DNA from: Sphingobacteriales bacterium
GTDB lineage: Bacteria; Bacteroidota; Bacteroidia; Chitinophagales; Chitinophagaceae
Assembly: GCA_027484425.1 (NCBI GenBank)
Contig: JAIXSZ010000044.1
Location: 1 to 64,000 of the forward strand
Reading direction: 5' to 3'
DNA: 64,000 bases
The position numbers and the translations under genes were made by a program. Below the pieces are notes generated by a model. It saw nothing but the letters and a program-made list of their open reading frames with translations, was not told the origin of the DNA and ran no database searches. Shown here piece after piece: positions 1 through 64,000 of the stretch. Position 1 is the first letter of the stretch. The number at the start of each line of letters is the position of its first letter.

Positions 1-3000
1 AGATGTGTTGGATGATGACCAAACACCTCCCACAGCAGTATTGCTTAAAGTTCCATTGTTGCCAACACATATAGTTGATGTGCCGCTAATAGTGCCTGCA
101 TTTGGTGATGGATTAACTGTTATAATTTTAGTAACTGTAGTACACAAGTGAGAGTATGACAATGTAACTGTACCAATTGAAACTCCTGTTACAACACCAG
201 ATGAGTTGATTGTTGCAACAGATGCGTTGCTGCTTTGCCATGTACCACCAGTTGTAGTGTTGCTCAATGTAATATTACTACCTACACATACATTGTCAGA
301 CCCTGTTATTGCTGCTACAGAGCTATTGATTGTATTACAATTACCAACAGCACCTGATACAAAATTTGAAGACGTACCAGAAAGGTTGAAATTATTAAGT
401 GTTCCACAATTATTGTTTCCGCTGTAATCAATAGCAGTTGTAAGACCAGTATTTGTGCCATTAGCTATACCATTATCAAACCTGTAATACGCTATTAGGT
501 TAGTGCTTGCTGCTATGTTGCAGTTCATGTTCGCTTTAATCTCAGCTTCTGAGCGAGCAACATTCCATATTCTTACCTCGTCAATGTTGCCATTAAACGC
601 GTTGCCTAAAACATTAGGATATTCTCCAATGTAAATTGTTTGGGCAGGATAAGTAGCCGCTGATGTGGTACTAGCTACTAAATTACCATTTTTATATAAT
701 TTTAAAGTTGTAGTTGCAGCATCATAAGTTGCAGCTACGTGTACCCACTGACCTAATGGGAAAGTCTCAGGGTCGTTAATAGATGTTCCTTGTTGTGTGC
801 GGAGTGTTCCAGATGACAACCAAAATGGATGATCACCTCCACTTATGATATTGGATGAAAAATGCGCATTAGCGTACACCCAAGCTTCTTTAGTATAAGA
901 TTGATTGGCTGTAAGAATTGAGCCAATGTTTACATAGTCGTTAGTGCCATCAAAATTAAGTGTTGGATTAGGTGTGTTGACTGTTACCATTGTGGTAACA
1001 GTAGTAGAACAACCACCGCCAGATACAATGTAAGAAATGATGGAAGTACCTGCACCTATACCTGCTACCACTCCAGAACTATTAACTGTAGCTGTGCTCG
1101 TAGTAGATGATGACCATGTGCCGCCAATAGTAGCGTTGGTAAGTGTAGTGGTGATGGCGGTAGATAGTGTTGTGTTGCCAGATATAGCACTAACTATTGG
1201 TGCAGTAATCACTGTAACAATTGTAGTTCTTATACATCCACCTACAGTATAACTGATCGTAGCCGTACCTGATGATAGGCCTGTAACAATGCCTGATGTG
1301 CCTATTGTAGCGACGCCAGTATTACTGCTTGCCCATGTTCCGCCGCCTGTTGTCGAAGATAAGGTAGTAGCAGAACCAGCGCATAAGGAAGTTGTTCCTG
1401 TTATAGCGGCTGGTATCGCATTTACGGTTATCGAAGCTGTTCTTACACAACCTGCAACAGAGTAGCTGATTGTGGCACCACCAGCTGCTATACCTGAAAC
1501 TATGCCAGACGTACCTACAGTAGCAACGCCAGTGTTGCTACTTGCCCAAGTGCCTCCGCTTGTAGTAGATGATAATGTAGTAGTTGCACCAGCACATACT
1601 GTCGCAGTTCCAGTTATAGCGGCTGGTATTGCATTTACGGTTATTGTAGCTGTCGTCCTACAACCTGCTAGAGTATAGCTTATAGTTGCTGCACCTGCTG
1701 CTACACCTGTTACAATGCCTGTTGTGCCTATTGTGGCTACGCCAGTATTGCTGCTAGTCCATGTGCCACCACTTGTGGTAGACGATAGGGTAGTAGTAGC
1801 ACCTGCGCATAATGAAGTTATTCCTGTTATTGCGGCTGGTAGCGCATTTACGGTTATTGATGTTGTTCTTGCACATCCTGCTACAGTGTAACTGATGGTA
1901 GCTGTACCTGCAGCTACACCTGATACAATCCCAGAAGTACCAATAGTAGCAATGCCGGTATTGCTGCTGCTCCATGTGCCACCACCAGAGGTAGAAGATA
2001 GGGTAGTATTGCTACCTGCACATACACTTGCTGAACCTGTTATAGTGGCTGGTAATGCATTAACTGTAAATACCGCAGTACCCACACATCCACCGCTTAC
2101 TGTGTATGAAATAGTAGTTGTACCAGCGGCTATAGTCGTTACTACTCCTGTACTTGAAACTATTGTAGCCACGCTAGTATTACTACTGGTCCATGTGCCG
2201 CCACTAGTCGGGCTACTTAGTGTGCTGCCACTACCCGCACAAGCTACCAAAGTACCTGAAACTGACGGGGTACTACATGGTGTGGTAGGTTCTACTCTTG
2301 CCCACCATGTATCCCATACATTTACAGTTGCAGAGCTAACCTCCTGTATGGTCCAAAAGTCTTTATTGTTAATAGGGTCGAGAACAGTGGCAGAATAATC
2401 TCCCCATCTGTTTTTGCTACCCCCATATGTTTTAAAGTAAGTGTTTTGACCGTCTCTGTAAATGAATGGTGTTCTAAAAGAATCTGTAGGGTCAGTGTTC
2501 ATTCTCAAAGAATATCCAGCGCTTGGACGCATAGTACTTGAAAATACTGAATATCCAATAAGTGCGTCATTGTCAGTATTTACAGCTATTGTTGGGTATG
2601 CGAAAAACCTACCAGATGCAGAATCATCAACCCTTCCTACCTGTATAGGAGTGCCAGTAGTATCGGTTTCCCACCATTGAACAGCAGATCGGGTAGGGTT
2701 TGTTGACGCATTGTAGGGTAAAAATATTGTGTGTGAAAACCACAGCCTGTTATTCATATAAATAAGCTGAGTTACTCTGTTATCTCCATTATTTATTTTG
2801 TTGGTAGAGCCTAATTGAGGTGCATTATCGCCAAAAGAAGTACCTGAAACAGGGAATGGTTGATACCACCAGGGTGCATCTGCCAAGGGGAAACCTACTG
2901 ATGTCATTACTTCAGAACCTACGTTACCGGTGATCTTCCACATTCTCATAGCTCTTGAACCACCATTCCACGCTTCTACCATAAACATTGTACCCATTGT

Positions 3001-3945
3001 GCTACTGTAAGTAATAGCTGGACAAATGTTTCCTGAACTAGATTGAGTAATTGCCGTGAATGGTGCACCTGCCCCAGATAGAACATTTGCTTTATTAAAT
3101 ACAAATGTTTTACATCCATTATATCCTGTTCCTACATTCTCAAAAAGCACTCCCGATACAGTAATCCATTTATTGTTGATACCCACATTTGGGAAATCAA
3201 TCCAATAGTCGCCAGCGGCATAAGCAGTGATTTTGTACTGCCACCATTCACCAGTTGGATTGCCAGTTTTAGATACAGCCAGCAGGATAGATGATGTCGC
3301 AGCTCTTGCTCCACTTACAGCTACCATTATCCATCTATTAGAATATGGATCATAGTGAACTCTGGGGTCAAAAGAACCGCCTCCCGATAACACAGGAGAC
3401 CAGAAAGCGTCAAGTGAAACTTGTGAAACTGATGTACCGTTTCTGGTTTGTATACGAACTGCTGAGTTTACTGCAGTAACACAATAGTTAGAATCTACTG
3501 CTCCATGAGTGTCTGGCGGTATGGTGGTACCGTTATCTAATGTAGACTGAAAACTAGTATCAGCTGTAACTGATGCTGGCATTGCTGACATAGGTGTAGA
3601 TGGAGGTGGAAGGAGATAACTCAAAGCCCCATCTCTGCTTCTTATTAGAGAAGGATCTATTGGATCCAAGTGCAACGGTACACGCCCTTTGCGTGCTGTA
3701 TCTTTCCACTTTATAATCAATGGCTCTGGGTGTATACGTAGGTAGTCAGCCTTTTGGGTGAAGTCTAGTACACCTCTTACCACTTCATGCCCAGTTTCGG
3801 TAGTTTGTGCCGTCGAAAGTTTGGCTAGCAATAGAACAACTAGTAACAAAATGCTATGTTTCGCAAAATTGTTATTTGATTTTTGGGCGATGCATGAAGC
3901 ATTTGTAAAACAAAGACCCAACTTACTGTAGTAGTTTTTTTTCAT
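1..3945 (-). CDS. Giant secreted Ig-like repeat protein with LamG-type domain (3' end beyond window)
   Basis: Reading the minus strand from the ATG at 3945 (MKKNYYSKLG...) gives 1315 codons without a stop up to the window edge, so the C terminus is missing. A hydrophobic segment at about residues 31-46 ending LSTA before Gln47 looks like an export signal with an unusually long N-region. Residues about 50-550 form an aromatic- and Gly-rich secreted module I cannot name. Residues about 555-985 hold six Ig-like (BIG_2 type) repeats, most of 71 residues, with the recurring pattern GGTW-SSN-ATI-GIV. A LamG/concanavalin-like domain follows at about 990-1165 (EAWVYANA, YYRFDNG), then two further Ig-like repeats, the last cut by the edge. 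The expected role is a cell-surface or secreted adhesin-like protein, probably with a T9SS tail outside the window. No enzymatic motif was seen. Confidence 0.85.
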   Translation of the reverse strand, partial: MKKNYYSKLGLCFTNASCIAQKSNNNFAKHSILLLVVLLLAKLSTAQTTETGHEVVRGVLDFTQKADYLRIHPEPLIIKWKDTARKGRVPLHLDPIDPSLIRSRDGALSYLLPPPSTPMSAMPASVTADTSFQSTLDNGTTIPPDTHGAVDSNYCVTAVNSAVRIQTRNGTSVSQVSLDAFWSPVLSGGGSFDPRVHYDPYSNRWIMVAVSGARAATSSILLAVSKTGNPTGEWWQYKITAYAAGDYWIDFPNVGINNKWITVSGVLFENVGTGYNGCKTFVFNKANVLSGAGAPFTAITQSSSGNICPAITYSSTMGTMFMVEAWNGGSRAMRMWKITGNVGSEVMTSVGFPLADAPWWYQPFPVSGTSFGDNAPQLGSTNKINNGDNRVTQLIYMNNRLWFSHTIFLPYNASTNPTRSAVQWWETDTTGTPIQVGRVDDSASGRFFAYPTIAVNTDNDALIGYSVFSSTMRPSAGYSLRMNTDPTDSFRTPFIYRDGQNTYFKTYGGSKNRWGDYSATVLDPINNKDFWTIQEVSSATVNVWDTWWARVEPTTPCSTPSVSGTLVACAGSGSTLSSPTSGGTWTSSNTSVATIVSSTGVVTTIAAGTTTISYTVSGGCVGTAVFTVNALPATITGSASVCAGSNTTLSSTSGGGTWSSSNTGIATIGTSGIVSGVAAGTATISYTVAGCARTTSITVNALPAAITGITSLCAGATTTLSSTTSGGTWTSSNTGVATIGTTGIVTGVAAGAATISYTLAGCRTTATITVNAIPAAITGTATVCAGATTTLSSTTSGGTWASSNTGVATVGTSGIVSGIAAGGATISYSVAGCVRTASITVNAIPAAITGTTSLCAGSATTLSSTTGGGTWASSNTGVATIGTSGIVTGLSSGTATISYTVGGCIRTTIVTVITAPIVSAISGNTTLSTAITTTLTNATIGGTWSSSTTSTATVNSSGVVAGIGAGTSIISYIVSGGGCSTTVTTMVTVNTPNPTLNFDGTNDYVNIGSILTANQSYTKEAWVYANAHFSSNIISGGDHPFWLSSGTLRTQQGTSINDPETFPLGQWVHVAATYDAATTTLKLYKNGNLVASTTSAATYPAQTIYIGEYPNVLGNAFNGNIDEVRIWNVARSEAEIKANMNCNIAASTNLIAYYRFDNGIANGTNTGLTTAIDYSGNNNCGTLNNFNLSGTSSNFVSGAVGNCNTINSSVAAITGSDNVCVGSNITLSNTTTGGTWQSSNASVATINSSGVVTGVSIGTVTLSYSHLCTTVTKIITVNPSPNAGTISGTSTICVGNNGTLSNTAVGGVWSSSNTS
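1202..2271 (-). repeat. Tandem 213-bp repeats coding for Ig-like domains
   Basis: The segment reading gcattTACGG or its close variant recurs at 1418, 1631, 1844 and 2057, exactly 213 bp apart each time, and a more diverged unit at 1202 is 216 bp away. 213 bp is 71 codons, so the array stays in frame with the large minus-strand gene and each unit is one Ig-like domain. The copies are clearly similar but not identical. Such arrays vary in copy number by recombination and can collapse during assembly. Confidence 0.9.
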
Positions 3946-4179
3946 GGAGAGTAGTTTTTTACAATTCTTAATTTTGTTGCAAGTTATTGTTTTTTTTTTG
4001 CTCGTAAAAAATTTTCTAAAATATTTGTTAATAAAAATTTCGGAATTGGTTTGAATTATATATTGCAAAATAGTACGAAATGTTTTTAAAATCGATTCAT
4101 AAATCGATTATCATTAAACACAATGAGCACTTAATGATTGTTGATAGTTAACTTGGCCTAGGGTTCTTAACTTTATATA

Positions 4180-5211
4180 GTGATAAATGCCTCTCCACGT
4201 TATGTAACATCAAATAAGTACCCAATAAGTGGTACTCAACCCGAGCAGTATCTAATAGCTGCTACAATTGCCGCAAACAACCTGAAGTGGAATATAGTAT
4301 TCAAAGATTATAGCATTTTGATTTGCTACTCAGATATGTTTGACTATCTGGGTGGTTACAAACTTACTGTTTCTCATACTTCTCATACTGTTGTAATCAG
4401 TGCAGAGAGCTTAGGATATGATATTGACATAGATGTCAATGGGCAGAAATACATCGAGCGATTTTATAGTGCTATTGAAGCAGCATTGTTACAAATAGAA
4501 CTGGCAGACCGCAATATGCACCCCATGCACAGAGAGAAATATGGTGCATTACTGATATCAAAAACCTACAAAGCCACACCAGTTATAGTTTATATCAATG
4601 TGTTGGTTTATCTGGCAATGGTAGTTTCTGGTGTGCATCCAATGGCGCCCAGCGCTAAAGCATTATATGATTGGGGAGGCAATTTTGGTCCTGCTGTGAG
4701 TGATGGCCATTGGTGGAGGCTTGCGACATATATGTTTTTGCATGGAGGGGCCATGCATCTTATCACAAATACATTTGCGCTTTTGTATGTAGGCATGCAT
4801 CTAGAGCCACTTTTTGGTAAGTTCAGATTTGGTGCTGCCTATCTACTCACCGGTATATGTGCTGCCGTACTGAGTATGTATATTCATGGGAACACTGTAA
4901 GTGTTGGAGCTTCTGGCGCAATATTCGGGATGTTTGGTGTTTTTCTTTCAATTCTTACTACAAATCACATACAGAAAACATTACGTAAAACTATGTTGAG
5001 AAGTATGTTGTTTTTTGTGGTGTTTAACCTTATGATGGGTTTGCAAGGCAATACTGACAACGCTGCACATATAGGTGGTTTACTAAGTGGGTTTATCATA
5101 GGCTATGTTTATTTTCCTGGTATTATTCGCAAAACATCACTCACTAGGCAAGTCTTAGTTACTACCCTAATACTTTTAGCGGTACTTGGTGTCAGTATGC
5201 TAGTAGTATAG
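4180..5211 (+). CDS. Rhomboid family intramembrane serine protease
   Basis: This is a polytopic membrane protease of 343 residues that cleaves transmembrane substrates inside the bilayer. The C-terminal two thirds carry the rhomboid signatures: the H-x3-N motif with His193 and Asn197, the catalytic GASG with Ser245, and His297 in AHIGG, set in about six hydrophobic segments. The first 130 residues are a soluble, presumably cytoplasmic, domain that is not part of the rhomboid core and that I do not recognise. A stop codon lies just upstream at 4168, and the first usable start is the GTG at 4180; the next Met is residue 53, which would remove part of the N-terminal domain. The substrate cannot be read from the context. 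Confidence 0.9.
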   Translation: MINASPRYVTSNKYPISGTQPEQYLIAATIAANNLKWNIVFKDYSILICYSDMFDYLGGYKLTVSHTSHTVVISAESLGYDIDIDVNGQKYIERFYSAIEAALLQIELADRNMHPMHREKYGALLISKTYKATPVIVYINVLVYLAMVVSGVHPMAPSAKALYDWGGNFGPAVSDGHWWRLATYMFLHGGAMHLITNTFALLYVGMHLEPLFGKFRFGAAYLLTGICAAVLSMYIHGNTVSVGASGAIFGMFGVFLSILTTNHIQKTLRKTMLRSMLFFVVFNLMMGLQGNTDNAAHIGGLLSGFIIGYVYFPGIIRKTSLTRQVLVTTLILLAVLGVSMLVV

Positions 5212-5260
5212 TATGCTTTGAGTACTTAATTGTATTAATCAATAGGTGTCGAATAATGAT

Positions 5261-5268
5261 TATGTTTG
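5261..5268 (+). promoter_or_regulatory. Bacteroidota -7 element TATGTTTG
   Basis: This matches TAnnTTTG exactly and lies 18 bp before the chosen ATG of the M28 peptidase gene. It overlaps an upstream TTG codon, which argues against that TTG as the start. No well-spaced -33 TTG was found. Confidence 0.5.
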
Positions 5269-5286
5269 TACATTCACAATAACATA

Positions 5287-7038
5287 ATGCAACCAAATAT
5301 GCTCACACGAGTACTCTTTTCATTTTTCTCACTTTTTGTAGTAATAAATGTTGCTGCCCAAACAGGTATTACCTGCACAGATACCGTGGCTGCAATGATT
5401 ATGAAAGGCAGCTACAATCCTGCATTGTACACCGCCACAACTGTAATAGCACATCCGGACCTGGTAAGTGCAGGTGTAAGAAATAATGTATCGCCCGATT
5501 CATTACGCTCTTACCTCAATACACTTCGTAGTTTCAAAACCCGCAATACTGGGTCAGATACATCATCTTTAACCACAGGCATAGGTGCCGCACGCAGGTG
5601 GATATTTTCTAAGTTTCAGGAGTTTAGTGCTGCTAACGAAAGTAGGTTGATACCTTCTTATTTACAATTTGATCAATTAATTTGTGGTATGGGTCAACAC
5701 AGAAATGTGCTCGCTGTTTTGCCAGGAACAGATACTTCTGCAAAGGGTATTGTAATAATAGAAGCTCATATGGATAGCCGTTGTGCCGGGCTTTGTGATA
5801 CTGCTTGTATAGCTGAAGGGATGGAGGATAATGGTAGCGGTACTGCCTTGGTTTTAGAGTTGGCAAGGGTAATGAGTCGATATAGCTTTATGCGTACTGT
5901 AGTTTTTGTGGCTACTACCAGCGAAGAACAAGGACTAGATGGTGCTCGAGCTTTTTCTAATTACGTTCAACAGCAGGGCATTAAGGTAAGAGGTGTACTT
6001 AATAATGATGTGATTGGAGGTATTACATGCGGACATACTTCGTCACCTCCTGGCTGTCCTTCATTTAAACATATCGATAGTAATCAGGTTCGTTTGTTCT
6101 CCTATGGTGGATTTAGTTCTTTTCATAAAGGATTATCAAGATTTATAAAGTTAGAGTACAAAGAACTTCAATTACCATTCGTTGCAGTACCCATGACCAT
6201 CAGCATAATGACACCTGAAGATAGAACAGGTAGGGGAGGCGACCATATACCTTTTCGGCAGGCAGGGTTTACTGCCATGCGTTTTACTGCAGCCAATGAA
6301 TCGGGCGATGCGAACGTGACTAGCGGATCTTATTTGGATAGGCAACATACATCTGGTGATAGCTTGGGCGCTGATACAGATATGGATGGCAGTTTAGACG
6401 AATATTATGTCGATGTAAATTATCTGGCAAGGAACACTGTTATCAATGGTAATGCTGCAGCTATGATGGCTATGGGGCCACGTACCCCCGATTTTACCTT
6501 GACCAGTACTGGCGCTACACTTGTTGTTAATCTTACTACCGAAACTGATTATCCTCAATATCGAATAGGTGTACGCACTACTACTTTTGATTGGGACTCG
6601 GTCTATACAGTAGCAGGTGGTGCTACTACTTTTAATATACCAGTAACGGGCAGCGGGTACCATATAGTAAGTATAGCCGCTGTAGACGACAAAGGAGTAG
6701 AGAGCCTGTTCTCAAAAGAATTGCAGGCCTCTGTAAACAGTGTGTATGATCTATACGCTACAACCAAACCAATAGAATTGCTGCAAAACAAACCAAATCC
6801 CGCAGATGAGGCTACAATGATATCTGTAATGGTGAATAACCCCACTGCTTATAAAGAGGCATACATAAGTATAAAAAGTCTGGATGGTAGGGAAATACAG
6901 AGATCTGATATAACATTAAATGCAGGCATCAACGAAATTACTTATGATCATGGTTATAACGTAAATGGTACTTTCTTGTATTCGTTGGTCATAGATGGTG
7001 TGGTTATAGAGTCTCGAAAAATGGTTTTTGCCAACTAA
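5287..7038 (+). CDS. Secreted M28 family metallopeptidase with T9SS sorting tail
   Basis: This is a zinc-dependent exopeptidase of the aminopeptidase M28 family, 583 residues from the ATG at 5287. A signal peptide (LFSFFSLFVVINVAAQ) starts it. Metal and catalytic residues are visible: His161 in EAHMD, Asp181 in EDNGSG, the Glu213-Glu214 pair in TTSEEQG, and Asp241 in NNDVIGG; a further His in the GGDHIPF segment fits the last ligand. After the peptidase domain comes a fibronectin-like segment, then a C-terminal type A T9SS domain of about 80 residues (LLQNKPNPADE... to KMVFAN). It is therefore likely exported to the Sec periplasm and then released or surface-anchored by T9SS. An upstream in-frame TTG at 5266 lies in the promoter box and was rejected. 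Confidence 0.9.
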   Translation: MQPNMLTRVLFSFFSLFVVINVAAQTGITCTDTVAAMIMKGSYNPALYTATTVIAHPDLVSAGVRNNVSPDSLRSYLNTLRSFKTRNTGSDTSSLTTGIGAARRWIFSKFQEFSAANESRLIPSYLQFDQLICGMGQHRNVLAVLPGTDTSAKGIVIIEAHMDSRCAGLCDTACIAEGMEDNGSGTALVLELARVMSRYSFMRTVVFVATTSEEQGLDGARAFSNYVQQQGIKVRGVLNNDVIGGITCGHTSSPPGCPSFKHIDSNQVRLFSYGGFSSFHKGLSRFIKLEYKELQLPFVAVPMTISIMTPEDRTGRGGDHIPFRQAGFTAMRFTAANESGDANVTSGSYLDRQHTSGDSLGADTDMDGSLDEYYVDVNYLARNTVINGNAAAMMAMGPRTPDFTLTSTGATLVVNLTTETDYPQYRIGVRTTTFDWDSVYTVAGGATTFNIPVTGSGYHIVSIAAVDDKGVESLFSKELQASVNSVYDLYATTKPIELLQNKPNPADEATMISVMVNNPTAYKEAYISIKSLDGREIQRSDITLNAGINEITYDHGYNVNGTFLYSLVIDGVVIESRKMVFAN

Positions 7039-7132
7039 TGGGCTACTTTGAAAATTACTCACTCATAAAGTATTGTCAAAATGCGGTATCGCTACTCATT
7101 TTCGCTGGGCTCCTAAGTAGTTTTACAGTACT

Positions 7133-7840
7133 ATGCGTTTTTTAGCCTTATCTGTTGTTTTATCGCTTTTTGCAACCTTTGTAAAAGGTCAGTCGCTGCA
7201 AGGTGTAGTTACAGATGCCCAAACACACAAACCACTGCCTGGCGCTACAGTTGTAAATGTAATCACACAACAGATATCATACACTGATGCAAATGGATTT
7301 TACTCTATACCTGCACGTCAAAAAGATGTAATAGCATTTACATATATTGGTTACAAAAGTGCTGAACGTTTAAAGCCTTTATCAGTTCTTATTGCCACAC
7401 TCAATGTTGAATTAGAACGATCGGTATACGACCTGCAAGAGGTATATTTGCGTCCTGGAAAATTGACACAATATCAGATAGATTCCGCAGACCGGGCAGA
7501 GACCTATAAATTGCCATTGCAACGTCGTCCACCTTCCCCATTTATGAGTCCTGTTTCAGCTTTGGCCGAGTTGTTTTCTAAAAGAGCAAAGCGTACTTAC
7601 CAGTTTCAGAAGAACTTTGCTGCTGGTGAAATTGAAAAATTTATTGATACTAGGTATACGCCCGAATTAGTGACTTCTCTTACAGGGTTGACTGGTGATA
7701 GTATAGGGTATTTCATGTATGCAAATCCCATGTCTTATGATTATGCTAGGCTAGCTAGTAATCTAGAAATTAAAATGTGGATAAGAGATAATTTTAGAAA
7801 CTGGAGTAAAAAAAATAATACAGATAGTTTGGCAAAATGA
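7133..7840 (+). CDS. CarboxypepD_reg-like domain secreted protein
   Basis: The gene codes for 235 residues with a signal peptide (LALSVVLSLFATFVKG). Residues about 22-100 form a carboxypeptidase-regulatory-like beta-sandwich (GVVTDAQTHKPLPGATV, YTDANGFYSIPA, FTYIGYKS), the module found at the front of SusC/TonB-dependent receptors, but no plug or barrel follows. The remaining 130 residues are charged and unassigned; they contain a LQRRPPSPFMSPVSAL segment typical of related Bacteroidota proteins. It is probably periplasmic or at the outer membrane. It is followed by a strong bidirectional terminator and is likely co-transcribed with the M28 peptidase 94 bp upstream. Its function is unknown. 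Confidence 0.75.
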   Translation: MRFLALSVVLSLFATFVKGQSLQGVVTDAQTHKPLPGATVVNVITQQISYTDANGFYSIPARQKDVIAFTYIGYKSAERLKPLSVLIATLNVELERSVYDLQEVYLRPGKLTQYQIDSADRAETYKLPLQRRPPSPFMSPVSALAELFSKRAKRTYQFQKNFAAGEIEKFIDTRYTPELVTSLTGLTGDSIGYFMYANPMSYDYARLASNLEIKMWIRDNFRNWSKKNNTDSLAK

Positions 7841-7859
7841 CATCGAGAAATTGATATAG

Positions 7860-7907
7860 AACCAACAAAATAGCCCTCGCGCAAGGGCGAGGGCTATTTT
7901 GTTGGTT
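7860..7907. terminator. Bidirectional hairpin terminator
   Basis: A perfect 21-bp inverted repeat (7860-7880 and 7887-7907) with a 6-nt loop sits between the convergent genes ending at 7840 and 7923. The GC-rich core (GCCCTCGC) is flanked by A-rich and T-rich outer arms, so it can serve both strands. Confidence 0.9.
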
Positions 7908-7922
7908 AAGTGAATGATTATA

Positions 7923-9878
7923 CTATTTTACCATGCTCTTGAATACTTTTTCATCAAGTTTTACAGGATAGTCGCGACGCATTTTATCATTCCATTGTTT
8001 TTCTAAATGATCTTGATATTCTGCAACAACATACCCTTTTGCCTCACTCAGCGTTTTTGGGGTTGCACTTGGATAAACAGTTTTTGCAACTACTACTGAA
8101 ATAGAACCATTATCCACGGGTAGTACTTTAATTTTATTAGCATTCAGTTCGGCAAGTGTTACATCTTTGTATCTAGAAAATTCATATCTACCTCGCAATA
8201 CCGATACCCCATCAGGTCTATCTGTATTATTGATCGCTTTTGTAATTTCTTCTTCAGTATATTTTCCAGCATTTATCATTATCATTCCAGTATCAAAGGT
8301 TGCTTTGTTTTTAAATTTGTAAACAGCACCTTCGAAACCTGGCTCCCACAAATATTTAGATTTGCGAGTTTCGAAGAATGCTTTTAAACCTACAGTGTCT
8401 TCGGATGCTTTTTTCCAAACATTGCGCTCCATAAGTTCGAAAAGCATTATGCCATCTCTGTATTCATTCATGAGTGTTTTGAATTCTGGATTTTCTTCTA
8501 CCAATTTGTGTTCTTGGAAGTCTGTAACAACATTCGATAGATACATGTTATATGCGTCGTTCACTACAGCATTTTTGGGGCCATTAATTTTACCTCTAGT
8601 AATATTAAATAAAAACGCGACAAAATCACTTTGGGTATAGTTCTTGCCAGATAGTGTAAACAGTGTTTTATTCATGTTTCTGAACTCTTCTGTTTTTATG
8701 CTTTTGGCGTCAACACCAGTATCGGTTATTGCTACTATCTTGTTGAATACAGGGGTAAAGTTTTCGGGATATTCTTTAAATCCGTTTTTAGCTTTTACTT
8801 TTTCATAAAAAATATCTCTTGCTGTTTGAGCCCTAGCATCATTTTCTACTTTACGTTTCAACTGAGTATACATGCTATCATACGGTTGCAGAGGTATTTT
8901 TGCAAGTAATTTGATGATATGAAATCCGTATTCGGTTTGTATCGGGCCGGCAATGTCCCCAACTTTCTTTATACCAAATGCGGCATCTTCAAAAGCAGGA
9001 ACCATTTTGCCAGCCCCAAATTGTTTCAATACACCACTATCATCTATAGAGTATCTGTCGTCAGAATATTTACTCACTAACTCAGCAAATCTAGCCCCAC
9101 CTTTTAGCATATTCATGACACTGTCAGCACGCATTTTGGCGGCTTTTTCACCTTCCCCACCTTTTGATTTGATGGTTTGCACCATTATCTGAGCCACTTT
9201 TACTTCTCCACGATCGGCACGTTTGTCAGTAACTCTTAGTACATGGTAGCCAAACTGAGTACGAAAGGGAGCAGAGATTTTTCCTTTTGGTGTATTATAT
9301 GCTGCGTTTTCGAACGGATACACCGTTTGTAAAGCTGTGAAGTAGCCAATGTCTCCACCTTTGTCTTTGGAACCCCTATCGTCGGAAAGTGCTATTGCCA
9401 TTGGTTCGAAAGATTGTGGATTAGCAGATACAAGTTTGTAAATGCTATCTATTTTGTTTCGAGCGGCTGTAGTATCCGACCCTGGAGGGCAGTTGATCAG
9501 TATGTGGGATACTCTAACATTTTCTTTCAACCGGTCGTAAGCCTCACGTATAAGCTTGTTTGTTATTTGCTCATCAGTAAGATAATTTTTAGCAAGGTTT
9601 TTGCGGTAGCTATTAAGTTCTTTCTCAATAGTCATCACAGTATCTAACTTTTGCTTGTCAGCTTCTGCAACCTTCATTCTGAACAAAGTATATAAATCCA
9701 GATAACCCCTAAGTTCTTTCTCCGATAGGTCTGGTTTTTTGTTGATGCTATTTTTTTTGTACACCCTGAGAAATTCGTCCTTAGTTACCGAATTTGGGCC
9801 ATAAGTAAATAGTGTTTGCGCATAACCTGATGACATAAATGTTCCGGCAGCAACAATTGATAAAACCAATTTTCGCAT
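7923..9878 (-). CDS. Periplasmic peptidyl-prolyl cis-trans isomerase (SurA/PpiC-like, two parvulin domains)
   Basis: The protein has 651 residues with a signal peptide ending SGYAQ. An N-terminal SurA-like helical region (about 25-115) is followed by two parvulin (rotamase) domains, about 117-215 and 225-330. Both show the typical start (VSHILI, VAQIMV) and the end pattern TQFGYHVLRV / TEYGFHIIKL. The C-terminal half is a helical extension. The family folds outer-membrane proteins in the periplasm and isomerises Xaa-Pro bonds. It lies 19 bp downstream of the TlpA-like gene on the same strand, so the two probably form an envelope protein-folding operon. The Bacteroidota form is longer than E. 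coli SurA (428 residues). Confidence 0.9.
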   Translation of the reverse strand: MRKLVLSIVAAGTFMSSGYAQTLFTYGPNSVTKDEFLRVYKKNSINKKPDLSEKELRGYLDLYTLFRMKVAEADKQKLDTVMTIEKELNSYRKNLAKNYLTDEQITNKLIREAYDRLKENVRVSHILINCPPGSDTTAARNKIDSIYKLVSANPQSFEPMAIALSDDRGSKDKGGDIGYFTALQTVYPFENAAYNTPKGKISAPFRTQFGYHVLRVTDKRADRGEVKVAQIMVQTIKSKGGEGEKAAKMRADSVMNMLKGGARFAELVSKYSDDRYSIDDSGVLKQFGAGKMVPAFEDAAFGIKKVGDIAGPIQTEYGFHIIKLLAKIPLQPYDSMYTQLKRKVENDARAQTARDIFYEKVKAKNGFKEYPENFTPVFNKIVAITDTGVDAKSIKTEEFRNMNKTLFTLSGKNYTQSDFVAFLFNITRGKINGPKNAVVNDAYNMYLSNVVTDFQEHKLVEENPEFKTLMNEYRDGIMLFELMERNVWKKASEDTVGLKAFFETRKSKYLWEPGFEGAVYKFKNKATFDTGMIMINAGKYTEEEITKAINNTDRPDGVSVLRGRYEFSRYKDVTLAELNANKIKVLPVDNGSISVVVAKTVYPSATPKTLSEAKGYVVAEYQDHLEKQWNDKMRRDYPVKLDEKVFKSMVK

Positions 9879-9897
9879 TGTGTGTGTATTTTTATTT

Positions 9898-11337
9898 TTA
9901 TTTGTTGTTTTTTTCTTTTTTCTCTATCATTTCCAAGAGGTTTGCAATATTACTATGATCTAATCTTTTTCCTCTTATTATCTTTTTTTCATCGAGCAAA
10001 TATATAGTTGGAGTGCTATACACATCATACTTAGACCTCCAATCACCAATATGTTCAGGATCCCAAGTTGTTACCCAATCATCAAGTTTGTATTTTTTTA
10101 TAAAGTCTTTTGCAGCAGTTTCGTCAGTTTCTGTACTTACTGCAAAAATTTTCAAACCTTTCTTTTTTAAGCCAGATCTGTACATAGAGTCGATTTTAGG
10201 CATTTCCTCTTTGCAGTGACCACAAGTAGGAGCATAAAACACGAGAAGTGTGTATTTAGACTTGGTTCCATTCAGACTTTCTTCTTTTTTACTGCCTAAA
10301 ACTGGTAGTTTTATTTCAGGAGCCAGATTGCCTATCACATTTGGTGCTATTTTCATAGCACGGTCTATGTATTTGTTGAGGTCTTCGCTAGAGAGCCATG
10401 TTGCGTCCCCTTTCATGTAGTAGTTTTCTACCAGATACACAAACACTTCGTCCATGCCCATTATTTTGCTGTTTTCAGCATTTCTGGTAAGCCACCATAG
10501 GGTATATTTAAATAGTTCCTTAGTGCCTTTAGCTTTTTCTAACAATAATCTGGATTCCTTAATAACACTATCTGGCCAAGGTAATACCATTTTGTTCATG
10601 TATTCCTCTAGCTTGGCATCAAACACGGGAGTGTGTACTAGTCGGTCGTCTTGTAAGTTAAAGTTGTCCCAGTAGTGGCTTTTATAATAATTGTATGCAA
10701 ATGAACTATCCTTGGTTATGCCATCAGCCAGAAAATGAGGACCCTCAGGCACCTGCGGTATTTCCAGTGCACTAAATATGGAAGTGAGTAATGTGCCTGG
10801 GTTCTTTTTTATATGTTCTTTTCTGTATGCAGTGAGCTCTTTGCCTGTAGTGGCTACTCTTTTTCGTATAGCAGCAGTATCATCAGCATTTTTAGCAGTG
10901 GCATATTCTTTTTGCAATTCTTGCTGCTTGCCGCTGTATCCCTTTAAGAAGAGAACATAGTCTTGAAAACGGTTATTTTCAGCAGAATTGGTAAAAGTTA
11001 GACCTTGGGGCAATTTTTCTATTTCGGCATTTATGGTGAAATCGTCACCTTTATTTAGCAGGAACTCGAAATAGGTTTTTCTATCAGACAACAGCATCAT
11101 GTAAATGCCGCCTATAAATTCTGGGTCGTTACTGTCGAACACTGCTACTCCTTTTTTATCTAGTCTGGCAGAGTCGCGTTTGTATATAGTAGGCAATGGT
11201 TTGCCGTAATAGTGTACAAGATACACCATAGAGTCTTTAAGGGAGGGCATTTTCAGTGTTATGTGGTATCCTTCTTTTGCAACACCCGCCTCAGCCATAC
11301 CTAAAACCAGTAAGGCAACAAGTACTAATCGATTCAT
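9898..11337 (-). CDS. TlpA-like thioredoxin-fold lipoprotein/periplasmic reductase
   Basis: The gene codes for 479 residues with a signal sequence (LVLVALLVLGMAEAGVAK). The C-terminal 140 residues have the thioredoxin fold of the AhpC/TSA-TlpA group, with a redox CGHC at 372-375 and the cis-Pro loop (STPTIY). The N-terminal 330 residues resemble the DUF4369/DUF5106 regions that precede thioredoxin domains in Bacteroidota. The likely role is reducing or isomerising disulfides of envelope proteins. It is the first gene of a two-gene unit with the parvulin gene. A -7 element sits 64 bp upstream. Confidence 0.87.
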   Translation of the reverse strand: MNRLVLVALLVLGMAEAGVAKEGYHITLKMPSLKDSMVYLVHYYGKPLPTIYKRDSARLDKKGVAVFDSNDPEFIGGIYMMLLSDRKTYFEFLLNKGDDFTINAEIEKLPQGLTFTNSAENNRFQDYVLFLKGYSGKQQELQKEYATAKNADDTAAIRKRVATTGKELTAYRKEHIKKNPGTLLTSIFSALEIPQVPEGPHFLADGITKDSSFAYNYYKSHYWDNFNLQDDRLVHTPVFDAKLEEYMNKMVLPWPDSVIKESRLLLEKAKGTKELFKYTLWWLTRNAENSKIMGMDEVFVYLVENYYMKGDATWLSSEDLNKYIDRAMKIAPNVIGNLAPEIKLPVLGSKKEESLNGTKSKYTLLVFYAPTCGHCKEEMPKIDSMYRSGLKKKGLKIFAVSTETDETAAKDFIKKYKLDDWVTTWDPEHIGDWRSKYDVYSTPTIYLLDEKKIIRGKRLDHSNIANLLEMIEKKEKNNK

Positions 11338-11400
11338 ATTGAGTTATTAATAGTTTCCGCTAAAGACGGAAATAAACCCAACTGTGTTGGTTAGGGTGGT

Positions 11401-11408
11401 CAAAAATA
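11401..11408 (-). promoter_or_regulatory. -7 element TATTTTTG for the TlpA-like gene
   Basis: An exact TAnnTTTG match on the minus strand, 64 bp before the ATG at 11337. No -33 partner was seen at the expected spacing. Confidence 0.4.
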
Positions 11409-11543
11409 AATCATAAAACTATAAATCCGCAGACATAATTTGCGTTCAGATGCAAAAAAATGCTTAAAAAAATTGGAGTCTACCACATTGTTTCCGTTCT
11501 TTCACCCAAAAGTATTCATGTGTGTAATAATCTTAATGTGTTA

Positions 11544-12146
11544 CTAATAGTACCTATGGAAGCTTATGCCAGCTACTGCAACACCTGATTATACATCTAC
11601 AAACAAACCCGTGTTCCTACTTACGTGATACTCCACACCCAAGTGTGCGTGCAGGTATTCCTCTCGTAGTCCTGGTATGCCACCTTTAATGCCTGGGTAG
11701 CCATAATCCTACGTTTTGTTTATGTAAGTATACCCAAGAGAGCAGGCAATGTAAACATCCCATCGGCAGGGTATTTTTAGTAGTTGATCTAAGTAGTAGG
11801 TAGTTTTTATACCAAATGGTATTATTGTAGCCCGGTAGTAATAGTATCTGGCCGCAATGATACTCGCATCACCTTTGTAAGACGCAAAACCTATAAATGG
11901 TGCAATGGTGAGATTGTTTAAGAAATCATATTCGTAATTAATAGTGAAAAAAGGAGCAGGCAATATTTCTGTACTGAAATATCCAGGGCCCATGCCCATA
12001 TTGAACGAATGTCCAAATGGTTCTGAATTGCTTTCCTGACCTTTGCTTTCTTTATTGCAAAATAGTAGCGAAAAAAGCACTATCGAATAAGCACATACTG
12101 TCTTCAACTTGGTGTAGGCGAGTGTGCAGAAATAAAGTACCAACAT
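11544..12146 (-). pseudogene. Outer-membrane beta-barrel gene broken by two in-frame stop codons
   Basis: From the ATG at 12146 the frame is open for 145 residues: a hydrophobic start (SIVLFSLLFC), then beta-barrel strands such as GPGYFSTEILPAPFFTINYEYDF and ARYYYYRATIIPFGIKTTYYL. It meets TAG at 11709-11711. In the same frame translation continues with a coherent barrel end (DYGYPGIKGG, LHAHLGVEYHVSRNTGLFVDV), meets TAA at 11589-11591, then gives SGVAVAGISFHRYY before a third stop at 11544. The two extra segments look like the C-terminal strands of Bacteroidota porin-like proteins (pattern AHLGVEYH...GLFVD..GV...GISFH). No frameshift is needed; only two nonsense codons separate it from an intact 200-residue protein. 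The N terminus is also poor (MLVLYFCTLAYTK before the signal core). Most likely this is a decaying gene. Confidence 0.7.
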
Positions 12147-12279
12147 TGGGGGTATTGAAAAAGTAAATATACGAACTTGATGATAAATTTATGTTGTTTA
12201 GGTTATTGTCTGTTGTGAAAATATTGTAAGATGTGCCTTTTCTACTTTATATTCATGTCGTATTCCTGATTTTTAATTA

Positions 12280-12309
12280 TTGGTTTTTGGTTTCATAGGC
12301 TTAATTTTG
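12280..12309 (+). promoter_or_regulatory. Promoter TTG-N19-TAATTTTG
   Basis: Both elements of the Bacteroidota promoter are present with ideal spacing: TTG at 12280-12282 and TAATTTTG at 12302-12309. The expected transcription start falls at about 12314-12317, on the GTG start of the next gene, so the mRNA may be leaderless or nearly so. Confidence 0.65.
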
Positions 12310-12313
12310 CGCT

Positions 12314-12703
12314 GTGTATCGTCAATTAATAGCCATATTACTGCTGCTCAGTATTTCTTATCAGAGCTTTGTAAAGTTGGGTATTGTAATATGGTATCAG
12401 GTCAATAAAGAATTTGTAGCCCGTAATCTGTGTGAAAACAAGAATCAACCAGAGAAAAAATGTTGCGGTAAATGCTATCTTAACAAACAACTCAACAAGG
12501 CTGACAAAGGCACAACTCAGCGTACTAACTCAGTGCCCCAAAAATGGAATTTGGGAGAACTGATAGCATACACATTGCCACAAACCGTAAATGTTTTTCC
12601 ATGGGTTTATTCGGAAAGTAGTATCAATCATCATCTATTTTACGTGAGTTTTAGTCTTGAAGGTACTTACACACCTGTATTTCATCCCCCGTCTTATTGC
12701 TAA
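12314..12703 (+). CDS. Small Cys-rich exported or membrane protein, possibly metal-related
   Basis: This gives 129 residues starting at GTG 12314. A hydrophobic N terminus (LIAILLLLSISYQSFVKLGIVIWY) is followed by a cysteine cluster, C-x8-CC-x2-C, in CENKNQPEKKCCGKCYLNKQ, then a region without cysteines and a C-terminal ...HPPSYC. The cysteine arrangement suggests metal or redox binding. I recognise this as a type of small protein found in Bacteroidota but not as a named family. The start cannot be much later, because the hydrophobic segment would be lost. Two secreted proteins with similar hints follow on the same strand (12840 and 13772). Confidence 0.65.
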   Translation: MYRQLIAILLLLSISYQSFVKLGIVIWYQVNKEFVARNLCENKNQPEKKCCGKCYLNKQLNKADKGTTQRTNSVPQKWNLGELIAYTLPQTVNVFPWVYSESSINHHLFYVSFSLEGTYTPVFHPPSYC

Positions 12704-12839
12704 TAGTCTCTTTATTTGTTTTGTAAACAGTGTATTGCCTAGTAGTTATTTATAAGGATTATCCTTCCCTTATGATATTTTGCGCATGGGGTACAGTGGC
12801 ACTACACAATTCTTAATCATTTCTCATACGCAGATTATA

Positions 12840-13757
12840 ATGAAAAAACTATTTGTAATAGCTTTTGCTATTTTTTTTGTACAATCCGTTGTGGCTTGCG
12901 ACATGTGCGGTGGTGGTGCAGGTAGCCAGTATATAGGATTGTTGCCTGGTTTTAATCGCGATTTTGTAGGTATTCAATTGTTGGCTGGCAATTTCACCAG
13001 TAGGTTTCCATCGGTTTACTATTTAGTGCCGCGACCCGATGATGTAATAAATGACAAATACAATACACTGCAAATCTGGGGTAGACATAAAATTGGCAAA
13101 AATTATCAGGTTTTCGCTTTCATACCTTACCAATACAATGTCAGATTCACAAATGGTGAAAGAAGCTGTAATGCGGGCATTGGTGATATTACTATTATGC
13201 TAAACCGTACGCTTCTTGATAGGGAATTAGCAGGCAGGCAACACACTTTATTTGGTGGGGTAGGTATAAAATTGCCTACTGGTGGTACTACTAGTTTTGA
13301 TAATGTTGCTCAGAGCCAATTTCCATCAATGAAGCCAGGTACGGGTACATATGATTTCATGTTAAATGCCAATTACACTATTCAAAAAAAGAATTTTGGT
13401 GTTAATCTCGATCCTTCAGTTGTTCTTACCACAGCTTCATCCGACGGATACAAATTTGGTAACAGGTTTAGTGTTGGGGCATTAGCGTTTTACAAGCTTG
13501 CAGTAGGTAGATTTTTATTTACGCCACAGGCTGGTGTTAAGTATGAATATGCCACACTAGACTACTACAACTACAAACAAAACTGGACCAATATATACAG
13601 CGGTGGTGGTATACTGTTTTCTTCTATAGGTTTGCAGATAGCTTACCGCAGTTTGGGTCTAAGACTCATTGGCAACCTGCCACTTGCACAGCATTATGCC
13701 AATGGCAGGATTAATACAAACTCTAAACTGGAAACAGGTTTTTTTGTTACGTTTTAA
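12840..13757 (+). CDS. Outer-membrane barrel-like protein with N-terminal CDMCGGG motif
   Basis: The chosen ATG at 12840 begins a clear signal peptide (MKKLFVIAFAIFFVQSVVA), giving 305 residues; the frame is open 20 codons further up but without a plausible start. The mature protein begins with CDMCGGGAGSQYIGLLPGF, a Cys-x2-Cys-Gly pattern right after the signal, followed by repeated amphipathic beta strands and a C-terminal aromatic residue (LETGFFVTF), as expected for an outer-membrane barrel. It is likely a transport-related protein whose N-terminal cysteines could anchor a lipid or bind metal. It is followed 14 bp later by a lipoprotein gene, so the two are probably one transcript. Confidence 0.7.
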   Translation: MKKLFVIAFAIFFVQSVVACDMCGGGAGSQYIGLLPGFNRDFVGIQLLAGNFTSRFPSVYYLVPRPDDVINDKYNTLQIWGRHKIGKNYQVFAFIPYQYNVRFTNGERSCNAGIGDITIMLNRTLLDRELAGRQHTLFGGVGIKLPTGGTTSFDNVAQSQFPSMKPGTGTYDFMLNANYTIQKKNFGVNLDPSVVLTTASSDGYKFGNRFSVGALAFYKLAVGRFLFTPQAGVKYEYATLDYYNYKQNWTNIYSGGGILFSSIGLQIAYRSLGLRLIGNLPLAQHYANGRINTNSKLETGFFVTF

Positions 13758-13771
13758 AAATTTCTTTTTAA

Positions 13772-14167
13772 ATGAAGTCTTTTCAGGTCATAACATTTTT
13801 ATTATTACTGACTTTATTGTGTGCATGCAATAAAAAAAAGAACACAGCATCCTCGACAGATGTAACAATAAATGTAGTATCACCATTATATGGTGCAACA
13901 TATCATATTGGTGATAGTGTATTAGTTGCAGCATCTGTCAGTTACGATGGTATACTTCATGGTTATGAAGTTTTAGTAACTGATTCCAGCACGGGTGCAG
14001 TGATCTATAATGTTGCAAATCATATTCATACCAATTCATTCAAAATACACGCTGCATTTGCTGTATATGCTACCGCGTCCAACGTGCTAAAATTGGTGAT
14101 TAACACACAAATAGATCATTCTGGAAAAAATGTAAATAAAATCGTGTATTTCAAGTGTAATCCTTGA
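13772..14167 (+). CDS. Small His-containing lipoprotein
   Basis: The gene codes for 131 residues. A lipoprotein signal with lipobox LLCAC puts the lipidated Cys at about residue 19. The mature part is one Ig/fibronectin-like sandwich (VTINVVSPLYGATYHIGDSVLVAASVSYDG) rich in histidines (HGYEVL, NHIHTNSFKIHAAF, IDHSG). The spacing of the histidines would suit metal binding, but this is inference. It starts 14 bp after the barrel-like gene and probably works with it. I cannot name the family with certainty. Confidence 0.65.
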   Translation: MKSFQVITFLLLLTLLCACNKKKNTASSTDVTINVVSPLYGATYHIGDSVLVAASVSYDGILHGYEVLVTDSSTGAVIYNVANHIHTNSFKIHAAFAVYATASNVLKLVINTQIDHSGKNVNKIVYFKCNP

Positions 14168-14348
14168 CATAAAACAAAGAATGTATCTCCCTTTTAGTTG
14201 TTAAATTGCTTTCCACATTGTGTTATTAAATAAATACAAGTTCTAAATCCACACTTTTTATCTTGTAGGTTTATTATAAATTTTGAACTAAAGTAATTGT
14301 TTTGCTTTGATTCGGAATTATTCAATAGCTATTACAATAGTTGGAACC

Positions 14349-15266
14349 ATGAAGATAAAATGTTTAATGATTTGCTTTTCGATTTTTGTTGTTACTTCTT
14401 CTAGTGCACAGCAGAAAGAAGCAGTCACATTCAAAGCGGGCTGGAAAACCTATAACCTTGGCATGGTGATACATGAGTATACCTACGACTATACTCATAC
14501 TGACAGCGCGAGGTTATATGTTACTGATAGTGCAAAGACCTATGTATCATCAGACAGTACGATATCTATGGTTTTGAACTATAGATATAAAGATAAAACA
14601 GAATACAAGACAGTATATTATTTGAACAGTAAAAAGCAAACCGTAAAGTCTGAGACTTATAAAGATGATATAATGCAAGAAACAAATGACTGGAAGTATG
14701 ATGAAAAAAACAGGGTGTCTACTCACTTAAGAACAAATAATATATCTGGTAATACTTATAAAAAAGTATGTGATTATATTGCTGATAAAAAAACTGGAGA
14801 GTTAGTAACTAATGAGAGCTCTTACTACAACGGGAAAATTGAGTTTTATACACGCTACCACTATAATGGCAAAAACCAATTATACAAAGAAGTAAGGCTC
14901 AATGATAATAACAAAGACATCGTACATACTGAAACTTTTGTGTACGGTGAAAATGGAAAAGTTTCAGAAAGGTCTGTTTATTTTCCAGAATTCAAGGTAA
15001 CAAAAAAATTTGACGAACCGGCTGGCAAAATACCGCCTATTTGCTTTGCAATGATGCCCATGGGGACGCTAGAAAAGGCAAATTTGAAAACACGGATCGC
15101 TTACATAAAGCGTGTGATTCAAAAGAACCTAAAAACTATCAACAATCCAGATTGTAAATCTTTTGAATACACGTTTACCAATAAATTGAATTGCAACATC
15201 ATCATCTCAACTACTAAAGTAAATAATGGTAGGATTGTGGTTTATCAATTCAAAGAGAAAATATAG
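14349..15266 (+). CDS. Secreted protein of unknown function
   Basis: Starting at the ATG 14349 gives 305 residues with a signal peptide (LMICFSIFVVTSSSAQQ); an upstream TTG-initiated frame (14307) adds only a non-signal tail. The mature protein is charged, rich in Tyr, Lys and Asp, with loosely repeated YxYDEKNR / YHYNGKNQLYKE / FVYGENGKVSE stretches like the YD/RHS-type or toxin-wrap beta repeats found in many Bacteroidota secreted proteins. There are no catalytic motifs, so no function is proposed. It is separated from the preceding gene by 181 bp in which I see no gene. Confidence 0.6.
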   Translation: MKIKCLMICFSIFVVTSSSAQQKEAVTFKAGWKTYNLGMVIHEYTYDYTHTDSARLYVTDSAKTYVSSDSTISMVLNYRYKDKTEYKTVYYLNSKKQTVKSETYKDDIMQETNDWKYDEKNRVSTHLRTNNISGNTYKKVCDYIADKKTGELVTNESSYYNGKIEFYTRYHYNGKNQLYKEVRLNDNNKDIVHTETFVYGENGKVSERSVYFPEFKVTKKFDEPAGKIPPICFAMMPMGTLEKANLKTRIAYIKRVIQKNLKTINNPDCKSFEYTFTNKLNCNIIISTTKVNNGRIVVYQFKEKI

Positions 15267-15287
15267 AAAAATTAACGATGTTGAAAT

Positions 15288-16112
15288 TTAATCCCCAAAT
15301 TCTAGTGTAGTACTTGGTAGTTTTATGTCAAAATCTTTCAATGATTTGTTCAGTTCTCCTTGAGTTCTTAATCTGTCTTGCAATACCATTTCTTTAAGTC
15401 GCCAACCCAGATATAGGTCGCCCGTAGGTATATTGTGTTTGGTTAATGTTTGCGCTACTATTTTATACGCCTTTTGGAATTGGTCGGTACACATACTTAG
15501 TAAAAGATTGTCGTAGTGGTCATTTCCTTTGGACAATACTCTTTTGTTTCCATCCGTTATTCTAACCCCGGCATTTTCTTTTACTAATTTTTTCCAGTCA
15601 TCAGCATCGTTTTCTATTTCAGCATAGCTTACAGGTCTCGCTAGTTTCCTGGCTTTACTTATTTCTTTAGGGAGTAATTCGCTAATATTTTTGGGGTAAT
15701 ATAGTTTGCCTTCTGCATCAAGGAAAGGCAGACCGGCAATGTTGATCACCATAAATCTGCCAGGGTATTTACCGAAATATTTTGTTAGCCACAACCAAGT
15801 GCATATATCTGCAGGCCATGGAGCTATCCATAGCCATACTTTAGCACTTTCATTATTATTCATTGCTACACTTACCTGCAATATCCGTTCAGTATCATCT
15901 ACGTTAACAGAGTTTTTTTCATTAGATGCAACCTGTCTCCAAAAAGAAGATCGAATATCAGAAAATTTCTGATCGTCTTCTGTTTTTTGCAATGGCCCCA
16001 CATTTAGCAAATCTTTTATTACCACTATTTCACCAGCCAATTCTGGTGTGTTTGTCATCGCATCTGCCAGAGGTGTAGCAGCCATATCGCCAATTACTAT
16101 GTGGTAAATCAT
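15288..16112 (-). CDS. DUF1835 domain-containing protein
   Basis: The protein has 274 residues with no signal peptide. The N-terminal 130 residues match the DUF1835 pattern (HIVIGDMAATPLADAM, ...WIAPWPADICTWLWLTKYF), and the C-terminal part (LTKHNIPTGDLYLGWRLKEMVLQDRL) matches the DUF3658 region usually fused to it. It is probably a cytoplasmic protein whose role has not been established. It is divergent from holA, with a -7 element 23 bp upstream of its ATG. Confidence 0.8.
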   Translation of the reverse strand: MIYHIVIGDMAATPLADAMTNTPELAGEIVVIKDLLNVGPLQKTEDDQKFSDIRSSFWRQVASNEKNSVNVDDTERILQVSVAMNNNESAKVWLWIAPWPADICTWLWLTKYFGKYPGRFMVINIAGLPFLDAEGKLYYPKNISELLPKEISKARKLARPVSYAEIENDADDWKKLVKENAGVRITDGNKRVLSKGNDHYDNLLLSMCTDQFQKAYKIVAQTLTKHNIPTGDLYLGWRLKEMVLQDRLRTQGELNKSLKDFDIKLPSTTLEFGD

Positions 16113-16134
16113 ATTTGAGCCTTGCTTGTGGCAA

Positions 16135-16142
16135 CAAAAATA
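16135..16142 (-). promoter_or_regulatory. -7 element TATTTTTG for the DUF1835 gene
   Basis: An exact TAnnTTTG match on the minus strand, 23 bp upstream of the ATG at 16112. Confidence 0.45.
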
Positions 16143-16254
16143 ATACGGAAAAAGGTATAATTAGTCTTTATTAAGCTCGCACAAAACATACCTTAAGTCC
16201 ACATCGCCAAGTATATAATTCAAGACATAGTTTTTCACTAATTTCACGCTAATT

Positions 16255-17280
16255 ATGAATGCTGATTATAAAAAAATACAACAAACATTAAAAACCAAAG
16301 AGTATGCTCCGGTTTATCTAATTGATGGAGAAGAAACCTACTATTTGGAACAAATAACTAACTATTTTGAAGACAAAATACTTAGTGCTGCAGAGAAAGA
16401 CTTTAATCTCACTATACTTTATGGCAAGGATGCCACACCTAATGATGTACTTAATACTTGTAAGCGATTTCCTATGTTCGCTGACAAGCAAGTAGTAATT
16501 CTAAAAGATGCATCAAATTTTAAAGGAGGAGACAAAGATGATAAAGGGTTAAATGCATTGTTAAGTTATATAGAGAAACCTTCTCCCACAACTATTTTGT
16601 TGATAGAGCACCCCTTCAAAAAAGCTGATACCAAAACTCGGTTTGTAAAAAGAGTGAAAGAAAAAGGTGTTCATTTTACATCCGATAAAATAAAAGACGA
16701 CTCTTTGCCCGACTGGATTGAAAGGTATGGTGCTGATATCGGTTTTACGATTGCTCGGCAAGAGGCAGAGATGTTGGCCTCCTACTTAGGTAGTGATCTT
16801 AAAAAGATTGCCAATGAAATAGAGAAAATTCGTATCAACGTACCTAATGAAAGCAGGCTTACATCCGAGCTTATTCAAAAGTATATAGGTATTAGTAAGG
16901 AGTATAACGTCTTTGAATTTCCGAATGCCCTAACAGCATTAGACAAAGAAAAAGCCTATAAAATGTTGTCTTTTTTTCTGGCTAACAACAAAGGTGCTCC
17001 TTTAGCACTTGTGGTTGGCATTTTATACAATCATTTTGCACGCATGTATGCGGCACATTTTGTAAGAGGCAAGACTGATAAAGAAGCAGCAGCTGCATTA
17101 GGCATGTCGCCCTATTTTCTTAAAGATGTGATGTCACTTCTGCCAAATTGGCCATTGAGTAGGGTAGAGCATTGTCTTTTGCTACTAGCCAAGTATAACA
17201 CAATGTCGGTGGGTATCAACAGTACAGCTTCTGATAAAGAGTTAATGAAGGAAATGGTAGGCTTGATGCTGGAAGCTTGA
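16255..17280 (+). CDS. holA: DNA polymerase III delta subunit (clamp loader)
   Basis: The 341 residues match the length of HolA. The N-terminal segment (APVYLIDGEETYYLEQITNYF) and the later FPMFADKQVVILKDA are characteristic of the delta subunit, followed by the AAA+-like core (LASYLGSDLKKIANEIEKI) and the C-terminal collar helices. Delta opens the beta clamp and loads it with the tau/gamma and delta-prime subunits in replication. It is likely a single-gene transcript divergent from the DUF1835 gene. Confidence 0.9.
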   Translation: MNADYKKIQQTLKTKEYAPVYLIDGEETYYLEQITNYFEDKILSAAEKDFNLTILYGKDATPNDVLNTCKRFPMFADKQVVILKDASNFKGGDKDDKGLNALLSYIEKPSPTTILLIEHPFKKADTKTRFVKRVKEKGVHFTSDKIKDDSLPDWIERYGADIGFTIARQEAEMLASYLGSDLKKIANEIEKIRINVPNESRLTSELIQKYIGISKEYNVFEFPNALTALDKEKAYKMLSFFLANNKGAPLALVVGILYNHFARMYAAHFVRGKTDKEAAAALGMSPYFLKDVMSLLPNWPLSRVEHCLLLLAKYNTMSVGINSTASDKELMKEMVGLMLEA

Positions 17281-17339
17281 TATGCTTCAATGAGGTAATT
17301 TATACTCAAATTTTGGAGCTAATATCACATACTTTCCCT

Positions 17340-17347
17340 TACATTTG
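17340..17347 (+). promoter_or_regulatory. -7 element TACATTTG
   Basis: An exact TAnnTTTG match, 27 bp before the ATG at 17375. The nearest upstream TTG (17313) is 24 bp away, slightly longer than ideal. Confidence 0.5.
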
Positions 17348-17374
17348 TTACATACTATTATCAAAATCTAAAAA

Positions 17375-18100
17375 ATGAAAAAATATTCATTAACGTTATT
17401 GGCAGTCGCTATGTTGTCTGCTAACCTGACATTTGCTCAGTCGGGCGATGAAATAATTACTAAGCACATCGAAGCAATAGGTGGCGAAAAAAATTGGAAC
17501 AAAATCACATCACTCAAGCAGACTGGTGCTATGAGTATACAAGGGATGGAAATAGCAACCAGCCGAACCACAGTAGATAAAAAAGGTATGAGGATGGACC
17601 TGTCAGTGATGGGTATGGATTGTTATGTGATACTTACTGCTAAAGAAGGGTGGATGTACATGCCCATACAACCAGGAATGGATAAGGTAACACCTATCCC
17701 AGAAGAGCAAATTAAACAATCACAAGGAAGATTGAATATTAAACATTCACTTTTGGCAGATAAATCGCAAATAACCGCGGCCAAATATCTGGGTACTGAT
17801 ACTATGGATAATGTTCCTTGTTTCAAGGTAGCAATAAGTGACAAAGATGGTAACGAACAGACAGCCTACTTTGATGTGAGCAATTATTACTTAATAAGGT
17901 CGGAAGTGAAGGTAAAGGCTAAAGACGAAGAGCAAGAACTAGCAATGACCTTTAGTAATTTTCAGAAATTGCCTGAAGGAATAGTAATACCAATGACTGA
18001 AAATAACCCTCAAATGGGTGGCGACATTGTGTACAAAACAGTAGAAATAAACAAGCCAGTTAGCGATGAAGTATTCAAACCTACTGAGCCCAAAAAGTAG
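17375..18100 (+). CDS. Outer-membrane lipoprotein-sorting-like periplasmic protein
   Basis: The protein is 241 residues with a clean signal peptide (LTLLAVAMLSANLTFAQ). The start of the mature protein (GDEIITKHIEAIGGEKNWNKITSLKQTG) and the beta-strand pattern resemble the LolA/LolB-like fold proteins annotated as outer-membrane lipoprotein-sorting proteins in Bacteroidota. These are periplasmic, and their lipid or lipoprotein ligand is generally unproven. It appears to be a single-gene unit with its own -7 element and a hairpin terminator after the stop. Confidence 0.7.
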   Translation: MKKYSLTLLAVAMLSANLTFAQSGDEIITKHIEAIGGEKNWNKITSLKQTGAMSIQGMEIATSRTTVDKKGMRMDLSVMGMDCYVILTAKEGWMYMPIQPGMDKVTPIPEEQIKQSQGRLNIKHSLLADKSQITAAKYLGTDTMDNVPCFKVAISDKDGNEQTAYFDVSNYYLIRSEVKVKAKDEEQELAMTFSNFQKLPEGIVIPMTENNPQMGGDIVYKTVEINKPVSDEVFKPTEPKK

Positions 18101-18122
18101 TATCTTGTTTTGCTTAAACTAT

Positions 18123-18148
18123 GAATGGCTGCTGAAATGCAGCCATTC
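18123..18148 (+). terminator. Hairpin terminator
   Basis: A 10-bp perfect inverted repeat (18123-18132, 18139-18148) with a 6-nt loop, followed by GAGTTTTAT, lies 22 bp after the stop of the preceding gene. The T tract is short, so termination strength is uncertain. Confidence 0.6.
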
Positions 18149-18267
18149 GAGTTTTATGAAGGTTCGCCGAAAGTTACAAAACCAAATAAATAGTATTTCT
18201 TGCCTTTTTTAACTTTAATTATTCCATGCTTATCGTTACATTCGCATTCTAACTTTTGCTAAAACAG

Positions 18268-19473
18268 ATGCTACAGACAGACTACATTCATGTGCCTTAT
18301 GGCAAGACAGTACACGGTGAAGAAGAAATAGAGGCGGTTGTGAAAGTACTGCGCACCTCCACACAAATGAGCAAAAATGTGCGCGAAATGGAAGAGCGCA
18401 TCGCTGCATTGTATAACAAAAAATATGGCATAATGGTAAATAGTGGTTCATCTGCTCTTTACTTAGCTGCCGACCTTATGGATTATGAAGCTGGAACTGA
18501 AATAATTACTCCAGCACTTACATTTTCAACAACAGTGGCTCCGATAGTCAAAAAAGGATGGATACCTGCTTTTGTAGATGTAGAAGAAGGAACTTATAAC
18601 ATTGATGCCAATAAAGTAGAAGAAATGATAACGCCTAAAACAAAGGCAATGATCATTCCTAACCTTATGGGCAACTTACCTGATTGGAAACATCTCAGAG
18701 AAATAGCTGACAAGCATAACCTGTTTGTTCTTGAAGATTCAGCAGATACTTTGGGGGCTGAAATAGATGGTTTATCTTCAGGTAGGTTCACCGATATGAG
18801 CACTACTAGTTTCTATGGTTCTCATATAATCAATTGTGCTGGAAATGGTGGTATGCTTTGTGTGAATTCAGATGCATTTTATGATCGTGGACGTTTATTG
18901 CGTAGTTGGGGTCGCAGCTCTTCTTTGTTTGTAGAGTCTGAGAAAATAGAAAATAGATTTAATGTTGAAGTAGATGGTATACCCTACGATGCGAAATTTG
19001 TTTTCGAGGAGCCTGGTTATAACATTGAACCCTCTGAAATGGGTGCTGCATTTGGAGTAGTGCAACTCAATAAGTTGAAAAGTAATATTGATACACGTAC
19101 GGCAAACTATTTGCGTATGCGTGAATTCTTTGCACAATATGAAGAGTTTTTTATTCTTCCGAAACAATTACCTAATTCACGTACCGGTTGGTTGGCATAT
19201 TCATCTACTATTCGTCAATCTGCACCATTTATTCGTCGTGATTTACAGATTTTTCTTGAAAAACGCAACATTCAAACCCGCACTGTTTTCACTGGAAACA
19301 TCTTACGACAGCCAGGGTTTAAAAATGTGGTACACAAAGCTGCTTCAGGTGGATATCCAGAGTCAGATAAAGTAATGCGTGGAGGAATGTTGCTGGCTTG
19401 TCATCATGGTCTTAGCGAAGAGCAAATTGCCCATGTTATGGAAAGCATAACTGTCTTCATGAAAAATTTATAG
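18268..19473 (+). CDS. DegT/DnrJ/EryC1 family PLP enzyme with His in place of the Schiff-base Lys
   Basis: The protein has 401 residues of the sugar-nucleotide aminotransferase fold: GIMVNSGSSAL for the phosphate region, LEDSADTLGA with the PLP-contacting Asp, and the segment SFYGSHIINCAGNGG. In aminotransferases this last segment carries the catalytic Lys; here the position is His186. That substitution is the hallmark of the PLP/PMP 3-dehydratase branch (ColD, and RfbH/E1 with its iron-sulfur partner), which removes the C3 hydroxyl of a 4-keto-6-deoxy sugar. No sugar-nucleotide pathway genes sit next to it, so the substrate is unknown. It is followed 1 bp later by a small membrane protein gene. 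Confidence 0.8.
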   Translation: MLQTDYIHVPYGKTVHGEEEIEAVVKVLRTSTQMSKNVREMEERIAALYNKKYGIMVNSGSSALYLAADLMDYEAGTEIITPALTFSTTVAPIVKKGWIPAFVDVEEGTYNIDANKVEEMITPKTKAMIIPNLMGNLPDWKHLREIADKHNLFVLEDSADTLGAEIDGLSSGRFTDMSTTSFYGSHIINCAGNGGMLCVNSDAFYDRGRLLRSWGRSSSLFVESEKIENRFNVEVDGIPYDAKFVFEEPGYNIEPSEMGAAFGVVQLNKLKSNIDTRTANYLRMREFFAQYEEFFILPKQLPNSRTGWLAYSSTIRQSAPFIRRDLQIFLEKRNIQTRTVFTGNILRQPGFKNVVHKAASGGYPESDKVMRGGMLLACHHGLSEEQIAHVMESITVFMKNL

Positions 19474-19474
19474 A

Positions 19475-19855
19475 ATGTTCGAAATTATTTTATTGACATA
19501 TCTCACCTTTCGCAATAGTATGCGAGCAAAACTAAAAGGGTTAAATCCTATTCTTTGGGGATTTCTCACAGTGGTTTCGTTCTTGTCAGCACTATTTATA
19601 GGTTGTCTGGTAGTAGTTCTTGCTTTTTGTTCAGATGTTGTAGATATCAATTCTCTTTCATCTCAAGATCCAATAGTAAGAGCCGCCGTTAGTAAACAAT
19701 TGGTCGATGTGCTGAATGCAAATCCATTACATGTGCTTACAATAGAGCTTTTTGCAATAGGGGGGTACTTGCTAATAAGATACATACTTGACAATAAACC
19801 AAATAAAAAGACACCAGAAATTCACTGGTCCGATCGATTGGGCGAAAACAGGTAG
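19475..19855 (+). CDS. Small integral membrane protein, unknown
   Basis: The 126-residue frame begins one base after the stop of the DegT-family gene, so the two are translationally coupled or at least co-transcribed. Two hydrophobic stretches are visible (ILWGFLTVVSFLSALFIGCLVVVLAF at about 26-51 and LTIELFAIGGYLLIRYIL at about 88-105), with a basic C-terminal tail. No motif was recognised. It ends 4 bp before the end of the convergent LytTR gene. Confidence 0.65.
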   Translation: MFEIILLTYLTFRNSMRAKLKGLNPILWGFLTVVSFLSALFIGCLVVVLAFCSDVVDINSLSSQDPIVRAAVSKQLVDVLNANPLHVLTIELFAIGGYLLIRYILDNKPNKKTPEIHWSDRLGENR

Positions 19856-19859
19856 TTCT

Positions 19860-20597
19860 TTACCAACCCAATAGGTTTTTTAGTTTATTCATACCAGTTT
19901 TACTAACTGTAACTTTGGCGCCACATTGCAGCAATGCAATGTGGCTTTCTTTTTCGTAAGGTTCTATTCTCATTAGTTGGTTCACTGGTATCAAGTAAGA
20001 ACGATGAACCCTTACAAATTGTTGAGGATCAAGCGTTTGCTCTATGTGTGACAGTGTACTTTTTTTTAAGTATTGCCCGCCCTTGGTAACTATTCTTACA
20101 TAGTCATCATCTGCCTCTATATAGTGTATGTCTTGTGCTGGAATGATTCGAATAAGACCATTGTCTTTTACTACTACACGATGCTGGTATCCTTCGTAGA
20201 TATTATTTTCCAGCAGTGGCGCAATAGCTGGTATTTGTTTTATTGCTGATGTAGACATCCATTTGTCAAGTGCTTTCTCAAACCGTTCTCTTATTATTGG
20301 TTTTAGTAAATAGTCTACAGCATGTGTTTCAAATGCCTTTAATGCATATTCATCAAATGCAGTAGTAAATATTACTGCTGGTGGATTGTCTAACAATTCT
20401 AACATTTCAAAGCCATTTAGTCTGGGCATTTGTATATCCAAAAAAATTAGATCTGGTTGATGTTCCTGTATGGCCTTAAATCCTTCAAATCCATCGCCAC
20501 ATTCAGCTACTACTGAGATGTTGCTGTGCGATTGCAAATAGGAACGTATCAGCTGTCTTGCTAGCGATTCATCATCTATCAATATTACCTTGAACAT
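19860..20597 (-). CDS. LytTR family response regulator
   Basis: The protein is 245 residues: a receiver domain with phospho-acceptor Asp54 (LIFLDIQMP), acidic pocket Asp8/Asp9 and Lys in YLLKPI, then a LytTR DNA-binding domain at about 150-245 (IHYIEADDDYVRI, FVRVHRSYLIPVNQL). It is the partner of the histidine kinase encoded just upstream, with which it overlaps by 26 bp (translational coupling). Targets are unknown. Confidence 0.92.
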   Translation of the reverse strand: MFKVILIDDESLARQLIRSYLQSHSNISVVAECGDGFEGFKAIQEHQPDLIFLDIQMPRLNGFEMLELLDNPPAVIFTTAFDEYALKAFETHAVDYLLKPIIRERFEKALDKWMSTSAIKQIPAIAPLLENNIYEGYQHRVVVKDNGLIRIIPAQDIHYIEADDDYVRIVTKGGQYLKKSTLSHIEQTLDPQQFVRVHRSYLIPVNQLMRIEPYEKESHIALLQCGAKVTVSKTGMNKLKNLLGW

Positions 20598-21627
20598 GTT
20601 GTTGTGGTATTTTCAGAGTAGTGGTAAATATTTTTCCTTCTTTCCGTGTTTCAAGGAGGTCTGTTCGTCCATAAAGTAAATATAACCTTCGTTGAATGCC
20701 AGATAACCCAAACCCTGTACCTCGTGGTGGTTGCATATCTGGGTCGTAAGGATTGGTAATTGATAACTCCAGCATTCCGTTTCGAAGAATTATATGTACT
20801 ATGATTTCTACATTGCCAGTATTGCCATATAAGCCAAATTTTATGGCGTTTTCTAATACTGGCTGCAAAAGAAATGGAGGCATGATAGCATCGTCGGTAT
20901 ATTCTCTTATAAAAGTTATACAAAGTCTATCTCCAAACCTAACCGATTCTATTCCAAGGTAAGATTCAATGTAAGCTAACTCTTCTGCTATCGGTAAAGT
21001 GTCATTGGATTCTCGCTTTACAGAGCTTCTGAGAAAGTCTGATAATTTGCCTACCATATCCTGCGCCTTATCAGGTGAAATCATTATCAATGCGCTAATA
21101 GAGTTTAGGCTATTGTAAAGAAAGTGTGGTTGTAATTGTTGTCTAAGTTTAAACAGTTCAGCTTCTTTCAGCAATATGGAAGCATCCGTTTGTTGCTGAA
21201 ATCTGCTGTCTAATGCTGCCATGTTTTTTCGAAATGAACTAATTGTCGCGACCCATATATTGAAAATCCAAACTATAAGAAATCTAACTGGCAAACTCAA
21301 TCCAAGCCATCTGATAAAGTTGCCATTTTCAGGTTCATTCAGCCACCATTTTATCAATTCATATTGTATTGGAACGGTAGCAGCAGTAACAAATAGTGAG
21401 GTAAATAAAGCATACAATGTAATAGCAGCTGTGGTAGGGTAGGCCTTTATAAGTAATATAATGCCCCATAATGACCCAGTGAGCACGAATGTGCTTATTA
21501 GTGCATCTTGAAATGCTATTTCCCAACTAAACTGAAAGATATAATATACTATAAAGAAATGCTTTGCTAATACAAGAAGCATTAGCAATATTATTATCCA
21601 ATGTATATTTTTTCTGAGAGTGCGCAA
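20572..21627 (-). CDS. LytS-like sensor histidine kinase
   Basis: The protein is 351 residues with four hydrophobic segments in the first 130 residues, then the His_kinase domain (LRQQLQPHFLYNSLNSI, with His168 as phospho-acceptor) and a HATPase_c domain (PVLENAIKFGL, GTGFGLSGIQRRL). This is the compact PF06580 type that pairs with LytTR regulators. It lacks a recognisable extracellular sensor domain, so the signal is probably sensed within the membrane. It is co-expressed with the LytTR gene. Confidence 0.92.
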   Translation of the reverse strand: MRTLRKNIHWIIILLMLLVLAKHFFIVYYIFQFSWEIAFQDALISTFVLTGSLWGIILLIKAYPTTAAITLYALFTSLFVTAATVPIQYELIKWWLNEPENGNFIRWLGLSLPVRFLIVWIFNIWVATISSFRKNMAALDSRFQQQTDASILLKEAELFKLRQQLQPHFLYNSLNSISALIMISPDKAQDMVGKLSDFLRSSVKRESNDTLPIAEELAYIESYLGIESVRFGDRLCITFIREYTDDAIMPPFLLQPVLENAIKFGLYGNTGNVEIIVHIILRNGMLELSITNPYDPDMQPPRGTGFGLSGIQRRLYLLYGRTDLLETRKEGKIFTTTLKIPQQHVQGNIDR

Positions 21628-21634
21628 CAGCTGC

Positions 21635-21665
21635 CAAAAATAACGAAAATTATGCTCGTAAACAA
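21635..21665 (-). promoter_or_regulatory. Promoter TTG-N20-TATTTTTG for the LytS/LytTR operon
   Basis: On the minus strand the TTG (21665-21663) is 20 bp upstream of an exact -7 element (21642-21635), which ends 7 bp before the ATG of the kinase gene. This spacing is close to the known Bacteroidota consensus; the leader would be very short. Confidence 0.55.
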
Positions 21666-21809
21666 TTGACTATATGAATATATTTTTCTCATTTGACTTC
21701 AGATTTTGTTTCCTAAGTTGTTGTTCTGTTTTGTATTTTGATGTCTAGTCCTACAAAACTGCCTTATTACATTTAATTGTTTATTTTTAGCTTTTTTAGA
21801 TTTTTGAAA

Positions 21810-21817
21810 TACCTTTG
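21810..21817 (+). promoter_or_regulatory. -7 element TACCTTTG for the aldolase gene
   Basis: An exact TAnnTTTG match 27 bp upstream of the chosen ATG at 21845. The upstream in-frame TTG at 21815 lies inside this element, so it was rejected as a start. Confidence 0.5.
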
Positions 21818-21844
21818 CAGCCAGATTCAAAAAATTCCTCAAAT

Positions 21845-22903
21845 ATGTCAGCAAACAAAATTCACGAACTTTTGGGTGACAAAGCCGAGTATTATCTTGG
21901 TCACACCTGTAACACCATTGGTAAATCTTCAATTCACATTCCATCTCCATCTCACCTCGATGAAGTTTGGACACAGTCAAACCGCAATGTTCAAACTTTA
22001 CGTAGCATAGGTTCATTGATGAACAATGGTCGTTTGTCTGGTAGTGGTTATGTATCAATACTACCCGTAGATCAGGGTATAGAGCATAGTGGTGGTGCTT
22101 CATTCGCTCCAAATCCTATTTATTTCGACCCTGAAAATATTGTTAAATTAGCGATAGAGGGCGGGTGCAATGCTGTTGCTTCTACATACGGAGTATTGGG
22201 TTCTGTAGCTCGTAAATATGCACATAAAATACCCTTTATTGTTAAGGTAAATCATAATGAATTTATATCATACCCAAACAAGTTTGACCAGATAATGTTT
22301 GGTACAATTAAAGATGCTTGGAATATGGGCGCGGTGGCTGTTGGCGCTACTATTTACTTTGGTAGTGATGAGAGTGCTCGTCAGATAGTAGAAGTTGCAA
22401 AGGCTTTTGAATATGCTCATGAGCTAGGTATGGCCACTGTATTGTGGTGTTATCTTCGTAATGGAAGTTTTAAAAAGGATGGTGTAGATTATCATACTTC
22501 TGCTGACCTTACCGGACAAGCAAATCATTTGGGTGTAACTATCCAGGCAGACATTATTAAACAAAAATTACCGACCAATAATGGCGGTTACAATGCCATC
22601 AACTTTGGTAAAACTAGTAAATTGGTATACGAAAATCTAACAACTGATCACCCCATCGATCTTGCACGTTATCAGGTAGCTAATTGCTACATGGGTCGTG
22701 TAGGCCTTATTAACTCTGGCGGTGAATCTAAAGGTGCTACCGATATGGCTGAAGCAGTTATGACTGCCGTAGTTAACAAACGTGCTGGTGGTATGGGACT
22801 CATCAGTGGTCGTAAAGCATTCCAAAAACCAATGAACGAAGGTGTACAGTTATTAAACACTATTCAAGACGTATATCTTGATAGTTCTGTAACAATAGCT
22901 TAA
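21845..22903 (+). CDS. fbaB: Class I fructose-bisphosphate aldolase (DhnA/FbaB type)
   Basis: The protein has 352 residues from the ATG at 21845. The segments [42 protein letters not shown] and VGATIYFGS match the FbaB/DhnA class I aldolases, which form a Schiff base with lysine and cleave fructose 1,6-bisphosphate to glyceraldehyde 3-phosphate and dihydroxyacetone phosphate. It acts in glycolysis or gluconeogenesis in the cytoplasm. It is a single-gene transcript ended by a strong hairpin. Confidence 0.9.
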
Positions 22904-22925
22904 TCGTTTATTTTTATAATAATCT

Positions 22926-22956
22926 ACAGCGGCTGCATGCAATATGCAGCCGCTGT
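22926..22956 (+). terminator. Hairpin terminator after the aldolase gene
   Basis: A 13-bp perfect stem (22926-22938 and 22944-22956) with a 5-nt loop (GCAAT) is followed by AATCGTTTTG, 23 bp after the stop codon. Confidence 0.75.
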
Positions 22957-23025
22957 AATCGTTTTGTATTGTTCCAGCATTTCAATTCATATTATAGCTG
23001 TAATTTTTTACCTATTTTTACAAGT

Positions 23026-24462
23026 ATGCGTTTCAGAACCTTTTTTATTCTATTGTTGCTAGCCATAAGTTTCACAACTTTATTGAATACTTCTTGTCAA
23101 AAGGAAAGGCGGACATTATCAGTTGGCGGAAATTTGAGATTTTCTGATGATACCTTATCATTTGATACAATATTTACTGCTGCGGGTAGTTTTACAACAG
23201 GTATACTGATATATAATCCTAATAATCAGGAAGTTGTGCTAAGTTCGGTAAGAATGTTGAATCCAAATTCTTTCTTTAGACTTAACGTAGACGGTTTTTC
23301 TGGTAATAATGTTCCTAATATTAGGATAGCGCCAAACGATAGTATTTATGTATTCGCAACCGTAACTATTGACCCAACAAATCAATTAAATCCATTTGTT
23401 GTAACTGACTCACTTGTTGCTACACTTAATGGAAAAGAATTTTTCTTACCCTTCACAGCTTATGGCCAAAATGCGCGGTACATACGAGACAGCTTAATAA
23501 CTACCAATACAGTGTGGGATACTACACTTCCATATGTTATAATAAACAGTGCGGGAGTAGCTAAGGGTGCTACACTTACCATTAATGCAGGTTGCCGTAT
23601 TTATATGCATCAAAACTCAGGACTTGTTGTGTTCGGTAAATTGATTGCTGATGGAACTTCTCAAGATAGTATTATATTTCAGGGAGATCGCCTTGACCGT
23701 CGTTATTTTGGATATGAAGGTTATCCGGGCGAATGGGGGGGTATCTATTTTCACTCTTACAGCAGTGGTAGCGTATTGCGCTATACTCGTATAGAAAACG
23801 GCGGAAATGGGGCATTGGGTAACCCTACAGCCATTTGGGTTGATATTGACTCTAATGCTATTGGGTCTCAACCTCAATTGCGTATGGAAAACTGTATTGT
23901 TAAGAACTCCATAGGTAGTGGCATATATAGCCGCAAGGGAACTATATCTGCTACCAATTCTCTATTTCATACCACCGGTGGATATGCTTTGGCTATCATT
24001 CAAGGGGGTAAAGATACTTTTACTAATTGTACGTTTGCTAACTACGGTGGTACTGCACTCAGTCATACGACACAAGGAACTGTGGCAATTCTGAACTATT
24101 ATAAACCTGATCAAAACACAATATTCTATGGAGATCTACAAGCCACACTTCGAAATTGTATTGTATATGGTAGTTTAGATAGTGAAATAGTTTGCAGTGC
24201 TGTACCCGAAGCGTCAGCCAGCCTACATCTCGATCATTGCTTGCTGCGAATGGGGTTGGTGAGAGAACCATTTGTAACTTTCACCAATTGTCTGTTTAAC
24301 CAAGATCCACTTTTCAAAGACACCCAAAAAGGAGATTTTCGTCTGCGGCCTTCATCTCCGGCTATCGGAAATGGCAATGCGTTGTACTCTCCAAACATTG
24401 ATTTAAATGGTTCCAATCGCTCAGGAAGTAATGATATTGGATGTTATCGTTTTTCAGAATAG
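23026..24462 (+). CDS. Right-handed beta-helix lipoprotein
   Basis: From the ATG at 23026 the protein is 478 residues with a lipoprotein signal (FFILLLLAISFTTLLNTSC). The frame extends further upstream without a good start. After a beta-sandwich of about 130 residues comes a right-handed parallel beta-helix built of short rungs (GIYFHSYSSGSVLRYTRIENGG, ATNSLFHTTGGYALAIIQGG, FTNCTFANYGGTALS), as in polysaccharide-processing and surface proteins. Substrate binding or lyase activity cannot be told from sequence; no catalytic triad was recognised. Confidence 0.75.
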   Translation: MRFRTFFILLLLAISFTTLLNTSCQKERRTLSVGGNLRFSDDTLSFDTIFTAAGSFTTGILIYNPNNQEVVLSSVRMLNPNSFFRLNVDGFSGNNVPNIRIAPNDSIYVFATVTIDPTNQLNPFVVTDSLVATLNGKEFFLPFTAYGQNARYIRDSLITTNTVWDTTLPYVIINSAGVAKGATLTINAGCRIYMHQNSGLVVFGKLIADGTSQDSIIFQGDRLDRRYFGYEGYPGEWGGIYFHSYSSGSVLRYTRIENGGNGALGNPTAIWVDIDSNAIGSQPQLRMENCIVKNSIGSGIYSRKGTISATNSLFHTTGGYALAIIQGGKDTFTNCTFANYGGTALSHTTQGTVAILNYYKPDQNTIFYGDLQATLRNCIVYGSLDSEIVCSAVPEASASLHLDHCLLRMGLVREPFVTFTNCLFNQDPLFKDTQKGDFRLRPSSPAIGNGNALYSPNIDLNGSNRSGSNDIGCYRFSE

Positions 24463-24570
24463 CTACATCTATTTATTGTTAATGTAGCGTTTCAATTCTT
24501 GATATTGCCCACAATAATTTAAGTTTATATTCTAATTATATACCTAAGGCTCTGGTGTATTTGAGAATAT

Positions 24571-24578
24571 TACTTTTG
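24571..24578 (+). promoter_or_regulatory. -7 element TACTTTTG upstream of the CheY-like gene
   Basis: An exact TAnnTTTG match 128 bp before the ATG at 24707. If used, the transcript has a leader of about 120 nt; no hairpin was recognised in it. Confidence 0.35.
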
Positions 24579-24706
24579 TATGTGTTATTAACAAAGCATG
24601 AAAATATATTTTGCAAAACGATAACAAAATAAAAATTCGTATTCTCAATATTATAGAGTAATATAGCTCTGATAATCAGTTAATTACATTTTAACCCCCT
24701 TGGAAT

Positions 24707-25126
24707 ATGAATTATTTAAATAATTTTATCATCATCGACGATGATAAACTGAACAATAAGTTATGTAGAACTATATTGGAAAAGACATATCCTGATTCGA
24801 AAATCATAGATTTTACAGATCCAGTAAAAGGATTGCAATATATATCAGATACTTTTAGTGACCCACAATCTGAGGAATTTGCTGTTTTATTGTTGGATAT
24901 TATGATGCCAGTAATGAATGCTTGGGATTTCCTGGAAAGATTTGATCATCTTTTAGAAACTGTCAAAACCAGAGTTAAGATTTACATTCTATCATCTTCT
25001 ATTGACAGTCTTGACATGAAAAAGGCTCAAGACAATAAATATGTAGAGTATTATCTTATTAAACCACTTACTAAAGAGTCTATAAAATTGATAGTGCACG
25101 TTTTGAACAAGAAAATGTCGGCATGA
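24707..25126 (+). CDS. Stand-alone CheY-like receiver protein
   Basis: The 139 residues are a bare receiver domain with acidic pocket Asp11-Asp13, phospho-acceptor Asp64 in LLLDIMMPVMNAW, a hydroxyl-rich switch (SSS at 96-98) and Lys119 in IKPL. It has no output domain, so it must act by protein contact. No kinase is adjacent. It is separated from the tryptophan dioxygenase gene by 79 bp. Confidence 0.85.
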   Translation: MNYLNNFIIIDDDKLNNKLCRTILEKTYPDSKIIDFTDPVKGLQYISDTFSDPQSEEFAVLLLDIMMPVMNAWDFLERFDHLLETVKTRVKIYILSSSIDSLDMKKAQDNKYVEYYLIKPLTKESIKLIVHVLNKKMSA

Positions 25127-25205
25127 TTTTGATGTCACATTGTTGGATATCATAAATATGACAAGAATCATACACCATTCATTATTCAATTAGTATTTTA
25201 GCTCC

Positions 25206-26243
25206 ATGGAAAATAAAGAACGTAAACCTGTCTATTACAGTGAGTATTTGCAACTAGACAAAATATTGAATGCACAGCAACCCGAAAGCCAAAAAGAGGG
25301 TGTAAAAGCTGATGATGAAATGTTGTTTATCGTTATTCATCAGGCTTATGAATTATGGTTCAAGCAGATATTGCATGAATTGGAGATTGTTAGAGAAATC
25401 TTTAGTCAAACCAACATTCAGCATAATACACCTGATATCTATAACACTGTACACAGATTAAAAAGAGTTTGCAAAATACTAGAGGTGGCAGTGATGCAAA
25501 TGGGGGTATTAGAGACAATGACTCCTCTTGATTTTCTTGATTTCCGTGATCTTCTCAGACCTGCATCTGGTTTTCAGAGTATCCAGTTTAAGATGATAGA
25601 AGCAACACTTGGTCTTCATTATGAGCAAAGGCATGGTAAGGCATATTATCTTTCACAGCTTACTCTTGCAGATGTTGATAGAGTAAAAAATGCTGAGCAT
25701 GAACTTTCATTGTTAGTCCTTATCGATCGGTGGCTGGCCAGAATGCCATTTGTAAACAACAAAGATTACTGGGGAGACATTGATAACGCATCGGCTTTCT
25801 GGACTAGATATAGAAATGCTTACACAGAAGGTTTATCAGAGGCAGAAATGCAAAACGTAAAGGTTTTCGATAGCATATTTATCAATACTGCTGACTATCC
25901 TGCAGGTAGGTCTTTTAGTGCTGAAGCGTCGAGGAATGCTATGTTTATTATGCTCTATCGCGATCAACCTTTGTTGCAATTGCCTTACGAATTACTCACT
26001 ACTTTGCTTGAGGTAGATGAGCAGCTGTCTATGTGGCGCCATAGGCACATACATATGGTGCAGCGTACCATTGGGAAAAGAGTTGGTACTGGCGGTAGCA
26101 CAGGTGCTGAATACCTAAGAGGTGCTGCTGATAGCCATTATATTTTCAAAGAACTTGCAGAACTTACTTCATTTCTTTTGCCAAGACATATGTTGCCCGA
26201 ATTGCCTAAGTCATTGATTGAGGATTTAGGTTTCAAGCAATAA
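25206..26243 (+). CDS. kynA: Tryptophan 2,3-dioxygenase
   Basis: The protein has 345 residues of the heme-dependent tryptophan dioxygenase family, which oxidises L-tryptophan to N-formylkynurenine, the first step of the kynurenine pathway. Recognisable segments are YYSEYLQLDKILNAQ, VIHQAYELWFKQI, FLDFRDLLRPASGFQS and the C-terminal block MWRHRHIHMVQRTIG then GTGGSTGAEYLR, with the heme-ligand histidine expected in the first of these. No other kynurenine or NAD-synthesis genes are next to it. It is followed by an imperfect hairpin terminator. Confidence 0.93.
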   Translation: MENKERKPVYYSEYLQLDKILNAQQPESQKEGVKADDEMLFIVIHQAYELWFKQILHELEIVREIFSQTNIQHNTPDIYNTVHRLKRVCKILEVAVMQMGVLETMTPLDFLDFRDLLRPASGFQSIQFKMIEATLGLHYEQRHGKAYYLSQLTLADVDRVKNAEHELSLLVLIDRWLARMPFVNNKDYWGDIDNASAFWTRYRNAYTEGLSEAEMQNVKVFDSIFINTADYPAGRSFSAEASRNAMFIMLYRDQPLLQLPYELLTTLLEVDEQLSMWRHRHIHMVQRTIGKRVGTGGSTGAEYLRGAADSHYIFKELAELTSFLLPRHMLPELPKSLIEDLGFKQ

Positions 26244-26267
26244 AATTCATATTGGTAATTTTCCAGT

Positions 26268-26308
26268 CTGCTTCGCTATACTGTTTATGTATACGTAGCA
26301 GATTTTTC
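26268..26308 (+). terminator. Imperfect hairpin with T tract after kynA
   Basis: Outer arms TCTGCT (26268) and AGCAGA (26298) and inner arms TATAC/GTATA form a stem with a small internal bulge, followed by TTTTT at 26304-26308. Confidence 0.55.
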
Positions 26309-26374
26309 TTTTTAGCTAATTGCACTGAGGTCAAATTATTATTTTTCATCGTTCTTTACTTCGTTTCACTTTGT

Positions 26375-26382
26375 TACTTTTG
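26375..26382 (+). promoter_or_regulatory. -7 element TACTTTTG for gldB
   Basis: An exact TAnnTTTG match 20 bp before the ATG at 26403; no TTG at ideal spacing. Confidence 0.45.
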
Positions 26383-26402
26383 CCCACAAACTCAATATTC
26401 AT

Positions 26403-27488
26403 ATGATAAATAAATTAGTTAAGAACCTAGGTTTAAACAAAGTTACTTTAGCGTTGGCAACGGTTTGTTTATTGATAACTCAAAGTTGCAACAACGAATC
26501 GGAAAAAGTACCAGACACATCTTCAATCAACGTAGAATTAATTACGACTAGGTTTGACAAAGATTTATACGCCTTGGATACCAACAAAATTGGCGATGGT
26601 TTGAAAAAGCTAAATAATAAGTATCCAGACTTTCTTAATTATTTTTTGGACACCATAATGGCGTATGGTATCAAAGGCAACTATAACGACACAGTTACTG
26701 GAATTAAGGACGGACTTAGACCGTTTCTAGTATTTAAAGACTTTAAAGAACTTCAAAATGAAATTGAACTCAAATACCCAGATACCAAAAAAACTGACGA
26801 GCAATTAATCAATGGATTTAAACTCTTCAAATACTATTACCCTGAAATAACAATTCCCAAGATTATTTATCTTAATATGGGGCTTAGTAACTGGCCTAGT
26901 TTTCCTGTAGACAATACAACATTATGCATTGGTCTTGATATGTTTTTGGGAGACGACTTTAAGCATTACCGCTCTATTGGCGTGCACGAATACATGAATG
27001 CACATTTAAGACAATCTTACATACCGGTTTCTGTATTTGGAGCTATATACAAGGGTATGCACCCTTTAAAGATGGCTGAGAAAAACCTGCTTGACCTAAT
27101 GATTCAAAAAGGTAAAGAACAGTATTTCCTCCATAAATTGCTTCCTTATTTGCCAGACTCCACATTATTTGGCTACAAGCAAAAGCAAATAGACTGGTGT
27201 AATAGCAATGAAGCACTGGTGTATAATTTTTTTATTCAAAATCAACTAATTTATTCAAAAGAAGCCCAGAATATTATGCCCTACATAACTGATGGGCCTT
27301 TTGCCAGAGGGTTAGAGCCAGTAAGTGTCGTAGAGAAATCGACTCCAGGTAGCATAGGAGTGTGGTTGGGTTACAAAATCGTTACTGCATATATGGCTAA
27401 TAATAAAACAGTCACTTTAAAACAGCTCACAGATCAGCAGATAGCGGCTGAAAAGTTTTTAGAAATGGCTAAGTACAAGCCCAGATAG
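26403..27488 (+). CDS. gldB: GldB-like gliding-motility lipoprotein
   Basis: The protein has 361 residues with a lipoprotein signal ending LLITQSC. The mature start (INVELITTRFDKDLYALD) and the segment SIGVHEYMNAHLRQSYIPVSVFG fit the GldB family, an inner-membrane or periplasmic lipoprotein required for gliding motility and T9SS-linked surface movement in Flavobacterium; it also occurs in non-gliding Bacteroidota. It is followed 42 bp later by the DUF3078 gene, so they probably form one operon. Confidence 0.75.
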   Translation: MINKLVKNLGLNKVTLALATVCLLITQSCNNESEKVPDTSSINVELITTRFDKDLYALDTNKIGDGLKKLNNKYPDFLNYFLDTIMAYGIKGNYNDTVTGIKDGLRPFLVFKDFKELQNEIELKYPDTKKTDEQLINGFKLFKYYYPEITIPKIIYLNMGLSNWPSFPVDNTTLCIGLDMFLGDDFKHYRSIGVHEYMNAHLRQSYIPVSVFGAIYKGMHPLKMAEKNLLDLMIQKGKEQYFLHKLLPYLPDSTLFGYKQKQIDWCNSNEALVYNFFIQNQLIYSKEAQNIMPYITDGPFARGLEPVSVVEKSTPGSIGVWLGYKIVTAYMANNKTVTLKQLTDQQIAAEKFLEMAKYKPR

Positions 27489-27530
27489 TTCAGTTTATTC
27501 AAATTATTTTTCTACTTAACAATTGGATTT

Positions 27531-28550
27531 ATGAAAAAATCTATACTCTTAGCTGCCTGCTTTGTATTAGGGCTGCAAACAACTGCACAAGTCACAAAGG
27601 TTGACGAAATAAAGAAATCCTTAGAAACTACAAACAAGGATACGGTTGCGTGGACACACAGTGGTGTTCTCAGTTTGGGTACAAATGGTGGTTTTTTGCA
27701 CAACTGGGCAGCAGGTGGTGAGCTAGCCTCTATGCAAGTTAATGGCATATTTAGTGGAAGACTTGATCGATTAGATCATAGAGATATATGGAGTAATAAC
27801 TTAGATATGACTTATGGTCTGACTTACAACTATTCAACGGGATTTGTACCACGCAAAACAGATGATAGGATAGATTTTACCTCTAAATATGGCAAACTAA
27901 TCGATACGGCAAGAAATTTCTATTTCACTGGATTGTTCAACTTTAAGTCACAGTTCACAAAGGGTTATGACTATTCTTTGCAAAACTGGGATACGTTACC
28001 AACATCCAATTTTTTCTCTCCAGCATTTTTTACTACGGCCATTGGTATGGAATATAGACGTGGTAGTGATGTTACGCTGTTTTTATCGCCTGTAGCTGCA
28101 AGGATGGTAGTTGCAGACAAAGTTTATACGTTAAGATCACCAGAAGGTGCTTTTGGCGTTCCGTTTGGTAAAACAAGTGTTTTTCAAATGGGTGCTTACT
28201 TTTCAGGTAGATATACTTACAACATCACAAAAAATATAGTATATAAAACTAGGCTAGATTTGTATGCAAATTATCTTGCGAAGGATACTAAAGATAGTGC
28301 TGGATTGGTAATTAAGAAAGATAATCCCGGAAATCTAAATATACTTTTTGATAATCTGTTCTCGTGGAAAATTTCAAAGTATTTTAATGTTACACTGGGT
28401 GCAACTATTATGTATGATAACAACATACCATACAGTGATACGTATACAGATAATACTGGAGCGGTTGTTAAAAAAGACGAACCTGGAGCTGCGTTAGGAT
28501 GGGTTCAGCTGAAACAAGTATTTACTTTTGGAATAGGGTATAAGTTCTAA
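27531..28550 (+). CDS. DUF3078 domain outer-membrane protein
   Basis: The 339 residues carry a signal peptide (LLAACFVLGLQTTAQ). The segments GTNGGFLHNWAAGGELASMQVNG and LDMTYGLTYNYSTGFVPRKTDDRID are typical of DUF3078, a Bacteroidota family of beta-rich outer-membrane proteins. The C-terminal residue is Phe (FGIGYKF), fitting a beta-barrel end. Its role is unknown; pairing with a GldB-like gene suggests an envelope function. Confidence 0.85.
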   Translation: MKKSILLAACFVLGLQTTAQVTKVDEIKKSLETTNKDTVAWTHSGVLSLGTNGGFLHNWAAGGELASMQVNGIFSGRLDRLDHRDIWSNNLDMTYGLTYNYSTGFVPRKTDDRIDFTSKYGKLIDTARNFYFTGLFNFKSQFTKGYDYSLQNWDTLPTSNFFSPAFFTTAIGMEYRRGSDVTLFLSPVAARMVVADKVYTLRSPEGAFGVPFGKTSVFQMGAYFSGRYTYNITKNIVYKTRLDLYANYLAKDTKDSAGLVIKKDNPGNLNILFDNLFSWKISKYFNVTLGATIMYDNNIPYSDTYTDNTGAVVKKDEPGAALGWVQLKQVFTFGIGYKF

Positions 28551-28570
28551 ACAAACGAATAGAAATCAAT

Positions 28571-28613
28571 ATTGGCTACAGTTTTTATTAATTAACTACT
28601 GTAGCCAATTTTT
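28571..28613 (+). terminator. Hairpin terminator after the DUF3078 gene
   Basis: A 12-bp perfect stem (28571-28582 and 28598-28609) with a 15-nt loop is followed by TTTT and lies 20 bp after the stop codon. Confidence 0.75.
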
Positions 28614-28626
28614 AGTTTTAAATAGT

Positions 28627-28634
28627 TACTTTTG
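28627..28634 (+). promoter_or_regulatory. -7 element TACTTTTG for scpA
   Basis: An exact TAnnTTTG match 35 bp upstream of the ATG at 28670, directly after the terminator of the previous gene. Confidence 0.45.
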
Positions 28635-28669
28635 ATTTAGCCTTTACAAATTAAGTTTTAATTTTTTTA

Positions 28670-29491
28670 ATGTCTGTAAGTTATCAAATAAAGTTGCCTC
28701 AATTTGAAGGACCTTTCGATCTGCTCCTTTTTTTTATAGAGCGAGATGAACTGGATATTTACAACATCCCAATAGCAAAGTTAACTAACGATTTTTTAGG
28801 CTATATCCATTCACTTGAAAACCTAAATATTGAATTAGCCAGTGAATTTATACTTTTTGTTTCTACACTTATGCGTATAAAAGCACGTATGTTGTTGCCA
28901 AGAAGAGATATAGACGCACTTGGAAATGAAATAGATCCTCGGCAAGAACTGGTTGATAAGATTTTGGAATACAAACGCTTCAAAGAAGCATCTGAAGTGA
29001 TGGTAATGATGGAGGCTGATAGACAGATGCAGCAAAAGCGTGGTAACATTAAACAAGAAATGGATAGCTTAGGTGAGTCATATTCTGAAGGAACTGAAAT
29101 TCAGACCGTGACAATGTACAAACTATTGCAAGCCTATGAAAAAGTGATAAAACGATACAACGAAAGAAACCTAAAACCACAACACGTTGTAGTAAAGTAC
29201 AACTATAGTTTGGAAGGGCAACGAACATACCTGATTTCTCATCTAAAAGAAAAGCGAAGAGTATCGTTTGAGTTATTGTTTATTTCATGTGAAAACAGAA
29301 TACATGCTATTTTTACTTTCTTAGCTATGCTAGAGCTTATTCAGCAAAGTTTTATGGGAATTTTAATAGGTACTGGTAGAAACAATTTTATTGTAGAATG
29401 GAATGCTGAACGTGAATCTGCCGAAATGCTTTCAGAAAAAAAAGAAGCAGAATCGGACAAAGAATCGGTAATCATTTCCTCTGATTTATAA
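28670..29491 (+). CDS. scpA: Segregation and condensation protein A (kleisin)
   Basis: The protein is 273 residues. The N-terminal segment (LPQFEGPFDLLLFFIERDELDIYNIPIAKLTNDFL) is diagnostic for ScpA, the kleisin that bridges the two SMC heads in the Smc-ScpAB condensin complex; the C-terminal winged helix is at about 190-250. No scpB is adjacent. The C-terminal 20 residues are acidic and Lys/Glu-rich, an extension of no known role. Confidence 0.92.
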   Translation: MSVSYQIKLPQFEGPFDLLLFFIERDELDIYNIPIAKLTNDFLGYIHSLENLNIELASEFILFVSTLMRIKARMLLPRRDIDALGNEIDPRQELVDKILEYKRFKEASEVMVMMEADRQMQQKRGNIKQEMDSLGESYSEGTEIQTVTMYKLLQAYEKVIKRYNERNLKPQHVVVKYNYSLEGQRTYLISHLKEKRRVSFELLFISCENRIHAIFTFLAMLELIQQSFMGILIGTGRNNFIVEWNAERESAEMLSEKKEAESDKESVIISSDL

Positions 29492-29549
29492 TAGTTAAAT
29501 GTATGTCTTATGCAATATACAATTAACATGACACAGCCTATTTTTCTTA

Positions 29550-30491
29550 TTATTCATTTACCTTCGAATACTCTTTCTCTAAATACTCTTTAGCTGTATT
29601 TTCTGAGTAGGTATATTCATTCTCATCAAACAATGCGGCATGGCCACTACGTAAATTTCCTGCCCATGCATGTTGCGCAAACGATGAAATGTCAAAATTC
29701 GAAACATTGTGGCCCATGTTTAGCACATCTGAAAACCATTTTGTAGCTATATCAAGTTCATAAAATGCACCGAAAGGAATCGCTTTTCCCAAAGGCATTG
29801 TAGCATTTCTTGCTATTTTCATATTTATAAGTGCCGTCCATTCATTTAGTCTACATTCCGGCAATGGCCATGGCCGATTTTTGTTCGGCAGTTTCCCATA
29901 GTCTTTTTGCCTACTACCGGGATACTGTTTTAACAAAGTAGTCAATTCTTTGTAACTAGGTTTATAATTTGTATAGGTGTCAGGTGAGCATAATCCAGCA
30001 AATTTTGCTGAACAATTCCAACACTGACCTACTGGCCCTATCCCAATATTATCGCCTATTTTCTGTAACATACTCCCTATTATGTCGCCAGTATATAGAA
30101 CATCATTGTGAGTTATGAAAAGGAAATCTTTGTCAGTTTGCTCCCAACCATATTGATATCTTACGGAATTTCTAAATCCAGGTAATCGAAAAATAAATTT
30201 GTTTCTAAATGGGCGAACCCACAACCATAAACCAGGTGTATAGGATTTTATTTTGTTACCTAGTGCTGATTTAATAAAGTCAAAGTTGCTGTTGTGTGGT
30301 TGTTTACGCTCTGTGATAAAATATATATTATCTATCCATTTTCCTGAGTTTTTCAGTAGAGTATATAATGTTACAGCAGTATTCCATGGCTTGCCATATA
30401 TATTAATGACTACATCAACCAAAGGTGTATGATCCTTGTAGTTGACATTTTTAGTAACTAATCTTTTGAATATTGTTTCAGGATTTATCAT
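29550..30491 (-). CDS. Putative GT-A fold glycosyltransferase
   Basis: The 313 residues begin with a segment like family-2-type transferases (VDVVINIYGKPWNTAVTLYTLLKNSGKWIDNIYFITERK) and contain FLFITHNDVLYTGDIIG, where the HNDV could serve in place of the usual DxD. This suggests a cytoplasmic glycosyltransferase, but the acceptor and donor cannot be named. It sits 19 bp after purB on the same strand, so it may be co-transcribed without any functional link. Confidence 0.6.
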   Translation of the reverse strand: MINPETIFKRLVTKNVNYKDHTPLVDVVINIYGKPWNTAVTLYTLLKNSGKWIDNIYFITERKQPHNSNFDFIKSALGNKIKSYTPGLWLWVRPFRNKFIFRLPGFRNSVRYQYGWEQTDKDFLFITHNDVLYTGDIIGSMLQKIGDNIGIGPVGQCWNCSAKFAGLCSPDTYTNYKPSYKELTTLLKQYPGSRQKDYGKLPNKNRPWPLPECRLNEWTALINMKIARNATMPLGKAIPFGAFYELDIATKWFSDVLNMGHNVSNFDISSFAQHAWAGNLRSGHAALFDENEYTYSENTAKEYLEKEYSKVNE

Positions 30492-30510
30492 GTTTGATGT
30501 TAGCGTCTAT

Positions 30511-31860
30511 CTAATAATCAAAATCTACACCGGTGTAGTTATGCGGAGTAATTGATTTTAGCTCCTTCTTAATTTTAGTAGATACTTTCAGAGAGTCAAT
30601 AAATGTATGTATGTCTTCCTTGTTGATGCTTGATTTTCCCCTTGTAAGTTCTTTAAGTGCTTCATAAGGTTGTGGGAAGCTTTCTCTCCGCAATATCGTT
30701 TGTATAGCTTCTGCTACAACAGCCCAATTTCGCTCTAAGTCTTCTTCCATTTTTTGTTGATTCAATAGTAATTTTCCAAGACCCTTGTCTAGCGATTTCA
30801 AAGCCAAAAAACTATGTGACAATGGAATACCTATATTACGAAGTACTGTACTGTCGGTTAAATCTCTTTGCAGCCTGCTAATTGGGAGCTTTGCACTTAG
30901 GTGTTCAAAAAGAGCGTTAGCTATTCCCAGATTTCCTTCTGCATTTTCAAAATCTATTGGATTCACTTTGTGTGGCATGGCACTACTGCCAATTTCACCA
31001 GTTTTTACTTTTTGCTTAAAGTACTCCATACTAATGTATTGCCAAGCGTCCCTACAAAGGTCAATCAAAATAGTATTTATGCGTTTCAGCGCATCAAATT
31101 GTGCAGCTAGACTATCATAGTGTTCTATTTGGGTAGTATACTGCATACGTTCCAGTCCTAGTTTTTTCTCTAGAAAATCATTTCCAAATTTTACCCAATC
31201 GATATCAGGGAATGCTACTTTATGAGCATTAAAATTACCAGTTGCACCACCAAACTTTGCAGCAAAAGGTATATTCAACAATTGGTCTATTTGACCTTCT
31301 ATGCGCTCTACAAATACCATCCATTCTTTGCCTAGTGTAGTTGGCGAAGCAGGTTGGCCATGTGTACGAGCTAACATCGGTATCCCTTTCCATTCTTGAG
31401 CCAATTGGTATAAGTGCAAATGTGTATTAAGTAAAAGTGGTAAATATGCTTCTTCCAAAGCTTCCTTCCATAACAATGGCACTGCAGTGTTATTGATATC
31501 TTGCGACGTAAGTCCAAAATGAACCCATTCTGTTAATTCACCAACTCCCATTGCAGACAACTTTTCCTTCAAAAAGTATTCCACAGCTTTAACATCATGA
31601 TTGGTTATGCGTTCAGTTTTTTTTATTGTGGTTGCATCGGCTTCTGAAAAATCTAAATATATGTTCCTCAGCTTTGCAGGTTTTACAGAAGATGGTAGCT
31701 TAATTATCTTTTTTTCAGCCAAATAAAGAAAATACTCAACTTCTACTCGCACCCTGTATTTAATTAATCCATATTCGGAGAAATACGGTGCAAGTGCCAT
31801 CAACTGTGACCTATAACGACCATCTATTGGTCCGATAGCTGTGAGTGCGTTTAGTTCCAT
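30511..31860 (-). CDS. purB: Adenylosuccinate lyase
   Basis: The protein has 449 residues of the fumarase/aspartase superfamily and the longer E. coli-like PurB type. The signature loop GSSAMPHKVNPIDFENAEGN and the ARTHGQPASPTTLGKE segment are clear. It removes fumarate from SAICAR and from adenylosuccinate, two steps of purine synthesis. It is divergent from the SbtA-like permease, and purK-purE lie 6.4 kb away on the same side of the window. Confidence 0.95.
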   Translation of the reverse strand: MELNALTAIGPIDGRYRSQLMALAPYFSEYGLIKYRVRVEVEYFLYLAEKKIIKLPSSVKPAKLRNIYLDFSEADATTIKKTERITNHDVKAVEYFLKEKLSAMGVGELTEWVHFGLTSQDINNTAVPLLWKEALEEAYLPLLLNTHLHLYQLAQEWKGIPMLARTHGQPASPTTLGKEWMVFVERIEGQIDQLLNIPFAAKFGGATGNFNAHKVAFPDIDWVKFGNDFLEKKLGLERMQYTTQIEHYDSLAAQFDALKRINTILIDLCRDAWQYISMEYFKQKVKTGEIGSSAMPHKVNPIDFENAEGNLGIANALFEHLSAKLPISRLQRDLTDSTVLRNIGIPLSHSFLALKSLDKGLGKLLLNQQKMEEDLERNWAVVAEAIQTILRRESFPQPYEALKELTRGKSSINKEDIHTFIDSLKVSTKIKKELKSITPHNYTGVDFDY

Positions 31861-31864
31861 TTTG

Positions 31865-31872
31865 CAAATATA
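31865..31872 (-). promoter_or_regulatory. -7 element TATATTTG for purB
   Basis: An exact TAnnTTTG match on the minus strand, ending 4 bp before the ATG at 31860. The transcript would be leaderless or nearly so, which makes this assignment less sure. Confidence 0.4.
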
Positions 31873-31981
31873 AGCTGCGATATCTCTTACTGTTTACTAT
31901 TTCAACTAATATTTTCAGTATCTGCTATGATGATTGTGCTTTTACTACTGATAGTAACGCTACTTTATTAAGCATAAACAC

Positions 31982-31989
31982 TATTTTTG
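31982..31989 (+). promoter_or_regulatory. -7 element TATTTTTG for the SbtA-like gene
   Basis: An exact TAnnTTTG match 16 bp before the ATG at 32006. Confidence 0.45.
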
Positions 31990-32005
31990 TCCAAAAAATA
32001 ACTTT

Positions 32006-32959
32006 ATGGATTATAACTTATTATTAAGTAACATTACCAACCCTACTTTGTTATTTTTTGTGTTAGGCGTAATTGCCACTCTTGTAAAAAGTGATTTAGA
32101 AATCCCTGCATCCACATCAAGGTTTATATCACTATATCTGTTATTTTCAATTGGTTTTAAAGGGGGGCAAGAATTAGCACATAGTGGATTAAACAAAGAA
32201 ATAACTTACACATTGATTATGTCAGTTGTTTTTGCTGCAGTAGTACCTCTATATACGTTTTTCTTGCTGAAGAGAAAACTTAGTATAGAAAACTCTGGGG
32301 CAATTGCAGCAGCATTTGGATCAGTAAGTGCTGTGACTTTTGTTACCTCAATTTCTTTTTTAGAAAATCAAGGTATACCATATGGAGGGCATATGGTTGC
32401 TTCCATGGCACTTATGGAAGCTCCTGCAATTATAATTGGTGTAATGTTGATAAGGAGATACAGCTTAGAAAAGTCAAGTAATAGTCTTAAAAGTATTTTA
32501 CATGAGTCTCTCACTAATGGTTCTGTTTTAATGATTATGGGCAGTTTACTAATTGGAATTATTACTGATGTTAAGCAAGCAGAAGGAATTAAGCCATTTA
32601 CTACCGATATTTTCAAAGGGTTTTTGGCAATATTTTTATTAGAAATGGGTATGGTGGCAGCGAGGCGATTTAGTGCGTTCAAAGCATATGGTACGTTTGT
32701 TACAGTTTTTGCATTAATGGTACCAATCTTCAATGGCCTAATGTGTATACTTGTTACTTCTTACATTGATATTGCTGATGGCAATAGGTTCCTGCTAACA
32801 ATTTTGGTTTCAAGCGCATCATATATAGCTGTGCCAGCTGCAATGAGGCAAATTGCACCTAAAGCAGATCCTGGTTTGTATATTCCTATGGCATTGGGCA
32901 TAGTTTTTCCGTTAAACATCACACTTGGCATGCCATTTTATTGGATGCTTATACAATAA
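32006..32959 (+). CDS. SbtA-like sodium-dependent bicarbonate permease
   Basis: The protein has 317 residues and about ten hydrophobic segments, matching the sodium-dependent bicarbonate transporter (SbtA, DUF897) family: NPTLLFFVLGVIATLVKSDLEIP near the start, then LFSIGFKGGQEL and FGSVSAVTFVTSISFLE. The two halves are inverted repeats in known family structures. It imports bicarbonate across the inner membrane. No PII-like SbtB gene is adjacent. The divergent neighbour is purB. Confidence 0.85.
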   Translation: MDYNLLLSNITNPTLLFFVLGVIATLVKSDLEIPASTSRFISLYLLFSIGFKGGQELAHSGLNKEITYTLIMSVVFAAVVPLYTFFLLKRKLSIENSGAIAAAFGSVSAVTFVTSISFLENQGIPYGGHMVASMALMEAPAIIIGVMLIRRYSLEKSSNSLKSILHESLTNGSVLMIMGSLLIGIITDVKQAEGIKPFTTDIFKGFLAIFLLEMGMVAARRFSAFKAYGTFVTVFALMVPIFNGLMCILVTSYIDIADGNRFLLTILVSSASYIAVPAAMRQIAPKADPGLYIPMALGIVFPLNITLGMPFYWMLIQ

Positions 32960-33068
32960 TTAGTATGTATATTTAGCTAATTCTTAAGCGACATTAGAAT
33001 GTTATTAGAATCAATAGTATTTAACACTTCTATAATAGCTTTACTATCTCACTGAGATTTTATTGGAG

Positions 33069-33076
33069 TACATTTG
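33069..33076 (+). promoter_or_regulatory. -7 element TACATTTG for the exporter operon
   Basis: An exact TAnnTTTG match 18 bp before the chosen ATG at 33095; the TTG at 33074 lies inside the element and was rejected as the start. Confidence 0.5.
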
Positions 33077-33094
33077 TCACAACAAGAAATATCC

Positions 33095-34765
33095 ATGGCA
33101 GAAAAAAAGATTAGTACCCTTACTCGATTTTTAGAAATTCTGAGATTTGAGCAAAATGAAATCACATCTATTTATTTTTACTCGATTTTTGCAGGTCTTG
33201 TTCAGCTGTCATTACCATTAGGTATCCAGTCTATCATCAGTTTTGTGCTAGGTGGTGCAATTTCTACATCACTTGTTTTAATGGTAATGATAGTAATTCT
33301 GGGTGTGTTTCTTAATGGTTTACTTCAAGTTAACCAAATGAAAATTATCGAAAAAATTGAACAGCAACTTTTTGTTAGATACTCGTTTTTGTATGCACAC
33401 AAAATTCCCAACCTCAATCAGAAAGATATTAATGATTATTATCTTCCAGAATTAGTCAATCGTTTTTTTGATACGGTATCTCTACAAAAAGGTATTGCAA
33501 AAATCTTGCTTGATATCCCTGCTGCTACAATACAAATAGTTTTTGGCCTTATACTTTTATCTTTTTACCACCCAGTTTTCATATTTTTCGGTCTACTTTT
33601 GTTATCTATTCTTTATTTAATATTAAGAACAACTGGCAACAAAGGATTAGAAACTAGTATAGAAGAGAGCAACTATAAGTACAAAGTAGCTGGGTACTTG
33701 CAGGAATTAGCGAGAGTAATAACAACATTTAAATTTTCTAGAAACAACTCTTTGCATATCAGCAAAACTGATAAATATGTTTCAGGATATCTAACAGCTA
33801 GAACATCTCACTTCAAAATTCTTTTATTTCAATATTGGACTCTTGTCATATTCAAAGTCCTTATTGTTTCGTCAATGCTAATAATTGGTGGTTATTTACT
33901 TGTGCATCAACAACTAAACATAGGTCAATTCATAGCTGCTGAAATTGTTATTTTAATGGTATTGGGATCTGTAGAGAAACTTATAGTTAATTTAGATAAA
34001 GTCTATGATGTATTAACTTCAATCGAAAAAATCACAAAAGTTATTGACAAGCCCAATGAAAAATCAGGTGATATACAAATCAAAGATTTAGATAGTCCAC
34101 TTCAAATCAAAGTAAAGGACTTGTCTTTCTGTTATGAAGACGGAAAAAATGTTCTGAATAATATTGACTTTGAAATAGCTGCCGGTGAAAAAATATGCAT
34201 AATGGGTAAAGACAACTCTGGTAAATCTACTTTATTGAGATTACTAACAGGTACTTACCCAAGTTATAAAGGCACAATACTTATTAATGGGGTTCCCCAA
34301 AGCAGTTATGATACTAAGTCTATAAGGATGAACACCGGAATTTTGGTGCAAATGCAAGATATTTTTCAAGGTACATTGCGCGACAACATTTGTGTAGGTG
34401 ATGACACAGTAACTTATTTCCAATTGAATGAATTAGCAGAAATCGTAGGTCTCAAAAAATTTATTGATGAACATATTGAAGGTTATGAACTAGAGCTTTT
34501 CCCTATGGGGCAACATCTTTCAGGCAGAGTTATTAAGATGATATTATTAATGAGAGCCTTAATTCATCAACCCAAGTTATTGTTATTAGAAGAACCTTGG
34601 CTGGGGCTAGAGGTAGAATTTGCAAATAAAATTAAAAATTATTTACTCTCTTACTCCAAAGAAAATGTAATGGTGGTAGTATGTAACGACGAAGCTTTTG
34701 CGGCACAATGTGATAAAGTGATAGTGCTTGAAAAAGGAACTATTAAAAGCCTAACAGTTAAGTAA
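33095..34765 (+). CDS. Peptidase-less ABC exporter (permease + ATPase) with altered catalytic motifs
   Basis: The protein is 556 residues from the ATG at 33095: six hydrophobic segments at about 25-290 form the ABC transporter type 1 domain, followed by an ATP-binding domain from about 330. Walker A is intact (GKDNSGKS, 371-378). The signature is LSGRV (475-479) instead of LSGGQ, the Walker B Asp is Glu499 (LLLLEE, catalytic Glu500 kept), and the H-loop His is Asn531 (VVCNDEAF). No C39 peptidase domain precedes the permease. It is the first gene of ABC-HlyD-TolC and so is probably the inner-membrane part of a type I-like secretion or efflux system; substrate unknown. A homodimer would have two altered ATP sites. 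Confidence 0.8.
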   Translation: MAEKKISTLTRFLEILRFEQNEITSIYFYSIFAGLVQLSLPLGIQSIISFVLGGAISTSLVLMVMIVILGVFLNGLLQVNQMKIIEKIEQQLFVRYSFLYAHKIPNLNQKDINDYYLPELVNRFFDTVSLQKGIAKILLDIPAATIQIVFGLILLSFYHPVFIFFGLLLLSILYLILRTTGNKGLETSIEESNYKYKVAGYLQELARVITTFKFSRNNSLHISKTDKYVSGYLTARTSHFKILLFQYWTLVIFKVLIVSSMLIIGGYLLVHQQLNIGQFIAAEIVILMVLGSVEKLIVNLDKVYDVLTSIEKITKVIDKPNEKSGDIQIKDLDSPLQIKVKDLSFCYEDGKNVLNNIDFEIAAGEKICIMGKDNSGKSTLLRLLTGTYPSYKGTILINGVPQSSYDTKSIRMNTGILVQMQDIFQGTLRDNICVGDDTVTYFQLNELAEIVGLKKFIDEHIEGYELELFPMGQHLSGRVIKMILLMRALIHQPKLLLLEEPWLGLEVEFANKIKNYLLSYSKENVMVVVCNDEAFAAQCDKVIVLEKGTIKSLTVK

Positions 34766-34768
34766 GCT

Positions 34769-36073
34769 ATGCAAGACATAAAAAATAAATTAGAGAAAGA
34801 AACCATGCTGAAAGATATATTGGCTTTCGGTAAAATTTACAGAGCTGATAGGAAAAGTAGGGTTAAGTATTGGTTTTATGGAGCTATTGGTTTTATGGTT
34901 TTGGGGTTATTTCTTCCATGGACTCAGAATATCAGAGCTAGAGGTTCTATTACCACTCTAAGACAGGAACATAGACCTCAAGAATTAAACTCCATAATTG
35001 CAGGTAAGGTAATTAAATGGTATGTGAAAGAAGGTGATATCGTAAAGGCTGGTGATACGATTGCTAAACTCGCTGAGATAAAAGATGCATACCTTGACCC
35101 CGAGTTACTTGATAGAACCAATGAACAGATTGTAGCAAAAAAGTCTGGAATTTCTTTTTATAACAATAAAGTCAACGCTACCGAATCTCAAATTAATGCC
35201 CTTGAGAATTCATTGCAATTAAAACTAAGACAATTACACATGAAAATTATTAGCGATAGCATGGAAGCTATTGCTGCTAACAATGACTTTAATATAGCAG
35301 ATGCTCAATACAAAAGGCAACGAATAATGCGTGATAGTGGATTGGTTTCTTTAGTGCAACTAGAACAAAGAAATCAAGCTTTTCAAAGCGCTTTAGCAAA
35401 AAAAATGAGTGCCGAAATAAAATTTATTAATACTCGAACTGAGCTTAACCAAGTTCAACAAGAATATGCTGAGAAAATTTTTAAGGCTATAGGTGAAAAA
35501 GCAGCTGCTCAAAGTGAAATAGCAACTGGTAATGCAGAAGTTTCTAAATTAACCAATCAGTATGCCAATTACACAATAAGAAATGGTATGTATTATTTAT
35601 TGGCTCCTCAAAGTGGACAGGTAACACAAGCTACAAAAGCTGGTCTAAACGAGATTATCAAAGAAGGTGAAAAGATAGTTGAGATAATTCCTCTAGAAGT
35701 AGATTACGCTGTTGAGATGTTTGTAAAACCACTAGATGTACCTTTGTTGTCCAAAGGTCAAAAAGTTCGATTTCTGTTTGATGGTTATCCAGCAATCGTT
35801 TTTAGCGGTTGGCCTCAGGCTTCATATGGTCTTTTCAGTGGAAATGTCGTAGCTATTGAGAACTCTGTAAATAAAGAAGGTAAATTCAGAATACTGATAG
35901 GTGAAGACAGCACTTATAAACCTTGGCCAAAAACACTAAGAAATGGTACAGGTGCATCAGGCATTGCACTACTAAAAGATGTGCCAATTTGGTACGAATT
36001 GTGGCGTAACATTAATGGATTTCCTCCTGATTACTACCAAGCAAAAGAGTCGAAAGATGAAAAAAATAAATAG
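34769..36073 (+). CDS. HlyD family membrane-fusion protein
   Basis: The protein has 434 residues. One transmembrane helix at about 35-52 (WFYGAIGFMVLGLFLPW), then a biotinyl-lipoyl-like half (SIIAGKVIKWYVKEGDIVKAGDTIAKL), a long coiled-coil hairpin at about 120-270, a second lipoyl half (LLAPQSGQVTQATKAGLNEIIKEGEKIVEI) and a beta-barrel domain. It joins the ABC exporter to the outer-membrane channel. It starts 3 bp after the ABC gene and overlaps the TolC gene by 17 bp, so the three are translated as one unit. Confidence 0.88.
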   Translation: MQDIKNKLEKETMLKDILAFGKIYRADRKSRVKYWFYGAIGFMVLGLFLPWTQNIRARGSITTLRQEHRPQELNSIIAGKVIKWYVKEGDIVKAGDTIAKLAEIKDAYLDPELLDRTNEQIVAKKSGISFYNNKVNATESQINALENSLQLKLRQLHMKIISDSMEAIAANNDFNIADAQYKRQRIMRDSGLVSLVQLEQRNQAFQSALAKKMSAEIKFINTRTELNQVQQEYAEKIFKAIGEKAAAQSEIATGNAEVSKLTNQYANYTIRNGMYYLLAPQSGQVTQATKAGLNEIIKEGEKIVEIIPLEVDYAVEMFVKPLDVPLLSKGQKVRFLFDGYPAIVFSGWPQASYGLFSGNVVAIENSVNKEGKFRILIGEDSTYKPWPKTLRNGTGASGIALLKDVPIWYELWRNINGFPPDYYQAKESKDEKNK

Positions 36074-37463
36074 CAGACTATTTCTGGTAGTGCTAATTTT
36101 TATTGCTGCTACAGCTAATGCTGCTGATAGCCTACGTGTCCTAACTAAAGATAATTTTTTGGGTGCTGTTAGGTCTTATCATCCTGTTATTCTACAATCA
36201 GGATTGCAGGTTAGCCGTGCAGCAGCTGATATTCAATCTGCTCGAGGCGGATTTGATCCAATGCTGAAATCAAATTTTGATCGAAAGACCTTTGACAGCA
36301 AGTTTTATTACAGCTATTTTAATCCTGAAATAAATATCCCAACTTGGTATGGTGTTGAGTTCAAAGCAGGTGTGGAAGAAGTAATAGGAGAAAAAGTGAC
36401 ATCAGAAGCCTCTTTTGGTAAGTCAACTTACTTAGGTGCCAAAGTACCTGTGAATAATCTTTGGTTTGATAAAAGACGGGCGGTTCTCAGGCAGGCTCAG
36501 ACAATGAAGCAATTAAGTGAGGCTGAAAGAAGATTGGCTATCAATGATGTGTTATATGATGGTTTATCTGCTTATTGGACATGGGTAAAAGACTATTTAG
36601 TTTACAAAGTGATATCAAATGCTGTAGCTATAAATGAAGACAGATTCAGGTTTGTAAAAACGGAATATGAACAAGGAGCCCGGCCAGCAATTGATACCAC
36701 TGAAGCTCAGGCTCAACTCCAGACTTTTTACATGCAACAAAATGCAGCGTGGTTGGCTTTTGTAAATTCAGGTAATGAGTTATCTAATTATTTGTGGTTA
36801 GACAATAATCTACCAGTTTCATGGAGTGATAGGGTAGTGCCAGACACTGCGGAAGTAAATGATATTTTATCTCCAAGTAGTTACCCATCATTAAATGGAA
36901 TATTAGAAACTATCGCCTCACATCCTAAGCTCCAAAGCATAGGCTACAAAATAGATGTCTTAGAAATTGAGAAAAAATTAAAGGCACAATATCTTTTACC
37001 CAAACTCAGCCTCAGTGGCAATATATTAAACAAGGGATATGGTCTCCCATCAGATGTTACTACTCCTTTTCTGGAAAATAATCATAAGTTAGGTATAGAC
37101 TTTAGTATGCCATTATTATTCAGAGAGGCCAGAGGTGGTTATAAAGCAGTCAATTTTAAAATTCAAGAAACCAACCTTGAGCAACTGAATATAGCGTTAC
37201 AAATAGAGAATAAAGTCAAAAGTTATTACAATGAGATGATAGCTTTGCAACAGCAGGTCACAATTTTTGATGGCGCATACAGCAATTATCAAAAGCTGTT
37301 TGTAGGTGAAAGGATTAGATTTGGCGTAGGTGAAAGTTCATTGTTTCTTTTGAATACACGAGAAAACAAACTTTTAGAATCTGCCCAGAAATTAGTGGAG
37401 CTTAAGACAAAATGGCATAAAACCTACGCCGGTCTTATGTGGTCTGCAGGCAACTTACAGTAA
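36057..37463 (+). CDS. TolC family outer-membrane channel
   Basis: From the ATG at 36057 the protein is 468 residues with a signal peptide (LFLVVLIFIAATANAAD); the frame continues upstream but without a signal. Long helical stretches with two TolC repeats (SARGGFDPMLKSNFD..., then LAINDVLYDGLSAYWTWVKDY and NKVKSYYNEMIALQQQV) match the outer-membrane efflux protein family. It overlaps the HlyD gene by 17 bp and completes the tripartite exporter. No secreted substrate gene was found next to it. Confidence 0.85.
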   Translation: MKKINSRLFLVVLIFIAATANAADSLRVLTKDNFLGAVRSYHPVILQSGLQVSRAAADIQSARGGFDPMLKSNFDRKTFDSKFYYSYFNPEINIPTWYGVEFKAGVEEVIGEKVTSEASFGKSTYLGAKVPVNNLWFDKRRAVLRQAQTMKQLSEAERRLAINDVLYDGLSAYWTWVKDYLVYKVISNAVAINEDRFRFVKTEYEQGARPAIDTTEAQAQLQTFYMQQNAAWLAFVNSGNELSNYLWLDNNLPVSWSDRVVPDTAEVNDILSPSSYPSLNGILETIASHPKLQSIGYKIDVLEIEKKLKAQYLLPKLSLSGNILNKGYGLPSDVTTPFLENNHKLGIDFSMPLLFREARGGYKAVNFKIQETNLEQLNIALQIENKVKSYYNEMIALQQQVTIFDGAYSNYQKLFVGERIRFGVGESSLFLLNTRENKLLESAQKLVELKTKWHKTYAGLMWSAGNLQ

Positions 37464-37474
37464 CCAAAACTATT

Positions 37475-38149
37475 CTATCTGTCAAGTAGGCTAAACACCA
37501 TATGATCCAAGTATGTAACTATTGGCTCATTATTGTTAACACCACCAAAGTCGGTTAATCTAGGTAAATGGTCTTTGAAATATATTTGATGATGAGCAGT
37601 TTCTATCAATGTACTGGCTAGAGAATGGGGATAAGGATAACCAGGTTTATATTCCAAAAAAATGACAGCTATTCTGTGACATAAATCTTTATATGGTTGA
37701 AATATCATTGATTTATTGTCTTCAGTCACATTTTTGGTTAGGTAAGATTTATTTCCTTCAGATATAACTATTTTATGTAGTACCTCTTTGTTGATGTGCT
37801 CTAGTATAAATTGATCCCGTTCTTTAAACGTCAATAAATTAATTACAGTATTTATTTTTGATTTGCTATCAGTTACGTTGTTTGTGTGAAACAACAATTG
37901 ATATTCCATCCAAGTCCAAAACCAAGTAATGACATAAGTCAATAATCTATGTTTATTTTCAAAATACCTATATATACTTGCTTCTGTTGTGCCTATTTTA
38001 ATAGCTAACTTCTTGAATGTAAATTCTTCAAAACCAATTTCATTAATCATATCTATTGCAATCCTTACTATGCTTTTACCCAATTCAGATGTTTCTGGGT
38101 CCCTTACATATAATTTGGGGTTCATTTTAATATGAAGCTGCAATTCCAT
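37475..38149 (-). CDS. TetR family transcriptional regulator
   Basis: The 224 residues begin, after a short tail, with a TetR_N helix-turn-helix (IDMINEIGFEEFTFKKLAIKIGTTEASIYRYFENKHRLL). The C-terminal ligand domain is divergent and I cannot assign it. It is convergent with the exporter operon (11 bp between the stops), so it may control that operon, but the orientation alone does not show it. An alternative ATG lies 8 codons later. Confidence 0.85.
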   Translation of the reverse strand: MELQLHIKMNPKLYVRDPETSELGKSIVRIAIDMINEIGFEEFTFKKLAIKIGTTEASIYRYFENKHRLLTYVITWFWTWMEYQLLFHTNNVTDSKSKINTVINLLTFKERDQFILEHINKEVLHKIVISEGNKSYLTKNVTEDNKSMIFQPYKDLCHRIAVIFLEYKPGYPYPHSLASTLIETAHHQIYFKDHLPRLTDFGGVNNNEPIVTYLDHMVFSLLDR

Positions 38150-38175
38150 AATTTTATGATGTTTGTGCTTGATAG

Positions 38176-38183
38176 CAAATATA
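38176..38183 (-). promoter_or_regulatory. -7 element TATATTTG for the TetR gene
   Basis: An exact TAnnTTTG match on the minus strand, 26 bp before the ATG at 38149. Confidence 0.45.
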
Positions 38184-38265
38184 GTACAATTACACCAAAC
38201 TATAATATTGATACAATATTCTCTATTTTTTATAATAGTATTACTACTTTAAGGGGTAGTTTTGT

Positions 38266-38273
38266 TACATTTG
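38266..38273 (+). promoter_or_regulatory. -7 element TACATTTG for purK-purE
   Basis: An exact TAnnTTTG match 19 bp before the ATG at 38293; the divergent TetR promoter is 83 bp upstream. Confidence 0.5.
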
Positions 38274-38292
38274 CTCAAAAATCACTTTACAT

Positions 38293-39423
38293 ATGTTAGA
38301 AGGACTTAAGATAGGTATTCTTGGTGGCGGACAACTAGGGTCTATGATTATAAGACATGCTATAGATTTAGGCTTGGATGTATCTATCATGGACAACGAT
38401 AAAGATGCACCCTGCTCTAGATACACTAAGTCTTTTACTGCCGCAAATCCAATGGATTATGAAGCAGTTATGAAATTTGGAGAAAATCTAAATGTAATTA
38501 CTATTGAAAGGGAAGCTGTAAACACTTTGGCTCTTAGAGAGTTACAGAAAAGGGGCGTAAAAGTGTTTCCATCTCCTGATACTATAGATATTATTAAAAA
38601 TAAGTACGTCCAAAAAAAATTCTTAATTGCTAATGGCATCCCAGTTGTTCCTGGTGTTGCAGTAAGTAGTAAAGAAGATATTCGGAATAACCTGTACAAA
38701 TTCCCATGTTGTCTCAAAAAATGTACTGAAGGATATGACGGTTATGGTGTAATGATATTGAACAACGAGAAAGATATTGAAAAAGCATTTGATGGAGATT
38801 GTCTTCTTGAAGATTTAGCAGATATAAAACATGAAATATCTGTAATTGTATCCCGAAATGAGCTGGGTCAAATTGAATGTTATGATCCTATTCTTATGAT
38901 GTTCGATAACGATAAAATGTTATTGGATTTTCAGCTTTGTCCTGCTAACATTGAAAGAACAGTCGCTATTGAAGCTTGCAACATTGCTATGCAGGTGGCT
39001 GACGCAATTAGTTTAGTAGGTATAATGGCGGTAGAAATGTTTTTAACCAATGATGGCAAACTTTTAGTTAACGAACTAGCACCAAGACCCCATAATAGTG
39101 GCCATCACACCATAGAAGCTAGTGTTACATCTCAGTATGAGCAGCAATTGAGAGCTATATTAGGGCTTCCTCTTGGCGATACCAGCATTACTAGCCCATC
39201 TGTAATGATTAATATTCTAGAACCAGCAGCTCATAGAAAAAATAGCCTTGAAAACGCTTTAAAAACTATTTTGTGCACAAATTCAGTGCATGTACATTGG
39301 TATGGCAAGAAAGGTGGAAAAGAAGGTAGGAAAATGGGACATATCACAGTTACTGATAGAAATATTGAAGAAGCTTTATCCAAAGCAACTATGATTCGTC
39401 ATTTACTTAAAGAACAGAATTAA
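38293..39423 (+). CDS. purK: N5-carboxyaminoimidazole ribonucleotide synthase
   Basis: The protein has 376 residues of the ATP-grasp fold. The start [14 protein letters not shown] and the [30 protein letters not shown] segment are diagnostic. It uses ATP and bicarbonate to carboxylate AIR in purine synthesis, passing the product to PurE. It is 2 bp upstream of purE. Confidence 0.95.
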
Positions 39424-39425
39424 TT

Positions 39426-39908
39426 ATGAAAGTAGCTATTATTATGGGCAGCAGCTCAGATGCAGGCATTATGATTGCCGCAAAAGAAGTACTCGAAAAG
39501 TTTGGTATCGAAACTGAGTTTGCCGTTGTTTCTGCGCACAGAAGCCCCGATTGGATGTATGAATTCGCAAAATCTGCAGACAAGCGCGGTATAAAAGTGA
39601 TAATTGCTGGTGCTGGTGGTGCAGCTCATTTGCCTGGCATGATAGCAGCACTTACCACTATCCCAGTAATAGGAGTTCCAGTTAAATCTTCCAATTCTCT
39701 TGATGGCTGGGATTCATTATTGTCAATAGTACAAATGCCCAACGATGTGCCAGTAGCAACAGTAGCCGTAAATGGAGCACATAATGCAGGTGTTTTAGCT
39801 GTACAAATGCTATCTACTGGCGACAAAAAGCTAAAGAAAAAACTTGAAGAACTTAAAAAGCAAAATGTGTTAAAGGTTAAAGAACAAAATGCTTTGATCA
39901 ATAAATAA
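39426..39908 (+). CDS. purE: N5-CAIR mutase
   Basis: The protein has 160 residues. The class I PurE signatures [29 protein letters not shown] and [19 protein letters not shown] are present. It converts N5-CAIR to CAIR in purine synthesis, directly after PurK. The C-terminal 25 residues are Lys-rich, a common extension. Confidence 0.96.
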
Positions 39909-39920
39909 TACAACTTTTCG

Positions 39921-39954
39921 TGCAGGCAAATGTTTCCTATTTTATTTGCCTGCA
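39921..39954. terminator. Hairpin terminator between purE and the glycosyltransferase gene
   Basis: An 11-bp perfect stem (39921-39931 and 39944-39954) with a 12-nt loop is followed by TGGATTTTTTATC, and the A-rich left flank makes it partly usable for the convergent gene ending at 39978. Confidence 0.75.
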
Positions 39955-39977
39955 TGGATTTTTTATCTTTAGTCTAT

Positions 39978-41216
39978 TTATTTTTTTGCGATTTGCTTAA
40001 TGTATTGCAAATATTTGTTTGCTAATACTTCTCGGTCAAAGTTTTGTTGTGCAAATTTATAGCCACTTTCTCCTTCCATTTGCAGACGATTCGGATTGTT
40101 GAGATATTCTCTAATGATTCTATTATATTCCGAGATGTTCTCTGGTTCTACATAAACTCCTGCTTTTGCAGCTTCAACTAATTCTCTCGATACCCCATCG
40201 ATAGCCATAAGTATCGGCTTTTTACAAGACATATAGTCAAATGTCTTATTGGAGTAGACTGTTTTAAAAGTATCCACACGTTTCAAGACAGATGCTCCCA
40301 TTTCTGATGCTAAAATATATCTGAAAACTTCCGCTTTGGGAACAGAATCTAAAAAGCGAACATTCTTTATTTTACGTTCAATTGCCATATTTACCAATCT
40401 TGCTTTTTCCATTCCCTGACCTATTAATAGAAATAGAACATTAGTATCTGCTAGTGCTTCCCCAGCATCCAATATTTGTTCAAGGTGGTTGGCTACTCCA
40501 TGCGCTCCTACATATGTTATAACAAAATGACCATCTAAATCATGTTGTTTTCTAAATGCATCCTTATCAAAATCTCTAAGAAGCTTTTCAGATAAACTAA
40601 AGTCCGCAGCATTAGAAATCTGAATCAGCTTGTTAGTTGGTATTCCCTTTTTATCACGCAAAGCATTGTAAAAAGCAGGAGTTAATACATTGATGAGTGT
40701 AGCAGTTCTGTAGATAAATGCTTCCACCCAATATGCCAATCTAATAACTAATTTATTAGTCAGTACCCCAGTGTCAATAGCTGATTCTGGCCACAAATCT
40801 CTTACTTCAAATACAAATGGTATTCTTTTAAGTCTGGAAATAAGATACCCAGTAGCGCCCACAAACAGTGGAGGAGAAGTTACAATTACAACATCATATT
40901 TTCCTTTCGCTTTAAACATTCCAGCATAAAATGCAGAAAACATGAAAGAAAAGTAGCCCCATAGTCGCCCAATGAAACTTTTGTTATATGCTTCAGATAC
41001 ATGGCATCTGTATACTGTTACCGCACCCTGCTGTTTTTTTACAAAATACTTACCCTTGTATTCTGCTTTTTTTTCTTTGCCATTGTAGTGCATCATACCA
41101 CCTAACACAGTTACAGAGTGCCCCTGTTCTGTCCAGATCCTCGAGAATTCATTCCATCTCGACCCCCCTGGGTCATCTTCTTCCAAAAAGTACTGATGAA
41201 TTAATAGTATGTTCAT
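39978..41216 (-). CDS. Glycosyltransferase family 4
   Basis: The protein is 412 residues of the GT-B fold. The start ILLIHQYFLEEDDPGGSRWNEFSRIWTEQGHSV and VFEVRDLWPESAIDTGVL are shared by the WbuB-like transferases that add 6-deoxy or amino sugars to an undecaprenyl-linked chain; the C-terminal nucleotide-sugar site shows YSNKTFDYMSCKKPIL. It is the last gene of a four-gene polysaccharide cluster. Confidence 0.85.
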   Translation of the reverse strand: MNILLIHQYFLEEDDPGGSRWNEFSRIWTEQGHSVTVLGGMMHYNGKEKKAEYKGKYFVKKQQGAVTVYRCHVSEAYNKSFIGRLWGYFSFMFSAFYAGMFKAKGKYDVVIVTSPPLFVGATGYLISRLKRIPFVFEVRDLWPESAIDTGVLTNKLVIRLAYWVEAFIYRTATLINVLTPAFYNALRDKKGIPTNKLIQISNAADFSLSEKLLRDFDKDAFRKQHDLDGHFVITYVGAHGVANHLEQILDAGEALADTNVLFLLIGQGMEKARLVNMAIERKIKNVRFLDSVPKAEVFRYILASEMGASVLKRVDTFKTVYSNKTFDYMSCKKPILMAIDGVSRELVEAAKAGVYVEPENISEYNRIIREYLNNPNRLQMEGESGYKFAQQNFDREVLANKYLQYIKQIAKK

Positions 41217-41227
41217 GTTTCGAATTG

Positions 41228-41235
41228 CAAATGTA
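41228..41235 (-). promoter_or_regulatory. -7 element TACATTTG upstream of the GT4 gene
   Basis: An exact TAnnTTTG match on the minus strand, 11 bp before the ATG at 41216 and overlapping the end of the 27-bp spacer after the heparinase-family gene. It may be an internal promoter. Confidence 0.4.
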
Positions 41236-41242
41236 ATTTGTT

Positions 41243-43132
41243 CTATATTATCCTAATGACGGTATTAATGACTTCTTTTTCAGTACTAAAACAAATTTCG
41301 GAATTTATTTCTTTAGTTCCATAAAGTGATGAATACCAACCGTTTGTAACTGTAGGTGTAAGTGTTACTTTATTGCTATCTGTACATTCTATTGATACCT
41401 TATTTTTATGCGATAGCGGAACATGCCAAAGTTGTTTCATAGCAACACCCTTGGGTTTATGGGATACTACATCTATTATCTGCCACTCAGGTTTGTCTTT
41501 TGTTTTAACTATCGTTCTACTGTGTGTAATTTCTTTTGATATATGTCTAAACGCTGAAATTTCACCTTCAAATTTATAATTATCTATCCCTGAGGTAAGG
41601 ATTGCTTTTACCGATTGACTCCAATAATACCAAATAAATCTACCGCCTTTCAGCATCTGATCGAAGTTATCCAGCATAACTGTGTTATGTGATTGAGTAC
41701 CACTAAAGTATTTTATTGTCTCAGAATCGGTATTGTATTTGTAACTTCCTGCATCAGTAAATACATTTTCTCCTTCAAACCATATATCTAAATGTAGGTT
41801 ATCGGCTTGTGAGGGTCTATCTTTATAACTACCACATTTTATAAAAGTGAGTGTATCTAGTTCCCTTACAATGTAATATCCACCTAATCTAAAACTGTTT
41901 ATTCCTTTTGCAGGCAGCCAACTAATTAGATTTTTTTTATCAACACCATACCAATATTGGTCCTCATGCATTTCCTCAATTCCGCAGTCAATTCCTATTG
42001 CAGCTGCCAAGGCCTGCAACTGTGGACGATAATCTCGGTAGTGTGCATTGCTAAGTCCAAAGAACAATGCGCCATCATTTGCTCCATAATTTGGTAGCCA
42101 CCCGTTTTCTTCTATCATTGCTGTTCTTAAAAACTTAAGGGATTTTTCAGCTCTGTCATATACTGTATTACTGAACTTTTCACCATTTTTCTCAGATAAT
42201 ACTATTCCCCAAGTCAATAGTTGTGCAACTATTCGGTGATAGTTCATTGAGTATTGTAAAAAAGTGCCATCCTCGTAAATCTGATATTCAATTTCTTCTT
42301 CAAACCATTTCTTGCCTTTTTCTTTCCATTTGTTAGCTCCTGGCAACGTAGGCAATAGTATTCCAGCTAGATATAAAGTAAGTGTTTCTGTAATGGCATG
42401 ATTGTTACGAACAGCAATTCTCGAAAAGTCTATGTTGTTGTAAATGTGTTCCAAATGCCAATAAATAACAAACTGAATCTTATCGAAGATACTGTCTGTA
42501 AGTGTAGCTGAGTTTTTGTAATAATGAAGTGCAAACAACCAATTAAGCACCCTCAAGGACATTTCCTGACTACATCGGTAATTTGGTCCACAGTTAATTG
42601 GGTTTGCTTCTATCCATGACTCAATCTCTTCAAAAACAAATTTTGAAGAGTCCTCCTCATAATGAAAATCATATCTAATTACATCATACAAATAGGAGAA
42701 CCTCGACTTTTCCCATACGTATTTTATGTCACCTGCTTCTTTTGAGTAATCAGCTATTTCCGTCCAGTGCTTTTTTGTGTCGTATCTGTGTTGCGAGTCA
42801 GGGTTAGTCACCCAATCATATTTTACACCTAATTCAGCAAGAATACTGTTGAATAATAAAAATTTACCTTCTTTTATGTTGTTTACTTTTTCTTTAAGGC
42901 TATCATTATGCTTGCGTATGACACTAGTTTCTTTGGGATCATCAAAGAAGAATTTTACTTTTTGCGATTTCCACTGATCTAATGATATGAATTGCTGGTA
43001 GGGTGGGGAAGTAGGGAACCTTTTTTTTAGTATACCACTTCTTTTTAATAACTCGTATTTCACACGGTAGCTTACATATCTTAAGCCCATGTTTTTTACC
43101 AAATTGAGAGTAATTAGTATTTTATTTTTCAT
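41243..43132 (-). CDS. Heparinase II/III family protein
   Basis: From the ATG at 43132 the protein is 629 residues (an upstream in-frame start adds 9 codons). An alpha/alpha toroid occupies about residues 80-370 (MSLRVLNWLFALHYY, RNNHAITETLTLYLAG) and a heparinase II/III-like beta domain follows (PSQADNLHLDIWFEGENVFTDAGSYKYN, TQSHNTVMLDN). The Asn-His and Tyr residues in these segments are the usual catalytic ones. No signal peptide is seen, so it may act on a cell-associated polysaccharide intermediate. Its place among transferase genes suggests a role in exopolysaccharide processing. Confidence 0.8.
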   Translation of the reverse strand: MKNKILITLNLVKNMGLRYVSYRVKYELLKRSGILKKRFPTSPPYQQFISLDQWKSQKVKFFFDDPKETSVIRKHNDSLKEKVNNIKEGKFLLFNSILAELGVKYDWVTNPDSQHRYDTKKHWTEIADYSKEAGDIKYVWEKSRFSYLYDVIRYDFHYEEDSSKFVFEEIESWIEANPINCGPNYRCSQEMSLRVLNWLFALHYYKNSATLTDSIFDKIQFVIYWHLEHIYNNIDFSRIAVRNNHAITETLTLYLAGILLPTLPGANKWKEKGKKWFEEEIEYQIYEDGTFLQYSMNYHRIVAQLLTWGIVLSEKNGEKFSNTVYDRAEKSLKFLRTAMIEENGWLPNYGANDGALFFGLSNAHYRDYRPQLQALAAAIGIDCGIEEMHEDQYWYGVDKKNLISWLPAKGINSFRLGGYYIVRELDTLTFIKCGSYKDRPSQADNLHLDIWFEGENVFTDAGSYKYNTDSETIKYFSGTQSHNTVMLDNFDQMLKGGRFIWYYWSQSVKAILTSGIDNYKFEGEISAFRHISKEITHSRTIVKTKDKPEWQIIDVVSHKPKGVAMKQLWHVPLSHKNKVSIECTDSNKVTLTPTVTNGWYSSLYGTKEINSEICFSTEKEVINTVIRII

Positions 43133-43281
43133 TTGGTAGGTAATATTTACTAAATACACTCAAGCCTATAGATAACAGCAGAAGGTGTTATTCTTATGAT
43201 AGTTATTGTTTTATTCTTTGACAAAGTTTTGAAACCAAGAATTGATTACAAACAACAGTGAACCAATTATGTAATATGTTT

Positions 43282-44388
43282 TTATGGTTTTTGTAGGCCA
43301 AATAGGTCAATAATATGGGAAACAATTCTCTTCGCCGCATTACCATCCCACATTTCAGGAATTCCTCCTTTTTTCCACTCGCCATCCCACAACTTCTTAA
43401 ATGCAGGGGCAATGCTCGCAGGATTTGTTCCCAATAACTCATTAGTGCCTACAGTACATGTTTCTGGTCTTTCTGTATTGTCTCTTAGTGTCATACAAGG
43501 TACGCCCATCACAGTAGTTTCTTCTGTTATTCCTCCAGAGTCGGTTATTACAGCAAGAGCATGTTTTACTAAGTAGTTAAATTCCAAATAGCTCATTGGC
43601 TCTGCTAAATGTAGCTTACTGGTATCAATATCGGTTTCAGCTAGTATTTTAGCTGTTCTCGGATGTACAGGAAATATAATTGGCAGTCCTTTTGAAGAAG
43701 AGATAACCTCAGTTATCAATTCGTATAGTTTTTCTTTATTGTCTACATTGGCAGGGCGGTGTAGTGTCATTACCAAATATTCTCTTGGATTCAACTGTAG
43801 TTGATCCCAAAATTCTGGCTTTATTAACCTAGGCATTTGTTTGTGCAGTGTATCAATCATAGTATTACCCACAAAAAATATTCTGTCTTCAGATATACCT
43901 GATTTAAGCAAGTTATTGTTCGCAACAGATGAAGTAGTGAAGAAATAATCTGTTATTGCATCGGTTACTATTCTATTTATCTCTTCCGGCATTGTCCAGT
44001 CTCCACTTCTTATACCTCCTTCTACGTGTGCTACTTTAATGTTATTTATTTTTTTTGCTACTATTGAGCATGCCATTGTTGATGTAACGTCTCCCACAAC
44101 TATACATAGGTCACATGGTTTATCTAGAAGTAAGCGCTCATAACCAATCATTATTTTTGCAGTTTGTTCAGCTTGTGTTCCCGATCCAGCTTCCAGATTG
44201 AAGTGCGGTGTGGGAATATTAAGTTGCTCAAAAAAATCATGACTCATTTTTTTGTCATAGTGCTGGCCAGTGTGCACTAACCTATACTGTATATCTACGC
44301 CAGTATTACTTTGTGATGTTATTGCATCTACAATAGGTGATATTTTAATAAAATTTGGACGTGCACCCGCAATGATATCTATAAGCAT
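43282..44388 (-). CDS. wecB: UDP-N-acetylglucosamine 2-epimerase (non-hydrolysing)
   Basis: The protein has 368 residues of the WecB family: GARPNFIKISPIV at the start, LVHTGQHYDKKMSHDFF, VVGDVTSTMACSIVAKK, and ITDSGGITEETTVMGVPCMTLRDNTERPET. It interconverts UDP-GlcNAc and UDP-ManNAc for surface polysaccharide synthesis. It is separated by 61 bp from the bi-domain oxidoreductase gene and by 149 bp from the heparinase-family gene. Confidence 0.93.
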   Translation of the reverse strand: MLIDIIAGARPNFIKISPIVDAITSQSNTGVDIQYRLVHTGQHYDKKMSHDFFEQLNIPTPHFNLEAGSGTQAEQTAKIMIGYERLLLDKPCDLCIVVGDVTSTMACSIVAKKINNIKVAHVEGGIRSGDWTMPEEINRIVTDAITDYFFTTSSVANNNLLKSGISEDRIFFVGNTMIDTLHKQMPRLIKPEFWDQLQLNPREYLVMTLHRPANVDNKEKLYELITEVISSSKGLPIIFPVHPRTAKILAETDIDTSKLHLAEPMSYLEFNYLVKHALAVITDSGGITEETTVMGVPCMTLRDNTERPETCTVGTNELLGTNPASIAPAFKKLWDGEWKKGGIPEMWDGNAAKRIVSHIIDLFGLQKP

Positions 44389-44449
44389 GTTCTATTTACT
44401 TTTACTCTTATTGTAGTTAGTTGTTTAAATGTATTTTGGTAATAGCGTT

Positions 44450-46558
44450 TTATACTATAACCCATTGTTTATTCTTAAGACTTTCAATTGCAGCTAGGCT
44501 GGCTAGAGTCGTATTTACTATTTCTTCAAATGGTATTAATGAGTCTCCACCATTTTTTATTCTATCAATTAGTAATTTGAATTGATTGTTGTGTCCCTTG
44601 TCAAGATTTGTTTTTAGTTTCGAGAAGTTTTTAGTGCCATATCCAGTAGTAACTTGGAAATTGTCAAGTACTATTGTCTTTTCCTGACTGTAAACCTCCA
44701 CTCTTTCTTTTGCATAATCTTTACTACCATTTGCAAAGTAGTTAATTACGCCTGTACTACCGTTTTCGTATTGCAATAGAATAGAAGCATTATCAGTGTT
44801 TATTGCGGGGTTTACTCCCATAGCATTCATGCATACAGCCGTAATCTTGCTTCCCGTCAGGTAGGTTATCAGGTCCATAAAGTGGCATGCTTCTCCTATT
44901 ATCCTACCACCACCCACCATCATATCGTGCACCCAAACATTTGAAGGTATTGCCCCCGCATTCATAGTTGCAATAACGTTCATTGGTGCACTACCTATAG
45001 CTTTTTTGATTTGAATTGCATGTGGCGAAAACCTTCTGTTAAAACCTACAGTTAATGTTTTACTGCCATTATACGCATCTAATACATCTTCAAGTCCTTT
45101 GCGATCTATTGCTAATGGTTTTTCTACAAATACATGTTTGTTTGCTTTTAGCGACTCCACCACCATATGTGCATGTTCATTATGGCGCGTAGTTATCATT
45201 ACTAGGTCTACTGTTTCGTCATTCAAAATACTGTGATAGTCAGTAGTACTTTTACCTATTTTGTACTTTTTGGCCAGGCTTGTTCCTGTTACACCAGCCG
45301 CACTCGCAATGCTATACAATGGAGCGCTCACAGCCTCTAACGCTGGCAGCATGGTCATACTGGTAAAATTGCCAGCACCTATTATTCCTATACCACCTTT
45401 ACCAGGCAAGAAATTGCCTTCAGTAACTTTTACTGTATCGGCATCATTAGCATTTTCAGGATATACCAGTATAGAAGCAATAGCATCCTTATTGCCAATA
45501 TTGTTGTATATTTTATTATATTCTAATATTGGCACTCTGTCTGTGATAAGACTGTTCACATCTAATTTTCCTCTGCTTATCATATCAAGTATAGCAGAAA
45601 AATTTCTTTGTTCAGTCCATCTTACAAAAGGAAGGGGGTAATCTATTCCTTCTTTTTCGTAACGGTCGTCATATCTTCCTGGGCCATAGGAACATGACAC
45701 CTGAAACGTCAATTCTTTTTCATAAAAATCTGCCCTGCTGATATTTAAACCTATTACACCTACTAAAATAATTCTACCTCTTTTGCGGCTCATTTTAGCT
45801 GCTTGGGCTATTATTTCGTCAGTTTTCGCAGACGCAGTTATTACTACTCCATCAGCACCAGTGTTGCTAGTGTATGAGTTTACAAATTTTACTGGGTCAG
45901 TTCCATCTCCTGGATTTATTGCGATTACACCTTTTTTCTTAGCTATCTCAATTTTACTATTGTCAAGGTCTATACCTATTACTTTACATCCATTAGCTAT
46001 AAGTAGTTCAGCAGTTATTAGACCTATAAGCCCCAAACCTACTACTACAATTGTTTCTCCTAGTTTAGGGTCGCACAGCCTGATACCTTGTAATCCTATT
46101 GCTCCTATTACTGTAAAAGTGGCATCTTCATCATTTACATTATCTGGTATATGTGCAACAAGATTTTTGGGAATGCATACAAATTCTGCATGCTGACCAT
46201 TTGAAGCTACTCTGTCTCCAACCGAAAAATCGTCCACTCCTTCTCCTACAGCTATTACTGTACCTACGTTACAATATCCAAGTGGTAATGGCTGTCCTAG
46301 TTTATTGAATACTGCGTTAAGTGTGGGTTTAAGTCCTTCAGTCTTTACTTTTGAAAGTACTTGTTTTACTCTGTCTGGTTGTTGCATTGCCTTCTGAAAC
46401 ATGTTTGCCCTACCAAACTCTACCAACATTCTTTCTGTACCCAGCGAAACCAAACTTCTGCTTGTTCTTATCAAAACGTAACCAGGTCTTACTTTTGGCG
46501 CAGGCACGTCTTCCAGTATTGTTTCACCTGTTTTAAAGGATTGTATTATTTGTTTCAA
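44450..46558 (-). CDS. Bi-domain oxidoreductase (zinc-ADH-like + Gfo/Idh/MocA-like)
   Basis: The 702 residues are two fused domains: an MDR alcohol-dehydrogenase-like part at about 1-355 with a Rossmann motif (VVGLGLIGLITAELL), and a Gfo/Idh/MocA part from about 375 (GIGIIGAGNFTSMTMLPAL, VEKPLAIDRKG). The GEACHFMDL segment carries the likely catalytic residues of the second domain. Fusions of this kind occur in surface-polysaccharide clusters next to wecB and heparinase-like genes. It is the first gene of the cluster. Confidence 0.85.
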   Translation of the reverse strand: MKQIIQSFKTGETILEDVPAPKVRPGYVLIRTSRSLVSLGTERMLVEFGRANMFQKAMQQPDRVKQVLSKVKTEGLKPTLNAVFNKLGQPLPLGYCNVGTVIAVGEGVDDFSVGDRVASNGQHAEFVCIPKNLVAHIPDNVNDEDATFTVIGAIGLQGIRLCDPKLGETIVVVGLGLIGLITAELLIANGCKVIGIDLDNSKIEIAKKKGVIAINPGDGTDPVKFVNSYTSNTGADGVVITASAKTDEIIAQAAKMSRKRGRIILVGVIGLNISRADFYEKELTFQVSCSYGPGRYDDRYEKEGIDYPLPFVRWTEQRNFSAILDMISRGKLDVNSLITDRVPILEYNKIYNNIGNKDAIASILVYPENANDADTVKVTEGNFLPGKGGIGIIGAGNFTSMTMLPALEAVSAPLYSIASAAGVTGTSLAKKYKIGKSTTDYHSILNDETVDLVMITTRHNEHAHMVVESLKANKHVFVEKPLAIDRKGLEDVLDAYNGSKTLTVGFNRRFSPHAIQIKKAIGSAPMNVIATMNAGAIPSNVWVHDMMVGGGRIIGEACHFMDLITYLTGSKITAVCMNAMGVNPAINTDNASILLQYENGSTGVINYFANGSKDYAKERVEVYSQEKTIVLDNFQVTTGYGTKNFSKLKTNLDKGHNNQFKLLIDRIKNGGDSLIPFEEIVNTTLASLAAIESLKNKQWVIV

Positions 46559-46621
46559 AATTTATTGTTTTGAATAAGTTTAGCTTGGTTTTGTATTAGA
46601 AGGGCTATTGTATACTGATTG

Positions 46622-46629
46622 CAAATGTA
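46622..46629 (-). promoter_or_regulatory. -7 element TACATTTG for the polysaccharide operon
   Basis: An exact TAnnTTTG match on the minus strand, 63 bp before the ATG at 46558. Confidence 0.45.
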
Positions 46630-47336
46630 ATATTTATTAGTGTTTATGGTATCTTTTGAATGTTGTCATTTTTTCAAATCACCCTAAATCACAACACTAC
46701 TTTTTACATAATCATTTTATTAGAGTAAAATGTGATTCGAAATTGCAAAAAAATTATCCTCACTTTCATTAATCGTCTAATAACCATTCAATACTAGCTC
46801 ACGTCACAATAAACACATTAATTATATAATATACAATGGTTTTGTCTACTATACATTCATCTTGTTTTATCAGAAAGCAGTTTCTTTGTTATTAAAGCAA
46901 GAATAATCTGGATTATTAAGTTTTTAGTAATTCTATTTACAGCATCTCTAAGCCCTCAATGTTCATTTGCGCCTCTGTTCAATAAATGCTGAATTAGTTG
47001 CATTTTAATGTGATTAATGGTTTTTTGTAAATAACCAATTTATGATTTAGTAATTACATTCTGATCCCCAATTCCATTTATTACTGAATTTCTACCATTC
47101 AGCGGGTTTTTAATACACTTCGACGGATAATGCCGCCTGAGGTTTCAATCTATTATAAATTGCACTCAGTTAGTTCTTAAAAATAGCAAACAACCAATCA
47201 GCCCCTAAAACCTAAATCATTATATGATTGAATTTATGAAAAATGTATTTGGAAGGTATTTGTTATAATTATAATAGTCCTAATAGTTTTTAAATAAAGA
47301 GATTCCATAGTATTCTACTTTTGGAATATACCCACC

Positions 47337-47380
47337 AAAATGAGACCTCAATATTCAAATATTGAAGGTCTCATTTTTTT
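47337..47380 (+). terminator. Strong hairpin terminator in the gene-free region
   Basis: The arms TGAGACCT/AGGTCTCA (47341-47348, 47366-47373) and CAATAT/ATATTG (47349-47354, 47359-47364) pair with one bulged A and a 4-nt loop; A/T flanks extend the stem and seven T follow on the plus strand. The T tract favours plus-strand termination, yet no gene lies upstream on that strand in the window. Confidence 0.7.
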
Positions 47381-47684
47381 ATAAACTTATTTTATAAGTG
47401 GCATAAGAGTAAAAAATTGTGCTTAAATATATTATAACATTTAACTTATTATATCAAGTAGACCAAAATAATTAGGTTGATAATTTTCGAAAGTAATTGT
47501 TTAAAGTAGTTTAGTTGGAAAACCATAAAAATAGTCTGCATTGAAGTTGGCTTTATTTATTGTTTATTGTGTACGGGGGGCAAACCCATCAGCTTTACTA
47601 TGGATATGAGCATTTAAATTAACTCATATATACTACAGATAGTTGAAATGTTAATTTAACATCATAGTGTATTACAACAACACT

Positions 47685-47703
47685 CAACTATAAATTATAG
47701 TTG
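47685..47703 (-). terminator. Short AT-rich inverted repeat after the LexA-like gene
   Basis: CAACTATA and TATAGTTG with a 3-nt loop lie just after the stop codon at 47705. It is a weak candidate for an intrinsic terminator because the stem is AT-rich and the T tract is poor. Confidence 0.35.
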
Positions 47704-47704
47704 T

Positions 47705-48511
47705 CTAACTATTTTGCTCAGATCTTATATTTTTCTTTAAATCTAATATCAAAGTTTTTAACTCCTGAATGTCCGTCTCTGGCTGTGGTAATGTTCCTGT
47801 CTGATGTTTGTAATACTTCCATATCTCTAGTATTTCCTCACTATTTACTGTATAGGGTGCATAGTTGCGGTTCAATGATTTTAGTATGACTTGATTATTA
47901 CTTTCCACTGTTACCAGCTTAAAGACAAAATCCTGTTCGCCTTTGAGTATGACAACACAAGGGGTTTCAGGTTTCAAGCTTTTCCAGTCCTGAACGTATT
48001 GCGCTATTACGTCGCTGTTTTCTGGTATAGGTAACATAGAGTCGCCAGTAGTAGGGAACATCCTAAATGTCCCCGTTTTAGGTAGGTTTGGCAAACTAAA
48101 CTTTGGCAAGGCAGCAATAAATTCTGGGTCATTATATCCGGCCCTGTATCCCGCTTTTGCTTTTACAGGTACGTATTCGGTATTTTCCTTGTTGTTTTTA
48201 TCTACTGTTATGGCTAGCACTCTTATGCCGCTACCTGTCATATACACATCGTTTCCCGTCATTAATTCCTTAAGTTTCAGCTCTCCTAATTTGTGCAGAT
48301 CAACCTTTAGTAGACTGTCAACGCTCACTTTGAAGTATTCAGAGAATTTTATCATATCCAATGCAGAAGGGTTAACTGTTTTCCCAGACTCCAATGCTTG
48401 AAGCTTATTTCTAGACAAATCAAGCTCAAATGAGATATCTTCTTGGCTCATTTTTTTTCGCTCTCTAAGAAATCTGATATTGCTGTGGAAAAAAAGTTTT
48501 GTCTGTGTCAT
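47705..48511 (-). CDS. LexA-like XRE-S24 self-cleaving repressor
   Basis: The protein is 268 residues. An XRE-type helix-turn-helix occupies about residues 10-65 (MSQEDISFELDLSRNKLQALESG). The C-terminal half is an S24 (LexA/UmuD-like) protease fold: a candidate Ala120-Gly121 cleavage site in VKAKAGY (a second Ala-Gly follows at 124-125), Ser158 in TGDSML and Lys198 in FVFKLV. The distances of about 37 and 40 residues match LexA (about 35 and 37). It should bind DNA, then cleave itself when RecA is activated by damage. It differs from classical LexA in having an XRE rather than winged-helix domain. It is divergent from imuA-imuB-dnaE2. Confidence 0.85.
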   Translation of the reverse strand: MTQTKLFFHSNIRFLRERKKMSQEDISFELDLSRNKLQALESGKTVNPSALDMIKFSEYFKVSVDSLLKVDLHKLGELKLKELMTGNDVYMTGSGIRVLAITVDKNNKENTEYVPVKAKAGYRAGYNDPEFIAALPKFSLPNLPKTGTFRMFPTTGDSMLPIPENSDVIAQYVQDWKSLKPETPCVVILKGEQDFVFKLVTVESNNQVILKSLNRNYAPYTVNSEEILEIWKYYKHQTGTLPQPETDIQELKTLILDLKKNIRSEQNS

Positions 48512-48529
48512 TCGGTATTGTTATTATTG
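48499..48529 (+). promoter_or_regulatory. Probable promoter of imuA-imuB-dnaE2, TTG-N20-TATTATTG
   Basis: TTG at 48499-48501 and TATTATTG at 48522-48529 (one mismatch to TAnnTTTG) are 20 bp apart. The predicted start is near 48536, just ahead of the inverted repeat at 48541. The -33 TTG falls within the repressor coding region. Confidence 0.45.
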
Positions 48530-48540
48530 GAAACATCTAA

Positions 48541-48559
48541 TTGTTGCCATTAGCAACAA
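48541..48559. promoter_or_regulatory. Candidate repressor operator TTGTTGC-N5-GCAACAA
   Basis: This is a perfect 7-bp inverted repeat with a 5-nt spacer (CATTA) in the 69-bp gap between the LexA-like gene and imuA. It lies immediately downstream of the predicted imuA start site and covers the predicted start and part of the -7 element of the divergent repressor promoter. A dimer bound here would block both transcripts. Confidence 0.6.
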
Positions 48560-48586
48560 ATTTAAACGATTTTATTCACAATGCAA
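48557..48586 (-). promoter_or_regulatory. Promoter of the LexA-like gene, TTG-N19-TAAATTTG
   Basis: On the minus strand the TTG (48586-48584) is exactly 19 bp from an exact -7 element (48564-48557). The -33 TTG lies in the first codons of imuA, and the transcription start would fall inside the inverted repeat at 48541-48559. Confidence 0.6.
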
Positions 48587-49309
48587 GCGGCCAAACACGA
48601 TATTATCCAACAATTGCAAAGGGAGGTACTTTCCTTGCAAAGGCATAAGAGTATTGCAGGTCAGCAACTCGTTACTGGATGGGGAGACATTGACAAAGCT
48701 TTCCCAGGGTATACCTTCCCATTAGGTGCCGTACATGAGTTTATAAGCACCAATAAAGAAAATGCCGCAGCTACTAATGGTTTTATGGCAGGGCTAGTAG
48801 GAAAAATAATGCAGAATAGAAAGCTGGTACTATGGATAAGTACCAAACGAACCCTTTTCCCTCCTGCTTTGAATATGTTCGGAATTGAGCCCGATCGAAT
48901 TGTTTTTATAGACCTATGTAAGCAGAAAGAAGTTTTGTGGGCAATAGAGGAAGCTTTGAAATGCAATGCACTTTCTGTAGTTGTGGGTGAACTAAGTGAA
49001 TTAAGTTTCACAGAATCAAGACGGCTTCAGTTAGCAGTAGAACAAAGCAAGGTAACTGGCTTTATTCATCGTTACAATCCAAGAACTGAAAATACAGTTG
49101 CCTGTGTTACACGCTGGAAGATTAGCCACCTTGCCAGCGAGATAAAAGGTATGCCGGGTGTTGGATTTCCTAAATGGAATGTTGCACTACTGAAAGTTAG
49201 GAATGGCAGACCTGGCTCATGGCATATTGAGTGGTCGGCAGACGGCTTTAAACAGATTGCACAACAGGCGTTCACATTTTCTGAAATGCTACAACGTAAA
49301 GCAGGATAA
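48581..49309 (+). CDS. imuA: ImuA-like RecA-fold accessory protein
   Basis: The 242 residues resemble the RecA-like ImuA of mutasome cassettes: LVTGWGDIDKAFPGYTFPLGAVHEF, then LVLWISTKRTLFPPALNMFGIEPDRIVFID and WHIEWSAD. The usual Walker A loop (GxxxxGKT) is not present (PLGAVHEFISTNKENAA), so ATPase activity is doubtful. It is the first gene of imuA-imuB-dnaE2, with 1 bp before imuB. It is thought to help the cassette synthesise across DNA damage. Confidence 0.85.
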   Translation: MQAAKHDIIQQLQREVLSLQRHKSIAGQQLVTGWGDIDKAFPGYTFPLGAVHEFISTNKENAAATNGFMAGLVGKIMQNRKLVLWISTKRTLFPPALNMFGIEPDRIVFIDLCKQKEVLWAIEEALKCNALSVVVGELSELSFTESRRLQLAVEQSKVTGFIHRYNPRTENTVACVTRWKISHLASEIKGMPGVGFPKWNVALLKVRNGRPGSWHIEWSADGFKQIAQQAFTFSEMLQRKAG

Positions 49310-49310
49310 T

Positions 49311-50810
49311 ATGGGCAAACGTTTTATAGCTATATGGTTTCGGCATCTTACAACAGATCGCATGGTTAGAATCCAGCCGGAATTGAAAGAAATTCCTTTC
49401 GTATTATCTGCACCAGAAAGGGGAAGGATGGTAATAAAAGCTGCTAATATAGCCGCACAGGAAATAGGAATCCATGTGAATATGGTTGTTGCTGATTGTA
49501 GGGCAATTTATCCTTCTTTAAAGGTTTATGATTACAAGCCTGAACTGGCTGAAAAGCTATTGAAAGCGCTTGCTGAATGGTGTCTGCGCTATACTCCTGT
49601 AGTAGCAATCGACTTACCGGATGGTCTTATTATGGATATAAGCGGATGTGCGCATTTATGGGGTGGTGAAAGACCCTACCTGAAGGAGCTTTTAACTAAG
49701 CTAAGAGGATATGGTTACGATGTACGAGCTGCAATTGCAGATTCAGTAGGTGCAGCTTGGGCAGTATCTCGTTTCGGCAAGGTTTCACCAATTGTAGAAT
49801 CAGGCAAGCAAATTGAGGTACTATTGCCATTGCCTCCTGCAGCTTTACGGCTAGAGGAGTCTACATTGGAGCTGCTTAACAAACTAGGACTGTGCCAGAT
49901 TAGCAGTTTTATTGCTATGCCCCGCAAGACGCTCCGTAGGCGATTCGGTCAAAACATACTCTCTAGACTAGATCAGGCAGTAGGGAAAGAGTACGAATTT
50001 ATATTGCCAATACAACCAGCAGAGCCTTATCAGGAGCGGTTACCAAGCTTAGAACCAATAAGGACGGCTAAAGGAATTGAAATTGCCCTGAACCAACTAT
50101 TAGAAAAGCTGTGTATACGGTTGACAAAAGAAGGCAAGGGTATAAGGAAATGTATTTTTAAATGCTACCGGATAGACGGTAATGTGCAGCAGATAGAAAT
50201 AGGCACCAACCAATCTTCACGCAATGTAAAACACTTGTTCAAACTATTTGAACTGAAAATAGCAACTATAGCACCAGCACTCGGCATTGAGGTATTTACT
50301 ATTGAAGCACCTATTGTAGAAGATACATCAGTAATACAGGATGCTTTATGGGATTTTACAGAGGGTGGCAACAGCACAGCAATTGCCGAATTGCTAGACA
50401 GGATAGCAGGGAAATTAGGTGTAGATACTATCCGCCGCTATCTGCCCGATGAGCATTACTGGCCTGAGCGATCTATGAAGGTAGCTTCATCGCTTGCCGA
50501 ATTGTCTGAAACAGGCTGGAGAACGGACATACCACGTCCTATACACCTTTTGTCGCATCCTGAAACAATTGAAGTAACCGTCCCCATGCCCGATTACCCA
50601 CCTTTACTTTTCAACTACAAAGGTGTATTACATCATGTAAAGAAAGCAGACGGTCCAGAGAGGATAGAGCAGGAGTGGTGGCTGCAGCAAGGGCTATTCA
50701 GAGATTACTATTGTATAGAAGATGAGCAAGGCGCAAGATATTGGCTATTTAGGTTGGGCAGCTATGATAGCGGCGAGCCTAAATGGTTTATGCATGGATT
50801 TTTTGCATAA
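49311..50810 (+). CDS. imuB: ImuB-like Y-family polymerase homologue, catalytically altered
   Basis: From the ATG at 49311, right after the imuA stop, the protein is 499 residues. The Y-family fold is recognisable (MVIKAANIAAQEIGI, DLPDGLIMDISGCAHLWGG, VRAAIADSVGAAWAVSRFG), but the metal-binding residues are replaced: no Asp follows the first strand (FIAIWFRHL) and Asp104-Gly105 stands where active enzymes have Asp-Glu. As in studied ImuB proteins, it is likely a non-catalytic adaptor linking the clamp, ImuA and DnaE2. I found no clear clamp-binding motif by eye. Confidence 0.88.
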   Translation: MGKRFIAIWFRHLTTDRMVRIQPELKEIPFVLSAPERGRMVIKAANIAAQEIGIHVNMVVADCRAIYPSLKVYDYKPELAEKLLKALAEWCLRYTPVVAIDLPDGLIMDISGCAHLWGGERPYLKELLTKLRGYGYDVRAAIADSVGAAWAVSRFGKVSPIVESGKQIEVLLPLPPAALRLEESTLELLNKLGLCQISSFIAMPRKTLRRRFGQNILSRLDQAVGKEYEFILPIQPAEPYQERLPSLEPIRTAKGIEIALNQLLEKLCIRLTKEGKGIRKCIFKCYRIDGNVQQIEIGTNQSSRNVKHLFKLFELKIATIAPALGIEVFTIEAPIVEDTSVIQDALWDFTEGGNSTAIAELLDRIAGKLGVDTIRRYLPDEHYWPERSMKVASSLAELSETGWRTDIPRPIHLLSHPETIEVTVPMPDYPPLLFNYKGVLHHVKKADGPERIEQEWWLQQGLFRDYYCIEDEQGARYWLFRLGSYDSGEPKWFMHGFFA

Positions 50811-50821
50811 AAAATAAAGAT

Positions 50822-53800
50822 ATGAGCTATACAGAATTACATATAACAACCAATTTTAGTTTTTTAAGGGGTGGCTCACATCCAGAAGAAATGGTAGAAC
50901 AGGCAATTTCGCTGGGGTATAAGGAAATAGCTATCACAGACCACAACACACTGGCAGGCATTGTGCGTGCTTACTCAGCTGCAAAAGGAAAAGACATACG
51001 CATTATACCAGCTTGTAGGCTAGACTTGCTAGATGGTGCAAGCCTGCTGGCATACCCTACAGACAAAGAAGCATATGCTCGGCTATCTGGATTGCTTACA
51101 GAGGGCAATATTCGGGCAGAGAAAGGCCAGTGTCATTTATACAAAGCAGATGTTTTCAGATTTGCAAAAGGTATAAAGTTCATAATTATTCCGCCTACTA
51201 CTTTGAATTCATCCTTTGAATTTGCACCTGAATTTATTGCAGAACTTATGGAATACAAATTAGCGCTGGGTAGTGACCTTTATCTAGGTGCTGTTCGCTC
51301 CTACAGGGCCAATGACACCAAGTTGCTATACCGATTAGCAGAAATATCAGAAAAGTTGAAAATACCATTGGTTGCCAATAATGACGTACATTATCACAAC
51401 AGAGAGCGCAGAGAATTGCAGGATATACTCACCTGCATACGTGAAAAGTGTACCATATACAACGCTGGTTTTCGGCTCTACCAGAATGCAGAACGCTACC
51501 TGAAACCTATAAATGAAATGAAACGCCTATTTAAGTTATACCCTGACGCTATAGCACGCACGCAGGAAATAGCTAAAGCATGTCGGTTCTGTCTGAGTGA
51601 ATTGAAATACGAATATCCCGAAGAAATTACTAGCGAAGGACGTAGCCCGCACGACGAGCTTATACATCTGACATGGCAAGGAGCAAACGAAAGATTTCCT
51701 GAAGGTATTCCTGAAAATATACAAACCACTATCAGGTATGAGCTCGAATTTATACAACGAAAAAATTATGCCGCCTATTTTTTGACCGTTTACGATTTCG
51801 TAAAGTTTGCCAGGAGCCGAAATATATTGTGTCAAGGGCGAGGGTCTGCTGCCAATTCAGTTGTATGTTATTGCCTTGGTATTACTTCTGTAAATCCAGC
51901 AAAATTCAAGCTACTTTTTGCTCGTTTTATGTCTGATGCCCGTAATGAGCCACCAGATATAGATGTTGACTTTGAGCATGAACGGAGAGAAGAAGTGATA
52001 CAATATATATATCAGAAGTACGGAAGAGATCGTGCCGCTATAGTGGCAACAGTTACACAGCTTCACTATAAGGGCGCAGTGCGTGATGTTGCAAAAGCAA
52101 TGGGCCTGTCAATAGATGCTATCAACCGTTTATCTAATTCGTCTTGGGAGTTTACATCAGAATGGTTTGAGGGTAAAGTAGTAACCTCAGATGGGTTTGA
52201 CTCCAAAGACCCACATCTTACAAAAGTACTTCGTCTTACACAGCAATATATAAGTTTTCCTAGGCAACTGGGGCAACATACTGGTGGTTTTGTGATAACG
52301 CAGGGTAAGCTGTCTGACCTATGTCCTGTTATGAATGCACGAATGGAAAACCGTACCTGTATAGAGTGGAATAAAGACGACATAGAAGCTTTGGGTTTCC
52401 TCAAAGTAGATGTATTGGCACTTGGAATGCTTACCTGCATCAGAAAAGCATTTGACCTAGCTAAGCAACATTACGGGCTAGACCTGACTCTGGCTAAAAT
52501 AAACGAGAAAGATGATGCTGCGGTATACGATATGATATGCCGGGCAGATACAATAGGTGTATTTCAAATAGAGAGCCGTGCGCAAATGTCTATGTTGCCC
52601 AGACTAAAACCAAGAACTTTTTATGACCTGGTAATAGAAGTGGCTATTGTAAGACCTGGCCCCATACAAGGCGATATGGTGCATCCCTACCTCCGCCGCA
52701 GAGATGGCAAAGAGCCAATAGTGTATCCAAAGCCGGAATTGGAGGAGATATTGGGAAGGACAAAGGGAGTGCCTCTTTTTCAGGAGCAAGCTATGGAAAT
52801 AGCAATAGTTGCCGCTGGATTTACCCCGGCAGAGGCCGATGGATTGCGCCGAAGCATGGCGACCTTTAAAGCGAAAGGAAAGGTAAGTGATTGGCATAAA
52901 AAGCTGGTAAGCGGCATGATGGCCAGAGGCTATGAAGAAGAGTTTGCGAATAGGGTATTCAAGCAATTGGAGGGCTTTGGTAGTTATGGATTCCCCGAAA
53001 GCCATGCAGCAAGTTTTGCGTTGCTTGTATATGTGTCTTGCTGGGTCAAGTGCTACTATCCCGATGTTTTTGCGGCCGCTCTACTCAATAGTATGCCTAT
53101 GGGTTTCTATCAGCCAGCACAGATTGTTATTGATGCTCGGAAGCATGGTGTGGAGATACTGCCAGTGGATATTAATTTTTCCTTCTGGGATAATACGCTC
53201 GACCATAGAACAGCTAAGTATTGCCCTATACGTTTAGGCTTCAGGCAGGTCAAAGGATTGAGTGAAGAGGATATTGCTATACTTGTAACAGCTCGTGCTA
53301 GCCAGTTTTTGAATATCACTTCACTGAGGGATGCAGGTGTGTCAATATCAGTATTAGAAAAGTTGGCAGATGCTGATGCGTTCAGGTCTATTGGTCTCGA
53401 CCGTCGGCAGGCACTTTGGGAGGTATCTGCACTTAACGACAGACCTACAGGTATATTTACAGGACAATTATCAGAAAGTGCAACAGAGCAAGATATTCTA
53501 CTTCCAACAATGACATTGTCAGAGCATGTCGTACAGGACTATGGTTCGATGTCATTGTCGCTAAAAGCGCATCCGGTTAGTTTTATAAGAGATAAATTGT
53601 TCCAATTAAGTATCCTGCCCACAAATGAACTTAATCTTTGGCCAGATGGAACACTTGTAAAGGTAGCAGGTTTGGTGCTGGTAAGGCAACGACCAGGTAC
53701 AGCAAGTGGCATATGCTTTATCACAATTGAGGATGAGAAAGGAACAGCCAACCTAGTTGTCTTTAAAAAGCTTTTTGATCAATACCGTAAAAATATACTG

Positions 53801-54052
53801 CAATCAAAGTTGCTGATGGTAGAAGGTAAGCTACAAAGAGAAGGGGATGTAACACACGTAGTAGTGAAAAGGTGTTTTAATTTGTCTGGATTGTTACAAA
53901 AACTAACTGCAACTGACCAACCCAATGCGGAATTATTGACTTTATCCCGAGCAGATGAAAAAGTGGATGAAAACTATGCTAATAAGGATAATAGAGTAAA
54001 AGGTATGATGGTGCAGGGCGACATTTTTCATGGAGGCAGGAATTTCCGGTAA
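50822..54052 (+). CDS. dnaE2: Error-prone DNA polymerase DnaE2
   Basis: The protein is 1076 residues from the ATG at 50822. A PHP domain comes first, with a degenerate metal-site start (LHITTNFSFLRGGS rather than HxH), then the C-family polymerase palm with catalytic Asp381/Asp383 in PDIDVDF and Asp530 in KVDVLALGML. An OB-fold lies near the C terminus (VKVAGLVLVRQRPGTASGICFITIEDEKG). Its length and its place after imuB indicate DnaE2, the translesion polymerase of the cassette, rather than replicative DnaE1. A hairpin terminator follows. Confidence 0.93.
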   Translation: MSYTELHITTNFSFLRGGSHPEEMVEQAISLGYKEIAITDHNTLAGIVRAYSAAKGKDIRIIPACRLDLLDGASLLAYPTDKEAYARLSGLLTEGNIRAEKGQCHLYKADVFRFAKGIKFIIIPPTTLNSSFEFAPEFIAELMEYKLALGSDLYLGAVRSYRANDTKLLYRLAEISEKLKIPLVANNDVHYHNRERRELQDILTCIREKCTIYNAGFRLYQNAERYLKPINEMKRLFKLYPDAIARTQEIAKACRFCLSELKYEYPEEITSEGRSPHDELIHLTWQGANERFPEGIPENIQTTIRYELEFIQRKNYAAYFLTVYDFVKFARSRNILCQGRGSAANSVVCYCLGITSVNPAKFKLLFARFMSDARNEPPDIDVDFEHERREEVIQYIYQKYGRDRAAIVATVTQLHYKGAVRDVAKAMGLSIDAINRLSNSSWEFTSEWFEGKVVTSDGFDSKDPHLTKVLRLTQQYISFPRQLGQHTGGFVITQGKLSDLCPVMNARMENRTCIEWNKDDIEALGFLKVDVLALGMLTCIRKAFDLAKQHYGLDLTLAKINEKDDAAVYDMICRADTIGVFQIESRAQMSMLPRLKPRTFYDLVIEVAIVRPGPIQGDMVHPYLRRRDGKEPIVYPKPELEEILGRTKGVPLFQEQAMEIAIVAAGFTPAEADGLRRSMATFKAKGKVSDWHKKLVSGMMARGYEEEFANRVFKQLEGFGSYGFPESHAASFALLVYVSCWVKCYYPDVFAAALLNSMPMGFYQPAQIVIDARKHGVEILPVDINFSFWDNTLDHRTAKYCPIRLGFRQVKGLSEEDIAILVTARASQFLNITSLRDAGVSISVLEKLADADAFRSIGLDRRQALWEVSALNDRPTGIFTGQLSESATEQDILLPTMTLSEHVVQDYGSMSLSLKAHPVSFIRDKLFQLSILPTNELNLWPDGTLVKVAGLVLVRQRPGTASGICFITIEDEKGTANLVVFKKLFDQYRKNILQSKLLMVEGKLQREGDVTHVVVKRCFNLSGLLQKLTATDQPNAELLTLSRADEKVDENYANKDNRVKGMMVQGDIFHGGRNFR

Positions 54053-54407
54053 GATGGTTAGCTGTGTTAGAACAGGGCAAAAGCAAAAAAGACATCCATT
54101 TGTATGTCTTTTTGTAGGCTCCAAAGGGGCAATGTCGAACCAAATATGGGATGGTTTGGCGAAAATTTATAATGTTGCGCTCAGGTTTAAATTGAAGGGT
54201 GCTGTTTATAGATGCCTAAACTTATGTATTAAACGCTATCCTAAAATAATATAATAGAGAATAGGTCAATCAGTAATATGGAAAAGATGTGCTTTATTGA
54301 AATGACACACCCCACTATACACAAATAAACAACCCTTTAATGTTTTTATTCAGATGCGTTAGTTAGGTATTCAGCTGTCCTTACGGAGGTGTGTGAAACA
54401 TAAATAA
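54053..54407. other. 355-bp intergenic region after dnaE2
   Basis: A hairpin terminator for the mutasome operon lies near its left end. The rest is AT-rich with no coherent gene; the open frame at 54030-54254 overlaps dnaE2 and the terminator and was not accepted. Confidence 0.6.
54086..54113 (+). terminator. Hairpin terminator of the mutasome operon
   Basis: A 10-bp perfect stem AAAAAGACAT/ATGTCTTTTT (54086-54095, 54104-54113) with an 8-nt loop lies 34 bp after the dnaE2 stop; its own right arm supplies the T tract. Confidence 0.75.
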
Positions 54408-54983
54408 CTACTTTTTCGCTACTGGAATTCTTAAATGAACTTTCACTTTCTTATCCATCATGAATCCCATGCCCCCACCTTTAACTCCGTAGTCTGACAT
54501 GTCTAAGTCAAAGTCCCCTTTGAACTCTGGTGTTGATTTTGTCTCGTCGAATGTAAATGGAATTGTTACTTCCTTTCTTACTCCGTGAAGTTCAAGAAAG
54601 CCAATAACTAAGAATTGATTTTCTTTTTTTTGAAACGATTTTGAAACAAAGGAAATTCTAGGATATTTTTCTGCATTTAACCAACCTGCTCCCTTAGCAT
54701 GATTATCCTTTGTATCGTTTCCTGTTTTAATGGAATTTACATCCACAGATACGTTGATTGAAGAATTCGCTAAGTCATTATCGGAAAAGATTATTTTGCC
54801 TGTTAAACCACTTAAAGTTCCTTCTGACTTAACGCCAGTAAACTTAATATTGTAACTAGGTTCAATGTTCCAATCCACAAAAAAGTAAGCGAATCCTGTG
54901 GAAATAAAGAAAATGGCAATGAAAAGCAGAGTTGGTTTAAGGATACCCAATATTTGCTTGTTATTGTTATTCATAAATGACAA
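54408..54983 (-). CDS. YceI family protein
   Basis: The 191 residues have one N-terminal membrane helix (ILKPTLLFIAIFFISTGFAYFF) and a YceI-like lipocalin-type beta barrel: YNIKFTGVKSEGTLSGLTGKIIF, VDVNSIKTGNDTKDNHAKGAGWLNAEKYPRISF, and FLELHGVRKEVTIPF. The family binds isoprenoid or similar lipids in the periplasm. An ATG three codons further in is an equally good start. It is adjacent to, but apparently separate from, the outer-membrane operon that follows on the same strand. Confidence 0.85.
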   Translation of the reverse strand: MSFMNNNNKQILGILKPTLLFIAIFFISTGFAYFFVDWNIEPSYNIKFTGVKSEGTLSGLTGKIIFSDNDLANSSINVSVDVNSIKTGNDTKDNHAKGAGWLNAEKYPRISFVSKSFQKKENQFLVIGFLELHGVRKEVTIPFTFDETKSTPEFKGDFDLDMSDYGVKGGGMGFMMDKKVKVHLRIPVAKK

Positions 54984-55035
54984 TTTTGTTATTGTGTTGA
55001 ATGATTATGAGAACTATATATTGTTTTCTTCTTAT

Positions 55036-56277
55036 CTATTTTGACTTTTTCAATTTCGGTAATCTACCTGGGTTCATTGTAAACATTAAAGAGAAATTCA
55101 ATCCAAATGAGAAAGTATTATCGCTGGTTTTAGATCTATCTACAAAATAACGAAAAGGTATTGATGCATTAAACTTTACACCAGGAGACATCCGATATTC
55201 AAAGCCCATATCTACCATTGGTGTGAGATATTCTTTTGTTGAATTGACAATATTTCCGCCTCCTTCATCTGGACTACCTATTTTATCTTGTATGGATGAA
55301 GGATTGCTCATGTCAATATCGCTTACGTCTATGGTGTCTTGAATTCTTCCGCTCATGATTGTCATAGAATTTATACCGATACCTATGCCCAGATATGGTC
55401 GGAAAGCCTTGTGTGAATTAAACGAATATCTATAGCTCAATTCGGCTCCTAAATTTACATGACCACTCAACGATTCATCAATGTAGATAGAGTCTTCGTC
55501 ATTCTGGATAGCACTCATCATTTTTGACTGTATGCTAGACTGTATCACAGACTGGTCTGGCTTCTTTAAAGCACCTCCAATATTTAGTTTTATTGCATGC
55601 CGGTGTCCGACATTTTTCTTTAGACTTAGCCCATAAGTTCCAAATGCACTGTAGTCAAGCGACAGTTTATTACCTGTTAAAAATATTGGTGCATAGTACA
55701 AACCTATGTCCATATTTTTTTTATAGTTCGCCATTCTGATTTCAAAACGGTCGTATAGACTTTCTTCAGACTTGATAACGTAGTATGGAACTCCTGCCGT
55801 TGATCTATCTAACAACTCTTTAAAAGATTTAATATTACTGTCTACCGTTTGTATGACATTAAATTTATATTCTATATTTTGGGGTCTTTGAATGGATAGT
55901 CCATTTAAGGGTTCTGGTATGATAAGGTAAAAAGCAGCAAGGTTTATTGAATATGTATTAGCAACGCTCCTAATGGCAACATCTATACAATCCGTACTTG
56001 ATACTGTTCCGCTATGTAGGATATTTATAAATAAGAAGTTGTAATCCGAAAATAAATTTGATTGGAAGAATCTATTAGATGTAGCAAACGATTTGATATC
56101 TTGTCCACCTGATTCTAACACAATTATACCTTTGGCATTTTTTACTTTTTCATCAAAAATAAATTCGTTATAACAATTGGAGCTTGGCAAATTGCTTTTG
56201 TATATGGTTTGCCCAAAACTAGCAGTTTTGCATACAAATAAAAACACATAGACCATTACTTTCACAAAAATCTTCAT
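55036..56277 (-). CDS. Outer-membrane beta-barrel protein
   Basis: The 413 residues have a signal peptide (VMVYVFLFVCKTASFGQ). The second half is built of alternating strands (GLSLKKNVGHRHAIKLNIGGALKKP, SYRYSFNSHKAFRPYLGIGIG, DMGFEYRMSPGVKFNASIPFRYF), as in porin-like barrels. The first half has no barrel pattern and is unassigned. It overlaps the DUF4249 gene by 4 bp, so it belongs to the TonB-dependent receptor operon. Confidence 0.75.
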   Translation of the reverse strand: MKIFVKVMVYVFLFVCKTASFGQTIYKSNLPSSNCYNEFIFDEKVKNAKGIIVLESGGQDIKSFATSNRFFQSNLFSDYNFLFINILHSGTVSSTDCIDVAIRSVANTYSINLAAFYLIIPEPLNGLSIQRPQNIEYKFNVIQTVDSNIKSFKELLDRSTAGVPYYVIKSEESLYDRFEIRMANYKKNMDIGLYYAPIFLTGNKLSLDYSAFGTYGLSLKKNVGHRHAIKLNIGGALKKPDQSVIQSSIQSKMMSAIQNDEDSIYIDESLSGHVNLGAELSYRYSFNSHKAFRPYLGIGIGINSMTIMSGRIQDTIDVSDIDMSNPSSIQDKIGSPDEGGGNIVNSTKEYLTPMVDMGFEYRMSPGVKFNASIPFRYFVDRSKTSDNTFSFGLNFSLMFTMNPGRLPKLKKSK

Positions 56278-57065
56278 GGTGCAATCTGTGTTATTGTTTG
56301 GGTACTATAAGCCGAAAATATGCCCATTACATTACCTGAGATATTTGTTGGGGGATTTGCAGGGGTAGTTCCACCGCCGGGTCCATTACCAGCAATCTGC
56401 GACAAAGAATAGAAATAAAGGTAGGTTTCAGGGTCTACACAGCGCATTTCTACCTTTACTTCTGAATTTTTTTTAACATCAATATCATTACTAAATATTG
56501 GTCGCTGATTAACAATGCCATTGGTTGCATTGTCGTTGAAAATAATATATGACTTATCAATCTTGCCATCTACAGTTTGAATAAATCGATAATTGTTACC
56601 CAAAATCTCTGGGTCTTTAAAAACAGGAATCACTGTATAAGTACTATCATCACCGCCAAATCCAGAAAATGAACTAAACTTCAAACTATCAAGTTTTACT
56701 GGTATTGGCATCTTCGATGATGCGGTGTACTTGTTACCGTCAATAAAAACAGTTAGCTGGTAGGTATTACCAGGTATACCTACTGTTTTTTGGGTAGCAT
56801 AGGTACCTGAAACCGTCTCCATCAAAGTATCAATTGTACCTACATTATCTGAGATAACAACAATAGCGTTCGAAATAGGGGGGTAATTGTTAGACTCGCT
56901 GAAATTCACACTTTTAGATAGCTTTACATAATATGGCCCTACTTCATTACTGATGTTGCCTTCAATTACAATTTTGCTGTCTGCTGAGTTCAAGTCGATA
57001 TTTATTTCCTTCGTACAGGATGACAATAGCAACAGAGATATTACTGTGAAATTTTTATACTGCAT
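56274..57065 (-). CDS. DUF4249 lipoprotein
   Basis: The protein has 263 residues with a lipobox (VISLLLLSSC). The mature start KEINIDLNSADSKIVIEGNISNEVGPYYVKLSKSVNF is the DUF4249 pattern, seen in Bacteroidota beside TonB-dependent receptors. The family is thought to act as a surface accessory to the receptor, in a SusD-like position. It lies 5 bp after the receptor gene. Confidence 0.9.
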   Translation of the reverse strand: MQYKNFTVISLLLLSSCTKEINIDLNSADSKIVIEGNISNEVGPYYVKLSKSVNFSESNNYPPISNAIVVISDNVGTIDTLMETVSGTYATQKTVGIPGNTYQLTVFIDGNKYTASSKMPIPVKLDSLKFSSFSGFGGDDSTYTVIPVFKDPEILGNNYRFIQTVDGKIDKSYIIFNDNATNGIVNQRPIFSNDIDVKKNSEVKVEMRCVDPETYLYFYSLSQIAGNGPGGGTTPANPPTNISGNVMGIFSAYSTQTITQIAP

Positions 57066-57070
57066 TTTAT

Positions 57071-59377
57071 TTAGAATTTAAAATTGTAAGTAATGCTGGG
57101 AACCCATCTAAACAGTGACGTCTGTATTGCTCGGGTTTTAGAAGGATCATTGGGGTTGTCTTCAAATGTGATAGTATATGCATTTTCTCTGCCATACAAA
57201 TTATAAAGACTGAAGTTCCAAGAAGATTCGTAGTGCTTTTTGTGAGGTTTTGTATAAGTTGCTCCGATATCCATTCTATGGTAGGCGGGCATTCTATAAC
57301 CGTTCCTTTCGGTATACAGGAAAACAGTGTTTCCATCTACATTGTATTTTCCACTCGGAAAAGTAACAGCATTACCCGTGTTATATACAAAAAGTCCTGA
57401 TAACGACCAACGTGGGGTAAGTTCGTACATACCAACAATTGATATATCATGAGTTCTGTCTTGTTTTGCCACATACCAATCGTTATTGTTTATTCCGTCA
57501 ATCTTCCTTTCTGTGCGCGACAACGTATAGCCAATCCATCCGGTAAATTTTCCCTCAGTTTTCTTAAGCAATAACTCAACACCATATGCTCTTCCTATTC
57601 CATAAAGCAGTTCACTTTCAATATCTGGGGCACTATTTATATCAGCACCATTTTTATAATCTACTTGATTTTGTAAGTTTTTATAGTAGGATTCAACGCT
57701 GAATTGGTACTTGTTGTCATTAAAATTCTTGAAGTAACCAACGCTTATCTGATCACTTATCTCAGGTTTTATATTGTATGAATTGCCAATCCATTGATCG
57801 GTCGGATTTGCACTTGTACTATTACTAAGCAGGTGTAAACTCTGTGTATTTCTAGCATAACCTCCTTTAATACTGCTTACCTCGTTGAGCATCCAACTGA
57901 ACTGCAATCTTGGCTCAAGGTTATAATATGATTTTCCGAATTCTCCTGCGGATAGAACAACGCTGTCTTTTAACTTGCCGTCTTCAAAAATATTGTAAGT
58001 ATCCCCACCAAGTATTGTATACATCGAGAGTCTTAATCCATAATCCAAATTGAAGCGCTCATTAACCTTCATCGTGTTATTCACAAACAATGCATTCTCA
58101 AGAGAATATCGGCTTTGCTTGGTTTCATTATTAATACCTTCTCCTTCGAATCGGTTGGGAGTAATAGTATGGTAAATGCTGTTAAATCCGAATCTCCAAG
58201 AATTTTTTGTGCTTGGGAAGAACTGAAATTCTTGTTTTATGTTCCAGTCTTTTATTTGCGAATTGATGTTAAAGTCAGTACCGCCACTATTAAGCTTAAT
58301 GTTGTAATTATAGTTGCTATATATAAGTGATGTATTCGAAAACAGTTTGGGATTAATTATGTGATTCCATCTAACGGTGCCAGTAGTATTTCCCCAATCA
58401 ATCTTAAAATTATCACCGAATGCTAGCACATCCTTGCCGAAGTATCCAGAGATAAAAATCCTATTTTTATCATTGAAACGATAGTTTGCTTTTGCATTAA
58501 GGTCATAGAAATACAATGAATTATCTTTGAAGTCTTCAGTAGCTTTAAGAAAAACATCTGCATAGGTTCTCCTTCCTGACACCATAAAAGACGACTTGTC
58601 ATTTTGGATAGGGCCTTCAATACTTAGTCTGCTGCTAATAAGTCCAATACCGCCAGTAACATTGTATTTTTGGCTGTTACCTTCTTTCATTTTTACATCC
58701 AAAACAGATGATAATCTGCCTCCATATTGAGCAGGACTATTACCTTTTATAATCGAAACATCTTTTAATGCATCACTGTTGAAAGTACTGAAGAAGCCTA
58801 GAAGATGTGACGCATTATATACTGGTGCTTCGTCTAGTAAAATCAAATTCTGGTCAGCAGCACCACCTCTTACAAAGAACCCGCTGTTTCCCTCTCCTGC
58901 CGATTTTACACCTGGAAGTAATTGAATTGTTTTTAGAATGTCTTTCTCGCCAAAAATCACTGGTATTTTTGCTATCTCTTTCACATCTAGTCGCTCGACT
59001 CCCATTTCTGCCTTCCGAACATTGTCATCTTTTCTTTTTGAGTTAATCACTACTTCTTTGAGTACTGATGTTTCAGCCGACATAGTGTGATCAAGCTTCA
59101 TATCTGACTTTAGAACAACAGTTATTGTGTCGGACTTATAACCAATAAATCTAAAAATAATCTTGTGGGTGCCCTCTTGTAGAGTGAGAGAGTAAAACCC
59201 GTATTCATTGCAAACTGTGCCAATACTGGGTTGTTCTAAGAGACTAGCGGAAACATTTATAAGTGTTTCACCATTTTTCTTGTCTTTTATTGTTCCACTA
59301 ATGGTATACTTCGATTGTCCAAATAAGGTGAAGGAAGGGAGAAAAAAAATGAAGAAGCAAATGTGAAATCTATTCAT
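57071..59377 (-). CDS. TonB-dependent receptor with CarboxypepD_reg domain
   Basis: The protein has 768 residues with a signal peptide (FFIFFLPSFTLFGQ). An N-terminal carboxypeptidase-regulatory-like domain (about 25-105: ISGTIKDKKNGETLINVSASL, EYGFYSLTLQEGTHKIIF) leads into a plug domain (KTIQLLPGVKSAGEGNSGFFVRGG, LILLDEAPVYNASHLLGFFSTFNSDALKDVSIIKG) and a long beta barrel ending SITYNFKF. It imports an unknown ligand across the outer membrane with TonB energy. The DUF4249 and barrel genes follow it in one operon. Confidence 0.92.
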   Translation of the reverse strand: MNRFHICFFIFFLPSFTLFGQSKYTISGTIKDKKNGETLINVSASLLEQPSIGTVCNEYGFYSLTLQEGTHKIIFRFIGYKSDTITVVLKSDMKLDHTMSAETSVLKEVVINSKRKDDNVRKAEMGVERLDVKEIAKIPVIFGEKDILKTIQLLPGVKSAGEGNSGFFVRGGAADQNLILLDEAPVYNASHLLGFFSTFNSDALKDVSIIKGNSPAQYGGRLSSVLDVKMKEGNSQKYNVTGGIGLISSRLSIEGPIQNDKSSFMVSGRRTYADVFLKATEDFKDNSLYFYDLNAKANYRFNDKNRIFISGYFGKDVLAFGDNFKIDWGNTTGTVRWNHIINPKLFSNTSLIYSNYNYNIKLNSGGTDFNINSQIKDWNIKQEFQFFPSTKNSWRFGFNSIYHTITPNRFEGEGINNETKQSRYSLENALFVNNTMKVNERFNLDYGLRLSMYTILGGDTYNIFEDGKLKDSVVLSAGEFGKSYYNLEPRLQFSWMLNEVSSIKGGYARNTQSLHLLSNSTSANPTDQWIGNSYNIKPEISDQISVGYFKNFNDNKYQFSVESYYKNLQNQVDYKNGADINSAPDIESELLYGIGRAYGVELLLKKTEGKFTGWIGYTLSRTERKIDGINNNDWYVAKQDRTHDISIVGMYELTPRWSLSGLFVYNTGNAVTFPSGKYNVDGNTVFLYTERNGYRMPAYHRMDIGATYTKPHKKHYESSWNFSLYNLYGRENAYTITFEDNPNDPSKTRAIQTSLFRWVPSITYNFKF

Positions 59378-59707
59378 AAATTACTGTTTATTTGATTTTA
59401 GACAAAAATGGGGCAATTGCTTTTTATACAAAATTTAATGAGAAGAAGGGACGGTTTTTTGCGATAAATGCTGCGCAACTGTAGTTGTTATTGCTGGCTG
59501 TACTATAAATATGCTGGGTGAGTTGAGTGAAAAGTTCATTCTCTTACCAAGTACAAATTTCTGTGACTAGTCTTGGTGATTTTCAGATAATTCATTGTCA
59601 ATCATGGCGCCTTTATACTAAGTAATTTTTAAAGGTTTCCAACACTATTTCCAACTCTTAATTTCCGAATTGCCCATCTGATAATTATCAATCGACCTGC
59701 CAATTCT
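59378..59707. other. 330-bp intergenic region
   Basis: It holds no reading frame resembling a gene and no hairpin I would call a terminator. A promoter for the TonB-dependent receptor operon should lie here, but no exact -7 element was found at a short distance. Confidence 0.5.
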
Positions 59708-60406
59708 TTAATTGTTTTCATAAGTAGATATAATTTTTCCATCTGCAAGTTCGATAGTTCTATCGCTTGCCTTTGCGAAGTCGAGATCATGGGTAACTGC
59801 AATAATTGTTTGTCCTAGTTCATGACATATTCTGTTGAATATTTCAAAAACAATTTGCGTGTTTTTGCTATCTAAATTTCCAGTTGGTTCATCACACATG
59901 ATAATAGCTGGGTCATTTATTAGCGCCCGAGCAATGGCGACTCTCTGTTGTTGACCACCGCTTAATTTACTCGCTGGCTTTAGTGCTTGATCCTCTATAT
60001 CAAGAAGTTTCATCTTTTCATAGGCTCTCTGCTCCACTTCTTCATAGGTATATTTGTTCAACTTTAATGCTGGTAACATGATGTTCATTAAGCACGAAAA
60101 TTCAGGAAGCAAATAGTGAAACTGAAATATAAACCCTATGGTGCAGTTTCGGATGTTTGCCAATTCATTTGGCTTTTTCCCAGTTACCTTTTCACCTTTG
60201 ATGTACAATTCACCCTCATAGGCAGTATCCATAGTGCTTAAACAATATAATAGAGTTGATTTTCCTGAGCCACTTTTCCCAACCAACGTTAAGAATTCGC
60301 CTTTGTAAACATCAAAACTTATGTCATCTATTGCTTTAAATTTTATTGGATCATAAAAGTATTTCCCGACACTATTCGTATGTAATATTATTTCTCTGTT
60401 GTTCAT
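59708..60406 (-). CDS. ABC transporter ATP-binding protein, LolD/MacB type
   Basis: The 232 residues carry all the canonical motifs: Walker A GKSGSGKST, LSGGQQQRVAIARAL, Walker B IIMCDEPTGNLD and the H-loop His in AVTHD. Its closest relatives are the LolD and MacB ATPases that drive FtsX-type permeases. It follows the permease gene by 6 bp in an operon with HlyD- and TolC-type genes. Confidence 0.92.
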   Translation of the reverse strand: MNNREIILHTNSVGKYFYDPIKFKAIDDISFDVYKGEFLTLVGKSGSGKSTLLYCLSTMDTAYEGELYIKGEKVTGKKPNELANIRNCTIGFIFQFHYLLPEFSCLMNIMLPALKLNKYTYEEVEQRAYEKMKLLDIEDQALKPASKLSGGQQQRVAIARALINDPAIIMCDEPTGNLDSKNTQIVFEIFNRICHELGQTIIAVTHDLDFAKASDRTIELADGKIISTYENN

Positions 60407-60412
60407 CCTATA

Positions 60413-61648
60413 TTATTTTCTAAATATTTCTACTGGGTCAACATTCGCCGCATTTCTTGCTGGAAAGTAACCGGCACAAGTTGTGATGACAATACCTAAA
60501 ACAAAACTTTGAATAAATAAACTAAGCTCAAAACTTATAGGAAAATAACCTACAGGACCACCCATATATATACCAGACATCATCCAAATTAAAACAGCTC
60601 CAAGAATCATTCCCATTATAGTTCCTATTAATCCCATAATTACAGCCTCCATTAAAAAAATACTAATAACATCCGTTCCAGAAAAGCCAGTTGCTTTTAG
60701 TATAGCTATATCATTAATCTTTTGCATTATTGTGGAACTCAATAGATTGTAGATGATAAATGCGGTCATTAATAATATGGATAAGGATATGGAATTCATT
60801 AAGGTACTTCGTGTTTTGTCTCCACTTAATAAATCAGCACTTGTCGTTTGCCAATCCTCTACGGTATATTCAGTTAGCTGCTGAAGTTGTTCGGCATAAT
60901 ACCCGGATCTATCTGCGTTAGGCGTATTGACAAAAATCGTACTGACGTAGGATGGACCTTCTTTGATGAACTGCTGAGCTGTAGCGATATTTACGTAGGA
61001 CCTTGACTGGTCATTCAGGCTATTGCCCGTAGTGAAGATTCCAACGATCTTCATCACTTTAACTATGCCAAAGGAAGAGCTTACAGTGATGTTCTCATTT
61101 ATTCCTAAGTTTAACTTTTCGGCTATTCCGCTGCCTATGATTATGCCGTTTAGGTTGCCCTGTAAGTTGTTGATGCTTCCCGCTACCATATACTTGCTGG
61201 TGCTAAACATGGCATCATAGTCTATGATATTTACACCATTTCCTGTGCCTCTAATTTGCGCCTTACCTCTATTGTAAAATGCGTCGAAATATACTTGAGA
61301 GATCGCGTTAGTGACGTAAGATTGGCTCTTTACTACGTTAAGTAAATTTTCGGGATCAATTATTTTTTTAGAGAGCGTTGTAATTTGTGGGTTTACAATT
61401 ACATTGACATTATCCTGCTTACTATTTGGGATAAACGGGCTGCAAATCTCATCGTTCTTATAGATTTTTATATGTGCACTATTCTTAAATATCTCGCCTC
61501 TGGAGAACTTTGAGAAGCCAGCAGATAATGAGTTCATGAACAAGTAAACTCCGACTCCGATGGTTACACCTAATGCAGCAGTGAAGGTTTGTTTTCTTCT
61601 GGCTACAATGTGAGTTAGGGCTATTTCTACGTTTGCCTTTCTTTTCAT
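60413..61648 (-). CDS. FtsX/MacB-type ABC permease
   Basis: The protein has 411 residues and four membrane segments: one after the N-terminal ALTHIVARRKQTFTAALGVTIGVGVYLF and three in the last 150 residues (ISLSILLMTAFIIYNLLSS, LMEAVIMGLIGTIMGMILGAVLI, SLFIQSFVLGIVITTCAGYFP). A large periplasmic domain lies between. This is the FtsX-like layout of MacB and LolE permeases, which extrude substrates from the periplasmic side through a TolC channel. It pairs with the ATPase downstream. Confidence 0.9.
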   Translation of the reverse strand: MKRKANVEIALTHIVARRKQTFTAALGVTIGVGVYLFMNSLSAGFSKFSRGEIFKNSAHIKIYKNDEICSPFIPNSKQDNVNVIVNPQITTLSKKIIDPENLLNVVKSQSYVTNAISQVYFDAFYNRGKAQIRGTGNGVNIIDYDAMFSTSKYMVAGSINNLQGNLNGIIIGSGIAEKLNLGINENITVSSSFGIVKVMKIVGIFTTGNSLNDQSRSYVNIATAQQFIKEGPSYVSTIFVNTPNADRSGYYAEQLQQLTEYTVEDWQTTSADLLSGDKTRSTLMNSISLSILLMTAFIIYNLLSSTIMQKINDIAILKATGFSGTDVISIFLMEAVIMGLIGTIMGMILGAVLIWMMSGIYMGGPVGYFPISFELSLFIQSFVLGIVITTCAGYFPARNAANVDPVEIFRK

Positions 61649-61728
61649 AATTCTGTATAGATCCTTCTTACTCAGTTTAAGGACGTCATTTTAATAACTG
61701 ATAGTTTTTACGACAAGGCTGTGAAATT

Positions 61729-62874
61729 CTAATTGCTACTAATTTGTGCACCTGCCTCTGATGTTACTGTTTTATTTTCTGCGATATTGTCTGTTATCAA
61801 TACTGTATTTTCAGTAATTCCACTTAATACCTGTACCCATTCGTTGCTCACAAATTTTGTTTCCAACTTCACTTTCTCCTTTTTACCCTTAACATGAACA
61901 TAGCCGCCAAAATCAATGTACTTCCTTGGAATAAGTAATGCGTTTTTGTTTTCCGATACAATTATATTGGCTTGAAGTTGGGTCTTTATAATTGTAAAAT
62001 CGATAGGCGCACTCAGGACAATTTTACAAATGAATGATTGGGATGATTCGTCGAAAGAGGGGGATATTTCAGATACCCGTCCTTTATAGGTTTTCGTTTT
62101 GCTGATGTTAAGTTTTACGATTGCATCCTGTCCTATTTTTATTCTTTCAATATTGCCTTCGTCAATATTCACTTTGGCATAAATGAATTTGGGGTCTCCA
62201 ATAGTTGCAATTACATCGCCTTTTCTTACAAAGTCTCCTGGCTCTTTGAGTTTTTTATATATTCTTCCTCCAACCACGGCCTTAATGGAATTGCGTGACG
62301 ATTGTGAACTATATATCTTTTTTGCCGTAATGCTGTTAATCAATTGCTGGTCGGCTTGCTGCTTTAGCAAACGATAGTTTTCACGTGCTGATCGATTATT
62401 AGCCTTTGATGTTGCAAACTGCAACAAGTAATTCTCGTACTCAGTTTTGGAAACTGCGTTCTTTTCATAAAGCACTTTATACCGTGAAAACTGGATAGAG
62501 TCGATTTCTTTTTTCTCATCTGAAAGTTGTAATGCTGATTCTGCCTGCAGCAAAGCGGGTGCATTCATTTTTGTGTTCGCTTCAGCTATTGTGTAAAGAG
62601 CCCTCGAACTTTCATCGTTAAACAGATTCTCGCTGTTATCCACAGTCGCCAGTACTGTTCCAGAAACGATATCATCACCTTCATGAAATGCCATTTTTGT
62701 TAGATAACCATCTACTTCAGCTTTCAGGTCATAGGTGTTGTCTGCTTCCAGAAAGCCAGATGCGAATACAAGTTCTGTTACATCTTTTTTTATAGGAGAG
62801 ATTTCTTCTGTCTTTTTACCACAGGAAGTAAGCGCTGCTATAAAAGCAGCCGCTATTACGGATGTTTTATTCAT
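61729..62874 (-). CDS. Efflux adaptor (HlyD/MacA-like) lipoprotein
   Basis: The protein has 381 residues with a lipobox (FIAALTSC). Lipoyl half-motifs (DLKAEVDGYLTKMAFHEGDDIVSGTVLATVD and KAVVGGRIYKKLKEPGDFVRKGDVIATIGDP) surround a coiled-coil hairpin, then come beta-barrel and membrane-proximal parts. It is the periplasmic adaptor between the MacB-like permease and TolC. It overlaps the TolC-family gene by 4 bp; 80 bp separate it from the permease gene downstream. Confidence 0.88.
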   Translation of the reverse strand: MNKTSVIAAAFIAALTSCGKKTEEISPIKKDVTELVFASGFLEADNTYDLKAEVDGYLTKMAFHEGDDIVSGTVLATVDNSENLFNDESSRALYTIAEANTKMNAPALLQAESALQLSDEKKEIDSIQFSRYKVLYEKNAVSKTEYENYLLQFATSKANNRSARENYRLLKQQADQQLINSITAKKIYSSQSSRNSIKAVVGGRIYKKLKEPGDFVRKGDVIATIGDPKFIYAKVNIDEGNIERIKIGQDAIVKLNISKTKTYKGRVSEISPSFDESSQSFICKIVLSAPIDFTIIKTQLQANIIVSENKNALLIPRKYIDFGGYVHVKGKKEKVKLETKFVSNEWVQVLSGITENTVLITDNIAENKTVTSEAGAQISSN

Positions 62875-64000
62875 CGTATCGTATTGTATATTTTAATTTT
62901 AGCTTCGTTCAGCAAAACTGAAACTGACGTTGAAATTGATGTATAGTTACTATTGACCATTTCGTTGTAAGAAAGAAGTAGTTTGTCAAGCGAAATAATC
63001 CCCTCTCTGTAGTTCTCCACGTTTCTTCTATATGTATCTGCCCGTAACATAGCCACCTGCTTGTTGCTATTGGATTGTGATACAGACTTATTGTAGTCAA
63101 TTTTGAGCTGCTCAAACTCTAAATTTGACTTAAGCCGCTGGTGTTCTGTGTTTTGGACTGATAACAAGTAGTCGTATTTTGCTTTCGATACCTGTGCTAT
63201 AGTATTTGCAGTTGGTATTTGCCAGCTTAACTTTAGCCCGATATAGTTGCTGTTGATCCAATTAATACGTTGGTCAAATAGGCTGAAATTGTCGCTAAAT
63301 TGCTGATTGCTATTTGACGCAAATGCATTCAGGCTTGGCAATAGCGTTCGCTTTGACTGCTTGTATGAAGCCATTGCGTATTGTTGTTTATTGTAACTAC
63401 TGATATAATTCAACTCATTAATAGAAAGGATAGGTTCAGCGCCTTTACCCCTACCAGGTAATTCACTGATGAGTATATCTTCGGATTCTGGTAAGTCACA
63501 AAGAATTTTAAGGGCTAGGTATTGTGACGCGATAACAGACTGAATCTGCCTCATAGATTCAGTGGCGTTAATATAGCTAGCTTGCGCATCGTTGACATCT
63601 TGTTGGCGGGCTATTCCCGCATCGTACTTATTTGTTACTATTTGGAGTATTGTGTCAGATACCTTTATGTTTTCGGAGGTTGATGACTGTTGTGCCTGTA
63701 ATGTGATAATGTTGTAGTAACAGGTAGCTACATTTTCGTACAATGTCTTTTTAGATATCTTGTTATCAATGTTTGTCGTAGCGATATTTATTTTGGCCAG
63801 TTTGTAACTCTGCCATCCACTGGCATTTATTAGTTTGACCTCTGCATACTGATTAAAGTTATTGGTGTACTGGATACCAGTCTGAACCTCCCGATAAGTC
63901 CCTGGTGCACCTCCGAAAGCTTCAGCCGGGAAAACGCTTACAGGTAGTTTGGTGTTGTCTGTAACGTTCAGCCCTACGTTAGCATTTAAATCGGGTATTG
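62871..64000 (-). CDS. TolC-family outer-membrane efflux channel (5' end beyond window)
   Basis: Translation continues in frame on the minus strand from the window edge to the stop at 62871, about 376 codons; the apparent start at 63743 is an internal TTG, because IPDLNANVGLNVTDN..., TYREVQTGIQYTNNFNQY and WQSYKLAKINIATTN precede it without a stop. The coiled-coil helices and paired repeats (NKYDAGIARQQDVNDAQASYINATESM and YREGIISLDKLLLSYNEMVNS) match the TolC family. It is the upstream partner of the adaptor gene in a MacB-like tripartite efflux operon. The signal peptide lies outside the window. Confidence 0.85.
   Translation of the reverse strand, partial: IPDLNANVGLNVTDNTKLPVSVFPAEAFGGAPGTYREVQTGIQYTNNFNQYAEVKLINASGWQSYKLAKINIATTNIDNKISKKTLYENVATCYYNIITLQAQQSSTSENIKVSDTILQIVTNKYDAGIARQQDVNDAQASYINATESMRQIQSVIASQYLALKILCDLPESEDILISELPGRGKGAEPILSINELNYISSYNKQQYAMASYKQSKRTLLPSLNAFASNSNQQFSDNFSLFDQRINWINSNYIGLKLSWQIPTANTIAQVSKAKYDYLLSVQNTEHQRLKSNLEFEQLKIDYNKSVSQSNSNKQVAMLRADTYRRNVENYREGIISLDKLLLSYNEMVNSNYTSISTSVSVLLNEAKIKIYNTIR

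What the first reader, a model, noticed from the sequence alone, without database searches (positions are those of the whole stretch)
48499..48586. LexA-like XRE-S24 repressor and imuA-imuB-dnaE2 share one palindrome placed between two divergent promoters
Seen: a 69-bp gap holds TTGTTGC-N5-GCAACAA (48541-48559). A TTG-N20-TATTATTG promoter points at imuA and a TTG-N19-TAAATTTG promoter points at the repressor; both predicted starts fall at or beside the palindrome. Known: LexA controls dnaE2 cassettes in other phyla, and S24 repressors cleave at Ala-Gly using Ser-Lys. Inference: this is the operator of an SOS-like switch in Bacteroidota, with an XRE rather than a winged-helix domain and a new operator sequence.
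Basis: partly seen in the sequence, partly recalled or inferred. Interest (0 to 1): 0.65.

Follow-up and report, generated by a model that had tools for sequence, protein, structure and literature searches.

The report
Dedicated SOS repressor for mutagenesis cassette
A phage-type, self-cleaving repressor sits back to back with a DNA-mutagenesis gene set and shares two adjacent binding sites with it, so a known bacterial emergency-repair circuit has here been given a private, locally tailored switch; the repressor type and this kind of control are already published, while this private version and its operators are a new variant.

Summary
In detail: TTGTTGC-CATTA-GCAACAA lies at 48541-48559 between an XRE-S24 repressor gene (-) and imuA-imuB-dnaE2 (+), with two opposed Bacteroidota-type promoters. 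A second 17-bp site of the same geometry (48519-48535) lies 23 bp away, is invariant in seven close relatives, and holds the imuA -7 box. In relatives both sites recur at the same spacing, while the inner half-site bases change by lineage. Unlinked imuA copies in genomes that encode such a repressor elsewhere carry the same pair. Among 41 imuA promoters, the pair occurs in 9 of 12 from genomes with this repressor and 0 of 29 without; the known CTAA-N5-TTAG box occurs in 0 of 12 and 21 of 29. So the cassette has been moved from the global repressor to a private one. In this genome the operator occurs only here. Non-canonical (HTH+S24) LexA proteins of Bacteroidetes, with imuA-imuB-dnaE2 targets and one diverged, polymerase-linked case, were published in 2021; Pseudomonas putida LexA2 is a functional precedent. 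Verdict: real, a new variant of a known kind. Binding, RecA dependence and induction by DNA damage are inferred, not shown.

The parts
47705..48511 (-). XRE-S24 repressor, 268 aa: five-helix HTH (recognition helix about residues 34-42), linker, S24 domain with Ala120-Gly121 scissile bond, Ser158, Lys198, and a C-terminal helix 248-266
   Evidence: ORF; PF12844 and PF00717 above cut-off; alignment; AlphaFold2 model; structural matches to LexA and lambda/P22 repressors
48519..48535 (.). operator site 1, TGTTAT-TATTG-GAAACA (imperfect here, perfect TGTTAT-TATTG-ATAACA in L014, L015, L025); contains the imuA -7 box
   Evidence: 17 of 17 bases invariant in 7 close relatives; only exact genome match
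48541..48559 (.). operator site 2, TTGTTGC-CATTA-GCAACAA; overlaps the repressor -7 box
48499..48501 (+). -33 element (TTG of TTTTG) of the imuA promoter
   Evidence: sequence; consensus PMC6847099
48522..48529 (+). -7 element TATTATTG of the imuA promoter, predicted start about 48534
   Evidence: a TAnnWTTG box is kept in 13 of 18 divergent repressor-polymerase pairs
48557..48564 (-). -7 element TAAATTTG of the repressor promoter, predicted start about 48552
   Evidence: CAAAnnTA present in 18 of 18 divergent pairs (in L019 and L021 it lies at the end of site 1 instead)
48584..48586 (-). -33 element (TTG) of the repressor promoter
   Evidence: sequence
48581..49309 (+). imuA, 242 aa
   Evidence: (NF033429, below the curated cut-off)
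49311..50810 (+). imuB (Y-family, IMS domain), starts 2 bases after the imuA stop
50822..54052 (+). dnaE2, error-prone polymerase III alpha, 1076 aa
   Evidence: NF004225, 1364.8 bits

Best explanation
This is a private, cassette-dedicated switch of the non-canonical-LexA type. Repressor dimers bind two tandem 17-bp sites (TGNNNN-N5-NNNNCA, centres 23 bp apart, about two helical turns). Site 1 covers the imuA -7 box and predicted start; site 2 covers the repressor -7 box and start, so both divergent promoters are shut. After DNA damage, RecA filaments trigger self-cleavage at Ala120-Gly121 through Ser158/Lys198, the sites empty, and imuA-imuB-dnaE2 and the repressor are made together, the latter restoring repression. 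Shown here: both sites, their conservation, placement on promoters, match to the repressor lineage even at unlinked imuA copies, mutual exclusion with the CTAA-N5-TTAG box, uniqueness in the genome. Inferred: binding, cooperativity, cleavage, induction.
For: Two sites 23 bp apart. In seven close relatives 28 of 34 site bases are invariant against 9 of 26 outside, p=0.0004. The pair with lineage-specific inner bases recurs in divergent repressor-imuA and repressor-Y-polymerase loci. Predicted then found: unlinked imuA of G001 (TGTCAC-N5-GTGACA), the second imuA of G101 (TGTCAC-N5-ATGACA), G026 (TGATAC-N5-ATATCA) and G182, each with a partner site 23 bp away; in G001, G101 and G026 the bases match that genome's repressor promoter. 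Pair in 9/12 imuA promoters with the repressor vs 0/29 without (p=6e-7); CTAA-N5-TTAG in 0/12 vs 21/29 (p=2e-5). Half-site divergence tracks HTH divergence after control for the C-terminal domain (partial r 0.22-0.28, at most 4 of 2000 permutations). Cleavage residues conserved. S24 fold matches LexA, Z 13.2, and the CI-RecA complex 8gmu, Z 10.3. imu-linked repressors form an 11-row clade, 95/94. Three subfamily repressors precede an AlkB-type gene.
Against: No binding, cleavage or expression data. Site 1 is only 4/6 symmetric in this genome, so its occupancy may depend on site 2. Three of 12 imuA promoters in genomes with the repressor miss the strict pair test, though L019 and L021 carry relaxed versions. 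The covariation signal is not confined to the recognition helix, and the partial Mantel test is liberal. Upstream matches in the order's other families are patchier. L019 and L021 have Met-Gly at the cleavage position.
Confidence: 0.8

Rival explanations
1. The repressor controls only itself, and imuA is controlled by another (global) LexA; the shared gap is incidental.
For: Repressor genes that stand alone still keep the sites and their own -7 box, so self-control alone is possible. A second S24 repressor exists in the genome.
Against: No CTAA-N5-TTAG or CCAA-N5-TTGG site lies at imuA here. Site 1 covers the imuA -7 box. Unlinked imuA promoters carry the same pair in genomes with the repressor and never in genomes without it.
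Confidence: 0.07
2. The repressor responds to a signal other than RecA and DNA damage (for example a co-repressor or protease, as DdrO of Deinococcus) and the S24 domain is a relic.
For: Met-Gly replaces Ala-Gly in L019 and L021. No cleavage was tested.
Against: Gly121, Ser158 and Lys198 are invariant in 26 aligned sequences and Ala120 is at least 90%. Target genes are translesion polymerases, and AlkB-type genes lie next to some relatives. Published relatives are induced by mitomycin C (PMC8565304).
Confidence: 0.1
3. The inverted repeat is chance, or a structural element such as a terminator or attenuator, not an operator.
For: A 7-N5-7 palindrome arises in 1.4% of shuffles of this gap.
Against: Conserved position and geometry with compensating changes in both arms across lineages. 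It lies upstream of both predicted coding starts and on both promoters, with no T-run terminator feature.
Confidence: 0.03

Closest known systems
Non-canonical LexA of Bacteroidetes, CTAA-N5-TTAG group (Sanchez-Osuna et al. 2021, PMC8565304)
   Same: CI-type HTH plus S24 domain with Ala-Gly/Ser-Lys, extra C-terminal helix, self-regulation, palindromes with an N5 spacer, imuA-imuB-dnaE2 and Y-polymerases as targets. Tandem sites at the repressor's own promoter also occur there (22 bp apart in L034, L035, L036, L038).
   Different: Separate clade, about 28-35% identity; operator TGTTGC-N5-GCAACA, not CTAA-N5-TTAG; one-locus regulon here; divergent from the cassette.
Elizabethkingia anophelis paralog with TTAC-AAATT-GTAA (same paper)
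   Same: Diverged 4-N5-4 operator, gene divergent from an error-prone polymerase, binding and mitomycin C induction shown. L030 in my set has the same TTAC-N5-GTAA dyad.
   Different: Weeksellaceae; its partner is described only as an error-prone polymerase; different inner bases. I could not obtain that protein to place it in the tree.
Pseudomonas putida LexA2 with lexA2-imuA-imuB-imuC (PMC3901139, PMC5261740)
   Same: A second LexA-type repressor dedicated to the imu cassette, beside a global regulator with its own regulon.
   Different: The HTH type found here differs from LexA's winged helix, so the likeness is convergent; P. putida lexA2 is co-transcribed with the cassette, here it is divergent.
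HdiR (Streptococcaceae) and UmuDAb (Acinetobacter), as described in PMC8565304
   Same: S24 regulators with small SOS-like regulons centred on error-prone polymerases.
   Different: Different phyla and lineages; no imuA cassette described.

Membership tests
Non-canonical LexA family of Bacteroidetes (broad sense, including diverged paralogs) | N-terminal CI-type HTH (PF01381 class), not winged helix | tested here: met
   HTH_19 1.4e-12 and HTH_3 1.3e-8; five N-terminal helices in the model; P22 c2, SinR and DdrO domains match
Non-canonical LexA family of Bacteroidetes (broad sense, including diverged paralogs) | S24 domain with Ala-Gly bond and Ser-Lys dyad | tested here: met
   PF00717 24.5 bits, cut-off 23.3; A120-G121, S158, K198 in the alignment
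Non-canonical LexA family of Bacteroidetes (broad sense, including diverged paralogs) | Palindrome with fixed N5 spacer in the gene's own promoter | tested here: met
   TTGC-N5-GCAA plus a second site
Non-canonical LexA family of Bacteroidetes (broad sense, including diverged paralogs) | Specific binding and induction by DNA damage | not testable with these tools
   No expression or binding data
CTAA-N5-TTAG group | CTAA-N5-TTAG operator | tested here: not met
   None upstream of repressor or imuA
CTAA-N5-TTAG group | Groups with the CTAA-type regulators in the tree | tested here: not met
   Most CTAA-type regulators of the same family fall in another clade; imu-linked rows form an 11-row clade, 95/94; deep root unsure
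LexA in the functional sense (control of a whole SOS network) | Operator copies at recA, umuC/dinB and other repair genes | tested here: not met
   No TTGC-N5-GCAA at recA, dinB or umuC; all one-mismatch genome copies lie in genes; only the two sites here match the joint consensus exactly
Canonical LexA | Winged-helix LexA DNA-binding domain (PF01726) | tested here: not met
   No PF01726 match in Pfam; other HTH families match instead
P. putida LexA2 type cassette | lexA2 co-transcribed with imuA-imuB-imuC | tested here: not met
   Repressor lies on the opposite strand

The most novel reading that the evidence does not exclude
A clade of polymerase-linked repressors in Chitinophagaceae and neighbouring families has taken the imuA-imuB-dnaE2 cassette out of the global CTAA-N5-TTAG regulon. 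Its tandem operator keeps outer TG/CA, N5 and 23-bp spacing while inner half-site bases diversify along with the HTH (for example Lys36 with a pyrimidine, Thr/Ile36 with a purine, at half-site position 6). This would be a natural series showing how LexA-type operators switch.
Probability: 0.6. Interest if true: 0.6.

Novelty: new variant of a known kind. Interest (0 to 1): 0.5.

Why it matters
SOS operators are known to change strongly between bacterial groups, and the published model is duplication, divergence and re-capture of target genes. Here the hand-over can be seen as an either/or pattern for one target cassette in one family (private tandem operator or global box, never both in the set examined), and the operator letters vary while the architecture stays fixed. 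That makes operator switching directly testable with small DNA probes and a handful of related repressors. It also means mutagenesis in these bacteria may be induced separately from the rest of DNA repair.

Tried and rejected
(1) A genome-wide regulon for TTGTTGC-N5-GCAACAA: 60 sites with up to 2 mismatches; the 1-mismatch ones (including window 62409-62427) are inside genes, and of the 2-mismatch ones examined only L127, L137 and L145 are intergenic, all weak. The reversed-pattern control is not a fair null because of base order. The joint consensus of both sites finds no more than its control (38/34 against 36/42), with only the two known sites exact. (2) The second S24 repressor of the genome (C23, L002/L060) as the global LexA of this cassette: its promoter carries TCCAA-N5-TTGGA, not our sequence; it sits beside a MuB-like transposition gene. 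(3) Per-residue mutual information: several HTH residues associate with half-site bases, not only recognition-helix ones, so no contact code is claimed. (4) Placing the published E. anophelis regulator: protein not obtainable here. (5) Whole genome as file, supplementary tables of PMC8565304 and the paper PMC1326238: not available, so I cannot say whether TTGC-N5-GCAA is listed in that 2021 paper's Table S10.

Full report
Observation. The 19-bp inverted repeat TTGTTGC-CATTA-GCAACAA is at 48541-48559 in the 69-bp gap between a 268-aa repressor gene (47705-48511, minus) and imuA (48581-49309), followed by imuB and dnaE2. With the Bacteroidetes consensus TTTG/TAHHTTTG and G at -5 (PMC6847099) the predicted starts are about 48534 for imuA and 48552 for the repressor. 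By shuffling alone the palindrome would be modest evidence (1.4% for N5, about 10% for any spacer 0-12).

The gap holds two sites. Site 1, TGTTAT-TATTG-GAAACA (48519-48535), lies 23 bp before site 2, TGTTGC-CATTA-GCAACA (48542-48558), in the same 6-N5-6 register. Site 1 is 4/6 symmetric here but a perfect palindrome in L014, L015 and L025. In seven close relatives (L001, L013, L042-L046; Taibaiella/Flavipsychrobacter MAGs among them) all 17 bases of site 1 and 11 of 17 of site 2 are invariant, against 9 of 26 outside the sites (Fisher p=0.0004). Site 1 contains the imuA -7 box, and site 2 ends in the repressor -7 box.

The protein. HTH_19, HTH_3 and Peptidase_S24 match above the curated cut-offs. 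Alignment of 26 relatives keeps Gly121, Ser158 and Lys198 invariant and Ala120 at 90% or more. The AlphaFold2 model (mean pLDDT 74, pTM 0.46, so domain arrangement is unsure) has five N-terminal helices, an S24-type C-terminal domain and a last helix 248-266. The C-terminal domain matches LexA structures (Z 13.2 to 10.3) and lambda repressor bound to RecA (8gmu, Z 10.3); the N-terminal domain matches SinR, P22 c2 and DdrO. This is the architecture of the non-canonical LexA proteins described in 2021, including the extra C-terminal helix (PMC8565304).

Relatives and operators. In the window's family, 181 of 195 genomes hold some homolog, but only about 24 matches stand out as close (E below 1e-60); the rest score near 1e-30, and those examined fall in other clades, mostly with CTAA-N5-TTAG in front of the gene. 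The close subfamily is divergent from imuA in L001, L013, L014, L015, L019, L021, L025 and L042-L046, and from a Y-family polymerase in L016, L020, L022, L024, L095 and, in other families of the order, L073, L077 and others. Where I could read the sites, the architecture is TGNNNN-N5-NNNNCA twice, 23 bp apart (24 in a few); the inner bases differ by lineage: TTGC, TCAC/TCAT, GTAC/GTAT, ATAC, TTCA, TTTA. Upstream sequences in the more distant families are patchier, partly because start codons are uncertain.

Test of cognate pairing. If the sites belong to the repressor, an imuA that is not next to the repressor should carry the same bases as that genome's repressor promoter. One search suggested this for G026; I then fetched G001 and the second imuA of G101 expecting TGTCAY-N5-RTGACA. 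Found: TGTCAC-CAATA-GTGACA and TGTCAC-TAATA-ATGACA, each with a TATTATTG-containing partner 23 bp upstream. G026 has TGTTAT-TATTG-AGATCA and TGATAC-TAAAG-ATATCA, 23 bp apart; its repressor promoter has TGATAT-TATTG-GTATCA. G182 also has a pair 23 bp apart, but its bases do not clearly match its repressors' promoters; G188 has none. Over 41 imuA promoters, the tandem pair is in 9 of 12 from genomes with the subfamily repressor and 0 of 29 without (p=6e-7), and CTAA-N5-TTAG is in 0 of 12 and 21 of 29 (p=1.6e-5). The set with the repressor includes linked and unlinked imuA; the genomes are related, so the p-values overstate independence.

Covariation. Half-site distance correlates with distance in the HTH after control for the C-terminal domain (partial r 0.24 recognition helix, 0.22 and 0.28 other HTH parts; at most 4 of 2000 permutations), while the C-terminal domain adds little once the recognition helix is controlled (0.08). 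Lys36 goes with C/T at half-site position 6 in 24 of 25 members, Thr/Ile36 with A/G in 6 of 6; CTAA- and CCAA-type regulators mostly have Leu/Thr36 and an A there. The test is liberal and I claim no contact code.

Tree. A maximum-likelihood tree of 97 regulators places the imu-linked rows in an 11-row clade (95/94) inside a polymerase-linked group, apart from most CTAA-type regulators of the same family; L025, also imu-linked, branches nearby, so imu linkage needs two changes. Deep branches are weak.

In this genome. There are two S24 proteins only. The other one is at C23, has TCCAA-N5-TTGGA at its promoter and lies beside a MuB-like gene. recA and dinB lack both site types; the umuC-like gene has CCAA-TATTC-TTGG at -39. 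Copies of the palindrome elsewhere are inside genes or weak, and the joint consensus matches exactly only at the two sites here. So the regulon is most likely this one locus. Two other genomes of the same genus lack imuA and this repressor altogether.

Mechanism. Most likely each site blocks one promoter, dimers on the two sites sit on roughly the same DNA face, and RecA-triggered self-cleavage releases both promoters. Occupancy, cooperativity, cleavage and induction are inferences from the family; the published relatives bind their N5 palindromes and are induced by mitomycin C (PMC8565304).

Known or new. The type of repressor, SOS control of imuA-imuB-dnaE2 in this phylum, the N5 palindrome geometry and a diverged polymerase-linked paralog are published (PMC8565304). 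A private second LexA for an imu cassette is known from P. putida (PMC3901139, PMC5261740). I found no paper describing this Chitinophagaceae subfamily, the tandem operator, or the mutual exclusion with the CTAA box, within an open-licence library and without the 2021 supplement. I rate it a new variant of a known kind.

Noticed in passing
L017:2338-3003, L069:1917-2582, L018:2363-2968: Where the subfamily repressor is not divergent from a polymerase, in three genomes the next gene downstream on the same strand is an AlkB-like 2OG-Fe(II) oxygenase (PF13532), which suggests a repressor-alkB unit under the same tandem operator.
   Followed up: partly
L019 and L021, alignment column of residue 120: The two TGGTAC/TGGTAT-operator repressors have Met-Gly instead of Ala-Gly at the expected cleavage bond.
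   Followed up: no
L147, L152, L049, upstream of imuA: A third kind of imuA operator, TGTCAA-N5-TTGACA, in genomes where no subfamily repressor was found or linked; regulator unknown.
   Followed up: no
L047, L048, L149, upstream of imuA: Other imuA promoters carry inverted repeats around TTTGTACAA / TTGTACAAATGTGCAAA, a further possible operator type.
   Followed up: no
L002:1-2319 (G000 C23): Second S24 repressor of the genome, conserved in two genus mates, divergent from a MuB-like transposition gene; a Bac_DnaA_C-type gene lies next to it in one mate, and TCCAA-N5-TTGGA lies in front; domesticated or resident Mu-like element.
   Followed up: partly
L055 (G000 C68), 39 bases before the umuC-like gene: CCAA-TATTC-TTGG, the same dyad as in front of the C23 repressor.
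   Followed up: no
L074, L082, L083, L084: One in-frame stop reported inside the matched repressor stretch in four genomes of the order; possible decay or sequencing error.
   Followed up: no
window 62409-62427: ATGTTGCAAACTGCAACAA, one mismatch to the operator, but inside the coding sequence of a membrane-fusion-type protein (61729-62874); probably chance.
   Followed up: yes
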